Origin: Cymodocea nodosa
Lineage: Eukaryota > Streptophyta > Magnoliopsida > Alismatales > Cymodoceaceae
Length of the DNA: 64,000 nt
Direction: 5' to 3'
NCBI GenBank assembly: GCA_036874045.1
Contig: CM072336.1
Span: forward strand, 26,983,501-27,047,500
The number at the start of each line of letters is the position of its first letter. The first letter of the stretch is position 1. Both the position numbers and the translations under genes were made by a program. The notes under the pieces were generated by a model that was not told where the DNA came from, made no database searches, and saw nothing but the letters and a program-made list of their open reading frames with translations. Shown one piece after another: positions 1-64,000 of this stretch.

Positions 1-93
1 CCTATCTTCATTTCTATTCTTATCGTTCGTGTGATTGAGAGTGGAACTCCATCGGATCGTGAAGCTGTACAAATCAAAAGGCAAAGATCGAGT
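1..93. other. unassigned flank of the duplicated MSBP exon
   Basis: Short stretch left of the duplicated exon. It matches neither the sequence next to the parent MSBP exon near 27.8 kb nor any family I recognise. It may be the continuation of whatever element carries the duplicated segment, but the window starts here and this cannot be followed. Confidence 0.4.
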
Positions 94-397
94 CCCTGAA
101 CATTATCCTGGAATAATCTGCCCAACTTTTTTGTATTTCTCCATGAATTTGCACTCCCAATCTTGTAAAACCTCAAGATCATCTTCACTAAGTCCATCAA
201 TGTTGTCAGTTAGGTCATCTTGATCAAAAGACATGAGAGCCAAGGCACGACTAACTTCCCTCCCGGCAAACATTGAATTTGGGGAACCAGCTCCATAATG
301 CATCCTACAGAAAACAACATTCCAAACTATACTAAACCCAAGTGTGACTTGTAAAATTATCAAATAAATTAAGGAAGCACGTAACAAAACAAAGCAT
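94..397 (-). pseudogene. duplicated second exon of the MSBP gene plus intron edge
   Basis: These 304 bases match 27805-28108 collinearly with no gaps and about five substitutions that I can count, so the copy is recent. It contains the whole second coding exon of the MSBP gene (103-304), its splice acceptor, its stop codon and about 90 bases of intron. The exon frame is open; one visible coding change is a Gly-to-Ser in the FAGREV motif. No first exon is present, so it should not make a functional protein. At 397 the identity stops exactly where reverse-strand copia polyprotein sequence begins, in the same orientation as the exon. That suggests capture by, or recombination with, a copia element (inference). 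Confidence 0.88.
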
Positions 398-1500
398 TAG
401 CAAACTGAGATATAGAAAAAAGATTTTTTGTAATACTAGAACATAAAGAACATTGTGTAAGTGTGAAATTTTATTATCTTTGCTAATTACTTTACTACGT
501 CCCATCCCATTAATGGGTAAAGATTGGCCATGAGCAACTAAAACCTTATTATTATGTAAATGAGCACAATTTTGGATGAGAGTACCTGGATTTCCGATGA
601 TATGTTGGCTCGCCCCAGAGTCCGCATACCACGTGTTGTCTTCGTTTTCATCCACGATTAAAGCGGCAAAAGCATGCGTATTTTCAGATTGACTGGAGTT
701 CTCATACTTGTGCCAGCATTCACGTGCCATATGCCCAACCTTGCCACAAATCTGGCAGGTTGGATGCTCACCTGTTGTAGTGGACAGTCCATCTCTCCCG
801 TAAGAGCCACGCCCACCAAATGCACCACCTCGGTTGTTTCTTAAGTTTGAAATGTGGTTGGCCTTCTTGATGTTGCTGAGGTGCATGGTCATGCATGGGC
901 TTTGAATTTTTGTTGCCCCCTTTTCCTTTAACGTAATATGCAACTTTAGGTGTGGCATCTTGAGTTTCGAGCTCCATCCTTTTTTCGAAATTCATCAACA
1001 TCCTCACCACCGTATCAAAGGAAGGCAAAGGAGGTCCAGTGGCTGTTGTAATCTGACTTTGATAGTCTTTGCCCAACCCTCCAAGTAACCAAAAAAACTT
1101 CATTGTGTACGTCAAGAGGCTTGCTGATCACCATCAACTTATCATAGTAATTTTTGTAACCCTTGATGTACTCAGCCGGAGAACCAAACTTCTCTCTTTT
1201 GATGTTCTATAATTGATTCACGAGATAAAAGTGTCTTTCTATATACAATTAAGCAAAATTAGTAGTAGTAATGGTTGACCAAACTTGGTGAAAAGTTTCT
1301 TGCCTGGTGGTGACGAGTCCGACGACTTCGTCACTTAGACTGCCAATAATCCACCCTTTTATAAGGGCGTCGGTGTTCTTCTAAGAACAATATCTTGGGT
1401 TAATTACATTTTTCTTGGATTTTGGGTTGTCTTCGACAAGATATTTCTCAAGGCTCATCCGAAGATGATCTCTACCATCTTCTAAAAAATTTCAAGAACA
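398..1500 (-). mobile_element. Ty1/copia gag-protease remnant
   Basis: Reverse-strand reading gives a copia gag (UBN2-like) followed by a CCHC zinc knuckle of the form CQICGKVGHMARECWHK near 710-760. Next comes the aspartic protease motif WYADSGASQHI near 600-640, then the LHNVLYV segment before the GAG-pre-integrase region. The reading frame is broken by frameshifts, for example near 440, and by in-frame stops in the gag part (1120-1500). Homology ends at 397 against the duplicated MSBP exon, and integrase, RT and RNase H are missing on this strand. It is a dead fragment of a different element from the forward-strand copia that follows. Confidence 0.88.
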
Positions 1501-1599
1501 CCAGTAATAACAGAGTTTCTAAAGGCTTAGCAGTTATTGTAACTTCACAGAACATCTGATATAATCATCTGGTGCATGCAAATAATCAAGTTGTCACAC

Positions 1600-3238
1600 A
1601 AGTTCTATCTTGATTTAATTTGTCCAAAAATAAGAGCTATGTCTCAACAAAATATAATACTTGTGTGAGCACCAAGGCTCATCGTTCGCATCTTCTACCA
1701 ATATGGAATGAATGCTCTCATCCTTTTGATGTAATTCATTCTAATGTTTGGACTTCACCTACTGTTTCTACGGATGGCTACAAATATCTTATTAGTTTCA
1801 TTGATGATTGCACTCCTTATATATGTGTCTTTTCAATGAAATCTAAAGATGAATCCTTCTCTATTTTTCAGCAATTTCAAGTCTTCGTTAATATTCAGTT
1901 TAATACTTAGATCGAGGTTATTCATGCAGCCTGGGGAGGTGAATATCATAAAATACATTCTTTGTGTAAGGATTTAGAAATCCAGCACCAAATCTTTGCT
2001 TTGTACACGCCTAGACAAAACGACACTGCAGAAAAGAAGAATTGGCATTTATTAAAAATTGCTCTTTTGCCGTTATATCATGGTAATGTGGATTTCAAGT
2101 ATTGGCCATATGCTTTCCACAATAGCTTATACTATTAACTTATTACCTTGCAAATCTTTACAATACAATATACTTTATGTTTTTTGGTTCAATAAACCTC
2201 TACCATATCTTTTTCTCAAGACCTTTGACTGTGTTTGTTTTCTCCTTTTATCATTTACTAATATACATAAACTGTAACCTCATTCAACTCAACATGTTTT
2301 TCTAGGCTGTAGTAGGAATCATCATGCCTATATCTGCCTTAATCCTAAAACTAATACTACTATAGTTACTCGACATGTTACTTTTGATGAATAAACCTTT
2401 CCTTTTATTTCAGTCAATTCTAATACTAATTCTTCTATCATAATGCTACAAGAATATAATGCCTTATTACAGACAAATTTGTGGAGCCTTGTTCCTCGTA
2501 CACCCAATATGAATTAATGTTCTTGGGTGCAAATAGATTTTTTGAGTTAAACATCATCTAGACTTGTTGTCAAGGACTTTCATCAACGACATGGTGTCAA
2601 CTATCACGATACTTTTAATCTAGTTGTTAAGCCAACAACACTTGGCCTTCTCCTCAGTCTTATTGCGACAAATCAATGGCATTTAACCCATTTAAGTGTT
2701 CAAAATGCATCATGGTTCTCTATTTGAAAATGTTTACATAATGCAACCAACATGTTTTATTGATCCTTAGAGAAAAGATTATGTTTGCAAACTTCACAAA
2801 TCATTATAGGAGCTAAAACAAACCCCACAAGGTTGGTTTCGTAAACTTTAAAGTTTTCTGCTTGATTTTGGGTTTCACTCTTCTATCACTGATACATTTC
2901 TTTTTATCCATAGAAATGGTTCAGATTTGCTATATTTTCTTATCTATGTTGATGACATTCTATTAATCAGTAAAAATATTCACTTGCAAAATTCTTTTCT
3001 TGTTGCTATTAGCAATGCTTTTCCAACTAAAAATTTGGACACTCCTAAATACTTTCTTAGTATTGAACTCCATCAAACTAATGACGGGATTTATCTCTCT
3101 CAGAAAAAGTATGTTACTTATCTTCTTCTAAAGACGAATCTTTTAAATGGTAAACCAATGAGTACACCAATGGCTACTATGTCTATCTTTAAGCATCAAG
3201 GTGATCCTTTATCTAATCCTACTCTATATAGATAAGTG
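1600..3238 (+). mobile_element. Ty1/copia integrase-reverse transcriptase remnant
   Basis: Forward-strand reading shows the copia integrase core start (PFDVIHSNVWTSP, then GYKYLISFIDDCT) at 1680-1830. Further integrase pieces with stops follow to about 2400. RT then runs from about 2480, with the catalytic motif YVDDILL at 2943-2963, up to a stop at 3235. Many stops and frameshifts break it. Its opposite orientation to the gag remnant immediately to the left shows two separate elements, or an inversion, meeting near 1.5-1.6 kb. No LTRs are recognised on either side. Confidence 0.87.
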
Positions 3239-3985
3239 ACACAGTGAAAGTAAGCAGCCTCGGACTCCACTGAGGACAAGCAGCTCAGAATCTACCAAGA
3301 CGAGAAGTTCATTGGCTGGACCTGTAAATACTAGTTGTTCTAATTATGGAACAAAAAGGGTTGATGTCCCCCCCCTCTTGTTACATTACACTCCTTTATA
3401 AAAGGAAAGAAAGTTGTTACATTGAGATTGAAATTAAAATGGCCATTACCAATAGTAACTACAACCTGAACGACCAACTGACACCTTCTTCTGTAATGAC
3501 TCTTCGTCTTCTTCATCTTGTCTCTTTAATTACGCTGTCAATTACTTGTCCTATGTTAGGTGACCCGTCCTTTGGGAAATTCGTCCTCAAGCTTTTGCAG
3601 TGCTTCCCTCCGCATGAGGAGGATAATTTAGCAGCTTCTGATAGGGAACCTTTCTTTTCCTAAGAACACCATGACTAGATTAGTAGATCTCCTTCGAAAG
3701 TTCTTTTTTGTCTATATTGGTCATCAGTCACCTTAATTATATTAGGTATAGGACTTTTTGATGCTTTCATGTACTCCTTGTTGAATGATGCAAATATCAC
3801 TTATTAGTTGCTTGACGTTAGGTATCGTCATAGGTAGAGGGGCTAACTCCACCACATGTTTTGGCAACCGTCCTGTTAACACTTAACTCTAAGATCTAAT
3901 GATTAGTTAAGTTTGTTGGATGTCAGATTGTCCTTTTCATCCATTATGTTTATCTCATCTTATCCTTTTTTGTTCTCACCTAAGA
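3239..3985. other. gene-free stretch, possible LTR debris
   Basis: No gene recognised. A 105-residue open frame at 3346-3663 resembles no family I know. A TATAAAAGG box near 3395 and a short GAGGACGAA-type motif on the reverse strand near 3585 are the kind of sequence found around gypsy LTRs, but no paired repeat is visible, so the assignment is weak. Confidence 0.3.
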
Positions 3986-4680
3986 TAATTAATTAAATCA
4001 CATAAAATACTTAATCAAAACATTTAACTAAATTATTGAAAATATTTATTTAAAACATTTAAATCACCAATAACACTTAATCACTTAAAAACACCGAATT
4101 TAACAATTAAATCACTTAATTAAGATGCTATTTAATCAAACCATCTAATCAAATGACATATTCAAATCAATTACTTACTTAATTAAATCATTTATAACAA
4201 CTATAAAAATACTTAAATCACTCAATCTAATTATTTACTCCTTAATCAAATCCTTAAATTATTTAATTTAGTTTTTAAAAACTTAATATAATAAATCCTC
4301 GAATCACTCAATTTAACCCTTAAATTAGAGCCTTAAGACATCAATTTAATCCTTAGTTAATCCCTAAAACACTTAAATTAATCCCTAACCAAGTCTTTAA
4401 AATACTTAATTAAATCCTTATAACATTCAAATTAAATCTTTAAAACACATAATTCTTAAATCAATTAATCTTTAATTAAATCCTTAAAAGACTTAATCAA
4501 ATCCTTAATTAATCATCAAAATGATTAATTTAATCAATAATAAAATTGTTAAAATACTTAATTTAATCCTTAAAACATTTAATCTTTAATTAATCCCTAA
4601 AAATCCTCTTTTTTACTCTTAAAAAACCCTCTAAAATCCTCCTTTTTATTCATATTTAATCTCAACCGTCCATCCTCCAT
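3986..4680. repeat. degenerate AT-rich tandem-like tract (TTAATCAAATC family)
   Basis: About 700 bases are built from shuffled short words such as CTTAATTAAATC, CCTTAAAACACTTAA and AATCCTTAAA, repeated dozens of times with no fixed period. The tract has almost no G on the forward strand. It reads as an old, slipped microsatellite-like expansion, probably inside a retrotransposon LTR or untranslated region (inference). Confidence 0.6.
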
Positions 4681-6199
4681 TCAACACCTAGATGACACTC
4701 TTTAAAATGTTTTAATGTTAATCACTCATTCAAATCAAATAGCTTTGATTCAATAACTTTAAGTTACTCATTCGTTATCCCTTTAATCTCTATCCGATGA
4801 CACATATTTCACTTCATCTCTGTCCTTGGATCATTTAAAACCTTTGATCCAATAGCTCACACAAAACTTTCATCTCTATCGTTGGATCTTTCCCTTTTAA
4901 TCCTAATCATCAATTGCTTATGTTGTCGTCTGCCTGCATTGTCATCTTCTCCAACACCGACAACCGTCGTTTAGCTGTTCACTTGCTTGACATCATTGCT
5001 CTACCTTAAAAGCCGACAAATCATGTTGTTTTCTCCCCACTGCCCTCTCTCCTGTACCTGCTTGCCCTTTCCATGCATGTTAATTACCTCCTACAGCTTG
5101 TTGGCTTGTGGATCAACCATCCATTCATCAAATAGCCCATCGTTGGCCACTTTTCCAAAACTTTTAACATTGCTTTTTTAATCTTTGACCAACTATTTCT
5201 CTCTCTGTTGAGCTATTTTGTACGGCTGCTTGATCGATCGTCAAATGCATCAGAAGGCGACTAAGCATGTCAGAGACAACTGTTGAATGACCTATCGTCT
5301 TCTACCGACAAGCCTCTGTGAAACCCCCCAGATCCTTTATTTCAAAGCACTCACTCAACACCATCAGAACCCTCAAGTTTTCAGCATGCGAACAACTCCA
5401 TTTTGATACTCAAAAACCCTTTTTTTTCACCTAACCTTCACCAACGAACTTCTAGTGGATAGTAGCAGTTTCTGATCATCAAAACTCAAAGGTAAAGATA
5501 CGTTTGGAACGACCTAAATGTCTTTAACTCATGTCTAAGCATATTACCATCTAAAACTCGCATCCTTGCACTCCTCTACTGACCTTTGATGGTTTTTTGG
5601 GTGACCTCCGATGGCTCTTTAACAACCTTTTGCTAATTTCTCTTTTAATTTCAACATCTATCAAGATTAATCAGTGGATATTCTATCTAAAATTAAGGTT
5701 GACATTTAGATTCCAATGAGTCACAATCTTAATTTCGTTAAAATAACTTCACCTTCAAAGGTTTTAATTAGATAAACCCTCTAAACTTTGTCGATTCTTT
5801 ACCAATTTTTGATTCTTGTTTTTCTTTTTATCTTTGTTTCAAATCAGAGGGTAGGGTATTCATTCAAATCAACCATTCGGTCATTTAGGGTTTATCTAAA
5901 TTTTCAAGATTTTCTAGTTTTCTTTTTAATCGTTTAATTGCATTTCTTTCCTAGTTCATTTTCAAATTCCTAGTTCTACCATAGAATTAATTTATTGGTC
6001 TATCTTTAGAATTTTGATTTCATTGTGAAATTAGTTTATCAGTTTAATCTCTGGAGTTTCACTGAATGGTTTTATCATAAAAATATTTTTCGTTTATGAT
6101 TTTGCGAATCTTTTCTTGTCAAATATCGATGAAAAATTTAGGAGTTCTGATATTATCAAACATGTCATTTTCATAATGTATCTTTATCTTTATTTTCGT
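4681..6199. other. gene-free AT-rich stretch
   Basis: No coding family is recognised on either strand. A short open frame at 4987-5181 has ordinary composition and no motif. The sequence is C- and T-rich on this strand and continues the skew of the preceding tract, so it may belong to the same long repeat element. Confidence 0.4.
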
Positions 6200-7310
6200 T
6201 TAGCCTGTTTTGCATGTTTTTTAAATGCATTTACTCCACGTATATTAACCGATGCTCACTCATATGTGCATTCAACCATGCATTCACCTGCTTATGTGCT
6301 CATACATGCTTCACTCATTTTCATAATGCACACAACTAATATGTTCCCATTTTCATGCTCTCATATTGCACACAATTACATGTTTACAAATGCACTCATG
6401 TACTACACTTATCCATGCTTACAAAAGTACCTTCGTATTACATTCATCACTCATTCCATATAGTTTTCATGATGTATCATTCATAAAAACACTCATTCAA
6501 CGTAACTTTTATGTTATATCATTTATATGATAACATCACTCATTCTATATAACTCCCATCATACACATGTTCGTGTATTAATCCACTTCATTCACTTCCA
6601 TCGATCCTATGTTTCATTCTTCACGCACAACATGTTCATGTATTGATTCTTTTCAATGCACTTTCATGCTAGACTTCATCTACTACACAATACACTCATT
6701 TCACTTACTTTCAATCTATATTTCACCCATCACATATGTTAATGCATCAAATCATCTCATAATATTGCACTTTCGTGCATGCCATGTTGCACTTCATAAG
6801 AGAGCATCCCATGCATTATTATGTGATTAATCATGCATTATTATCTTAATTACTTATACCTTCTAATCATGCATTACCACATTAAATCTTATGTCTTAAT
6901 TATGTTTGATCATGCATTATTATGACTAATCATATATCTTAATTATAATGAATCATGCATTATCATGTTTAATCATATACCTTGATCACACTTAATCATG
7001 CATTAAATGTGCTCTTAATCATGCATTATCATATTTAACCATACCTTTTAATCATATTGAATTGTCTTAATCATGATTAATCATAATCTAACCATGCTTA
7101 ATTATACATTAATCATGCATTATTAGTTTTAAGTATATCATAAACATAGCATAATCATGCTTAAATATTCTCTATTCACATCATACATCATGCCTCCTAC
7201 ATCGTACGATATATTATGTGTGCATACATGACACAAACTTACACACATGATACATATTCACACACACACTTACATGTTGCATCTATACATACATATTGCA
7301 TACTATATAT
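6200..7310. repeat. CATGCAT-rich degenerate repeat block, first copy
   Basis: The block is dominated by variants of TCATGCATTAT, TAATCATGCATTA and CACTCATATGCAT. It is densest between 6800 and 7150, where ATCATGCATTA recurs roughly every 20 to 40 bases. CATGCAT is itself nearly palindromic. Open frames within it (6116-6463, 6609-6830) are by-products of low complexity. A related block follows at 8761-9090. Confidence 0.6.
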
Positions 7311-8760
7311 AAGGAAGCTTTGACGAGAATCGATGACTCTCAGTAAATTTTAGTGGTGAAAGGTGATGCAGTCAGTGATTTCATGTGGGAAGAAGCAGCA
7401 AACGTCCATTGTCACAGTCGATTGAGTAGTGCCAGAGCTTTCCATTCCCTTGTTGTGAGGTTCGTCGGTAGTGTGCGTACTTGTGCTTTCGATTTCCGAC
7501 GACTGAAGTTGAGCTAAGGAAATCTAGTGAGTTTAAGTGGGGTTCAGCAGTTGGTCAGTAGAGAAGAAGAAGAAGAAGAAGAAGAAGAAGAAGAAGAAGA
7601 GGAAAGGAAGAATATAAAAAGAAAAATAGAAAGAAAGAAAGGAGGATAAAGTAAAATAGAAAATAATATTGGGCTTTTTGCAACTTTTTTTTTTAAGTCT
7701 TTCTTTCATTTAGTCTAAAATTATCTTATTTGAGAATAATGCATGATTATAATGGTATGTATTTTAAATTTATAAGTATATGCATATTAGTGTTTATGGT
7801 ATATTTATTTTAATTTCAGCATCATCTGATCATCATGTGTATGCAAATATTAAAATCTTACATAACTTTTAGAGAATAATGCATATTATGGATTTTACAG
7901 TATATATGAGAAATTCATGATTATTTGCATGACATGCATAATTGTTATTGACTATGGAAGGCTTATTTATTTTGCATGTGATTATTTGACATTAAAGGTA
8001 ATTATGGTAGAAATTACATGTCATTATTTGGGTCTATACTTATTTAAATGAATGAATGTGTAACTATGAAACCTAGTCACATGGGTCTAGTACTATGGTA
8101 TTGTATATAATAGAGACTAAATGATACACTTAACCTTATCTTGGGCATTTGAGATATCTGACTTAATCATAGAGTGATATATGATAGTTAGACCTTACTA
8201 TAGGGTGTATAATATATAGTCATAGTTAAATTAAATAATGAAATATATGAGATATTGTGACCCAAGTTATTATTGTAATTCACAAGATTTATTTTTATTT
8301 GTGATAAGATTGCATACTTTATATTATTACATTAAGTTGACAATACAATTTTCCTTTTTACATGCATAATATATTAATATCAATTTTATTTTAGACTTAT
8401 GATAAATTAACTTATTAGACTTTAGTTAACATGTTGTTATTGTTCTTTTTTAGATACTTGGTAGACATTGAGGGTGAGCATGAGTAAGACAAGATGTATT
8501 AGTCACCCTTTTGTTAACTACAATAAATAAATTGTGAATAATAGATATTTTGATGTGTACCTTATTTTGTATTTTTACTTGGAGTTAAATTGTAAATAAC
8601 TTTTATTATTTCTATTATATTTTTTATTTATAAATATTTAATTTTTTTGTTGTTATATCTCTTTAATAGGTATCAGTCTTGTAATATTAAAGAAGATAGT
8701 TTTTCACGTGACAAAATTTTATTTATATATGTTTTCTTCTCTTTACTATTACAACGATTA
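7311..8760. other. AT-rich insert between CATGCAT blocks, LTR-like
   Basis: No gene. The stretch separates two compositionally similar CATGCAT-rich blocks and holds a GAA microsatellite. Its right part resembles plant gypsy LTR ends in general character (long T-rich stretches), and GGTATCAGTC near 8670 resembles the start of a tRNA-Met primer binding site. No paired LTR was found, so this is only a suggestion. Confidence 0.35.
7561..7602. repeat. (GAA)n microsatellite
   Basis: About thirteen consecutive GAA/AGA triplets with no interruption, followed by a purine-rich, A- and G-only stretch to about 7655. Confidence 0.95.
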
Positions 8761-9090
8761 TCATTTCCCATTTAGGGCATAACATACATATTGCAAACAT
8801 GCATATCATACACACACTCATATACTTCATGTGCATGCACATCAATGAATACACTCATATCATGCATCACCCCTCATGCTACATATATGCCTTGCACCAT
8901 GCACCATAACTCATACTTCATGTTTCATGTCATGCATTATGCCTCAAGTATCATGTTTCATATACTTACGTTATTCATTTATGCTTCATCTATTTATGCA
9001 TACTTATATGTTTCACTTATGCTTCATCCATATACTCACATGTTTATACTAGTTCATGTATTTATGTTTTTGCTCTTGCTTGTCTTACTT
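8761..9090. repeat. CATGCAT-rich degenerate repeat block, second copy
   Basis: Variants of CATGCATCAC, TCATGCATTATGCC and TTTATGCATAC recur in the same style as 6200-7310. The open frame at 8791-9096 is low-complexity and has no family resemblance. Confidence 0.55.
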
Positions 9091-9369
9091 GCTTAATCCC
9101 TAACTTGGCTACAATTACACCACAGCTAAGTCACTCTTAATTGCACTTAAATTTCATTTCTTTCACAACCATGAATGAAAATTTTATGTACGATTATATC
9201 CTCCTCCTTTAGCCTCTATAGAAATAAAACGGTAAAAGTAGAAATGAAGTAGAGGAGAAGGAGCATGTTGAATAAAAATGAAACGAAGGAAATTGAGAGA
9301 AAAAAAGGGGAAGGGGGCAGGCCGAAGGAATTTCAAGCGTTTCACACAAAATTCTTTTTAATTTTCCTC

Positions 9370-9955
9370 AAGTCTTGTCCTCTTCCTTCGAGGTTCAATT
9401 ATTAATTAAGAAAATAGTGCATGTCTGGTTGGTAAAAGAAATTAATCGACTAAGAAGAGAAGAGGAGTTCGAGATAGGAGATTGGGTATTTCTCAAGCTT
9501 CAACCATATAGGCAATGCTCGGTGGCGGGACGACCAACTCCCAAATTGGCACCTAGATTCCATGGGCCATTTCAAATACTATAGAAGGTGGGCAAGGTGG
9601 CTTATCAACTGCAGCTTCCAAAGGGCTCCCGCATTCACCCAACATCTCATGTGTCCCAACTTAGAAGGAAGATTGGTGTTGTACAACAAGTCACTTCTCT
9701 AGACGAGCTTATAGCCACTCTGAGAATTCCATGAGAGCTATATCGCATACTTGATCGACGAATGACCAAACGGGGACGATAGGCGGTCATGAAGGTGCTA
9801 ATCCCCTAGCGAGGGGAAGAAGCAACTTCAGCAACGTGGGAGGATTATCGGGAACATGCTGACACAGTTTCTCGACCTCGAGGACGAGGTCTCCAACGCC
9901 AGGGAAACTACAACAGTGGAAGTCGAGCACTATCCAGGACCAAAGGCTGAGTAAT
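9370..9955 (+). mobile_element. Ty3/gypsy integrase C-terminal remnant
   Basis: The forward frame from 9375 encodes the conserved end of gypsy integrase: FEIGDWVFLKLQPYRQ, then KLAPRFHGPFQIL. After a stop at 9582 the same frame continues with VGKVAYQLQLPKGSRIHP and HVSQLRRKIG, the classic pre-chromodomain segment. The trailing WEDYREHADTVSRPRGRG reflects the usual end of these polyproteins. Upstream RT, RNase H and integrase core are absent. The family call is secure; the lineage is not. Confidence 0.85.
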
Positions 9956-11299
9956 CGGATCCACCGGATTACCCAAGTAACAGTGGGATAAATAAGACTT
10001 AGCCATTAGGATGTTTCGAGCTTAATTACTGAACATTGTAGTGGTGTATTGGAGAGGGCAACTGCCTCTCTCGAATTGTAGTCAAACTATCTTTCCTAAT
10101 CTTATAATATCATATCATCTCTCCTACGTTCCTTTCCCATTTCTCCTACCCTCACCGCCACCACCACCACTGCTTCTTCTCATTCTTCCTTTCGCTACTA
10201 GTTATAGCCTACTCCTCAACAACTACTGAGGATCGATCGTTACACACTCCACCACCCGAGATACCTGTAGAAATGCATGCACTGTTAACATTGAACTACC
10301 AGTTGTTGGGACTTAGAGGTGACCATGCAATCCATTTGCTTTTCCTAGTTTAACCTAATCTATATATGCATACCATTAGGTCACATGTAAAAACACTTAA
10401 AATATTTCTCATCAAATTTATACTTAATAAAGAATTATTACACGACTCATCTACTTTCCTTCTTAAGCCTCGATAAGTCTTTACTTTTTATCTTTTCTCT
10501 TCATCTTCATCTCATTTTGTTCCATATAGATTACTTTGATCCATCTCTCTTATTTCTTCCTGTATTTGTACACATATGCTTGCACACACATAACTTTATT
10601 TAACACTAGTCATCCGCATAATAATTTAACTACATAAAGATAACTGAGAGGTCAAGTATTTAGACATGCCAAATGTCTAACACATTCCTTCTGTATATTT
10701 GAAACACTTACCCAAATCTCTAGACTGCAAACTTTAAATATTATTTTACAGTTAGTTACTTTATATTGACATATATGTTTTTCTTAATTTACCTTCAAAT
10801 TAGATTAATTGACAACTCATTTTTCGTCTTCTTTTCTCACTCATGTAAAAGAGAGTGTAACAATAATGAGGGGTCTATACTTCGTACCCACAATGTTATG
10901 CTTAATGACAATAGTACAACAAATGTTCTCCTTTATTTGCATATTGTACTTCATTGTCGTCACCGTTTGAAGACATGTCAACCTACTCCAACTCCTCCTA
11001 TGGTGTTGACCTAGAGACTTTGGCCACAACCTATACCACACCTTACTTCAAGCATTGGTTAGACTTGTGGCCATGTTAACGAGCTCAGGTTTGGCATATG
11101 GGTTAGGTGGTAGATGCATGGCCAACAAATCCACTTCATAATGGTTTGCCCTTTGGTTACCACTGAACTTCATGTCTACCTTCATTGAGCCTTTGCTAAG
11201 GATGTTTGGAGGCATTCAGCCCCTTCTTGCAAGCTAATGTTCATTCTTTACTTCGAGGTTGATGGTATCGACCAGTGAGTAAGTGGCCTACAAAGAAAT
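9956..11299. other. gene-free stretch after gypsy integrase, possible 3' LTR debris
   Basis: No gene recognised. The part up to about 10250, with pyrimidine-rich sequence and short CCACCACC runs, sits where a 3' LTR should follow gypsy integrase, but no second LTR copy is available to confirm it. The rest is AT-rich spacer. 11040-11299 may be decayed extension of the reverse-strand gypsy gag to its right. Confidence 0.4.
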
Positions 11300-11830
11300 T
11301 TGGTCCTAAATGGCAAGTTTTAGACTTCCCACATAGCATGAAATTTGTTGTGGTTTATTTCATTCAAGTTATTGTGAGAGATTAGGCGATAGAAATGTTA
11401 GGTGTAATCTAACATAGAATAGGTGCCTTAGCAACACTCGTGGTATTGGGTGAGAAGTATTTGCACATAATCGGTTGGTAAGAAACGAACCCATAATAGT
11501 TTCTTCATCGTAGCCCATGTATACATCGACTGCTTTAGTTGGCAAGCTCGATTCATGAACACTTGATTTTACCACACTAACACACCACCCTTGACGCGAT
11601 ATGCTACCAACTTCACCTGATGTTCAAGAATCTCTATATAATCAAAGAATTGATTCACTTTAGCTATCTAGTTGAGGAGATCCTCAATGTGCAACTAGCC
11701 ATTAGAAAAAAGTAACACCATTCTTAGTTAGAACCCACTAGCATCATCACCTTCCTTGCAATGTGGCAGTTGGCAATGATGTCCTTGTTGGCTGTGAAAG
11801 TCTGGTTCTTCATCACTTAACGAACCCATC
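11300..11830 (-). mobile_element. Ty3/gypsy gag remnant
   Basis: The reverse strand reads as a decayed retrotransposon gag (PF03732-like). In order it shows HIEDLLN-IAKVNQFFDYIEI, HQVKLVAYRVKGG, then MKKLLWVRFLP-DYVQILLTQY and FYRLISHNNLNE. Several stops and at least one frameshift break it. It points against the forward-strand integrase fragment at 9.4 kb, so they come from different insertions or an inverted piece. Confidence 0.75.
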
Positions 11831-14117
11831 AGGTAGAAATCAAGGTGCTTCATTAATATAAAATTGGTACAAGAAAATACCAATATATACTATTGTTTTG
11901 AGAAAAGATTTTTAAGTCAGGTGTTTGTTAGGCAACAACAATACCTGTTACAGTTGACATGAGTCATTACTTTATCATCATCTAAACTACTTGGTTTATT
12001 TACTAATAAAAAATCAACTTGGATGTTTCCTTGAACAACCTTCACACTTCTTTTTCCTTTGAAAAGAGCGTTATACTTAGAAAAATATGAAATTTGAATT
12101 CGTCAGCCATGACCATTGCTGTTGAATGCATGGAGCCAATCAAGCTTGCCTCTTTCATTTTGTTTGTTAAGCATCACCTCACCCTAAACTACCCTTCAAA
12201 GATATATATATATATAAATACACACACCCACCCACTACTTGAAGAGAACTTCATTCTTGAGATCATGGAATCTGATTGGTCAGATCATGATCATGGCCTC
12301 CACAAGCGTGTTGACTGGATGGAACCAACCTTGCATTTGGAAGAATTTGGTGTTTGGGCATCTTTGAATTTGCAACTCAGCAACAGCTGTACTGTTTAGT
12401 GACATCAACAAATGGAAACAATGGACTCCACAAATCAAGACCTCTATCCTGAGCATGCATTAATTTATTTATTCTGAAGAAAGCAAGTAGATCCATGATG
12501 CAACCAACAGACATGTTGCAAAAGTAGGGGTTAATTATGTTGTTAAAATCCATGAATGATAACACAAGACCTTAATCCCTTGGGATTAACGCTAAAAAAG
12601 TGACAGGCTCAACACCAAAGCTAAAATGACAGTGTTATCAAGAACAGAAATCATTGTTGACTGGCATATGGCAACCACAACAGCAGCAGCAGCAGTCCTC
12701 TCAAAGGCATGGGGCCGCCACAGCCTTCAGGTTCGGAAACAAAAAGGCAAAGCCCATTCCATTCTCATCCTCATTGCTATTATTTTTGAATAATTGGCAC
12801 ACGTCAGGAGACCTTATCCCTTCAATCTATCAACAAGACACCACAACCTGTCTATCTCATTCCATCTTATAAAATAGTGTTGGGTGGATTATTTTCTCGA
12901 GCTTATCATGCCAACATTGGGGGTAGGGGGTTGTTGGTTGATCCACTGGTCGGCTCTGTCTCATGCATGTGCACGTCTCTAAAATCTTTCATAAACCAAA
13001 GGCACTATTCTAACGCTCGTGCAGACACCCATGTAATATTAAGTATTCGTGTTGTTCGCTTACAATCTTATATATGTAGTTTTATGTTTTGATTATCTTC
13101 TTGGGCGGCAGTCACCATCTTGCTGTTGTACCGGAACCCTCCCATGTGAGGGAAACAATAGCCATTTCCAGGTGAAAAAATCACTCGAAAAGTTCTGAAG
13201 AATACAAAACTTACCATTCTCACGGAAAAAATAAAAAAGGGCGAAAGCCGAGAAACATGGCATGATGAATGATTTCTGTGAAGGAAAAGACTCCTTCACG
13301 ATTGCCTTTAAGAGCTGTTGACTTGTTGTGAATGATCAACCAAACCAACTCCTATTTGATTTTCACATGGAAGAGTTGAGTGAAGAAGTTTTGACGGACG
13401 ATCCCTCTTGTTGTAAACGAATCACATGCACAAGTCCAGTGATGCATGGAGGGACTTGAATTTTATACCAACGGCCATGTCATAATTAAAGACAAAGTCA
13501 CTACCATCATTGAAAGCAGTGAGAGTTTGGCGATATGCAACAAATTATTGGGTTCTCCGTAAATAGAGGTAGTTGACGCCCAACACGAGTAAGTACTGCT
13601 GCGCATCTTCTTCTGGAGAACAAAATAACCACCTCATCCATAATTAATCCCAAAGGATGCACCGCAAATATTACACGATGCACACGTCTAATCCACGCGA
13701 TGCAAGATTAAATTGTGCTTGAGTTTGCAATAACATATGTACCGAGCCGTTCGAAGTTGCATTCATGATGTCGTACGTCAAAGCAACTGCACACCAGCAG
13801 CGTTTGTGGTGTCCACTTCGAAACAGCGATTCCAAACGAGACATTTCATTTTGGTGTCGCACAAGAACGATAAAATGAGTTCTTCTTGCCTGTACACAGA
13901 CTAATAAATATTACAACATTAAATAACTGGAGAGCACCAAAAAGTGCAGTGCCTTGCACAGCTCAAGCAAACTGCAGGTGGATTATTCCAGGTCTTGCTG
14001 GAAAGCAAGCATCACAGGTTCCATTCCACAAAGGGGAGGGAGCCTGGTATGCCACATACTGCGCAGCTGGTGGATTCTTCCAGCTCCAAGCCAGAATTCT
14101 AACCAAAAATTCACAGC
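11831..14117. other. intergenic region downstream of the F-box gene
   Basis: No supportable gene. There is an (AT)n plus CA-rich microsatellite at 12198-12235 and a CAG/CAA run near 12675-12695. Small open frames on both strands (12094-12399, 12654-12872, 13093-13299) match no family known to me. The final 200 bases or so before 14117 are probably the 3'UTR of the minus-strand F-box gene. Confidence 0.45.
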
Positions 14118-15179
14118 CTAGAAGCCATTCATCTCTAGAAGGTAAGTTCGCCGCTTCACCAACGCCCTCACCGCAGCCCTGAACGGTGCGTCAAATGCCA
14201 TGGACACAAAAGCCTCCACTTCCTTTCGATTACTGCTACCGGTCCCTTCACCAGAAGGTTTAATCGCTACCAGAGTCGCTCCTTGCATGCCCATCCCATC
14301 GGGGAGTTCCAAGTGGGGAGCGTACCTCAGTTTCATATTGGACGCAGGCACCTGGGTCCTGCTCGAAGATGCTGATGCAGCCAATGGCTTCTCCCTGAAT
14401 TCTTTTAGCTGCTGCTCCCCCATGACCAGAGTGCCTTGTCCATCTGCATCCGTCAAAACCAAACTACTCAGAGTTGGGTGATCTTTAATTATAGGGTGCA
14501 GCAGGTAATGCCTTGTCGAAGCAGCAATCAACGAGCTAATCGTCCACACCACTCGCAGCTTCAGCCCTCCGTTAGTGTAGAAAGACTCTGGTATGCTTCC
14601 ATTGTCATCTACCGTGGGGGATTCCTGTCCTGAAGAATTTGACTTCCACTCTATCTGTGTGCCTCCCAAAATAACACAATTCTGTAGTGTGCTCCCAAAC
14701 TCTGCTCTCCATTTCAGTAGCACCCCATCCTCTGTGCCAACGTCGCCGGCTGGGAGTTCAATCCGAAGGTTACGGACGTGGGTGAAGCTTTTGAGCACTT
14801 GAGTGGGAGAGTGGTGGGAGAGCTGTGGGAGAAGTGGCCTGTTCCCAGTGCCGGTGTTGCGCAAGTGATTGAATGAGTTGAGGATGTTAAAGAGAAATGC
14901 CTTAAAGAAGTGAGAGAAAAGGTTCCTTGGTTTTGGAGATGGATTTGAGGGCTCATCTACATCTCCATCTACTGTGACAACCCTATCAATCTTCACATAC
15001 ACGTCATGAACCAGTGGGACGAGGGCACTGAATCGTTTAGAAACAGCAGCACATCTGCCTAAGGATCGGACTTCGGCCAACTTATTGAAGATCAGAAGGA
15101 CGATTGAGTCGGGTATTCTATCAAACTGGTCGGGAAACACGGCAGGAGCAGTGGCATGAATCCGAGATTTTGATTGCAT
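14118..15179 (-). CDS. F-box protein, At5g46170/At4g18380-like
   Basis: A single uninterrupted 353-residue frame. Residues about 17-60 form an F-box (FDRIPDSIVLLIFNKLAEV, then CAAVSKRFSALVPLV), the segment that binds the SKP1 subunit of SCF ubiquitin ligases. The rest has no kelch or leucine-rich repeats. It matches in layout a plant-specific family of intron-poor F-box proteins (At5g46170, At4g18380 and At1g30200 in Arabidopsis): a Val-rich KIDRVV segment after the F-box, a conserved middle around VLKSFTHVRNLRIELP, and a C-terminus with AFVSMAFDAPFRAAVRALVKRRTYLLEMNGF. Substrate and pathway are unknown. The start is the first Met in frame, and length fits the family (roughly 350-400). A non-coding first exon and intron probably lie upstream, with a donor at 15949 (CAG/GTGATTGC). 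Confidence 0.9.
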   Translation of the reverse strand: MQSKSRIHATAPAVFPDQFDRIPDSIVLLIFNKLAEVRSLGRCAAVSKRFSALVPLVHDVYVKIDRVVTVDGDVDEPSNPSPKPRNLFSHFFKAFLFNILNSFNHLRNTGTGNRPLLPQLSHHSPTQVLKSFTHVRNLRIELPAGDVGTEDGVLLKWRAEFGSTLQNCVILGGTQIEWKSNSSGQESPTVDDNGSIPESFYTNGGLKLRVVWTISSLIAASTRHYLLHPIIKDHPTLSSLVLTDADGQGTLVMGEQQLKEFREKPLAASASSSRTQVPASNMKLRYAPHLELPDGMGMQGATLVAIKPSGEGTGSSNRKEVEAFVSMAFDAPFRAAVRALVKRRTYLLEMNGF

Positions 15180-16200
15180 TTCTCACAAAACAAGATGAAA
15201 ACTATTAACGAAGGGCAATCTGAAGTCCTCTGTGTTCCCTGACTTCAAATAAATCACAAGCAAATACTAAACTCTACAGAGCTAAGACTCACATGACTTG
15301 AGAAAGAGCCAAGGAAAAAATAGTCTAGGATTCTCAAACGGCAGATAAGCTAGGGAAAATCCTAATGCGAAATGAAGGCTCTACTGTTATGAAACCAAGG
15401 GGCGGAAGGAAAGGACTGGACTTTCTCAAAATTTTGATTCTCAAACGGCAGATAAGCAAGGGAAAATCCTAATGCGAGATGAAGGCTCTACTGTTATGAA
15501 ACCAAGGGGCGAAAGGAAAGGACTGGACTTTCTGCTGTCGAATCGAATACCCAACAGATTGCAGACCAAATCTGCATGATAAAAAATAGAACAGCTGAAC
15601 ATCAACAAGATTAATAAGGACTAGCACCCTCGTAATAATCCGCGCGCTTTGGAACAAAGAAGCAATCACCCAAACCTTTAAACCACCGTAAAAGTGGAAA
15701 ATTGAACAGAAGCACTACGCAATGAGCACTCGAGAAAAAAAGAATGAAACCCTAAAAATCGAATGGACAAGACCGATCCGACCCACCTCAAAAGAAAAAA
15801 AAAAAAAAAAATCTAATCTTTATCCACGATCCGAGCGTACCGACCAAAACCAGACGGAAGAAATCGGATCATTGACGCACGCATACAAATCCCCATGCAA
15901 AGAAAGCGATCCGTAGGGAAAATCCAAGGCAAAGAAAGGCGCAATCACCTGGGAGGAATGCGGCGGCGGCAGCTTAGACGAACGAATTGGGTGGGTACTA
16001 TTACTTCCTGCTTCATCTGTTTGTCATGGTCGCTCTCTCTCTCGTTCAATGACTAATATTTCCGTGGGAGGAGGAGGAGGAGGCATGTAACGGCGCCGTT
16101 GAGGAGGAGGGATGGGCCGGGGAGCGCAGCGGTGACTGGTGACGGCGTCTGCCAGGGTAATTGGGTAAAGGCAGGAGCGCGACCGGGAACGGGCCGCCTT
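15180..16200 (-). promoter_or_regulatory. probable 5'UTR, 5'UTR intron and promoter of the F-box gene
   Basis: On the minus strand a good donor lies at 15949/15948 (CCCAG/GTGATTGC) and a possible acceptor at 15220/15219 (ACTTCAG/ATTGCCC), which would give a leader intron of about 730 bases ending 40 bases before the start codon. GC content rises near 15950-16200, where there are CT-rich and GGA-rich runs. Splice calls are inference from motifs only. Confidence 0.5.
15329..15533. repeat. 98-bp tandem duplication (period 107)
   Basis: 15329-15426 and 15436-15533 are near-identical copies starting GATTCTCAAACGGCAGATAA and ending GGACTGGACTTTCT, with three visible substitutions. A 9-base spacer separates them. 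They lie in the presumed leader intron of the F-box gene. Confidence 0.95.
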
Positions 16201-16940
16201 ATGCCGATCACATCACGTTAAACCATCGGAAAATGCTAAATGTTTCTGGAATCAAATTCCAAAATCCACCCGATAATGACACGTGTATATCAAGATCTTA
16301 TCAAGATCCTGAACGATTCCCACGACGGTAACTGGCTTTTACCAACATTTAAATTTTAGAAAATCTAAAAATCATTGGAGAAAAATACAGCTATTGCCAC
16401 GCACAGAATTTTTTGACCTTTTTTTTCTGATGATTATATCTAAAATAAAAAAAAATAAAGATATCTGTTTTGCTTCAATCACAATCTTTTTCATGGATAG
16501 TTTTAAGCTGATGTATTGGTATTTTTAACTCTAAGCACTTACACCTTATTTTTCAAATTTGAAAAATACAATCCTTAAAGTTGATAATATAATACTACAC
16601 GTGAGCTGTAAATTATTATTATTATTTTAAAAAGTAAAAGATAATAAATTAAAACTTTGATATAAAACAACGTCAAGACAACAAGTACAAAAAGACTTCA
16701 CGATGTTTAAAAGTTTTGAACAAAAATAAGAAAAATAGGTAAAAGAAGACATTTATTATTTTATTTAGCTTCAACAACTTTCATTTATGATCTACCAAAT
16801 TTATTGGTTGACGAGAGTTCAAATGACGTAATAATCATAAGGGTAAAGAGAGCCAAAGATAATACTTGTTGTTTTTAAATTGATACAATTTCTTTAACCG
16901 CACTGTCTCCCTTTATCAAGTGGTCTAACTAAAACAGAGA
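16201..16940. other. AT-rich intergenic spacer
   Basis: No gene recognised. A T-rich stretch near 16405-16430 on this strand could be the poly(A) end of the reverse-strand LINE that becomes recognisable from about 16.95 kb, but no target-site duplication was identified. Confidence 0.4.
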
Positions 16941-17950
16941 TAAGTTAAATATCTAATAGAATAACGAGCCGTTATTTCATCTTTTATTTCAAAATATAAT
17001 GCCATTCCTATTTAACCACATAATCCAAAAATAAGCAACGAGAAGAATATAATACCAGACTTGTTTAGAAAGAGCAGACTTGATTGATTTATGTAATGAG
17101 GTGTAAGCAGTAGAAAATCTTCATCTAGGATAGTTTTGTTATTAATCAGAAAGAGATTCTAAAATTTATCAGGGAAGTTAAAATCTACAAAAATGTGTCT
17201 TGTTGTTTCTGCTGAAATATTGCAATAAGAATAAGTAGCATTTCTATTTTAGCTTTTCTTTTGTAAATTTTCACTTGAAAGGAAATTTTTATTTTAAGTG
17301 GAACTGAGGTTTTTTAAATGAAATTCAAGTATTTGTGATAACTTTTGGTCGAGTATATTCTATTGAAGCTATGCCTCCAGGTAATTAAGTCTTCCTCCCA
17401 GAGAGATTAATTGAATGAATGGTAATCATAAAGTCTAATATGTGATTATAAATAGAAGGGAAGTTATATTTAAGTTGTTTGTAATTAAACAGCAATTTTC
17501 CCAACATAAGGTTTTTTTACCATCCCATCTTGGATTTGAAGATTACAAAAGTTTGTGATTGTAGGATAAAAAGATCGAATGACTAAGGAGGAAGAAGTGT
17601 TTTTATTTAATAGGGAGCTTTCTCCTCTCTTTTTTAGGAATTTTCCTTTAGGATTTCGCTCCCAAGGGGTTTCATATCATTATTAATTAGTTTCCAAACT
17701 AGTTTTCCTTTTAAGACCGTAAAGAAGAATTTTAGGGTTAAAATATCGAGTCCACCATATTTTTTATACCGTCTAGAGTTTTGATTACCTTGTTGGGGAG
17801 GTGTAAAACGGAGAGGTAATGAACCGGAATGGAAGAGAGAACAGAATTGATTAAGATAAGTTTACCTCTTGAAGAGAAAAGTCTTTTATTGAAGTTATCT
17901 ATTGACTTTGAACTTGTCACGTTTTTAAATGAGATCATAGCAAATACCGT
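16941..17950 (-). mobile_element. LINE (L1-like), 3' part of RT and C-terminal region
   Basis: The reverse strand reads SSRGKLILINSVLSSIPVHYLSVLHLPNKVIK at 17760-17880, the conserved segment after the RT palm of plant L1 elements. A GGLDILTLKFF region follows at 17690-17750, then decayed zinc-finger (zf-RVT-like) sequence to about 16.95 kb with an NRNGIIF end. Stops and frameshifts are frequent. It is the 3' end of the same LINE whose RT core resumes at 19.75 kb. Confidence 0.85.
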
Positions 17951-19745
17951 AAAATTAAAAGAGCAGAAAAACTCTCTTCTTTAATTTTACAAGGCAATAC
18001 TTGTTAAAAGAATGAATTTGACAACAAAGAACAAATAAACTTAAATCATCAATTAAAAATAAATGAAGATTCAAATTCAAAACAACAGAAAGACTAGTGG
18101 ATCACTTTTTCTTTTGTAAATCTTGCTTCTAACGAAAATTCATAAAACTATCTATATCACAAATATTATCTCACTTTCACATGCAAACTTATATTTCCAC
18201 AACCACAAAACAATTTACAAACATACATTCATTTTCAATAAAAATAAGTCCTACAACTTGACTTTTCTAACTCATACTCCACCCGTTGTTCAACAGAAAA
18301 ACCTAAAAAGAACAACCAAAAGGAGTGAGTTAATACCTAGTAAGTGATCCATCATTAAACCAACAAAATTACATAAGTAGAAATATGTTATACATGAAAA
18401 ATTTATAAATCATAATATGCATACTGTACAACAAAATCAACAATCCTTCAATTTATAAAAGAAACCAAAGAGATTAGGCCAACCAAACACATCTTTTTAT
18501 TTTTTATTTGATTAGCTACGATTGCATATTTCCTTTGCAGCAAGGTCAAGTGCAACTACATATTTCTCCTTGCAATAGAATCAGGTAGTCACATACCATC
18601 TTGTGACTAAATTCAGATACCTCAAGTTGTCTTGAGACAAGGCAAATGTATTTTATCTCAAATTATATATATAATATCACAGTATTATGACCCCATGATC
18701 AAGTTTCGTAGCTAATCCAATTGATTCAACTTATAATTAAAAAAATTTAAACACGCATAACAAGTTGACCATTAGTCAAGCAAATTCTCAATCAACACTA
18801 TTTCACAATAATCTTCATTCATAAACTTTAACAATAATATATAGAAATTAACATGACATATAGTACATAAACCATTTATATTATGCATTAACAACAAAAT
18901 CAAGGTGATCTACAATAATCAACATCACCATATGCCAAATATCAATAATATATCATACTCACCAACCAATGTACATTAATAGTCTAACAAGGGATTTATG
19001 CAATCACTGTCCATTAACTCACACCAAAGGTTATTTATAGTATTTATGTCATAACTACTAAGAGCATGCATCAGTTTATCTCTTACAACAAGGGCCAACA
19101 GTAAGTATACTGCAATCAACATAAATATAAAACATTCATAGCTATTATGCAACCATTTCTAAAATATGCATCTATGATCGACCAAGGAAAATCAAGATTT
19201 TCTCTACTACGAAACAAGCATTAATAACTTAATTTAATTATGCAGAGGAAGGATCACTTACCAAGTTAGGAAGGAAAATCCCCAAATCACCTTTCTTCTT
19301 CCCCTTAATTGACCACTTGTTCTACCTGCGTTTTTTTTTTTTTTTTGTTCTTCATAGATCCTGCCTGTCGAAGCTGTCGCCGAGGAAGACGTGTGTCGCT
19401 GCACCTCCCACACCCATTGAAGGCCACCGAGCTTGCCAAGGCGCCCACTGCTCGAAAACGACCGTCGCTCGCACTCATGGAGTCGCTCGAACGCACTCTC
19501 GCGTGTGCACGTGCTGAGATCGTCGAAATCTCCTGCCACTCATGCACCATCGGTCGAACTCGCCTGCTCGCCTGCCACTCATCCGATTGCTGAACTCTCA
19601 TCATCGCCTACTAGGGATTCAGTCGAGAGGCTGCTGAGAAAAAGGATCAAAGGTGAAGATGAAAATTCAAATTATTTTCCCTCTTTTCATAACCTTAGAT
19701 ACCAAATGACCAAAATGCCCTCCTACTTCCACCTATTTACGTCGG
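17951..19745. mobile_element. 1.8-kb insertion of unknown type within the LINE
   Basis: LINE sequence stops near 19750 (…TYLGLP region followed by a frame reading FYKG) and resumes near 17950, so the 1.8 kb between them is an insertion. It is AT-rich except for a GC-rich segment at 19360-19600, where several overlapping open frames on both strands look artefactual. A phrase near 19700 (GGGCATTTTGGTCATTTGG on the reverse strand) is common in plant LTRs, so a solo LTR is possible. Exact ends and duplicated target bases were not resolved. Confidence 0.5.
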
Positions 19746-19749
19746 GCCC

Positions 19750-20331
19750 TTATAGAACTAGTCATTAAAAGTAGCTTTTTTAAAGTAAAAGGGGAAGACC
19801 TAAGTAGGTTATGGGGAGCTCTTGAATCTTGCAACCTAATCAATTACAAAGTGAACATTAAGGATATGAAAGGTCATTTTCCAATCCTAATTTTAATGTT
19901 CTACCAAGAAAGTATGAGACAATGAGAAATAGAAAAGAAGATAAAGGATCACCTTACCTAAGTCTACTTAAGAATGTGAAGTAACTTGAAGAAGTACCAT
20001 TAATTAGGATGGAGAAATGGGCCGATTCAATACATTTCTTAATCCCGTTTATCTATTTAATTTGAAATCTAAGCCATTCCAAGCAATTTATTAAGAAATC
20101 CCAATTTACATTGTTGAATGTTTTTTCAAAAATCTAATTTAAGGATAAGTCCTGATTTATATTTATGGTGTAGATGATGAATGATTTCTTGAGCAGCTAA
20201 GAGGCAATCTTGAATGTTCTTGCCTTTAAGGAATGCACATTGGGTATTACTTATTAAGTCGAAGAGGATAGGAGCAAGTCTGTTTGCTAAACATTTTGAA
20301 AGGATTTTGTAAGAACAATTGATTAAGTTGA
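19750..20331 (-). mobile_element. LINE reverse transcriptase core, part 1
   Basis: Reverse-strand reading from 20331 downward gives INLINCSYKILSKCLANRL, then CAFLKGKNIQDCLLAAQEII, SGLILKLDFEKTFNNVNW, SILINGTSSSYF, GDPLSSFLF and ITYLGLP. These are successive landmarks of an L1-type RT, in order. Stops interrupt it, for example in the LR-GDPLS block. The active-site box expected around the DDT/DDD motif is degraded. Confidence 0.92.
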
Positions 20332-21371
20332 TGTTAGATTTTTATTAATGATTTAGGGCTCTAATGGAAGATCTTTTTAGGTGACTATAAGATTAATTAT
20401 TTTTTTAATCTCTTGAATCACTTTTATTTATAATCATTTGAAGGATCAACTACCTCTATTATCTTCACCTCCAATCACCTCCCAAATTTTCAATAACCAC
20501 TAGAATTTGTAATTCAAATTCAAATTTGATTTAGAATTTGATCTTTTTGACCAATTTCAACATCTTCCACTTGATCACAAAGATCGATTATATTCATTCA
20601 TACACCAAATCCAATAAAGCATATCTTATTTTCATTCTACTCTCATTATTTATAGGTACCACAATTTCAATCTTTCACTCCCACTATTCATAAAAATATC
20701 CTTCATTTATATTATCTATAGAAATGTTTTTTAATCTCGTTAAGTTCACAAATTTAATGTATTTTTTTTTGCTAAAATTCATTTTGTCAAAGGACCGATG
20801 GATTGGCGACATTGTTCGCGTAGAATCACGCACGTAAGGGTGGAGGTGCATGCTTGCGAAGGAGTGGGCAGTGTGGCAACAGTGCATAGAATCACGTGCA
20901 GAGGTGCGAGGGTGCAAGCTATGCATGTAATGCGTGCAAACATGTAGATAAGGGGACAACAAGATCAGGTGGTCGCACGCAAAAAGAGTTGTGCACTGTT
21001 GGGTAGAAATGCATGAGTGTCGACGCATAGTGGGTAGAACTTGCATTTGCGATAGGCAAAGTCTGCACGCGTGGGTGGAACTATAGTGTCGACGCAGTAG
21101 TGACGACTCACGCAGGTAGAGAACTTGGCTCTGATACTATTTTTGGATTTTTCCCAATAATTTAGGGTTCCAATGGTAGATCTTTTTAGGTGACTATAAG
21201 ATTAATTGTTCCTTTAATTCCTCGAATTATCTCTATTTATAACCATTTAAATGATCAATTACCTCCACCATCTTCGCCTCCAACTACCTCTCAAATTTTC
21301 GGTAACCATTCGAATTTGCAATTTAAATTCAAACTTGATTTGGAATTTGGTCTTTTTGACCAATTCCAATA
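20332..21371 (-). mobile_element. TRIM-like non-autonomous LTR retrotransposon inside the LINE
   Basis: Two direct repeats of about 231 bp (20332-20562 and 21140-21371) flank 577 bp of non-coding sequence; total 1040 bp. On the minus strand the LTRs start TGTTGAAATTGGTC / TATTGGAATTGGTC. Immediately after the 5' LTR comes TAGTATCAGAGCC, a near-perfect tRNA-Met primer binding site, and just before the 3' LTR a purine-rich AAGTGGAAGA tract. Element size, LTR size and absence of a polyprotein fit TRIM/SMART-type elements. It interrupts the LINE between RPI and INLIN, with imperfect GTTGA/GTTAT flanks. The internal part (20800-21120) is GC-rich with repeated GTGCATG-like words. Confidence 0.88.
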
Positions 21372-21988
21372 GTTATAGGTCTAAAATTATTTGTTCATTT
21401 TGATTTGAGTATCATTAGATTTTTTGAGGATTAGACCTATAAAAGTGTTATTTATAAGGTGAAGAAAAGAAGAAATTCATCATCTTCAGTAAATTTGATT
21501 TTACCATATCTCAATATTTTTGAAAAAGGTAAATGGAGAAGCCATCAAGGCCAAGGGATCTGTTAGCATTTAAAGAGAAAGTTGCATTTTGGATTTCTTC
21601 AATGATAATGTATTTTCAATAATGAGAGGGTTGCTTTTTTTTTTAAGAAAAATTCTATTCTAATCAATAGGTAAGGAGAAGAGTCTTGACCTTTCTTTAA
21701 GATTTTATAAAAATGTTTAATGAAGGATTCTGTTTAATATTTCTTTTAGTACAAGTGATAGAGACATTAATTACTAGAGAGAAAATGTAGTTTTTTTTGT
21801 CTCGCTTTATACATGGTAGGGAAAAATTTTGAATTGATGCCTCCCTCATTCAATAATTGAATCCTAGATTTTTGTTTTTAATCTACTTGAGCTAGGAGAA
21901 GATTGTGATGTTCTGTTTAAGATCGATGATTTTAGTTATTTTGTTTTCATGAAGAAGGTAAAGTTTTTTATTTTAAATCAAGAGTTTA
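21372..21988 (-). mobile_element. LINE endonuclease-RT linker and RT N-terminus
   Basis: The reverse strand carries QLLNEGGINSKFFPTMYKAR near 21790-21850 (the SNSKFFH block of plant LINEs). NATFSLNANRSLGLDGFSIY and LFQKY-DMVKSNLLKMM follow near 21500-21600, the segment just before the RT palm. The frame is broken by stops and frameshifts. It connects across the TRIM to the RT core on one side and across the Harbinger element to the LINE piece at 26.96-27.11 kb on the other. Confidence 0.88.
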
Positions 21989-22532
21989 GGAGGGTGTTTG
22001 TGCATGTTGAAAAGTTCAGAAATAAAGAAAATGAAAAGTTCAGATTCTTATGAATTAGAAAGTTCAAATTCTTAAGAAAATCAGGGTTATTTGTGTATGT
22101 TTTAGAAAGTTAGAAAAGTTAAGATTTCCACAAGAGTGTTTGTGTCAAATGAAATGTTTAAAATTAAAATATACTTTTTTAATCAAAGTATTCTAATAAT
22201 TAATTTTAATTTACTCTATTTCTTCACTTCATAATACTTATATTTTAATAAAAAATATCAACTCTTCTTATTTTTATTTATTAATAATATCATAAATAAA
22301 TTGAACAAAAGTTGTGTTGTGTATTACCTATTTAAACATAACATATCACAAACAATTACTTTTCAAAATTGTTAACTAACGTCTAATATATGAATAAAAT
22401 TCAAAACATAAATATAAATTGTCAACATATAAATGTTCAAATATTGTAACATAGCAATTTGACAAAGTTACATATGAAATGATTTAAATGTCACGTCCAT
22501 CCCACATAGCAGTCTTCATGTTGTCATGTATT

Positions 22533-23843
22533 TCATCTGCTATTTGTTTTTTTTTGTTCTTGTGTCATTTCTAATGTACTATCTATCTCTGAAAGCTCAT
22601 CTTTAGTAATTCCAATTTTTTCATTTTTTAGATTAAATTCAGCTAACTCATCGTCTAAATCTTCTAATAAATTTGCTCTGTTAGTTCTACGTATAAAATT
22701 ATGTAGTAAGAAGCAAGTCATCACAATCTTTGTTTGTGTATCATAAGAATATGACATACGTCCTCGTAATATTGTAAAACGATGTTTAACAACTCCAAAT
22801 GATCGCTCAATCACTAATCTTAATTGTGAATGTCTATAATTGAAGTTTTCAACTACATTTTCTAGAAGTCTATTATTTTCATATTCAAATAGATGATATC
22901 TTACTCCTTGATATGAACAAATAAATTCAAGTCAATTAGGATAACTAACATCAACCAAGTAAAACTTTCATGTATATAATTAAAAATTAGTGTAAATAAA
23001 AAATATATATTCAATAATGTCATTTCATACTTGGTGGAACTTTGAATGAATGATGTCTTGTGATAGCATCTTGAAGGATTCTTGCGTCAGAAGCTGATCC
23101 TTCCCAACCACTAAAAATATATGTAAATTCTATATCAAAATTACATGCAACCATAACATTTTGACTTAACTCTCCTTTTCTATTTCTAAATCTTACTGTT
23201 TGTCATCCATAAATAGTTGCCTTAATGTGTTCCATCAATAGCACCAATACATTTCTATTAACATATGAATAAGAAAATGAGAAAAAAATAATGTACAAAT
23301 CAATTCTATATGAAAATATATATTTACCTTAAAATAGGGATACACATTTGAATCATTCAGTATTCTACTTGGAGTTGATGCTAAAGGCATTGCAAGAAGT
23401 TATTTATATAAGTTCAAAATTACATTAAGTACTTCATTGAAGTACGTACTAATTGTCTATGTAGATCGAGAGAAACGCTCCCTTGTTACTTTATATCGTT
23501 GATTTTGACCAATAGTGACAAAAAAGATTGCAAACTTCTCTTCGACACTAACATTGCTTGTATTTCCTATGTCACCTTCTCTTCATAACAAATTACAAAA
23601 GTCAAGGAATACATGTTGACTCATATATATCTTTTGACAATTATATACTTGATGTGGCAGTGATGGATCTAATAATCTTCTAATGTAGTTATGTCCTCTA
23701 CTATAAATGTGATGTGTAGTACTAGTCAATGTACTTGACATACATGCAACACTTGCAAGAAAGTTCCACAGTGAAAGAAGTAATGTTCGTCATCTTTATG
23801 CTTCTTCCTCAAGTATATTCTTTAACAATTCCAAACCATCCAT
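22533..23843 (-). pseudogene. PIF/Harbinger DDE transposase (nuclease gene), decayed
   Basis: The start MDGLELLKNILEEEA is at 23843. Then come a helix-turn-helix-like region (YMSQHVFLDFCNLL, EEKFAIFFVTIGQNQRYKV), the first catalytic block CIGAIDGTH near 23230, and the second GWEGSASDARIL near 23080. After KFYLVDVSYPN the third block is ERSFGVVKHRFTILRGRMSY (22740-22810) and the C-terminus LHNFIRR. The D, D and E residues of the three blocks are present. Breaks include in-frame stops (for example after YPN and in the N-terminal part) and probable introns near 22.95-23.05 and 23.28-23.34 kb. Known family role: cuts and rejoins transposon ends, working with the Myb-like partner protein. Confidence 0.88.
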
Positions 23844-24121
23844 ACCATTTATGATAATTATTACCTACAAGAAGTACATAGATTAGTATACCTTTTCCTA
23901 AAAATCTATAAGAATCTTCAACAATAATAAAAACATTTATTTCACATAACAAGATTTATATAAAATAACAAGCAATAAAGCATTCACATATGAAAATCAA
24001 TAGTCATCATCATTATCTAAAATTCAACATTATACATTATTCACCACAATAATAAAGTTCATCACATCCATCAACATTACTCAACAACAGAAAAGTACAT
24101 TTATAAGTTGTGATATTTTAT

Positions 24122-25188
24122 CTATTCTACCCTCATATCTATTGGGATGTTAATAAATTGTTCTACTAATTCTTTTATTTCTAACAAAGTCATTGCTTTG
24201 AATTTCTCATTGTTAGTAAGACTTTTAAGTTGCAATAATGCTTCTATAACTTGTGTTGTAAGACTTTTTTGTTTCACTTTGAAATACAGTATTTGCTCTT
24301 GAACTTTAACTTGTTGTTTCTAGATCTGAAGTTGTTCTTTCTGTATGTTTGTGATATTATCATAATATTCTTGTTTAGCTTTAACTTTATCCTCTTCTTT
24401 TTCACATAATGACATAATAGTAGATGTAGCTTCTTTAAATGAAGATGTCATTAATTGTGTTGACTTTGTATGTAGTCTTAGACGTTTTCCCTTTTTCAAC
24501 TTATTAGACATTCTTGATGAAAACATTAGAGATTGAAGTTAGGTACCATCTATATCCATTGGACTGTCACTTCCTAGTGTAAAGTATTGAAAATGATTTG
24601 GTGGGGGTGTCATTTCATTTGGTTCATCCATAAGTACGACTCCTTCATTTAGACTAATTATTTCAAGGTCTCTACAGACATTCCTTGTAGCCATATTACT
24701 TTCAAATAACAATTGTAGTTGATCATAAATAGGACATGGTTTACCTTTGAGGGGGGCACAATCTAGGTGTTTTTGCAAGATTAAAAAAATGAAAAAACAT
24801 ATACAAAATGTACAAATTATATTAACACATTCAAAAATATTACCTTAATAAATTCATTCCAAACTTCATCTGAAATATCAGTATGCCTTTGTATGTAATT
24901 CCATCCCCAACCACTTTAAGACATATTTTTTGTGTAGTTGCAATACATCTGTTGCCATGTTTTAATTTGACTATCAACATTTTTCTTTGTAATATCTACA
25001 TTTGTATCATTGTTGTATTTTTCTATTACCTTGTTCCATATTTCTTGTTTAACTTTTCCATCATATGTCTTTCTACTCCCTTCATTTAAAACATCTTTTA
25101 ATATACCCAAAAATGTGTCATCTACTTTTGCATTCTAACTAGTGTAAGATCTTTGTACACCTTATATTATATTATCTGTACTAGCCAT
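24122..25188 (-). pseudogene. PIF/Harbinger Myb/SANT-like DNA-binding protein (ORF1), decayed
   Basis: From a Met at 25188 the frame reads to TFLGILKDVLNEG, then VKQEIWNKVIEKYNNDTNVD and SQIKTWQQMYCNY, a Myb/SANT-like (PF12776) domain. Stops lie in codons 9 and 18 and again after YTKNMS. A donor-like GTAAT at about 24843 ends the first exon (…DEVWNEFIK). The second exon begins KHLDCAPLKGKPCPIYDQL near 24.77 kb and runs, with stops, into a lysine- and glutamine-rich coiled-coil-like tail ending at 24122. In active elements this protein binds the terminal repeats and recruits the transposase. Confidence 0.82.
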
Positions 25189-25336
25189 ATCTAATTTGTA
25201 AAACATATATATAAATGAAAAATACATTATTGAAATATGGATGATAAGGACTTTGTTTAAATTACAACATCAATCATTAATTTAAAAAATAAATAAGTTA
25301 ATATTCATTCAATGACAACATATATTAAAAATGGAT

Positions 25337-25808
25337 AAGGCACCAAGACATGTGCATTGATTCTAGGTATTTAAGCTTCCAAAAATACAAGGGCAACAAC
25401 TAAAAACTTCCTTAAAATATAATTGAAGAAAAATGTTGGACATCATGTACAACATAAATCAGTTTAGATTTCAAATATTCTAAAATACAATAACCCTTTC
25501 ATCTTTTGAACTCCATCACAATTTCATGGCATACGTTGAAGTCTCAAGCACTTAAAAATACAACTGATATTGCTCAAAATTTATATGAACAATCTCATAT
25601 GCAATAAAACTAAATCAAATGCAAGGCACCAAGACATGTGCATTGATTCTAGGTATTTAAGCTTCCAAAAATATAAGGGCAACTAACAACTTCCTTAAAA
25701 TATAATTGAAGAAAAATGTTGGACATCATGTACAACATAAATCAGTTTAGATTTCAAATATTCTAAAATACAATAACCCTTTCATCTTTTGAACTTCATC
25801 ACAATTTC
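25337..25808. repeat. direct repeat pair inside the Harbinger element
   Basis: 25337-25525 and 25623-25808 are about 97% identical copies (roughly 187 bp, offset 286), both starting AAGGCACCAAGACATGTGCA and ending in ATCACAATTTC. The 97-base spacer is not duplicated. They lie between the Myb-like gene and the right terminus. Confidence 0.93.
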
Positions 25809-26216
25809 TAGGTATTTAAGATTCCAAAAATTAGATGGTTCATTTGACAACAATTGAATCAACAATCAAACTAAAAGGTTGTGTAGGTTTCAGTTTCAGG
25901 AAATACATTACATTCAAATAATTACACACATTCATCACATTCAACCTTCACATTAACAGGAAATACATTATTATATACCACACTAAGAATTTAGACCTTA
26001 CCCATGTTATGTTAAAGAATTATAGAGAGAATTGTATCAAATGCTAAAGTCATTAAATAGTGACCGACAATGATCATTAAATAAGATATTGATATCCAGT
26101 CGTTAAATATGAGAAAACATGCATTCCATAGTGATCGATAGTTGATGAATGAAATTAGCATGTTTGTGCACTATACCTTTTCTTCAGTTCATACCTTTTT
26201 CTGCTTGAGATGGGAG

Positions 26217-26745
26217 ATGCCGATATCAATGACGAACAGTGATGTTGATTGGTGGCAAGAGGACGACGAACAGTGATGCCGATTGGTGGCGAGAGGGCGA
26301 TGAACAATGATGCTGATTTTGGTGGCGAGAGGGCAACGAACAATGATGTCGATTAGTGGCGAGAGGTCGAGAGGGCGATGAACAATGATGCTGATTTTGG
26401 TGGCAAGAGGACGACAAACAGTGATGCCAATTGGTGGCAAGAGGGCGACGAACAATGATGCTGATTTTGGTGGCGAGAGGGCGACGAACAGTGATGCCGA
26501 TTAGTGGTAAGAGGGCAACGAACAGTGATGCCGATTGGTGGCAAGATGGTAAAGGCGACGAACAATGATGTCGATTGATAGCGAGAGGACGAGGGCAACA
26601 AACAATGATGGGAGATGCCGATTTCGAGCAACAAGGGCAACGATGATGAATAACGATGGCAAGGGCATTGATAGTGGTGAGACGAGATATGTTGATTTTG
26701 AGCACGAGGATGACGGTGACAAACAACGATGGCGAAGGGCGACAA
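26217..26745. repeat. minisatellite of 34-40 bp units near the Harbinger right end
   Basis: About eleven clear units of the form GATGCCGATTGGTGGC followed by AAGAGGGCGACGAACAAT/AGT, with two alternating subtypes (GCCGATTGG and GCTGATTTTGG) and decaying edges. Read on the reverse strand the units give repeated PLATNxHHCSS and PSRHQNQHHC peptides in several frames. These long frames (26155-26791) are consequences of the repeat and not evidence of a gene. Confidence 0.95.
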
Positions 26746-26956
26746 ACAACGAGCGTCTCCAAAGCTCAGGTGTGTGGCAACAATTCCTCACTTTCAGAGG
26801 GAGGGTCTTTGAAAGTGAAGAAAATCTCCCTTTTTATACAAAACTTTCCCAAGTTTCTGAATATACACAAATTCTGAATATGCACAAATAGATATAAAAT
26901 TTTCTTCAATTTCATTTCTTTCCTTTCCGAGAATTCTAACAAAACACAAATCCCCC

Positions 26957-27115
26957 CTAGATTTCTTTCTCTAGAATGGAGATCTCTACAGGATGAGAAT
27001 TTTTCCAATCTTTCATAATACCTTGTAAACTGTTAATTGTTGAAAATTTTCTTCAAATTCGTTTGCGGGCCTTGCGTTCTATTTCCTTGACGAGTTATTC
27101 TACACCTGTAGAGCA
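26957..27115 (-). mobile_element. LINE fragment, upstream part beyond the Harbinger insertion
   Basis: The reverse strand reads as the helical linker ahead of the RT: a basic KEIERKARKRI stretch, then GIMKDWKNSHPVEISILEKEI. This joins logically to the LDLK-like continuation on the other side of the Harbinger element. The LINE is not recognisable beyond about 27.1 kb, and no endonuclease domain is seen, so it is 5'-truncated or decayed there. Confidence 0.65.
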
Positions 27116-27813
27116 ACCAAAGCCAGAAAGAAATCATAATGAGAAAATGTTACCTGAGAAGGACACTATTATGCATGGCAGTTGGATTCAACATATGCTT
27201 GCCCTGAAGATTTCAGCATGCCAATAAGCTCAACTTTGTTTGTCATAACACGCAGCAATTAATCACAAGCAATTACAGAAAAAATGTAGTAGCATGTGCA
27301 TCATCAAAGCAAAAGCCAAAAGGTTGTGTAAACACAGATCTGCAACTGACCTACATTCAAATGGTTGATGCTATGAAAGATGAAAAATGAAGAACAATGA
27401 AGGCTCTCACCATCAGTGATGACAAAAATCCCGACAATCGCATCCGCACTTACTACCAAAAACCTAGTTCATATATATACAACTAGTAAGGGTAGCAAAT
27501 TGCCAAGCACAACACAATGGTAGTCACCACAAAGTGAACACATTTACAACACAGAAGATAGTTTAATGCTGTACAGGTAGAATGACGAAAAGGGTATCTC
27601 ATGATCAGCAAGTACATTTTACGACCGTCCCTGGGAAAAACCAATAATTCCTTGAAGTGAAAGTGAAAACATTTGCAACTTCCCAAGCAATCCACAGAGA
27701 CAACAAGGCCATGCTTCTGATGATTGCATCTTTCAAATCTTTCAGTGTGCTTCCTGCCACCCCATGTTCCTGAAATTGTAACGTTTTTCATTACCGTCAC
27801 ACTTCCTTGAACA
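27116..27813 (-). other. 3' flank / probable 3'UTR of the MSBP gene
   Basis: No gene of its own. The reverse-strand open frame 27483-27911 overlaps the end of the MSBP coding exon in another frame and has no family resemblance. The sequence just below 27813 is likely transcribed as 3'UTR of that gene; no polyadenylation site was fixed. Confidence 0.45.
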
Positions 27814-30800
27814 TTATCCTGGAATAATCTGCCCAACTTTTTTGTATTTCTCCATGAATTTGCACTCCCAATCTTGTAAAACCTCAAGATCATCTTCGCT
27901 AAGTCCATCAATGTTGTCAGTTAGGTCATCTTGATCAAAAGACATGAGAGCCAAGGCACGACCAACTTCCCTCCCGGCAAACATTGAATTTGGGGAACCA
28001 GCTCCATAATGCATCCTACAGAAAACAACATTCCAAACTATATTAAACCCAAGAGTGACTTGTAAAATTATCAAATAAATTAAGGAAGCACGTAACAAAA
28101 CAAAGCATGCTTCATTCACAAATTATTAGAAATAACCAGATGATTAGCCTTAAAGATGACAAAGTAAACGACATTCTTTTATAAGTCCACAACATAGTAG
28201 TTTGGTATTGCAAGCTGGAATTAACTAGGACATTAATTTGGTATTGAAATTCAACAAGCCATTAAGTTACTCTCATTATATCACTACATTTTTTGAAGGA
28301 CATAGACAAAATAGAAGGCTAACAAACAATATTTTTTTGGGATACCAAAGAATTTGATCACTAAATGTTATCTATTCAAGAGGATCACTGCCTATGTGTG
28401 AAAAAGAAGAATAAAAATAATGGGGCGGTCATCATTGCATTCCTTATGATTGGAAACAATCAAGTAATAGTCACGTTAGTTATAATATAATGCAAGATTC
28501 CACATCATAGCATTATGTAAATTTCTAATAACTTAGCACACAATGATAAATTTTCCCTTTTTATTTCATTTCTTTACTTATAAACACTACCTTCAATTAT
28601 CTTTGACATCCTTATTCGTTTATATTAGAATTTTTATTATATATGCAGATTTTTAAATTTATTTTGATTTTTTAAAGCTCACTAGCTAAAAAAAGAAACC
28701 ATAATAGAAAGGAAATGAAACTAAGCATTTTGCGTGATTCACATAAACTTGAATATGTGTTTGAAGTTTAAATATTTAATTTTAATTTTTATATAGAATA
28801 CTCATGAAAAAAAAAAAACAGATACTATATTAGATCATCAAGAAACTAAATATTTTAATATTTTTTAACTAAATATTTCGTATAAAAATGCATCCATTTA
28901 AATGATTATACTGTTTTAATTTTCTTTTATTGATTGAAATTTAAAATTTTTAAATGCATTTTTTAACTATATATCATACTAGAAAAGATTAGGCAAAGAG
29001 TAATTATTTGAAAATTCTCTCTAATTTTTGCATCTAACATACATTATAAGCAAATAGGCATAAATAAGGATATACTATAAGGGAATTGCTTAGGACAATA
29101 AATTTAATAATCCACCAATAAAAGATTAAGGATTTGTTTGTTTGAACGTATGGTTTTTCTTCTGTTAGTGGGCCCCATTGAAAAACTATGTTTCAAAACA
29201 CGTACAACATGTCCATTTATTTATGCCTTGTATGGTTATTAAATATGTAACAGGTCTTTTTTTTAGTTTAATGTTTGTTGAATATACTTTCTTGTGGTTC
29301 AACTGATTCTGCATCAACACTTTCATGTTCTTCCATGAATGTTAAATTTAAATTAAGTGATGCAGGGTGAAAATATGTTTTATGAATATTATATATTTAT
29401 TAGATATTTATCTTACAATTTTAAGCTTCATACTGTACTTTCATTACACACCCTTTTAAAGGCCTATGTTTTAACCACACATGTAAGGATCCAATCTATG
29501 TTCGTATCAATTTTGCACGTTTTAAAGCATAGTTGAAAAAAACCAAAAAAATCATAACTTTTTCTCTCTCTTAAATCCACTAAACTATTTGTTCATGCTA
29601 TGTCATCAATGTTAAGATCGGTAGACTCACCAGAGGAGAGGTGAATGGTGAATATATGTAAATTTTTATATTCTTTTGATTGTTGAATCGAACGATTCAA
29701 CAAAAATGAAATGAGATAAAACTAAACGAATGCAAAGTAGTAAAGAAAGATAACACACAGCAAATTTTAGGTAGTTCGCCAACTTAGCTAGTCCACCCCC
29801 AAGATTCACTTGGGCTTCACTAAGTGTTTCAACACTTACACACTTGCTTTCAGGTCAAAGCAAGAACCAACACAGAAATTTTCAGGTATAAACTTCAGTA
29901 AACCAACCTTTAGAGTTTTTAGGTCCAAACTCAAACCAACAACTAAATGTAATTTTCAGGTTGAAGCCATGAATCAACAGCTTGAGTCTTTCAATCAAAG
30001 TTTTGGCACACAGAGCTTTTTCTGCAATAGATCTTTAGAATATGCTTCACTGTTTGCAGACTTGAGTGTAATTGAAATTAGAGTGTAGCTCACTGTATGT
30101 GGTATATACGTTATCTCTGTCTTTTCTTCTCTTAAACTCCTAATATTTATACCAAAGGTATAACGATCATATTTTTCTTTCAACGGATGTATTTTGCTGT
30201 ACTTGGTAAATAATCAAACCTAAATATGGTAAGTTACTATTCTGTCTGATGTTCAGTAAATAAGCTTCCAAAAATCTTAGACTTTCAGATGGTTATAAAA
30301 ATAACTTACCGAAAAGCATCCATAACTTACCGATTCATCACTCATATTCTGTTATCTGAGTCACATGAGGATTTTAAGTTGCTCACGTGTAATGTTAAGT
30401 GTTCGGAGTCTTGTATTTAACTTACCAAAAAGAGCTCCTGACTTTCGGATAGTTAACTACTGTAACTCTTCGAACTTTCATTTAAGTCTCTGACAGTTGT
30501 CCCTTCAAATCTGCACGTGCATAAAATCATAACTTAAGTTTTGGATAGTTAATAATTTAACTCACCGAAACCTTCCCATTTTTCAGATAATTATCTTTCT
30601 AACTCTTCGAAAACCTATTTGAACATCTGTCTGAAATTCTACACGTGGGAAATTCACTAACTTAAGTTTCAGATGGTTAAACTGTAACTCATCGAAACTC
30701 TTTTGAGATTTCGGATAGTTATCTTTCTAACTCTCCAAAAACCTAAATGATCTTCTTTCTGGAATTCTACACATGGCAATTTCAATAACTTAAGTTTCGG

Positions 30801-33800
30801 ATAATTAAACTGTAACTTACCGAAACTCTCTTTGAAAATTCAGATAGTTATCTAACTCTCCGATTTTCTCTTTTAAGCTTTCAACTGCCGGTTTCTCCAT
30901 TCTGCACGTGCGTAATAAAATGACTTAAGTTCCAGAAAATTATATCTGTAACTCTTCAAAAAACTCGAATAGTTATCTAACTCTTCGAAAGAAAACTCGG
31001 ATAGTTATCTAACTCTTCGAAAAAATCCTTTAAGATTCTGTTTTGTATTTCTACACGTGATTAATTGAATGACTTAAGTTTCGGATAGTTAGCCTTTCTA
31101 ACTTTCCGATTTTTCTTTTTCTTTTGGATAGTTAACTCCATAACTCTCCGATCATTCAACCAACTTAACTGTTTGATTAAATAATTCTCCAAAGGCTTTG
31201 TAAAATCGGATAGTTATCCTTCTAACTGTCCGATGGACTTGCTGCTGTTTTAGTCTTCAGATACTTGGACCTGTAACTATCCGATTTTCCTATAATTTGA
31301 AGGCAATATCATCTGGAACCTTCTTTATCTATTCGTCTTCTTGGAATTTGTTCTATCTGCCTTCTGATCTAATGTTGCACTGGCTTAACTGTGAAATATA
31401 ATATATTTCCTCACATAGGTTTTACATTATCAAAATACTCGGGTTCTAAAAATCAAAACTTTTTTGAGTAATCAATGTCATCAAGTTTGAGAAAAAACTA
31501 TTTCAAAAAATCACAAACAAATGGATCCTAGTAGTATTGTTACATTTAGTGATTAATAATAATTCGTTTAAAATTACAAATAAGCACAAGGCCAACAAGA
31601 AAAAATATATACCTATTCTAAGGTTTATAGATATAACCAAGAAAGCCCACCTCACAAGGAAATGCTATATCAAATAAGGACGATTAATGGAGCAATGTTT
31701 TTGCTCCTTGAAAATTCAATTCATGGCATATTAATGAAAGTTTAGGAATGGAGTAAAACTAGTTTCATTAAATATGATTCAACTTATGTCATTTACTGTT
31801 TTTAACTTCTCAACTATACATGTTGCTAAGATGGGATGGATTCCACTTCATAGTAATTGGCAATGGGTGGAACTAAATGAAAACTGATTTATGTTGTAAA
31901 TCAAAAAATGAGTCAAGGTGTAGTTTGTTGTTTTATAGCAGTCATAGCTTATTCTTGGTGCGGCTGCTGCCAATGTCAAATTCCTATTACCTCGTTTATG
32001 GGGAAAGAGTAAAAGCAGCCATCTTCAATAAACTTATCAAAACCTTTCTTTGACATCTCCCAACACTTTCACGTAACCAACTTCCCATGTCTTACTTTTT
32101 ATTTTCCAGTATAGTAAATATCCAAGACAACTTCATTTATTAATTCACATTTTTTCCATCTGTCATTTTAACAACCAACTGCCTGGTAGAAAGAGGTAAA
32201 GTTCTTCCATGAATTCCACTAACATCACCAGAACAACAATTAATGCTTTAAACCCACTATGCAATTCCTTCTTTTTCTGAATATTTCAATCTATCACTAA
32301 ATTGACTATTAGGTAATCCATTATCATAATACCCCTATTCTCCATCTAAAGCTGCCATAAATTGGACTCTTTATGCCCTTCTCATGAGAAGGTAAAAACA
32401 GGGCGTTTGCACTTTTGCAGTTGCCCTTTTACTGGCTTCTGTATTCCCAGGATTTCAAGGAATGGAATATTACCAAACACCAATAACTATTTCAAATCGT
32501 ATGTATGGTTCTAGCTTTTAGGCGACTGGTTTTCATGGTTTTTAACAACTACCAACCTCTTTTTCTTGATCATGTGTGGCATTCACCAATAGTATTGGGA
32601 GATTATACTTATGAATGCTAGGTCCATAAATATTGCGACAATTGTTGTTTTCATTAAGATTTGAGGCATGACAACAATCAAGCACAATCATGGTAAAGTT
32701 AAGAAGGTATTTTCACTGGATAGTAGTTATCTGGAAAATGTTATTTATGTTATGTAAAAAGAAAAGAGATTTGATATAATTGGTTTGAAATGAAAAGTAT
32801 AGCATGGCTATGTTATGGGTTTGGCTATGAGGGCTCATATTGTAGTATTACACGCATAATTAGAAGAGACCAGTCAAAATGATGAATATCTAAGCCTCAT
32901 CATAGGGTTAGTATCTAAGCCTCACGCTTGTAGGGGCATAAATGATGGGAAAATATGAATAAAATTACAAGATATTCAAATAATGTGATTTTTGTTATTT
33001 GAAGCAAATAAATAAGTATTGAAATTAGTAAGCTTGAAATTTCGAGAAGGATGATGTTTAATTTGACTTATATGTGATCTTAGTATTTACATATTGGAAA
33101 TCAAGATTGTTTTATAAAAGTTTGAAATGATATTTTTTGTTGAGATTTGTTATTGATTTGAGAATTACTATCGATTGATTAAAAATTATTTACTAGGCCT
33201 TTAGCTCATTTTATTTTATTTGTTTTGTTTTAGATATAAATGTTTGATCAGACCTTGGGATAGTGTGCTGGCGAGGACGTAAGTAGTTTTTGTGAATTTT
33301 GTTTAGTGACAACTTATGTAAGATACGTTAAGATCATGTTATAATGTAAACTTTGAGTTGTAGTGAATGCTCTTTTTGTGAATACCAATAACATGTCTCT
33401 TAGCATTGCCGTATTTGGGAGATTACGCTTCATGAATGTTATCTCCATAGATATTGCAACAATTGTCATTGCCTAGTAAGATTTGCGATGCCACAGCAAT
33501 CAAGTGCAAGCATGGCACGAACTGCAGCAACAATTTTTTCCCCACAAGAAAATCCATAATTGCTCATATTAAAAAAAACAAAAGCAACAAACCAACTGTT
33601 GCACTCTTCCTTTTTCATAACAACCACCATCCCAAACGAAATGGTACGATTTTTCGACAGAGGAAAACGCACCTTGACTTGGAAACGTCGTAGACCTTCC
33701 GCCTGATTGCCATCAGCAGGGGCTTCTCCGGATCGGACCCGTCATACGCCCTAAGCTCGTCCAGGGTCATGTCCCCGATCACCGCCTGACCAACCGCCTC

Positions 33801-33992
33801 CGTCGGTCCGAGTACGGCTTCCGTACGACCATCGACGACCGGCACTTTCTCCTCCCTCGTCCGTTTCTCCCTCACTGGTGGGACTGGCGCGATCAGCGCG
33901 CTGACGACAAAGTAGACCCCGACGACGAGGGCGAGGGCGGCGAGGACTTCCATGGCGGTGAGCTCCGCGACGGTGGCCATGAAGTGCGGCAT
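27814..33992 (-). CDS. membrane steroid-binding protein (MAPR family, cytochrome b5-like)
   Basis: Two coding exons, 33673-33992 and 27814-28015, separated by a 5657-bp intron. The donor is AAG/GTGCG and the acceptor TGTAG/GATGC; the split AGG codon restores the frame and gives 173 residues. Residues about 14-36 are a single membrane anchor (MEVLAALALVVGVYFVVSAL). After a charged, proline-rich linker the cytochrome b5-like heme/steroid-binding domain starts at MTLDELRAYDGSDPEKPLL (about 75-93), includes KVYDVSKSR at the splice point, then MFAGREVGRALALMSF, and ends LQDWECKFMEKYKKVG. The family anchors in the ER or plasma membrane and binds sterols or heme; in Arabidopsis MSBP1 tunes brassinosteroid signalling and MSBP1/2 scaffold lignin P450s. 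A second in-frame Met at residue 5 is an alternative start. It is shorter at the C-terminus than typical MSBP1 (about 220 residues). The second exon has a near-identical copy at 103-304. Confidence 0.93.
28016..29609. other. left part of the MSBP intron
   Basis: AT-rich intron sequence with no gene. GGATTTGTTTGTTTG after a TTAA at 29124-29142 resembles the tip of a Harbinger-type terminal repeat; a weakly complementary tip (CAAACAAATGGATCC) lies at 31511-31526 beyond the solo LTR. Together they may mark an old MITE split by the LTR, at low confidence. Confidence 0.35.
29610..31474 (+). mobile_element. solo LTR (copia, SIRE/Angela-like) in the MSBP intron
   Basis: 1865 bp that begins TGTTAAGATCGG, ends GAGTAATCA and is flanked on both sides by the same 10 bases, ATGTCATCAA. 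The first 200 bases carry phrases usual in long copia LTRs of plants: a GAGGTGAATGG start, and a GGTAGTTCGCCAAC…CCACCCCCAAGATTCACTTGGG block at 29770-29815. No polyprotein, primer site or second LTR is present, hence solo. The 10-bp flanks exceed the 5 bp usual for copia; the extra five identical bases may be chance. The open frame 29810-30088 is not a gene. Confidence 0.72.
30220..31290. repeat. array of imperfect TCGGATAGTTA…TAACTCTCCGA inverted units
   Basis: Inside the solo LTR, some fifteen pairs of CGGATAGTTA-like and TAACTCTCCGA-like words alternate every 40-90 bases, each pair able to fold into a short hairpin. Examples are at 30711-30740, 30985-31022 and 31204-31230. The spacing is irregular, with other words (ACTTAAGTTT, TCTGCACGTG) repeating between them. 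Confidence 0.75.
31475..33672. other. right part of the MSBP intron
   Basis: No gene. It contains a diverged direct repeat: 32593-32694 and 33412-33516 are about three-quarters identical (GGGAGATTA, ATGAATG, CAACAATTGT, CAATCAAG and CATGG shared in order), 819 bases apart, and a 13-base TATCTAAGCCTCA repeated twice at 32887-32924. The remainder is AT-rich intron. Confidence 0.5.
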
Positions 33993-34575
33993 GGTCGAGT
34001 TGGATTTCTAGGGTACAGGGGTTATGCGCGGCTGCGAGAAGAGGAACAGAGGGAAAAAGGTGGCGGGAACGTGGAAAACGCGTGAGCGGTGACAGCCAAC
34101 AGAAAGGAACAATAATCGTAGAATTTATAAATATTTTCTTTCCTTTTTTCTTTTTTTTCAAATAAAGAAAAATTAAGGAGAAAGAGATTAGTAGCTCTAA
34201 CTACTTAATTTTCTCTTCCATCCTTGACCAGATTCACTCATTTAGTAGTATTTTCAACAGATAAATGGTTAAGAGGAGCATCATTCCAGTTAGGAGAGTA
34301 AGTGAATATCATTATGCGTCTCTTGCACATTCGCTAGTTGAAAGATTATCTGTTCAAGAAGAAGTTAAACACTTGATAAAATTGAATATCAAGGTAATGT
34401 TCAAATATAATTAAATTGAATGTTAAGATAATATTCAAAGGTAAAGATATAAAAATATAAGACTATTTCGACAATCTCAAAAAACCCGAAAAAACCTGTA
34501 ACTAAAGAAGAACCCAAATAATTCTATATAATTTGACACATCACGTAAAATACCAGGGAGGAGTGAAACTGACGG
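33993..34575 (-). promoter_or_regulatory. upstream region of the MSBP gene
   Basis: The sequence directly upstream of the MSBP start codon, on the minus strand, is GC-rich for about 100 bases (probable 5'UTR) and then becomes AT-rich. A TATAAAT motif (reverse of ATTTATAAAT near 34122-34131) could serve as a TATA box about 135 bases upstream of the start codon. No other element is claimed. Confidence 0.4.
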
Positions 34576-34750
34576 CGGGTTATCGTACCCGAACCAGTCG
34601 TCGGGAGTGATGGGCCACCGACGACGTCACAGTGAAGGGACTCGGCTTAGTCAATCGAAGGAAGGTGTTCGACGAAATGCACACGTACCGCCCGGTTGAC
34701 GGCGTCAAGGTCGATGTCCAGAACATCTCCCTCGTAGCAAATGCACACGT
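34576..34750 (+). pseudogene. raffinose synthase / seed-imbibition family fragment
   Basis: Forward reading gives LSYPNQSSGVMGH, then after a one-base frame shift DDVTVKGLGLVNRRKVFDEMH and VDGVKVDVQNIS. The last block is the conserved DGVKVDVQ segment around the catalytic aspartate of galactinol-sucrose galactosyltransferases and alkaline alpha-galactosidases (GH36), and the preceding GLGLV…VF…LH is the matching upstream block. Only about 55 codons survive, with no exon structure on either side, so it is a relic of a gene or processed copy. Confidence 0.75.
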
Positions 34751-35292
34751 GTTTGTGCCTACACCCGTTTAACCGTAGCCATTTGAAACAGACGACTAAA
34801 TTTAGATTAGTCAATTCTTTATTCAATATTAGATATCTTAATTTTTTTTGTTTGCCGCTGCTGTCACTCGTTTTTCGCTTTTTCGTTCATTCGCATGTCA
34901 TCATCATCCTTTTCTTTTCTCTTCGTCTATTGCTACCTTTTTTGTCGTGTCGTATACCTCCCTTCTTCCATCGTCTTGTCGTCACCTCCTTTTCTTTTTC
35001 TTTCGTTCAAATGTCAACAAATATAATTTACGATAGAACAAAATAAGAAGATTTTGATGGAAAACATCCAATCAAATGCAATCGCAACAAAGAGAAATAC
35101 ATCCACAAGCTCCTTTTCGTGTTCTTTGTGTATCTCCATTATCCGTTTGCATACATAATAAAGATAGATTTTCGAATTCTAACTGTAAAAAATATTCTAT
35201 TACATCAACTCAGATGACCGTCACATCACAATCGAAGGGTTGTTTTGAATGTCGCTCCATCACGAACAGAGGTCCGCTTCAACACACACATG

Positions 35293-35341
<49 letters not shown>

Positions 35342-36046
35342 ATATATATATGTGTTTGTATATTTATATATATCAATATATATAATCGAAGAGTAAAATG
35401 AAGTAGAAAAATTAAAGAGAGAAGGAGAAGCCATCAAAATGATTCACGAGAAAAATCAAAAAAATAAGAAATTACAACTGAAGCACCCATTCCAAACGTA
35501 GCAAACATCTTCCTTTAAAGGTGTCGTAGGCAACGGTTTCCTTTAGAAGATCTATGTAAACGGTGTTATTCAAAAATCCATCCCAAGAAGTGACTCCTAA
35601 ATCTAACATGCATATCGATCATCAGCGTAACCTTTCTCACATGCAGCAATATTTCAAGGACATGCCACATCAGAGTAGAAAAAGGAAGAGACTTGCAACT
35701 TCCACTGACTCCCTAAAAGACGCTGAAACAACAAAAAAAGGACTTCCAAAGCTAAGATCGATATTTCCAACGGGTGGTTTAACAAAAAGTATTTCTAACA
35801 GATTGAGTCACGGAAAAAGAAGGTTATATAAAAAAATATAAAATAAAAACTGATGATGCTAAAATGCTGTTTTTATTGAAAAGAGAGTGTATCCAAAGAG
35901 ATCAGCGATGTCTATATACTGCTCAGCAATTCGGTTACAGTCCTAAGGTGCTAGAAAAGGAGTGGTGCCAGAAATGAGACTTAAGAATTTCAGTTTCTAT
36001 GAAATAGTTCGCCTTGGAGAAAAATTGAATGAAAAATATGTCAACG
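34751..36046. other. spacer between the raffinose synthase relic and the GAMYB-like gene
   Basis: Pyrimidine-rich sequence to about 35000, then AT-rich with a (CT)n run. A 92-residue forward open frame at 35563-35841, rich in Lys, Arg and Ser, matches no known family and has no neighbours supporting it. The last part (about 35870-36046) is probably the 3'UTR of the minus-strand GAMYB-like gene. Confidence 0.4.
35295..35340. repeat. (CT)n microsatellite
   Basis: An uninterrupted run of about 22 CT units, followed by an AT dinucleotide-rich patch. Confidence 0.97.
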
Positions 36047-39000
36047 CTAATCCCAAACACCATTTTTCTCAGGAACCAAGCCACCATCCGGAGGAGACTT
36101 GGAAATGTCGCATGCAGGAGGCATGCTGTCCCATGGAAATAGACCAAACTCCGGTACTATATCAGATAGTCTGCAATATGTGTCGTCTTCAAGGAATGCA
36201 TCTAGTAAATGATACGTATCATCCGCTGTACCTTTGAAAGAGGAAGTTGATTCATTTGAAACATCTGAGTTGGTGAAAACTTCTTGACACACTTTCATCT
36301 CTTCTACATCTGTGTTCACTGCTATATCCGTGTTATGGACGGTTGCAGTAATTCCAAAGTTTTCATTATATCCTGCACGACAAATCATGAGAAATGCTTG
36401 GAGGGGTCAATGCACGCTGAGAGGTATTCACTTAATACTGATAATAAAAACATTAAAATATGCTTACCAGCTGCATCAGATGGCATGCATCCGTCAAATG
36501 AACTTCTAGTGGAAGGCATGTCCACACGGGCATGTCCCAGGCAGGGAACATTGTGACTGTATGCATTACAGTTGCCTCCGTTAGTATAACCTCTTGAACT
36601 TCCATCCAGACCACTCAGAGATGCACCTGAACCTGAATAACTTGAACACATTTCAGATGGTTGTTTCCCTGAGATCCCCAAATTTCTGCCATGGACCACT
36701 GTATCCAACAAACCATCATCATCTCCCAGGGGTTGGAAAACAACATCAGATGCCGTGTTCGGTGGAATTTCATCATTACGATCCTCTGTTGCAAGAACTG
36801 ATACTGAAGGAATTTTATCATTACAATCCTCTGTTGCAAGAACTGATACTGAAGGACAATTAAGCCAGTCATCGGAATCTGACTCAGAATATTGGAGTGA
36901 AGGGAGCTCCATCTTCAAAGGCTCAGGAAGAGTCTGAGAAGTAGAGGGATTGCCATTTACAAAGCCATGGCTGGCAGGGACTACACTAGATTCAACTATT
37001 TGAATGTTGCAAAGATGAGGATCATATGGGATGCCCAAATTGGCAGGTTGGCCAACTCCCAAGTAAGATCCAAATTGCAAGTGATCAAAAGTAGGAACAG
37101 GGGGGATGGAGCTAACAGGACAACTTGGTAATCCATTTTCAGAATTTGGAAGCCATTGACCATTTTCATTCATAAAACGCATGCTATGAGGAATAGGTGG
37201 TGAAGGAAAATTCATTGAATTCATCTTGAAATCATCAAGTGGAAAATTAGGAATACCAGAACCAGTACCAGCTTGATGGACTTTATTAAATTGTTTGCCA
37301 AAATCGGGCACCTTATCATTTTTCTGATTCTGTTGTTTTCCACGTGAATGCTCCACTTGAACATCGTCAGGATAAAGAGGTATACCTTGTCGTGAATGTC
37401 TTTTGATTCGGGTGTTCCAAAAGTTCTTTATTTCATTATCCGTACGTCCAGGTAACTGAAAAAGTTATTGCATGATAAGAAAACAATGATGATTGTAAGG
37501 TAAAAATGTAACAATAGTTAAGATGAAATGCAAGCATGTTAAAAAAAAAAAAAAACAGATATCAAACAAGCCAGTTATCCTACCCTAACATGAGCATATA
37601 TGGACTGCAAGGACATATGCAAAGCGCATATGTTGCATGTAGAGTTGCAAATTTTATAAAATCAAATAAAAATACCACATGCAGATCAATCAATTGTTGT
37701 ATAACTAGATATTATATTTCCAGCATAAACATGTCCAAGTACGCATTTATAATTGCTGCTCAATTATTTATGCTGAGAAACAACATTATTGTATAAATTT
37801 TTCGGCCCAAAATAATTGGATTGATGTACTTGCAGTAATCATAAGACATAATCGATATTTGAGCATCCTTCTAATAATCTCTAGAAATGTCGAATTCATG
37901 TGAAAATCATGTGACTTGCTATGCAAAACTCCTCCCATTCTGAGGACTTTGGGTAACAGTCTTGGCTCTAACAACTCCGATATTTGCCTCTATAGTTGGC
38001 TCCGACAATCCTGGGTACATCCTTTTGTGTCACGACTGGAACCAAAGAGGGGAGGGAGGAGGTAGCAAGACTATAGTACAGGGGAGAGGGGGTGGAAGAG
38101 ATGGGCAGAATAGCATTCCCAAGGATTCATGTGAGAGATTGCAGATGGTGAGTGTTGTAAGGGGAGGAAAAGGAGGTAGTAGTGTAGAAGTACAGAGGGG
38201 AGGGGGTGGAAGAGATGGACAGGGAGGGAGGTGGTGATGGTAAGAGTGCTAGGGAGGGAAGGTGACACGTATGGTTCAAGGAGAAATGTATATAGTTTTG
38301 TACCAAAGATCTTACCTTGTTATCATGATTATAGATGAAATAACTAAATAAATTCAAGAAGTAATTCGTGTAAACTCCTAGATTCTATCATAATTTGTGT
38401 AACTGCACATGAACAACCCTCTAGATTCAATAATGTTCCACACCATAGTATTCAAGTGGATCCTGCTACTTCCACTTGAACTTATATATATTATATATAT
38501 AAACCATTCTATCTTTCCTTGCATGTCTTTATTAAGATTTAGAAACCACTGGTTTATTATAGGGGATTGTCATGTGGGGGAAGATGTATCAAGCACAATT
38601 TCCATTTTTAGACAATGTCTTTTAAATCATGAACATTTATGTCAATATCTTACCATGTCTATAATAGTAAATATTTAATGAACCAAAACTATCATCTTAA
38701 TAGAAGCGATTTTCTATAGATTTTGCATCTAAATATTAAACGGAATTTTCTATTTTGTATTTCTATTTGATTGCTTACTACCATGAAAGCCAGTACTTCT
38801 AATTCAAATCAATAATACTAAACTTTTTAGTATTACTAATTGTGACATTACTAATATATATATGTGAATAATTTTTCTTAAAACATCATTGGTTATTTAT
38901 TATAAGGCCAAGAAATAGTATTTCTCATTATAATAACCAATGATGTTTTAAGAAAAAAATTATTCGGTAGAAGAAGAGATTATGTGATTATAAAAATAAA

Positions 39001-42000
39001 TTGAGAATCAAAAAAGACAAATACTTAATATAAAAATGTCAAACGTTTAAAAATCAAACATTAAAACTATTTGGATTCGCAATAGAATGGTAGTATTATT
39101 TCTATGATATCTTTTTTGTTACAATTTTATTATTTTATAAAATATCAAAATTGTACTACAAAATGGCTAACAAATATCTTGATCATTATTTTGGTAATAC
39201 GTTCTGTGATAACATAATCAAGAATATTATAACTAATTTTTAAAATTGTAAAACCAATTTGCAAAAATAGTAATACTATAACATAGAAATTAGCAAATTC
39301 AAAATTACCGTAAAATGACAGTTTAAAAAGAAAAGAATTCTATAGCAAGCCTAACACATCATATTTAGCTTGATGTGTTGATCGATGGAATTTTTTTGTT
39401 TGAATACTATTAACATAAATATGGTAACATTTGATTGCATTATTGATCAGTAAAAATTTTGACACCAACTATGTTTCCTTATGCGTTCAAAATCATAATG
39501 ATTTGAACGATATCATGATTCCTCTTAACATGTGATTTATTGCCAAAAACAAGTGACCTCTAATCTCGGAATTATTTTAATATGAAATATTAATGGTTGA
39601 AATGCACGTTTTACCATATTTGATAAACTCCTACTTGGACAATAGACCATATATCATTGGTATTTATGTAAGTAAATTGCCAAAAGAATAGAAAACCATA
39701 CAAAACAGTAATACTAATTCAACAACCACACTATAAAAAGTTGTTTTCAGTCTAAAGTAAAATCACCTTAAATGATAAAATCTATTTCAATAATGAAGAT
39801 AACCTTACAAAGAAAAATATATAAAAAAATTCTAGCTTCCTTCTTTAGCATATAATAAAATGTAACCAATTTTTTTAATCAAAATTCTTATATTAGTTAA
39901 AAATAAAAACGTAATAACTTTATTTAAAAACAATGCTTTTCATTTACATGCCTATATTTTGTTCTTGTGGTTCACATCGTCATTTAGGTGCCTGCATAGG
40001 CGTCTAGGCAACGTAAGAGATCTAGGCATTCGCCACCAGATTTTGTCTTGAATAACTAGATCCTATAGGAACCAATTATGAATCCCACAAGCGACCCACT
40101 AATTTTGAAGGGAAATTAGGGAAGAAACATACCTACTTCCCATTGCACCAGGTGTTGCCTTGGCTAGGAATCATAAGAGATCTGGAATTTACTGCCAAGA
40201 TTTATCATGAATGGATCCTAACTAGGTCCAGTAATGGATCCTAAAGAGATCATCGTTCTAAAGGACAATTAGGGCAGAAGCAACCCTTCTTCTATCTTCC
40301 TATTCCATCTATCCCACAGCCTTCGGCTCCTTCCCTCTTACAGTGAGCTCCTCCAGTAGCATCCACACTTCTAGGGGCCTCTTTTGGCCTTTCCAGACCT
40401 ATGGCGTCCTCCTTGGGCAATCACCAGACCTATGGAAGCCTCCTTTAACGATTTCCAGACCTTCAGTGGCCTCCGCTGATGATTTTCTGGAGACTCTTCT
40501 ACCAATCTCCCGCAAACCTCCAAAGTCCGACAGCCCAACATGGTCCACTCTGGCATGCAGTATCACGTTTATTTAATGTTTTGATGTTTTTTTTTTATTT
40601 CTTGAGTTTTTTAGTTTTTTTTATGGTTTACTCTGTTCAATGCATATAACTTAAAATGTTATAGATATATATAAGATGTTTAGTTTACTTCAAAAATAAA
40701 TAATATTATCACACAAAATAAATATTGCCTCTCTCTCTCTCTCTTACACAGAAAAAAATATATTATAAAATAATGGCACCTAGGCATCCTACGTGCCCAA
40801 ATAAAACTTATGGTGGTTCATTGGGAACAGTGTTGTTTAGTTTATTTGAGAAGGAATGCATGTCTCGTAAATCAAGCTCATGTGTAGCTGGGTGAGTAGC
40901 CATAAATCCATCATTAAAATAGGGTATGTCTACTAGGCATTCTTGAGATATCCGTCTACATGCAACTCTGCTTTGATTCTACTGATAATTCAGATCATGT
41001 TTCTTATCAACATATGGAACCGATTCAACTAGGAGAATCCAGTGGCCGAAATATATAAGATGTTGCTGTCATCTGTAGAATATAACAACTCTCGTTTTAA
41101 GGATCCAATATATGAACCTAATTGGTTGTAGAAGGATGACACAAAAATATTTCAAAACCTACCAACTTAAAAAAAAAAGTGCATTAAGGAGGACATCAAT
41201 ACAGTGGCATGCATATATTTTGGCTATAAATTTTAAAGATACAATTTCATAGAGAGCTGGTTATTGTCACCGTGAAATGGTTTATGGATGATCAAGTATA
41301 TAGATCTCCTTTTGCCAATTTACAAATTTCTACATGCACCTTGACTGTACTATCATTATAGAACAATAAATTAATAATGAAGAAACAGAATTATAGGCAT
41401 CTGAAAGGAGACTGTACTTACTTCTTTAGCCATTTGAGCCCATTTATTTCCCCATTTTGCATGAAGTCTGACAATGCGATCCTCCTCCTCAGGAGTTATA
41501 GCTCCTTTTTTCAAGTGAGGATGCAAGTGATTAACCCACCGCAAACGGCAGCTCTTGCCACATCTTGGGAGTGCAGTGAGATCATTGACAGAATTCCAGC
41601 TCCCTTCACCATAATGGCTGACATAATAAATCAATTTTTCATCTTCAGCAGAGTTCCATGGCCCCTTCTTTAGCTTATCCTCATCAGTCTTTTTCTTCTT
41701 GCAATTCCCGGATGCACTATCTTCATCTGGCTGGATACCCCCGCCATCAGATTCGTTTGTTGTGTGGCCATTCGTTTGGAACTGAGTCCAGAAAAATTCT
41801 TGTGAGAATTACGGCGCTACCAGGTAAATATAATAATCAAGAACGCCTGATAAAGTTGTAAGTCCAAGACTAAAACAAATGAAAGAGAAACATCAGTATG
41901 CTCCCGTACGTGTCACGAGCGTTCTTTCCTGCATGAATTTTTTTTTTTTAAAAAAAAAAACGTACTGGGATCAGGTGTAGTAAAGCCAAATCGGGAGAAA

Positions 42001-42315
42001 TCAGTGGATGATACGAATAAATGGCGAGGAACATCAACTGGCAACTTCCTCCAAAGGAACACTCACATCAAAACTTCAACCTAACATCAACGACCCCCCT
42101 CCCCCCAAAAAAAAAACCACGAACCCCACCCCTCACTCCACCAAAGAATCCAAGTCGACTCCACCAAAGAAGCACGCAGACACCACAGAACTCATCTATC
42201 AAGCACGAAAGTAGCCAAATCACCAAAATTGAATTATCGAACGTATCACCTGAGCGGGACTTCCCGAGTGTCCCCCAAGATTCGACCTTGACTCCGACTT
42301 CCTCTTCCTCTTCAT
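36047..42315 (-). CDS. GAMYB-like R2R3-MYB transcription factor
   Basis: Four coding exons: 42250-42315, 41422-41781, 36468-37455 and 36047-36372, giving 579 residues. All junctions are GT/AG and keep the frame (phases 0, 0, 1). Exon 1 encodes only 22 residues (starting MKRKRKSE). R2 begins KKGPWNSAEDEKLIYYV at residue 60 and ends in LRWVNHLHP; R3 begins KKGAITPEEEDRIV with Ile replacing the first Trp, as is usual, and crosses the exon 2/3 junction into LPGRTDNEIKNFWNTRIKR. The IPLYPDDV motif after R3 and the Ser/Pro-rich tail fit subgroup 18 (MYB33/65/101-type, GAMYB), which relays gibberellin signals in aleurone and anthers. A miR159 site lies in exon 3 and a 45-bp in-frame tandem duplication just downstream. 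The 3.97-kb second intron is gene-free. No stop or frameshift is seen, so the gene looks functional. Confidence 0.92.
36764..36853 (-). repeat. 45-bp in-frame tandem duplication in GAMYB-like exon 3
   Basis: Two head-to-tail copies (36764-36808, 36809-36853) encode IPSVSVLATEDCNDK / IPSVSVLATEDRNDE. They differ at three bases and begin 37 bases downstream of the miR159 site in the mRNA. Confidence 0.95.
36891..36911 (-). promoter_or_regulatory. miR159 target site in the GAMYB-like mRNA
   Basis: The coding strand reads TGGAGCTCCCTTCACTCCAAT within codons for MELPSLQY (residues 324-331). This is the conserved complement of miR159 found at this place in GAMYB/MYB33/MYB65 genes, where it mediates mRNA cleavage. 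Regulation here is inferred from exact conservation of the site. Confidence 0.93.
37456..41421. other. large second intron of the GAMYB-like gene
   Basis: No gene inside. It contains a GA-rich imperfect direct repeat at 38050-38240 (GGGGAGAGGGGGTGGAAGAG twice, about 115 bases apart), the hairpin at 38866-38965, and a GC-richer patch at 39980-40550 with GCCTAGGCG-like words. A CT-repeat lies near 40728-40744. The forward open frame 40343-40576 resembles nothing known. Confidence 0.5.
38866..38965. repeat. near-perfect inverted repeat (32-34 bp arms), MITE-like hairpin
   Basis: The left arm 38866-38897 (GAATAATTTTTCTTAAAACA…GGTTATT) is repeated in reverse complement at 38932-38965, differing only by two extra Ts. 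A 34-base AT-rich loop separates the arms. Confidence 0.95.
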
Positions 42316-42600
42316 GGCAAGCACTTGCTCTAGATCCCACTCGGCCAAAACCTGGGTCGATTCCTGGACAAGGATCGCCGGATCCAGCGGGTGAGGGAGG
42401 GAGAGGAGTGTTCTCTCTGCTCGTACTCCCTCCTCCTCTGCTTCGCTCTTCCGCTCGCCGCTACTTTAAACGAGGACTTGGTGGACCAGGTTAGAATATT
42501 TCAGGGGAAATGCCGAAGTCCCCGCCCCGCATTTCTTGCCGAGTTCGTATGGGTCGTTTTATCGTACTCTTCCTTTTTATTTCAATATATTAACATTTCA
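42316..42600 (-). promoter_or_regulatory. 5'UTR and promoter-proximal region of the GAMYB-like gene
   Basis: Upstream of the start codon on the minus strand lies about 170 bases of GC-rich, purine-rich leader (GGGAGGGAGAGGAG-type sequence on the forward strand), with a GCCATGA context at the start codon. No intron is required in the leader. A transcription start was not identified. Confidence 0.45.
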
Positions 42601-44151
42601 AATTTCAAACACGTGGGATAATTATACCCCCCCCCCCCCCATTTCTCTCTTGGACTATTTTCTGAGTTTATTATCTCATCACAATTCCTCCGCCGCCTGT
42701 TCTGCTCTGATAAATCCCCAATTCCAAACGGAAATTTTATTTGAATTTTAAATTTTAAATCTATGTATATAATTATTTGATCTATGTCATAATGTATTAA
42801 ACTTTCTAATTGGATCTAAATAATATTCATTATTATTTTTATTTAAAAATCCACATCTCTAAATATATAGGAGTGATATTAAAAAAGTTGTCTAATATTA
42901 TTATTGGGAAATTCACCATTAATTTTAAATACCAAGCGCAACCTAGGCCTTTTTTTTTTTTTTTCTTTTAGATTAAGAATATGAAGTTGTAATATGAGTC
43001 CTCAGGTTTATACTTGTGGTTGAATTTTTTTACCTTAATATCTAAAAAAAAATGAAGTAATATTTCACTGGTGTAGGGATTAATTTTTTTTTTTTCTTTT
43101 GTAATATTGACTAGGTTTTTACATTACCGTATATATATATAGACTAAATCTATACATTATCCAGAAGAAATATATATATTGAAAGGGTGTTTACATTACC
43201 GAAAAAATATATATATATATTGACTGGGTTTTTGTTTGTTTCCATTTATTTTATATCCCAGGGGAAAACCTAAAGTTTATTTTCTTTTTGATTAAAAATA
43301 TGAAGTTGTATTGCACGGCTGCAAGGATTTTCATTTTTTTTTCTTTTCTTTTTTGATATCGACTGGGTTTTTATTTGAATTTAAATTCCATGTCTTCATT
43401 CTTTACAAAACTTAGAAGAGAAGAAAATGTAAATGAAAAAAAACCTACGTCATGCTCATTGTCTGCGTAAATTTATGTACATTAAAAAAAATGGATTTTT
43501 GTAAATCATCAACATATGAAAAAGTTAGTTAATGTTGCCGACATATATATGTTTAGATAGATGAATAGTAATTTTATAAAATATAAGCTAAAAATGGTTT
43601 TATGACTGTTAAAGTATGAGTTACGTCAATTAAAGATAAAAGAAAATCATCTTTAAGTGTTTTGAAATTTGAATATATCCTTGGAAGATTAAGAAATGCA
43701 TTAATTAAGTAAAAGAAATTTAAAAAGCAGAAATACGACTGAAACTGCTTAGTTCGAAATTAGAAGAAAATATTTAAATTTATATAATTTAACAGAAGAT
43801 TTGATGATATAAATAGAAATATCTAGAAAAACAAGATTTACGTGATCGATTAAAAGTCAGATTGCTGTGTTATTATTGTATGTGAAATGAATTTGAAATC
43901 AACATATAGTTTGATAGTTTGGTATATCAAATTGTTTTTATAATCAAAGTACCATTTAGTGGACTGATACATTTATAAAAGTGATATATCAAAATTGACT
44001 AAAACAACAATATACAGAGAATTACACAACAGTCAGTCAAACATATTATTTATAAAAAAATGTATCAAATTTACCTTATAACTCTTTTTTTTTTAAGTGA
44101 TCTTTCTTGGTCACATTTTGTTCGTCTCCGTAGACAAGTGATTTAAATTCT
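42601..44151. other. AT-rich intergenic region with homopolymer tracts
   Basis: No gene. There is a run of 14 C at 42627-42640, long T tracts, TATATA runs, and a decayed direct repeat (GATTAAGAATATGAAGTTGTA at about 42971 and GATTAAAAATATGAAGTTGTA at about 43289, each leading to a TTGACTAGGTTTTT / TCGACTGGGTTTTT phrase). Confidence 0.45.
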
Positions 44152-45330
44152 GTTTGCGTACTTATAATTTAAATTTTATAAAATTTAAAATATGATGAAA
44201 TTTAAATTTTATAGAATTTAACTAAAAGAATTTGAAATTCAAGTATTTTTACATATTTAAGAATTTGATGAAAATTAAAATTCAAGTATACGTGCATGTG
44301 ACAAAATTGAATAGAATTAAATAAAATTAATTTTTAATGAAGTTAAGTAATAGAATAAAATAATTAGTGACAATATAATTAATCAATGAACTAATTACTT
44401 ACATTAATTAATTAACATATTATTGAAATAAATATTTATATTATCAAATTTTATATTTTAATTCAAACAACAAAAGGTAAATTTGTGTTCAATGAAATTT
44501 CAATAAACAAATTCCTTTATTATTATTATTTATCCCTTTATTTTTTTCATTTTCCATCATTTTTCTTTTGTTTTCTCCTTTCTTTCTTTTTTATCCATTA
44601 CTTTTTTCCTTTTCTCCTCTTCTTCCTCAACCCTTCTCCTTCAACCATCAAGAGATAAAGTTTCCTCAAATTCGGCAGAACTATTCTTTGATGAATTTAA
44701 AGGATAGATATTAAAAAAAATAATAATAAATAAAGTTAAAGCTTCGACAAAGAAGAGGAAAGTGGTGAGCTTTGGGTTTCACTTTCCTCTCTGGCTTTTG
44801 CTCCCATTACCAACTCCCAATGCTATGAAGCAAAAGTGTTTGGAATGCTATTGGGTCATCGTCGTGTGCTCTTGTCGAGTGAGCTGTGAGGCAAACCTTC
44901 CTATGTAAGGTAGTGGTTGAGATGAAGAATGGTTGTAATGGACTAAGGGTTTCCAATGATGTGTCAGAGAGTAAGAGGCGTCAAGCGTCAAGCAACCTTG
45001 AAAATGAAAGAGAGTTGCAAGCGAACGACGAGTAACAAGGTTCTTAAAAGAGGCAAGAGACTACAAGTAGACAACAAAAGCTTATCATTGAAAGCAAGAT
45101 TGAGAGGCATCAGGTATCGAACTCAACTTGTAGAGAGGCATCAAGTGTTTACTTGATATGATTGGAAAAATAAATTCTCCCCTTTGAGGTTGAGAATTCA
45201 TTTTTCCAACTTTTACATTATTTTAAATTTCAAAATGCACAAATATTTTATCACTCAAAATTTAACAAAAAAAAATTTTAATTCCACCAAATTTCAAATG
45301 CACAAACCCCTCCCCCCCCCCCCCCCCCCC
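44152..45330. mobile_element. possible non-autonomous Harbinger-like relic
   Basis: The right end (reverse strand) reads GGTTTGTGCATTTGAAATTTGG, very like the Harbinger terminus at 22.0 kb, and a second GTGCATTTTGAAATTT lies just inside at about 45215-45240. The left end CTGTTTGCGTACTTATAATTT is a weaker match in inverse orientation. The right tip runs into 19 consecutive C (45312-45330). No clear TTA/TAA duplication is seen, so the boundaries are tentative. The open frame 44956-45156 is not a recognised gene. Confidence 0.35.
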
Positions 45331-45888
45331 TTTCTAATAGATTTTCTTTGATTTTGACATATTTAAGGGTTAGGTCTCAACTTTATATGTCTATCTAGTT
45401 TTTCATTTTATTGGCATGTGGATTGAGGCAACGTATGTAGTACATTATCATAATGAATATATAATACATTAAAGTATAATAGACAAATCTATTTACCTAA
45501 ACTACATTATCAACCTTATTTGTGGACCAAGAAATTAGTTCCACCTCTTAGAAAAAATGCAAAACCATCGGTGCCCAATTAGAATCATCACAACTTTTAA
45601 AATTTCTTGTTGCAAATAAAATAAAATAAAATTTCAAGATCCCTTAAATAATATAACATATATGACTTTTAAATATTTTGCTAAATACCTTCTTTTTATA
45701 GCTTCTCAAGATATCAGACAAGAGCTAGAAGACTATTCTAGAGAACAATGACTAAATTGTCAAGATTATAAATTTTGTAAAGAACAAATTAGAGCATCAC
45801 CAAACCTACACTCAACCTTGTTGGTAAATGCAGAACAGTCCAATAATATTTCCAATGATGGCACAGAACAACCTATGACCATCTCTTC
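45331..45888. other. spacer and 3' flank of the UBC22-type gene
   Basis: No gene. AT-rich; the last 100 bases or so before 45889 are probably the 3'UTR of the minus-strand UBC22-type gene. Confidence 0.45.
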
Positions 45889-47303
45889 CTATAATCTTTT
45901 CAAGCTCTTCTTTCTGGCATCCATTTTCTTCTTGTCAACATGAACTTTGGCAGCAGCAGCTACCGGTCCTTGCTTCTTCTTTTCGTTTGCTAAAGTGTCG
46001 GACGTTGCCAGTCTTGGTATGGGGATTATTTTCTCATCCTTGCCGCCATTCCCTGCTGTTGCTGTTGTTGGAGCTGTAGTAGAAGTTGGCAATGAGTTGG
46101 GAGTAAGAGGCAGTTTGGCACTGGTGGTCGATTTTGTTTGATCAACATTCAAGGCAGTTGCGGACTCTGAGATGGCTGGTGTTTTGAATTTTGGTTTTGG
46201 CTTTAAGGCGTGTATGCCAGTATAAAGCCTGCAATAAATTTGTAGAAATGATGTGAATAAACTCCATAAGGTTTGCTAGAGTCGTTACATCATCGAATTG
46301 TGAAGTTTGATAAATATATCTGACCTAGCAAGTCTTGCATATTCATCATAATTTTCAAGCAACATCTTGCCAGCTTGCTCGTTTAGTGCTGATTCTGGAA
46401 AAGGTTCTATTAGCAAGCAGCGGACCACCTGTTTAATGAGAATAATATGAAGTGAATACGGGGGGTCTAACAAGATACCAACTTAAAGAAGGTAAAAGAA
46501 ACAATATATACTGATTCTAGTGAGAGGAGCATCAAGCCTGAAAAAAATTGGACATACAATCAAAACATGGCGCAATCCAAGTGTTGGATTCCAATCTTTT
46601 TTCAGGGTGTTGACACATATTTCACCATTCGTTGCGATGTTTGGATGAAAGATCTTGGTTTGAAAATAACCTGCAAGAATGATGGTTGTAGGTAAGGGCC
46701 ATTGCCTCCAATTATGTGGCTTGCCTCCTAATTAGAAGCAGATTGACATGCTACACTAATTTCACAATGGCATCAGAATTGTATACGCAAGACAAAACAA
46801 TACTGTTAGGAAGTTACCCTTGGGAGGGGAATGGGGAAAATCGTGGGAAAGCAGCAACTTCATGCGGAAAATTCCATTTTCGTAAGGGGTTCCAGCTGCA
46901 ACAGGAGAACTATTAAAATGCACCCTTGGGAGTGTTTTTAGAGAAACTTTCATATCATTAAATTAGAAATAGTATAAAATTCTTTGATAAAAAACACCAC
47001 AGATACATACCAGGACCCTCAATATCAGCAAAAATGATGGAAAAGTCTTCATCATTCACAACAACCTTGACGCCTTCTGGTGGCATCTCATCAAGATTTT
47101 TCAATTCCTTAGCCAGCTGTTTGATAACATTTGGTGGAAGATTCTCGTTTGTTGCCTGCAGAAAGGAGCAGAAAGTTGTATCAATCATTCGTTCATTTGG
47201 GAATATAGTATATGATGTTAATAACTAATGAAAGGAAAAGAGATTTTGAAAAACAGTTGATACAAATCCATGATGTGCAGAATCATCAATCAATCCTTAC
47301 CAT
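45889..47303 (-). CDS. UBC22: ubiquitin-conjugating enzyme E2, UBC22 / E2-S type
   Basis: Six coding exons: 47301-47303, 47011-47155, 46818-46895, 46558-46670, 46325-46428 and 45889-46228, all with GT/AG junctions and preserved frame; 260 residues. The first coding exon holds only the ATG, followed at once by GTAAGG. The next opens [18 protein letters not shown], the characteristic N-terminus. The E2 fold shows [13 protein letters not shown], the HPN motif (84-86), the catalytic Cys in [12 protein letters not shown] (Cys94), GLRHVL and [18 protein letters not shown]-terminal extension ([16 protein letters not shown], then Ser/Thr/Pro-rich, ending in lysine-rich [14 protein letters not shown]) is typical of UBC22, 251 residues in Arabidopsis. 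The family makes Lys11-linked chains and is needed for female gametophyte development. No damage is seen. Confidence 0.94.
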
Positions 47304-50300
47304 TGTAAAATGTGCAGCCTTTTATTTAATCTTGTTGCTCTGTTCAAATCAACTTTACTGGATGATTCACTTTGATGCAGTAATTATCGAAAACAGCCTG
47401 CTCATGATTTAGGGCAGAAACTAAATATTTATTCAAAGAATGGAATCTTAGTGGAAGGCAGTGCCCCCAAACAAATTGATTGCAAGAATTATGTTTCTGA
47501 GGAAGAGAATCTCAAGGGGAGCTTCAGCTATACTGTTGGCTTTACATCAATCTTGTTCTGCATCAAAGATATATCAATTTATATGGGTCATAAATTTCAA
47601 TCTTACCACACATCAAGGATACATGACCTCCAGAACAAAATAGATGGTATGGCAATTTTTGAAGAAAATCTTGTTTTGCAGAAAATAGATGTTATAGCAA
47701 TTTTTGTAGAAAATAGACATTAGAAGGTCTTGAAACAAATGAAAATAGGTAGAATTAGATTCTTGATTCCACAAGAAAACATAAAGTCTCTCTATATATA
47801 AAAGCTGCATAAAGAGAGCAAATACATTGCTATCAATGTGGGACTAAACTCGCACGCATTTAAAAGTTTTAATACATCATTTTCTTTAATACTCTTCCTC
47901 AAGTTGGAACATCTAGCTGGCAATAGACTCATACATAAAAATTTATAATATACTAATATGATATATAATAGATAAACACTAATTAAAAGTTGCAGCAATA
48001 CTGTGTAAGGAAGAAAAATAGTTAAACTCTAGTTGTTGACATTATTAGATTCAGTCAACATATGTATACATATTAAAAAAGTTACACACATCCAACATCA
48101 ACATTGATCATGTAAAAGACAAACAACCTTAATGGAGCAATATTGCTATAATGTCAAGACTTATACAAGAAAAGTATAAATAAATGGAGATTGTTACTGA
48201 AATATTAAACACTTTTTCTCTATATTGTTCTTCTCTCCTTGTCATTTTTTTTTACTTCCACCATTTTTTTTGAAACATAATTTTTTTCTTTTCTTTCCCT
48301 TCCCTTTTTTTCTTTTTCCTTCTTTTTTTTGTTCTTTTTTCTTCTTTCTCTCTCCCTTGTTCCATGTTCTTTTTTTAATCTCACATGCACCACCTCCTAT
48401 TACTCTCTTTTTTTATCTTTTTAATAGCACGTGGAGCCCCTCCTCTCCTTCCTCTTCTTTGTTTCTTTTCTCTCCACCTAAAAACCTTAATGGCTTACAA
48501 TAGTGGTAGAGAGGAATGAAGGTGATGGTAGCCTTTTCAAGGTTGAAGGGGTAGAAACCCCTAATGAGATGAGTGAAAGGAGGATGGATCTCTATCGACA
48601 TGAGAGGAAGTCCTAGATGGGCTCTTAATGACAATGATGGCAACAGAAGCTTCAGAGATTATTGGCAATGGTGGACAAAATAGCCCATACGAGGACAAAG
48701 AGAAGCGTTGTTGACATAGGGGGTGGCGACAATTGACAATGATGGAAAATTGGGCATTCAACATAGGGGAAGGGTGGAGATGATAGTGGTGGTTGGGAAG
48801 TGGACAGTGGCTTGAATGGTCGAGATGTCTCATGCCTTTTGGACTCTCAAAATCTAAGTTTTAATACAATGCTAGAATAAAGGAAACAAGGTGAAAGTAG
48901 ATTTGTGATTCCATAAGCAAAGATAAAGTCTCTATATATAGAAGTTACATATAAACGACTAATACAACACTACCAACGTAGGACTAAACCCACACACACC
49001 TAACATTATTTTCTCTAATAAAAGGGAAAAACCCATATATGTTAGTGAATAGGATGAGCTAGATACAAGATAGTGATAATTACCCAATGAAATCAATGAG
49101 ATTTGTGAGAGGCATCCATCAGAGTGTGAGGAAAAAGAAAATTAGAAAAACTACAAAATAAGTAACAGAATCATGAGCAAAGTTCCAGATAGATAATAAC
49201 ACACAAAAAAAATGAACAATATCATGAATTACATGCAGTTCAGTTCTTCAGAAAAGCACATAAAGTGAGATTTGATTAGAAAGGTATGAAGGACAATTTA
49301 AAGAGAGTGTGTTATAAGGAAGGTGTGGACTTTCCTTTGTAATGTTTAGATACTAGGTTTTTTCAGAGGAATGGGCTATTATGGCCTGATTTACCAAAAA
49401 AGCATGAGATTTGATTAGATCACGGTCTTTTACTGGTTATTCCTTAACTATTTTACTATCAAAACAAACAGCATTCGAATAACCGGCCAACAATTCTGAA
49501 AGGGAATTTGAAAGGGACCTGAATAAATGCAAAGCACTTCTGCAATGCAAAAACGTATTTTTTTCACCATACTCAGAAAATAACTCGATACAAAATGGAA
49601 AAACTAACAGAGAGAACGATGTAGAGTTGATTAGAAATTAATTATGCAACAAAGTAAGGTTCTGTTTTTGACAACGATATACGTTCACCATAATTCGAAC
49701 AAGAAACTATGAGTAACAAAATGCAATAAATAAACTTATACTAAAATTTTAAAAAAATAACAAGAACACAATAATATATGCACCTATACTAGGAAAAATT
49801 TAGCGGAAAATTGGCACAATAAATAAAAACTAAAACAACTTTTTTTTTGTAATGGTAGATTTAAAGCTAGGTTGAGAATATCTCATTTCTAGAACAGGGG
49901 AGAGTAAAATGTCGCAGGACATCTGCATCCACAACGCTAGAATCGATTATGATTTGGACAACGCAAACCACCATACTCACCGACGCCCTCAAGAAACCAA
50001 CATGGCTAAAGGTGGAGGATCTAGATCCCTCGTACGAAGACCAAAAATCAGAAAAATGTCGGCATTGTCCAATCGCAAGAGAAGAACAATAAACAAAAGC
50101 ACACATTTCTGGAAAAAAAAAAAAAACGAAGGAAAAACTGTTGCAAACAAAGGCAGGAGCTGCACAGAAACCCTAGACGAAACTCGCAGATCATGGCGCG
50201 TAGAGACAACAACAACCGGGTGAAGTAGCAAGAACCCATTTATGGCGGTGGGGGGAGTGGAGAGGGGGCAGATCCCTCACCTGGAGGAGAGGAGTCGACT

Positions 50301-50460
50301 GTGGAGCGGTGGGTGGGAGATAGACGGCCTTCGTCTTCCTGTTCTTGGCCAATGGGCGATCTGATGCGGAGGAGACGCGTGATCGTTCAATTTAATATGG
50401 TGGAGATCGGCGCCGATCGTTTGCTCTGTTTTGGCATGGAGAGAGAGAGAGAGAGAACGG
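47304..50460 (-). other. probable leader intron(s) and 5'UTR of the UBC22-type gene
   Basis: Because the ATG exon is so short, the leader must extend upstream. A possible acceptor (GAACAG/AGC) lies near 47337-47345. A good donor in GC-rich sequence (CTCCTCCAG/GTGAGGG) lies at about 50281/50280, implying a leader intron of about 2.9 kb. That span includes a TRIM, a pyrimidine-rich tract at 48210-48480 and a short imperfect tandem repeat at 47640-47720. GC-rich sequence with a GA repeat at 50439-50456 would be the promoter-proximal end. Splice assignments are motif-based inference. Confidence 0.5.
47718..49020 (-). mobile_element. TRIM-like LTR element in the UBC22 leader intron
   Basis: Diverged direct repeats 47718-47891 and 48870-49020 (about 70% identical) share TTAGAAxxAAxG, GATTCCA, AAAGTCTCTATATATA, and a GTGGGACTAAAC / GTAGGACTAAAC phrase. 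On the minus strand the 5' LTR is followed by a worn primer site (TGTATTAAAACTTAG, cf. TGGTATCAGAGC), and the 3' LTR is preceded by a GAGGAAGAG purine tract. Length 1303 bp with no polyprotein. Target duplication not evident. Confidence 0.68.
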
Positions 50461-51808
50461 ACACCAGCCCACGTGGCCACTATGGCAACGGATAGATTCT
50501 GCTTTGTCGCTTGAAAGGACTTGGCTTGAGGGGTAGTTTTGTAACTTCATCTCGAGAGACTTGTCTTTTTGTACTTTTTTAGGAAGTGACGTGTTTAAAT
50601 TGCAGATATTAAGGTTAGACCACATTATTTAATTGACATAGAAATAATCATCAATCACTAAAGTAAATATTCTGATTTTAAGAGACTTGTTGTCAAAAGC
50701 TATACTTCAAGAGAATCATAAATTTCTTTCTTACCAGAAAAAGAGACTTGTTAACTTTATTTTATAGTGGAGTAAAAAGACAATTTCATTGTCAATGGAA
50801 GTTGACTTTTGAATTATATAATAATTCAGTTTAAAAAAAATTAAAATTTAATTGTGGAAATAACTTTCAACAAAATAAGTCATGAACCAACTTAGTCAGC
50901 TTGCAATAACAAAAGCAGGACTAAAAATTCATCAAAAAAAAAAAAAAAAACCCAAACATAGAAATGATAGACATGTATATATATACATGCATGTATATCT
51001 CATTTGATTTTAATTTTTTTTGTTTTATACATAGAAGCTTGATCAAGCTTAATTAAGATTGTGCTGGAAAGGACGTTTGTAATATAATCAACGTACAGCA
51101 ACTGTAATTTTTATTTAATAGCAACGCCTGTATAATATATTAAAACTTGTTGTATTATAGTGCATTTCATTTATGAATGCTAATAGCAGCTTTTCTTAAC
51201 CTTGAAATATTTAGAAAAGTACATTTTTCTAGTGTTAAACCTTAAATTAATGCTTCTCTAATTAACTAGTTTTACACATTCCTTCGTAAAGCAATCCCAA
51301 AGTTGCACATGCTTTCAACCATATCTATGAACAAAATTAATGCCCCTCCCAAGTGACTTCGCTGTCAAATGCATGCAATTAAATTCCCACACCTCCTTGT
51401 GTAAAATCATGTTATGAATTGAATTAAATCGCATGAGTTCCCATCCACTTTATTCCCTGACTAGCATTTATTATACTTCTAACTCTCCAACTAAATAAAA
51501 ATAAAAGGGTTGTATCTTAGTTGACCATGGGTGGTAATAATCATCGTTTCTTTTAAAATTACAATATTAGAAAGCATACAAATATTAACGTTATTAAGAA
51601 AATAATTCATAGTATATTTATAGTATTAACATTCGGAGCTGGAAGAGAAATTAATGGTCGGAGATCGAGTGGTTGTGCACCGGAAGTACAGTTGAATGCC
51701 CATCAAGCATTAAGCTTAATTAGGCTGGAAATGTGGATGAGATCGATCGGTGGGCGATCGATGGGGTTATTATAAAGTGCAGATCGACAGTACAGTGCTT
51801 GAGTAAGG
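50461..51808. other. intergenic spacer, UBC22 upstream to hydrolase relic
   Basis: No gene. AT-rich with a poly(A) run near 50934-50950 and TATATA plus CATGTATATATATACATGCATGTA-like dyad sequence near 50970-51000. The last 200 bases are probably leader sequence of the FSH1-type gene. Confidence 0.4.
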
Positions 51809-52409
51809 ATGGAAGGCCGCTTCCAGGGGAAGAAGAAGAAGAAGATGTTGTGCCTGCATGGTTTCAGAACCAGTGGGAGCTTCCTCAAGCAGCAGATCAG
51901 CAAATGGGACCCTTCCATCTTCTCCGGCTTTGATATGGTCTCCTCCTCCTCTCTCTCTCTCTCCTCCTTCAAGATTAAATTTTCTTTTCAGCTTCTTAAA
52001 GTCATCCATCCAGGAAGAGCTTAATTGCGTGCATGAATTTTAGCCAGAAGCATTCCAATTAAGCTGATTGATGAAGCACTTCTTTATGTATATAGATATC
52101 GACTGATTGATCGATATATGCAGGTGTTCCCGGACGGAATCTTTCCGGCGAGTGGGAGGCGTATTTCCTCCACAACAAGGATTTCAGCAGCCATGAGAAC
52201 CTGGACCTGTGCATCTCCGCCCTGTGTGACTACATCACAGCCAACGGCCCCTTCCATGGGCTTCTGGGTTTCTCTCAGGTTTTCTCTTATATATTCCTGT
52301 AATCATGAGATCGATTGATGATCGATAAAGCACACATGCATGGGTTTTAACATTTACTGGCCTTCAGGGTGCTGCATTATCTGCTCTTCTCATCGGCTAC
52401 CAGTCCCAG
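51809..52409 (+). pseudogene. FSH1-family serine hydrolase, internally deleted and truncated
   Basis: Three exons are visible: 51809-51937 (MEGRFQG, then MLCLHGFRTSGSFLKQQISK and SIFSGFDM), 52124-52278 (VFPDGIFPASG, then in another frame EWEAYFLHNKDFSSHENLDL and GPFHGLLGFSQ) and 52368-52409 (GAALSALLIGYQSQ). GT/AG sites flank each. The order matches plant FSH1/OVCA2-like hydrolases: the LCLHG oxyanion strand and the nucleophile elbow GFSQG. Between VFPDGIFPASG and the following block, the family's PPPYFEWF-type segment is missing and the frame shifts, and the last exon with the catalytic Asp/His is not seen. Probably non-functional; an unusual splice form is the alternative. Confidence 0.8.
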
Positions 52410-53038
52410 GTATATATATATGTTGTTGCTTGCACCAACTTAATTAATTTTGGGTTTCTGCACAATAACCCTACTCTTCTGATCATATGTCGTACGTCAT
52501 GCATGAATGATGTTTGTAAACGCTCCGGCAGAAGCTTGCGTCTGAAACTTCCGGCGGCCATGGAAATAAATCCTTGTTGCTCATTCAAATTCTTAGCTTT
52601 TTTCAATTATAATTACTAGCTAGTTTGAAAATAACTTATTATTGAATAAGTGGTAAAATAAATTGTTAAATGCTTCTTCTTTTTTATCAAATTTCAATTT
52701 CGAAAACATTTATTAAATAAATATTTATCTTAAAATAAGAGAGTATAAAAAGCTTTTCTAATTAAACATAAAATTCCTGTTACGCTTGTGAGAGCAGAAT
52801 TATATATAATAAAGGATTTTGTCTTTGCTTGAAATCATTTAGATTTTGTTTGAGGTTGGCCACAATCTAACATATAATGTAATTAAATTATACCATCTAA
52901 TGGAATTACAATTTTTAGGGGAGCTTGTAATTGGGAAAACCTCCCTTAAAGAGAAACGAGAGAAAAAGAAATTTTTTTCCTTCATTTACTATATTTATGT
53001 TAATAAAAATAATTTCTCATCATTTCCTTTTATATTAA
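52410..53038. other. spacer after the hydrolase relic
   Basis: No gene recognised. An acceptor-like GGCAG/AAGCTTGCG near 52530 leads into a short frame that does not match the missing hydrolase exon. The rest is AT-rich. Confidence 0.4.
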
Positions 53039-53403
53039 GGGATTGTTTGTGTACTAAAAAATGGTAGAAATAAAATGACATAATATCACAGAAAATTACA
53101 ATTAAAGATTCTATATATCTCTACATATCTCTCATAATATCAATTTTCATCTATTAAAGATATAAATAATTTCTATATTAAAATTACATGTTAATATATT
53201 CTTTGATAATTCATATTTTCTTTTTCTTTATTTTACATCAATTTTAGATATCAGAAATTCGGAAAATGAAAGAAAATTTTTCTTATATACCAAGGGAAAA
53301 TGATGGAAAATCATTTGATGCACAAATACTCAAAAAATGACGTAAAATTTTTCACCATTTTCCTTTCCAATGTTTTCCGCCATTTTCTGGATGCACAAAC
53401 ACC
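53039..53403. mobile_element. Tourist/Harbinger-type MITE with TAA target duplication
   Basis: 365 bp with inverted ends GGGATTGTTTGTGTACTAAA (left) and, reversed, AGGTGTTTGTGCATCCAGAA (right), flanked by TAA at 53036-53038 and 53404-53406. The GGTGTTTGTGCATC tip is the same as the left tip of the large Harbinger element at 21989. A second copy of GATGCACAAATACTC lies just inside the right end. No coding capacity. Confidence 0.78.
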
Positions 53404-56050
53404 TAAAGAAAATATTTTCCATTGTTTTCTATCTCATTCCTTTAAAAATAACTCATTATAATAAATTAAAATATAATAATAAATAATATATTATAATTAT
53501 AATATATTAAAATAAATAATAAAATTAATGTAATATTAAGAAGTATGATTATAATAATAAATAAATAATAACATATTATAATTATGATAGATTAAAATAA
53601 AAAATAATATTAAAAATGATACTAGATTATAATACATTAAAATATAATAACATTAACGTTATAAGAATAAATAATACATTAACATATTTAACTTAGTTAA
53701 TAATATATTAAATAAGTAACGTTAATTTCAAGACAACTTAATAACATTAAATAATACATTAACATTTTTTTTTTTAAAAAAAGATTATAATGAACAACTT
53801 GTTTATGTTAATTACAAACATATTATTTCACATGTTACATCTATATTTTATAAAATGTTAATATATACTGTAATATTTAAAATATTACTTTTTTAATTTA
53901 TTATCTAATTTTTTTTAAATTACTAATTTTTTAATTTCCTATTATTTCCTACAATTGTACAAATATCATTTCTTTTTTTTTCCATCATTTCCTTTAATGT
54001 ACAAATAACACAGTCTATTTTATTATATCCGTTATTTCTATTTCTAATTATTTTCATCATTTCATTTACCGACAAAAAATATATACAAATAAAACCATAG
54101 TAATCAAATATAAATTAATTATTAGACAACATAAATAATCAATTCAAAAGCATGATTGGTTAGTTGAGTGATATCTTAAATTAATTTACTATTTATCATC
54201 TTATTTACTTCATACACTAACACATCATTAATCATTATAAGTCCTATCTATAATTCAATGAACAGTACAATAAAATTATACACGTAAAGGTTCAGCTTGA
54301 GTTTAGCTTTGATTACATGAGAACAAATCACAACATAATTTTAAACTCGTTAAAATAAACAAATCCAACATTGTTGACTCATTAAGCTTGGGTGTTGCAA
54401 AAGACAGATCTTCTTGGGGAAGCCCTCCTGATACTTCAATTCATAGTGTAGACGTGTTCACCATGATGACAACCTGTTTACAACAAAATTTGTTCCTTAA
54501 TGCCAAGAAAAGAGGGTACTTCTTGTTTGCTATCTTTTCCCACAAAAGCCCAAGGAAACCCATTTGCTTTTTAACTGTAGAGAGTCATGTAGGGGTTGAT
54601 TTCTAGTTTCTCTCTTCATGTCATTCTTCTGTTTAGATGTGCACTATTTACAAAACAAATGGAAACTGGAGTAAGTAAAAGAATACCATAGTGTCTAAAG
54701 ATCATAGCAATTCTAGTTTATGACAAGCAGCAGTAAGGAATCCGCGTGCTTGGTATCTCCATAACTCTCTTGCTTGCAGGAAAGTTTGAATCTTCTCTAA
54801 TACCCCCATTTTGATGATTATAACACATTGAAAAGATAAGCGCTAATTTTACCTGGGAAAAAAAGTGAAATTATATACATGTCTCCATCAAAATAAACGC
54901 AAAATATGAAATTATATACATATGTACAACCACCAGATCGATTATTGAATGAAAAAATTTCAGTTCAATTTCGTTTATTAACCAAAGTCCAGTAACTTAT
55001 TGGTGCTTATGACGAAAATCCTTGTGTTTTGTTTAATCTAATGTAATATTAACATAATGTAATTAAACTATATTATAAAATCAAATTGCAATGTTTGATA
55101 ATTAAATATAAATTAGTTGTAAAACTATATAAAGAATCAATTTTACTATCAAAAGTTATATCTAGTTAGTTGAATGATGTCTTCGTAAACTTAATTTTTT
55201 ATAATCAAATTCCAAAGTATATAAACATAAAAGCTCTAATAATTCAATTGCCTTTTGTGTATAAAAATGGTGCATGATTAGAATTTCATGTAAGATGATC
55301 ATTGTGGGTTAGTTTTACCTGTATAAAAAGGCTACATTGAGAAATTTTTACAATGATATTTACTTAATTACATCTGAAATGCGAAATTCATTTTCAAGAC
55401 AATGAAAATGAAAATGAAAATTCGGGCTTTCTTCTTTTAGAAGGTAGGTGGCTCAACTTTGCACATTATTAAGGAACATTTACCAGTGATTGTTTCAGTT
55501 AACTTAAAAAATACATCGGTGTTTTTAACGATCCTTACAAAACATATTGTTTCTATACGCTAGCTTAAAAAAGGCTGTAACTTTAATTAAAAATACTAAA
55601 CAATAAAGCTGAATTTTTTAACATTCTTGAAAATATCAACCTACTTTTATAGGTTGATTAAAATAATCATACCAAGCGAACCTTAAAAACCTAAAGTCTT
55701 GTTTGCTTCAAATTATAGATATCTAATCTTCAAAAAAAACAACTTGTTGCAGTAACTTACCACATAAAACACTTAGTTCAACTTAAAACACTTTTTGAAA
55801 TAAACAACACTGTGCTTAAAACACAAAGGATTATGGGAGAAAGAAGTGGAACCATCTCATGCTATAATTAACCAACTAAAAGAACAAAGACTCTCGATTT
55901 AAACTCTCCATCAAGAATCAACTTCTAATGTCTATATCTTTCAAAAAGTCTGTCTTGTAATTAATACAGATAACCTAAGGTCCATTAAACAAATGTTCAA
56001 TCCATTAAGGTTAATATTTCTAAATACTTGAAAATGCAATTGGTGTCATT
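53404..56050. other. long AT-rich spacer
   Basis: No gene. 53450-53780 is a low-complexity ATAATAATATATTA tract. The open frame 54388-54606 has no recognised motif. TCATTTCCTTTAATGTACAAATAACAC near 53980 is weakly like another Harbinger terminus but has no partner. Confidence 0.45.
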
Positions 56051-56547
56051 AACAGAATACAATACTGGTGTTAAATCCAATGTTCATGCTTAAAATACTT
56101 AAAACCAATCCAATGGTTATGAAAAACCCTTATCTCCTTCTCCCCCTTCCACAAATATATCCTACCAACCCTCCTACTTCCCCCTTCTACAAGCACCACC
56201 ATTACCCGCTCCTCCTTTGCCCTCCTCCCTAGTTTTACCACTGCCACCACCCTCCTATTACATGCCCTTTACCATGCCACTGTCCCCTCCTCTTTTGCTA
56301 CCTAGGACTTGGTTACAAACATCCCCTCCCTAGCACTCACTATTGCCACTTTATCCAACTCTTCATCCTTCCTCCCATGAACTATGTTGATATTGAGTTG
56401 TATTTCCATATTAGTTGTATTTCCTTATTATGGGGATTTACTACTAATTATGTTATTACCATCTTTGTAATCCTCTTCATCTATATAAGATGGAGAAGTT
56501 TTCATTGTAATAACAACAATTATTTGATTTCCATGTTGTACTTAATT
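56051..56547 (+). mobile_element. probable 5' LTR of a copia element
   Basis: The 500 bases before the primer site are C-rich at first and end in a TATATAAG box (56478-56486) and a short leader. The right boundary is set by the primer site; the left boundary is uncertain because the 3' LTR lies outside the window. Confidence 0.55.
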
Positions 56548-56559
56548 TGGTATCAAAGC
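56548..56559 (+). promoter_or_regulatory. copia primer binding site
   Basis: TGGTATCAAAGC, one base different from the standard plant initiator tRNA-Met primer site TGGTATCAGAGC, immediately before the gag region. Confidence 0.8.
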
Positions 56560-57944
56560 AAGAGGAATCCCTTATCGTCCTCCTTCGTACTGACTATTGC
56601 ACCACATTTCCACTATTCTCCGCCAACCTGGCATTCACCCATGCATTGAATATTTCCTTGACATCGTCCTTGCACAACTACCTATGATCAATGTCTACGA
56701 TTCTCTTCAAGTCGAATTGTCCTCATGCATTTGCCAATGATTCATCCTTAAGCAATCATTATTTCCTCATCGATCAGATCATCCTCACATGTCCACCGTT
56801 GAGATATCTTTTTATTATCGTTGACAAAGTGTTGATTCCACCTCATGTACACATATCCCAATTTGTCTCTACCTCTCACTGATGTCTATAACTACTCCAT
56901 CGAACTCATGGATTTCTAGAGTCTCTCATTGGCCTAAACTCACTAAATTAATTACCACATATGGGCACCTACGTTTGAAACATTTATCAAATCTCAGATG
57001 TTTGAGAAACACCTTTTTAAAGATCCTCCAAATGAGAAGGTTGTTGACACTACTGTCATATCATAGATGTTACAATGTGTTAATGATTCAATTGGGCATG
57101 GGATTTCTCACATACACCCTGCTCGAAAGATGTGGGAGATCCTACATACAACATATGAAGATCCACACAACATTTCTTACATTTGCGAGATCTATGATCA
57201 ACTCCTTTCCCTACGTTAGGGATGAGACTATTTAAAAGGTTTTCCCATGCTTGTGAGGCCTCTTGGAGATTCATCAACCATGTGTCGTTGATTTAAAGAC
57301 ACATCACCAATATTGAGAGGATTTTGGTGTTGTTGTTTTCCTCTCTAGTTTGCATCCTAACATTACTTCTCAATTGCATGGATAGATCCTCACCATAGCC
57401 AAAATTCCATCCTTAGAGAAAACCTTCAATCATGCTCTCTGACTATCCACAACATCCACCTCAACCAACCATCTTGGAGTGTTTCCCTTGTCTACTCCCT
57501 CTCCTTCTTGTCCCACCAACAACTTTGTCCCTCATGGCAAAGGAAAAGGAAAAGGTAAGGGCATGGCTAAATTCGCTTGTACTCATTGTAGACAAACCAA
57601 TCATCCTTTTGAGCATTGTTAGGGGAAATTTAGATGACCCCATGCACCACCATCTTCTACTCATAAGGTGTCAGTTGATGACTACTCATCTGAAACCAGC
57701 ATGATCAATATCTCTCATGACCATTATAAATAATGGCTAAAGTTGTATGATCTACAAACTACTAGAAATGACGCTTCTGCTAACTCAGTTCACATGTCTC
57801 CCGAATCTAGTAATATTGCTTTTCATACATCCCTTCTTAATAATACTTGAGATTATAGATTCTAGTGTCATTAATCATGTGTTTGGTAACATTTCCTTAT
57901 TTTCTTGTCTTAAACGATTATCTAATATTAACTCTATCTCTATT
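56560..57944 (+). mobile_element. copia gag and protease region (element interrupted)
   Basis: Gag is readable in pieces with many stops: HPARKMWEILHTTYEDPHNI near 57120, then FLSSLHPNIT and IPSLEKTFNHAL near 57340-57435. A CCHC knuckle CTHCRQTNHPFEHC lies at 57578-57620 and a protease segment IIDSSVINHVFGNISLFSCL at 57850-57910, whose active-site DSG is changed to DSS. The reading breaks off at 57944 at the solo LTR insertion. Confidence 0.88.
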
Positions 57945-59582
57945 AGTTAGTTCTTTATTTACATATTTAATTTTAATGATGAAAAATCAAGGTAAATATT
58001 AGTAGGAAAATGTTCCAAAACTTACTTGTAATTACACTATTATTGCCTAGTTGTTTATTCAAAATTATTACTGCAAACCTTTGAAAATAGGTTTCATTTC
58101 TTTTAAGACATAAGATTGAAAAGTTTCACTGAAAGTCACTGAAAGTCACTGAAAGTCACTGAAATCCCAGGTCAATCGAAAGGTTTCAATTTTACATTTT
58201 ATTTTCGAATGATTTCATTTGAAAGTATCCGAAATATATTTTAACTGTAAGTGAGTTTTAGGTTTATACTTTTGGAATGTTTTAGTTTTTGAAAGTATCC
58301 AAAATGTTTTCTGTTTCGAAAGATTTCATTTTAAATATCAGACAGTTTCGTTTTTAAATGTTTTAAAGAGTGTTTCGATTTACTGTTTACAAAATGACAT
58401 ATGTCATGTTCTTAACGCATAACTTAAGTTTTATCCTTCAAAAGGTTTCACCTGAAAATATTCGAAATATTTTCTATTTTAGAAGATTTCATATTGGACG
58501 GTTTCATTTTGAAATGTTTTAAAGAATATTTTAGTTTACTGTTTACATAAGGACACATGTCATACTCTTAACACATAACTTAAATTTTGTCTTTTAGAAA
58601 GTTTCACCCAAAAGTATTTGATTTTCCTGAAAATATCTGAAATATCTTTTTTGATTTTTCTAAAAGTATCCAATATATCTAAACTTGGAATTTTTGCTAT
58701 TATTATAGCATACATTATTGTTTTGGAAAGATATTATTTTGATTTCAGATTTGATTTGAAGATTACCAATTATGTTTGATAATTAATTACTACACATGGA
58801 ATCTAACAAATTTAGAGAAATTACTTGATAAAGAAAATCAAGAGAAGAATAGAAAAATACATTATAGAAGATTAAGAAAAAGAAGGGAAGAATAAAAGAT
58901 ATCTTGCAACTACTAAAGCATTCTTCTAAAAAGGATCGAGTTCAAGAATACCGAAGAATTTTTTTTTGAAAAACTAAAAGACTAAATCTACAACAATAAT
59001 TAAAGATTTAATCATGCAAATTCATTCAAATTTCTCCTAAAGCTTTCAACCATAAAAAATCATACAAGGAATTTTTTGTTATTTTTCTAATCATTTAGAG
59101 TCTTGTACTCCTGTCCTGAATTGTATTTTTCATCATCTAAAAATCCTAACTCACAAAGGTGTTGTGAGTATACATTCACAAAGTCGAAGTCATGATGAAG
59201 AGAGTGAAGTGTGTGACTTCAATTACTTAAGATTTAGATCTTGAGTACACAAGGTTGATATTTTATGGAAGGTTGTTGTTGAGCCCGTTAAAAACATCTG
59301 TAAGGTTGTTGCTCAGCCTATAAAAGCAATAATACTAAGGTTTGTACTTAACCTTAAAAAGTAATTAGTAAATTTTCAATGTTAGAGCATTAAGGAGTGG
59401 ACTACCCATTTGAAGAACTAATATAAATCTTCTGTCATTTTTTTTATTTATAATTGCTTATTGAATTCTAAATCATCTTAATTAGGATTAACTAATGTCA
59501 ACTACTTCCGAAATTCTTAAAAGTAATTAAAATTTACTAGACACTAATCACTCCTCCTTTAATGTATCATTCGATCCTCACA
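57945..59582 (+). mobile_element. solo LTR (SIRE-like copia) inserted in the protease
   Basis: 1638 bp flanked by exact CTATT duplications (57940-57944 and 59583-59587); removing it restores the host codons SIS-IANN. It ends in a GATCCTCACA phrase preceded by CACTCCTCC, as in long SIRE-type LTRs, and carries TTGAGCCCG/TTGCTCAGCC and internal GAAAGTATCCGAAATAT words. The first base is A where T is expected. A 10-bp GAAAGTCACT motif is tandemly repeated about 3.5 times near 58127-58163. Confidence 0.85.
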
Positions 59583-60035
59583 CTATTGCCAACAATTGTC
59601 ATTGTACCATATCTAGTAAGGGTACAACACCCATTACCTCCTCTATGCACCTTAAAAAATTCTTTGTCCTAAAATTTTCTGTTAATTTATTATCTATCAA
59701 TACTATTACTAAACAACTATATTGCTCATGCACCTTTTCCTTTCATTATATTTTTCAAGATTTGCAGACAAAGAAGAAGATTGGTTTGAACCATAAATAA
59801 GGTCACAATGTTTACATCTTGGTCAAAGATGATATACTTAAAGCTTAGTTGTGGAGGATAATTCTAGTGATACTATTCTTCTTTCGCATCAATGCTTTAG
59901 TCATCCATTTTGTCGCAAACTCTAGGATGCTCCTCCTTGGGTTTCAATTCCTTTTGTTTTGTGTCAATTGTGCATTATAGGTAAATAGTTTCATGCTACC
60001 TATAAAAGTCATGAGTTAGCTACAACCTCTAAGTT
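59583..60035 (+). mobile_element. copia protease-integrase linker and GAG-pre-integrase
   Basis: Copia reading resumes: ISSKGTTPITSSMHLKKFFV, NLLSINTITKQLYCSC, FQDLQTKKKIGL and, after stops, a HQCFSHPFC region corresponding to the His-containing pre-integrase zinc-binding block. It then stops at SHELATTSK, where the SINE is inserted. Confidence 0.85.
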
Positions 60036-60330
60036 TTTTTTTTTTTTTTTTTTTAATTAAGGGTCCTCCTTAGACACTCAAACGGCTTATTATATACCAA
60101 AAGTATCCAAGGAGACGAAAACTTGTAAGAGACCTTGTTAGGCCCACTTTGGTAAGTGATGCACACAACTACAACTTGTCAATGCTTGAGCAGAGCCAAC
60201 ACTACTGCCCATAGGCACTGCACGAAAACTTCCCAAGTGGTCACCCATCTTGGTTCTGCTTCCGTCTAAACACAATTAACTTCAGATTTCTTATAGGAGC
60301 CAGTGTTTGGTAGTAGATGTAAATGCACCT
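60036..60330 (-). mobile_element. 5S rRNA-derived SINE (SINE3-like) inserted in copia
   Basis: On the minus strand the element starts at 60330. Its first 115 bases (60216-60330) align without any gap to plant 5S rRNA from nucleotide 1, at about two-thirds identity by my count from memory of the 5S consensus. Best preserved are CTGAAGTTAATTGTGTT (box A region) and AAGATGGGTGACCACTTGGG (box C region), the internal RNA polymerase III promoter. About 160 bases of unrelated tail follow (60055-60215) and then about 20 A (T tract 60034-60054). Direct repeats ACCTCTAAGTT at 60025-60035 and 60331-60341 flank it, and excision rejoins the host codons TSKLFD. Length, 5S head, poly(A) and target duplication fit a retroposed SINE. 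A Cassandra LTR is excluded as the simplest reading, because there is no LTR terminus and the 5' end coincides with 5S nucleotide 1. Confidence 0.83.
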
Positions 60331-60696
60331 ACCTCTAAGTTATTTGATATCATCCATTATGACATTTGGAAACCCTTTCGAGTCACATCTATTTCTAACT
60401 TTCATTATTATATTATATTTGTTGATTTTTCTCGTGTATCCTAATTGTATCTCTTAAAGAATTGTCAAAACATTATCAATGTTATTCACATGTTTTTAAC
60501 GAAGTTTAAACCCAATTTGCTTTCACTCAAAATTTTTCAAACTAACAATACTCTTGAATTTTTTCAAATTGAAGACCAATCTTTTAGTGTTGATCATAAT
60601 ATCTTGCATCAAACTACTTATGCACATACATCTCAACAAAATGAAGTGGTTGAGCATAAACATCACCACATTTTAAATGTCACTCATACCTTATTA
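60331..60696 (+). mobile_element. copia integrase core, part
   Basis: The forward frame reads FDIIHYDIWKPFRVTSISNF, then IIFVDFSRVS, LKIFQTNNTLEFFQ, HQTTYAHTSQQNEVVEHK and HILNVTHTLL. These are the catalytic-core landmarks of copia integrase (IHxDIW, TDNxxEF with D changed to N, PQQNGVxER). It is interrupted at ACCTTATTA (60688-60696) by a LINE. Confidence 0.92.
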
Positions 60697-62143
60697 TTAT
60701 TATTATTTTTTTTTTTCAAAAAATCTATCCTTTGAATTCATCAGGGGATAGTCCTACAAAAGTAAGAAAAACCAAATGAAATTTGGTCGCATACGCAAGA
60801 GTTACAATAATAGAGAAGAATTTTGAAAAAGTAGGTCATATCGGTCAAACCGAATGCATAAAATTCGATTTAGCCAGATAGGCCATCGGGAGACCAGATT
60901 AAAAAGAAGAAAAATAGTCAGACCATTGGAATGGTTCGGTGAGACCAACTTAAAATAGTGTAACCGGAAGAATTCCGGTAAGACTGGAGAACTAGTTAGG
61001 AAGTGGTACTATCGGTGTAACCGAAGCGAAATTCGGTTAGACCGTTAGAGAGACTGATATGTACAGATCGGTTTAACCGATGGTTTTCCAATATGACCGA
61101 AATAAACCATTCGGTGTGAATGGGTGTATTTCGATATAGCCTGTAATCATAACCTGTCCGACCTTGATAAATAAGGGCGTTTATTGCGATGCCGCTTTGC
61201 AGGTCGACGAGCAGGTGTAGCCACGTGAGATGTAACATATTGTCTGCATGAACTTGAATTTCGAGCGTTGTGTCATTTAATCACTTGGATATTGAAACCT
61301 TAGATATAATAAATAATCTGAGATATAATAGATGAAGAATTTGGCTTTTTGTTGCTAAATATAATCTCACATCTGTGTTTCCACAAGCTCCAAAGTATAA
61401 TAACCGCTAGATATTTATAAAATTGATTCTGAGAAGATTTTTGACGAGAATAAAGCTACTGACCACTCCAATTTTCCTAGTTGTGGATCGAATTTGGTGC
61501 TATCAATAATCAGAGTCAATTGATAACTTCTTGAATGAATGAGCATTTGTAAAAAACGTGATTGACAAATTCCGAAGAGTTCCTGCAAAAATTGCATATA
61601 GAAGGTAGGTGGTGTCCCATATTTTTTCTGGTTTCATCTAGAGGAAGAAATTTTTGTCTAAGTTTCCAAAGAAAAATGGAAACTTTTGTAGGAATTCTAA
61701 GATTTCAAAAACCCAGTAGTTTGTTGCTTCGGGGTAAGTGATTTCTGATAAGATTCTAAGCTGCTTTGATAGAAAAATTTAGAATTTGAAGAGCTTGATT
61801 ATACCTGTGCCATGTTCTGCCCAGTGTTTTGCCTATGTTGCTGTCTTTGTAGATATTAATAATATGGTCTATATTTCCATAAATTACCTTGATGGCTTCA
61901 GCCCAAATGCCTTTGTTATTAAGAAGCTTATGAATTTGCTTTAGTTGAAAAGCAATCAATTGCTCCTTTAAATTCTTGATATCAAACCCTCCTTCTGGAA
62001 CGAGAGTAGAAATTTTGTCCCATTTAAGCCAATGAAAATTTTTTTGGTTGCTATCTCCAGACCAGAAAAAACGTGCACAAATGTTATTGATCTTCTAAAT
62101 GATTCCAAAAGAAAGGGGCAAGACCGATAGAGTGTGTATACAC
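60697..62143 (-). mobile_element. 5'-truncated LINE inserted in copia integrase
   Basis: Inserted between exact 9-bp duplications ACCTTATTA (60688-60696 and 62144-62152). On the minus strand it begins inside the RT C-terminal region: INNICARFFWSGDSNQ, LKWDKISTLVPEGGFDIKNL and IAFQLKQIHKLLNNKGIWAE. After further decayed C-terminal sequence (LWSLWKHRCEIIF near 61390) comes about 500 bases of 3'UTR, ending in A-rich and AAT-repeat sequence (T tract plus TTA repeats at 60691-60716). Stops are present. It differs from the LINE at 17-27 kb. Confidence 0.88.
60820..61110. repeat. CGGTTxxACCG inverted words in the LINE 3' region
   Basis: Repeated near-palindromes (GTCAAACCGAATG, GGTGTAACCGAAGCG, TTCGGTTAGACCG, TCGGTTTAACCGATGG) occur about every 30-50 bases in the 3' part of the inserted LINE. 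Confidence 0.7.
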
Positions 62144-62152
62144 ACCTTATTA

Positions 62153-64000
62153 ATTGAGATGAATGTACTTAAGTACTTATGATCTGATGTAGTTGTCACC
62201 ACCTCTTTTTTGATCTATCAAATGTCTTCATCTCCTTTAAGAGGCTATATTCCTTTTCAATGACTTTCTTCCGATAGGAAATTATTTCCTCTTCTACCTA
62301 AGGGTTTTAGATGTATAGTTTTTGTAAAAAATCTTACTCTTAACCTAGATAAATTATCTCCATGATCCTTTAATCATGTCTTTGTTGATTACCCTAGAAA
62401 TCAAAAAGGGTATCAATGTTTTCACCCTCATATATAATGTTACTTCATCTCTGTTGATGTTGTTTTTCAAGAAAATATTCCATATTTCACTACTTTAATC
62501 CCACCTTCGATACTATTTCTATACCTCCTTTTGTTTCAACACCACCTCCCTTGCCATTTCCTATTCCATTATCCATTTTCGACAATTCTACACCACCATC
62601 ACCACCATCTCTAAGGCCACCACAACAACTATTACAGGTATATCAAAGATGGTCTCACCTTGATTCTCAGGTAATGGTGAATCATTCCTCTTCCTCCAAT
62701 GTAACTCCAATTGATCTTGATTTACCTATTGACTTTTACAAAGGTACACATACTTCCATTGCCTATCTTATTTCCAATTATGTGTTATTTGATTCTCTCT
62801 CTCTTGATTATAAACACTTTGTTATTACCCTTCAGAATCTATACTTAAGGATTATCAAGGTGTACTTACCAATCCTTCTTAGAAGGAAACTATGGATGTT
62901 GAAATGCAGACCTTATAGGAACTTAGAATGTGGGAGTTAGTTTTTCATCCAGCCAACACTCCTATGATTAGCTATCGATGGATCTTCACTATCAAATATA
63001 AGACGGATGACTCTATTAATCACCACAAAACTTGCCTTGTAGCGCATGGTTTCACATAGAAACATAACATTGACTATTTTGACACCTTTTCTCCAATATC
63101 AAGGCTCAATTTTATTCGAGTCTTTTTAGCTCTTGTTGTATGTCACTTAGAGAACTTTCATAAATCGACGTTTACAATGCTTTTCTTTATAGAGATTTAT
63201 AGGAGGAAGTCTTCGAAGAGCAACCTCTAGATTATGTTACTCAAGAGGAGAATCAAGTTTGTCATTACGAAAATCTCTCTATAGTCTCAAACAAAATCTT
63301 TGTGCATGGTTTGGGAAACTTAGTTCCATCTTGATCTCACAAGAATTTCAAAAGTGTGTGGCTGGCAACTCTATATTTATTCACAAGAGCTCATTTGGAC
63401 ATACTATACTAGCTATTTATGTGGATAATATTCTTCTAACCAATAATGATCCATCCAACATTCAAGCAACTAAATAGTTCCTGGCAACAAACTTCAAGCT
63501 TCAAGATATGGGGAAGTCTCGATATTTTCTTGGAATTAAGTTTACCTACTTCAAAAGTAAGCTAGCACCCTCTCAAAGGAAATATACTATGGACTTATTA
63601 AAGGAGACTAGATTACTAGGATGCAAGCCTAAGTCAACCCTTATTAATCCTAATCCGCCCCTTTAGGATATGACTATGAAGTTCTTTAACAATATAAGTC
63701 AGTATACAAGATTGATTGAGAAGCTCATTTATCTTATAGTAACTCATCTTGATATATCATTTACAGTTAGTCTCCTTAGTCAATTTAAGCAAAATCTAAG
63801 ATTAGTTCATTAGCAACCAATTCTAAAAGTAGTTGCATATATTAAGGGAAGTCTAGGCAAAAGACTTTATTCAAACTAGGGACACTTAAATGTAACAATC
63901 TACTCAGATTCTAGCTATGCAGGAGATAAAAGAGATCGACGTTCAACCTCTGGATATTGCATATATGTTAGAAGAAATCTAATCACATGGAGAAGTAAAA
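62153..64000 (+). mobile_element. copia integrase end, reverse transcriptase and RNase H (cut by window end)
   Basis: The copia reading resumes with SDVVVTTSFLIYQMSSSPL and, after frameshifts, NQKGYQCFHP. RT follows from about 62880: YRWIFTIKYKTD, LVAHGFT, then SLRKSLYSLKQNLCAWFGKL at 63259. The catalytic box is IYVDNILLTNND (63411-63446), with YVDD changed to YVDN. Next come LQDMGKSRYFLGIKF, the RNase H part HLDISFTV, KRLYSN and YSDSSYAGDKRDRRSTSGYC, running off the window. Numerous stops; dead element. The 3' LTR lies beyond 64000. Confidence 0.93.

Follow-up and report, generated by a model that had tools for sequence, protein, structure and literature searches.

Evidence for a telomere-enriched SINE family with a 5S rRNA-derived head in the land plant Cymodocea nodosa

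To our knowledge, plant SINEs are tRNA-headed, and the one plant mobile element that carries a 5S sequence, Cassandra, is an LTR element. 5S-headed SINEs are known from vertebrates (SINE3, AmnSINE1), Lepidoptera (HaSE3, PxSE4/5) and Aspergillus fumigatus (5S-related SINEs). Those of vertebrates pair with CR1-group or RSg-1 LINEs, and many plant SINEs have a poly(A) and no homology to LINEs (PMC3747384). Cassandra is likewise a plant mobile element that uses a 5S promoter (PMC10886601, PMC10853983). A 2024 paper on plant Cassandra speaks of animals where it comes to SINEs that have acquired genic promoters (PMC10853983), and the Helenus/Ajax paper compares animal SINE3, with Cassandra as the carrier of 5S in plants (PMC10886601). 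A 2010 paper counts 5S-like sequences among SINE3 'including plants', citing the Cassandra paper (PMC3095306). No plant 5S-headed SINE was found in the openly licensed literature searched.

Non-LTR elements lodged in telomere repeats include TRAS and SART in insects, Zepp in Chlorella, MoTeR in a fungus, GilM and GilT in Giardia, and Tx1 in the anole. Zepp is the only one from Viridiplantae named in a 2023 paper (PMC10088271), and neither a land-plant telomeric LINE nor a land-plant SINE/LINE telomere arrangement was found in the openly licensed literature searched.

The family described here shares with the 5S-headed SINEs of animals and fungi a 5S head with internal Pol III promoter words, a short length and a multicopy state, and it differs from them by its plant host, its poly(A) end and a tail without any other sequence known to Rfam. 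It is as short as the tRNA-headed plant SINEs (p-SINE1, Au and others), but has a 5S head and no tRNA. Cassandra, in contrast, is an LTR element with a primer-binding site, and no such pattern was found for this family. As in the known telomere LINEs, insertions are found in telomere repeats; here, however, a land-plant L1-type LINE (EN, RT, zf-RVT) and a SINE occupy like sites, and both are also dispersed.

In the window, that is, the whole stretch of 64,000 nucleotides that was analysed, the insert lies on the minus strand. The original prediction of a 5S head complete from nucleotide 1, a poly(A) and a perfect 11-bp duplication was borne out by the Rfam model RF00001 and by the exactness of the repeats. 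The features are:

60330 to 60036, minus strand: whole insert (5S-like head, tail and poly(A))
60331 to 60341, minus strand: 5' copy of the 11-bp target site duplication (AACTTAGAGGT on this strand), exact
60212 to 60330, minus strand: 5S rRNA-derived head, complete from nucleotide 1 (RF00001, 39.3 bits, model positions 1-120)
inside the head at 60212 to 60330, minus strand: internal control region (box A, intermediate element, box C)
60055 to 60211, minus strand: family-specific tail in its short form, about 157 bases, about 84-90% identical to other full-span copies
about 60073 to 60129, minus strand: one unit of the 65-bp type in this tail
60036 to 60054, minus strand: poly(A) of 19 A (21 counting the first two bases of the duplication)
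60025 to 60035, minus strand: 3' copy of the target site duplication, exact
60342 to 60500 (approximate extent), plus strand: remnant in the flank with FDIIHYDIW, a motif resembling copia integrase; stops already break this remnant

On the plus strand, the duplication reads ACCTCTAAGTT at 60025-60035 and 60331-60341 and has no third occurrence in the window, and the poly(A) of the minus strand appears as a T-run at 60036-60054. The head gives the only Rfam match over cut-off in the whole window (RF00001 5S_rRNA, 60330-60212, model positions 1-120 of 120), with a score of 39.3 bits that is barely above the cut-off of 38. Its local alignment to a plant 5S sequence scores 89, as compared with a mean of 17.8 and a maximum of 34 in 1000 shuffles, so that a chance 5S match is rejected; over the first 60 kb of the window, both strands taken together, the best score of the same alignment is 27. 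The match had been predicted over 115 bases. It is indeed collinear from nucleotide 1, but its true span is about 119 bases and it is weak, 79 of 119 positions (66%) being identical to the host's own 5S genes. The box A and box C promoter words were correctly recognised (13/15 and 17/18 bases identical to the host 5S, respectively), within box limits taken from work on Arabidopsis. As for the tail, expected to be about 160 bases long and unique, it is present with about 157 bases but is not unique, as it is the short form of a longer, internally repeated family tail.

Excision of the insert had been said to restore a copia reading frame exactly. The net insertion is indeed of 306 bases (3 x 102) and, when the flanks are translated separately, the duplicated TSK codons stand in one frame on each (...HELATTSK / TSKLFDIIHYDIWKPF...). 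The left flank, however, already carries stop codons, and the host element is therefore broken anyway. A Pfam search with a 37-aa piece of the flank gave zero matches, and the copia label goes back to an integrase-like motif. Elsewhere in the window (332-958, minus strand), a 208-aa frame contains a CCHC zinc-knuckle-like motif and is probably another retrotransposon gag remnant.

The 5' end of the insert and the junction between its head and its tail recur in the host genome (374.6 Mb in 28 contigs). The 29-nt 5' end is found at 369 places with at most three mismatches (71 exact) and the 5S-tail junction at 213 places with at most three mismatches, the reversed-pattern control giving 0 in both cases; the second copy with the same junction, looked for in the light of the prediction, thus exists many times over. 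A DNA search with the insert yielded 860 first-look candidates, of which the best 40 were scored. From a non-random sample of 98 loci, made up of the best DNA matches and of the 5'-end places with 0 or 1 mismatch, 92 gave 104 5'-complete copies. The six loci that failed the copy filter comprise two whose sequence departs from that of the family inside or behind the head, one internally deleted, one running into a LINE, and two that look complete but are diverged. The first six bases are AGGTGC in 92 of the 104 copies, and a poly(A) was called by script in 91, although four of these calls fall over 500 nt away from the head, and in one case or more (L096_930) the poly(A) is that of a neighbour. 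The distance from head to poly(A) is most often 401-402 (44/91 copies). In long copies, part of the tail is a tandem repeat with a period of 65 bp (2.6 units in L030), and element positions 202-274 match again further downstream.

Among 55 full-length copies, the pairwise difference has a median of 8.3% and a maximum of 35%, and the closest pair, one telomeric and one dispersed copy, differs by 0.5%. As the differences span this range, the family has both old and recent copies. The window copy groups with L014, L026, one L066 copy and two L087 copies (SH-aLRT 97); its end branch is 0.12, it is at most 88% identical to any row of the tree, and its best stretch match elsewhere in the genome reaches 90%. 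It is a diverged short-form member and not the family's best example, and its perfect duplication and clean poly(A) are by themselves no proof of youth.

Several observations were made alongside. Relatives about 75-77% identical to the window copy lie next to normal copies in L034 (1052-1204) and L020 (162-311), which indicates that further subfamilies exist. In L083 and L094, the copy begins with a SINE head but departs from the family inside the 5S part or directly behind it, which could reflect truncation, a later insertion or the existence of other 5S-headed families. At 1450-2658, L138 contains plastid DNA inserted in the nuclear genome, with an rbcL frame open over 402 aa; in the PDB, a nuclear rbcL copy comes closest to 1wdd, with 5wsk and 5iu0 nearly level. 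In bacterial and archaeal contigs, a scan for the 5' end gave one match, from a bacterial contig that lacks the remainder of the element; in viral contigs it gave zero.

The 5S nature of the head was reassessed in other copies. Of 20 further loci, 16 pass the Rfam 5S cut-off and four, including L030 at 34.0, miss it, which, together with the scores of the window copy, upholds the significance of the predicted 5S match. In the loci tested, 5S is the only Rfam family over cut-off, and Rfam finds nothing besides 5S below E 1 that would account for the tail. ARAGORN detects 0 tRNAs in each of eight loci, and a tRNA origin of the head is rejected on this ground. When the head majority is compared with the host 5S (a reference of ten loci), 83 of 119 positions are identical and the other 36 differ in a shared way; identity reaches 41/48 at positions 50-97, the control region, against 42/71 elsewhere (Fisher P 0.002). 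Such drift of the head outside the promoter fits a mobile element that needs only its promoter, although the better-kept control region is support rather than proof, 5S genes being unevenly conserved themselves. Judged from its sequence, the Pol III promoter of the head is conserved. TTTT is absent in 44 of the 55 full-length copies (82% in a slightly differently cut set), as compared with about 19% of same-dinucleotide shuffles. The window copy has TTTT at three places and, because of these runs, has probably lost its transcription.

The host 5S genes used here (L047-L056, contig C1, about 9.26-11.3 Mb) begin GTGTGCGACC, and the best 47 scored of 10838 host 5S candidates are all on one contig. 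They are clearly unlike the usual angiosperm 5S.

The 91 copies with a poly(A) comprise 66 outside telomere-type repeats and 25 within. A duplication of at least 8 nt is found in 57 of the 66 non-telomeric copies, as against a mean of 1.04 and a maximum of 5 for shuffled flanks; the script detects none in the remaining nine, some of which show one by eye. Duplications range over 8-20 nt and are mostly of 10-16 bp. At the 54 readable of the 57 non-telomeric sites, A is the first base of the duplication in 91% and the second in 83%. The preceding base is C or T in 92% of non-telomeric sites. The lack of A at this base is in part a product of the script, whose matches run on over A's up into the poly(A); the A-run as such is no product of the script. 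Variable-length duplications that start with an A-run are a feature of LINE-type insertion, and the family displays it. The telomere-repeat target, CT|AAACCC, fits this general A-run target.

The prediction of a multicopy plant SINE family with a 5S head is thus supported by the shared 5' end, the shared junction, the poly(A) and the duplications. We conclude with high confidence that the insert is one diverged copy of a 5S-headed SINE family of several hundred copies, SINE3-type by architecture, in a land plant. That it could instead be a one-off 5S processed pseudogene joined to unique sequence is scarcely credible: a poly(A) and a duplication alone would fit such an origin, but the 5S-tail junction common to 213 places rejects a single pseudogene, and the shared differences of the head majority from the host 5S (36/119 sites) also speak against it.

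We also regard as highly improbable that the insert is a piece or retrocopy of a Cassandra-type TRIM, the RNA of which would also start in the 5S of the 5' LTR. Cassandra RNA does start in its own 5S sequence, and Cassandra is widespread in land plants, according to the Helenus/Ajax paper (PMC10886601). Two gapped patterns leading from 5S box C to the tRNA-Met primer site, with two spacing ranges, nevertheless gave 0 matches in the genome, and on this basis a Cassandra origin is rejected; since only an exact TGGTATCAGAGC is recognised by these patterns, they could overlook a diverged Cassandra. The Cassandra pattern also gave 0 matches in viral contigs. Moreover, the family's copies carry a poly(A) and long duplications (8-20 nt), whereas the target duplication of Cassandra is of 5 bp. 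The tail is therefore not confined to Cassandra LTRs, which had been envisaged as an objection to a SINE.

For this SINE family, the following mechanism can be proposed. RNA polymerase III would be recruited through the internal control region of the head by TFIIIA/TFIIIC, as is established for 5S genes, would start at head nucleotide 1, and would presumably read through the terminator-poor tail to a stop signal in the flank. The endonuclease of a LINE, putatively of the L1 clade, would nick the strand opposite the A-run, the insertion products being what is observed; the poly(A) of the SINE RNA would then prime on the T run thus exposed, the SINE RNA would be copied by the reverse transcriptase of the LINE, and a duplication, in most cases of 10-16 bp, would remain. 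These enzymes would most likely come from an L1 lineage that, like the SINE, inserts at dispersed sites and into CCCTAAA telomere arrays. Pol III transcription, L1-driven insertion, the identity of the LINE partner and present activity are all what we infer from sequence.

Within 50 kb of contig ends, 18 of the 71 copies with an exact 5' end are found, with 0.53 expected if they were uniformly distributed (in this and the later end counts, distances are taken from both ends for 21 of the 28 contigs and from the low-numbered end alone for the other seven). All 18 are in one orientation, their sense strand being the CCCTAAA strand. Telomere-type repeats lie just upstream of 25 of the 91 poly(A) copies, and in 15 of these 25 the bases after the poly(A) are CCCTAA. 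These telomeric copies could derive from a few subtelomeric blocks spread by recombination, with no real telomere preference, as segment exchange occurs between subtelomeres and some neighbouring telomeric copies pair (L015_2120 with L015_8845, L087_600 with L087_899). This is unlikely in our view. The 20 telomeric copies on the tree require 17 label changes, close to the shuffled mean of 18.2 (130 of 500 shuffles are as low), and thus lie scattered among dispersed copies, which speaks for many separate insertions, within the limits of a tree of which 3/79 inner branches are well supported and the starred branches alone force two changes. In addition, 12 different 4-nt 5' junction words are found among the 25 telomeric copies, yet CCCTAA follows the poly(A) in 15 of them.

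Ten contig ends were probed: five bear long TTTAGGG-type arrays, four are unreadable and one has SINE- and LINE-like pieces instead. Canonical arrays thus remain at ends, and the elements sit further inward. The start of contig C5 (L126, 1-1000) carries, in place of a telomere array, pieces resembling the SINE head and tail and, by eye, a stretch like LINE ORF1.

Sequence of L1-type LINEs, in which endonuclease, RT, zf-RVT and DUF4283 domains are recognised, is also present in the subtelomeric loci L015 and L017; the L015 LINE extends over about 1570-7664 on the reverse complement of the locus, with its ORF2 in several pieces. When its 3' 400 bp are searched for, 24 of the best 40 scored of 76 candidates lie within 50 kb of ends (0.3 expected), all 24 in the same orientation. 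Among ten LINE loci opened, L128, L129, L132 and L137 join a poly(A) to CCCTAA, L130, L131, L134, L135 and L136 are in ordinary DNA, and the match of L133 stops short. With 18/71 SINE places and 24/40 LINE places near ends, SINE and LINE are telomere-enriched but not telomere-confined. For zf-RVT, 53 of the best 150 scored of 1925 candidates are less than 50 kb away from an end, as against 1.1 expected; they are spread over 25 distinct ends, and 50 of the 53 are in one orientation, these counts being of pooled matches from all L1 families. Frame lengths among these matches can be inflated by stop-free telomere repeats, but four of the matches lie in identical 1117-aa frames without stop. In L068, which is telomeric, the SINE runs on the minus strand, from about 930 downwards, straight into LINE RT-like coding sequence with no poly(A) between; this join is either a template switch or a nested event, the LINE being read by eye.

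Because telomeric and dispersed sites, junction and orientation are common to both, the telomeric L1 LINE lineage is the best candidate for the partner that mobilises the SINE, a candidacy to which we lean slightly and which falls short of proof. BLAST of the SINE tail against the LINE gives chance-level matches only, and the comparison of the SINE with LINE 3' ends gives P 0.06 for short ends picked by eye; no similarity is claimed. Template recognition is considered relaxed in many L1 LINEs of flowering plants (PMC3747384), so that a missing shared 3' end neither excludes a LINE partner nor identifies one. The SINE could alternatively be driven by another L1 LINE of ordinary A-run specificity, its telomeric copies merely surviving better. 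The fit of CT|AAACCC to the general target and the lack of a 3' end common to the SINE and the telomeric LINE make this tenable, if somewhat doubtful, since the target array, the orientation and the poly(A)-CCCTAA junction are common to the SINE and the telomeric LINE, both of which are also dispersed. The site data are compatible with both the telomeric LINE and another L1 as partner.

Whether this land plant harbours a matched telomere-seeking pair, in which a SINE with a 5S promoter lives as a parasite of an L1-type LINE lineage that includes members with a long uninterrupted ORF2 frame, is a question on which we stand evenly divided. The same balance holds for the fuller picture, in which both would have inserted repeatedly (the SINE recently) and in one orientation into CCCTAAA, with their poly(A) joined to CCCTAA, canonical arrays persisting at chromosome ends.

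If this is true, plants would have their first 5S-headed SINE and, as far as known, a telomeric target would be described for a SINE for the first time. Cassandra has been suggested to originate from a SINE3 jumping into an LTR, in the Helenus/Ajax paper (PMC10886601), and a plant 5S SINE would supply the kind of donor that such an origin has so far lacked. The finding also raises the questions of how repeated insertion of LINEs and SINEs is tolerated by a telomere of the TTTAGGG type, and of whether a LINE endonuclease gained telomere specificity from an ordinary L1 target.
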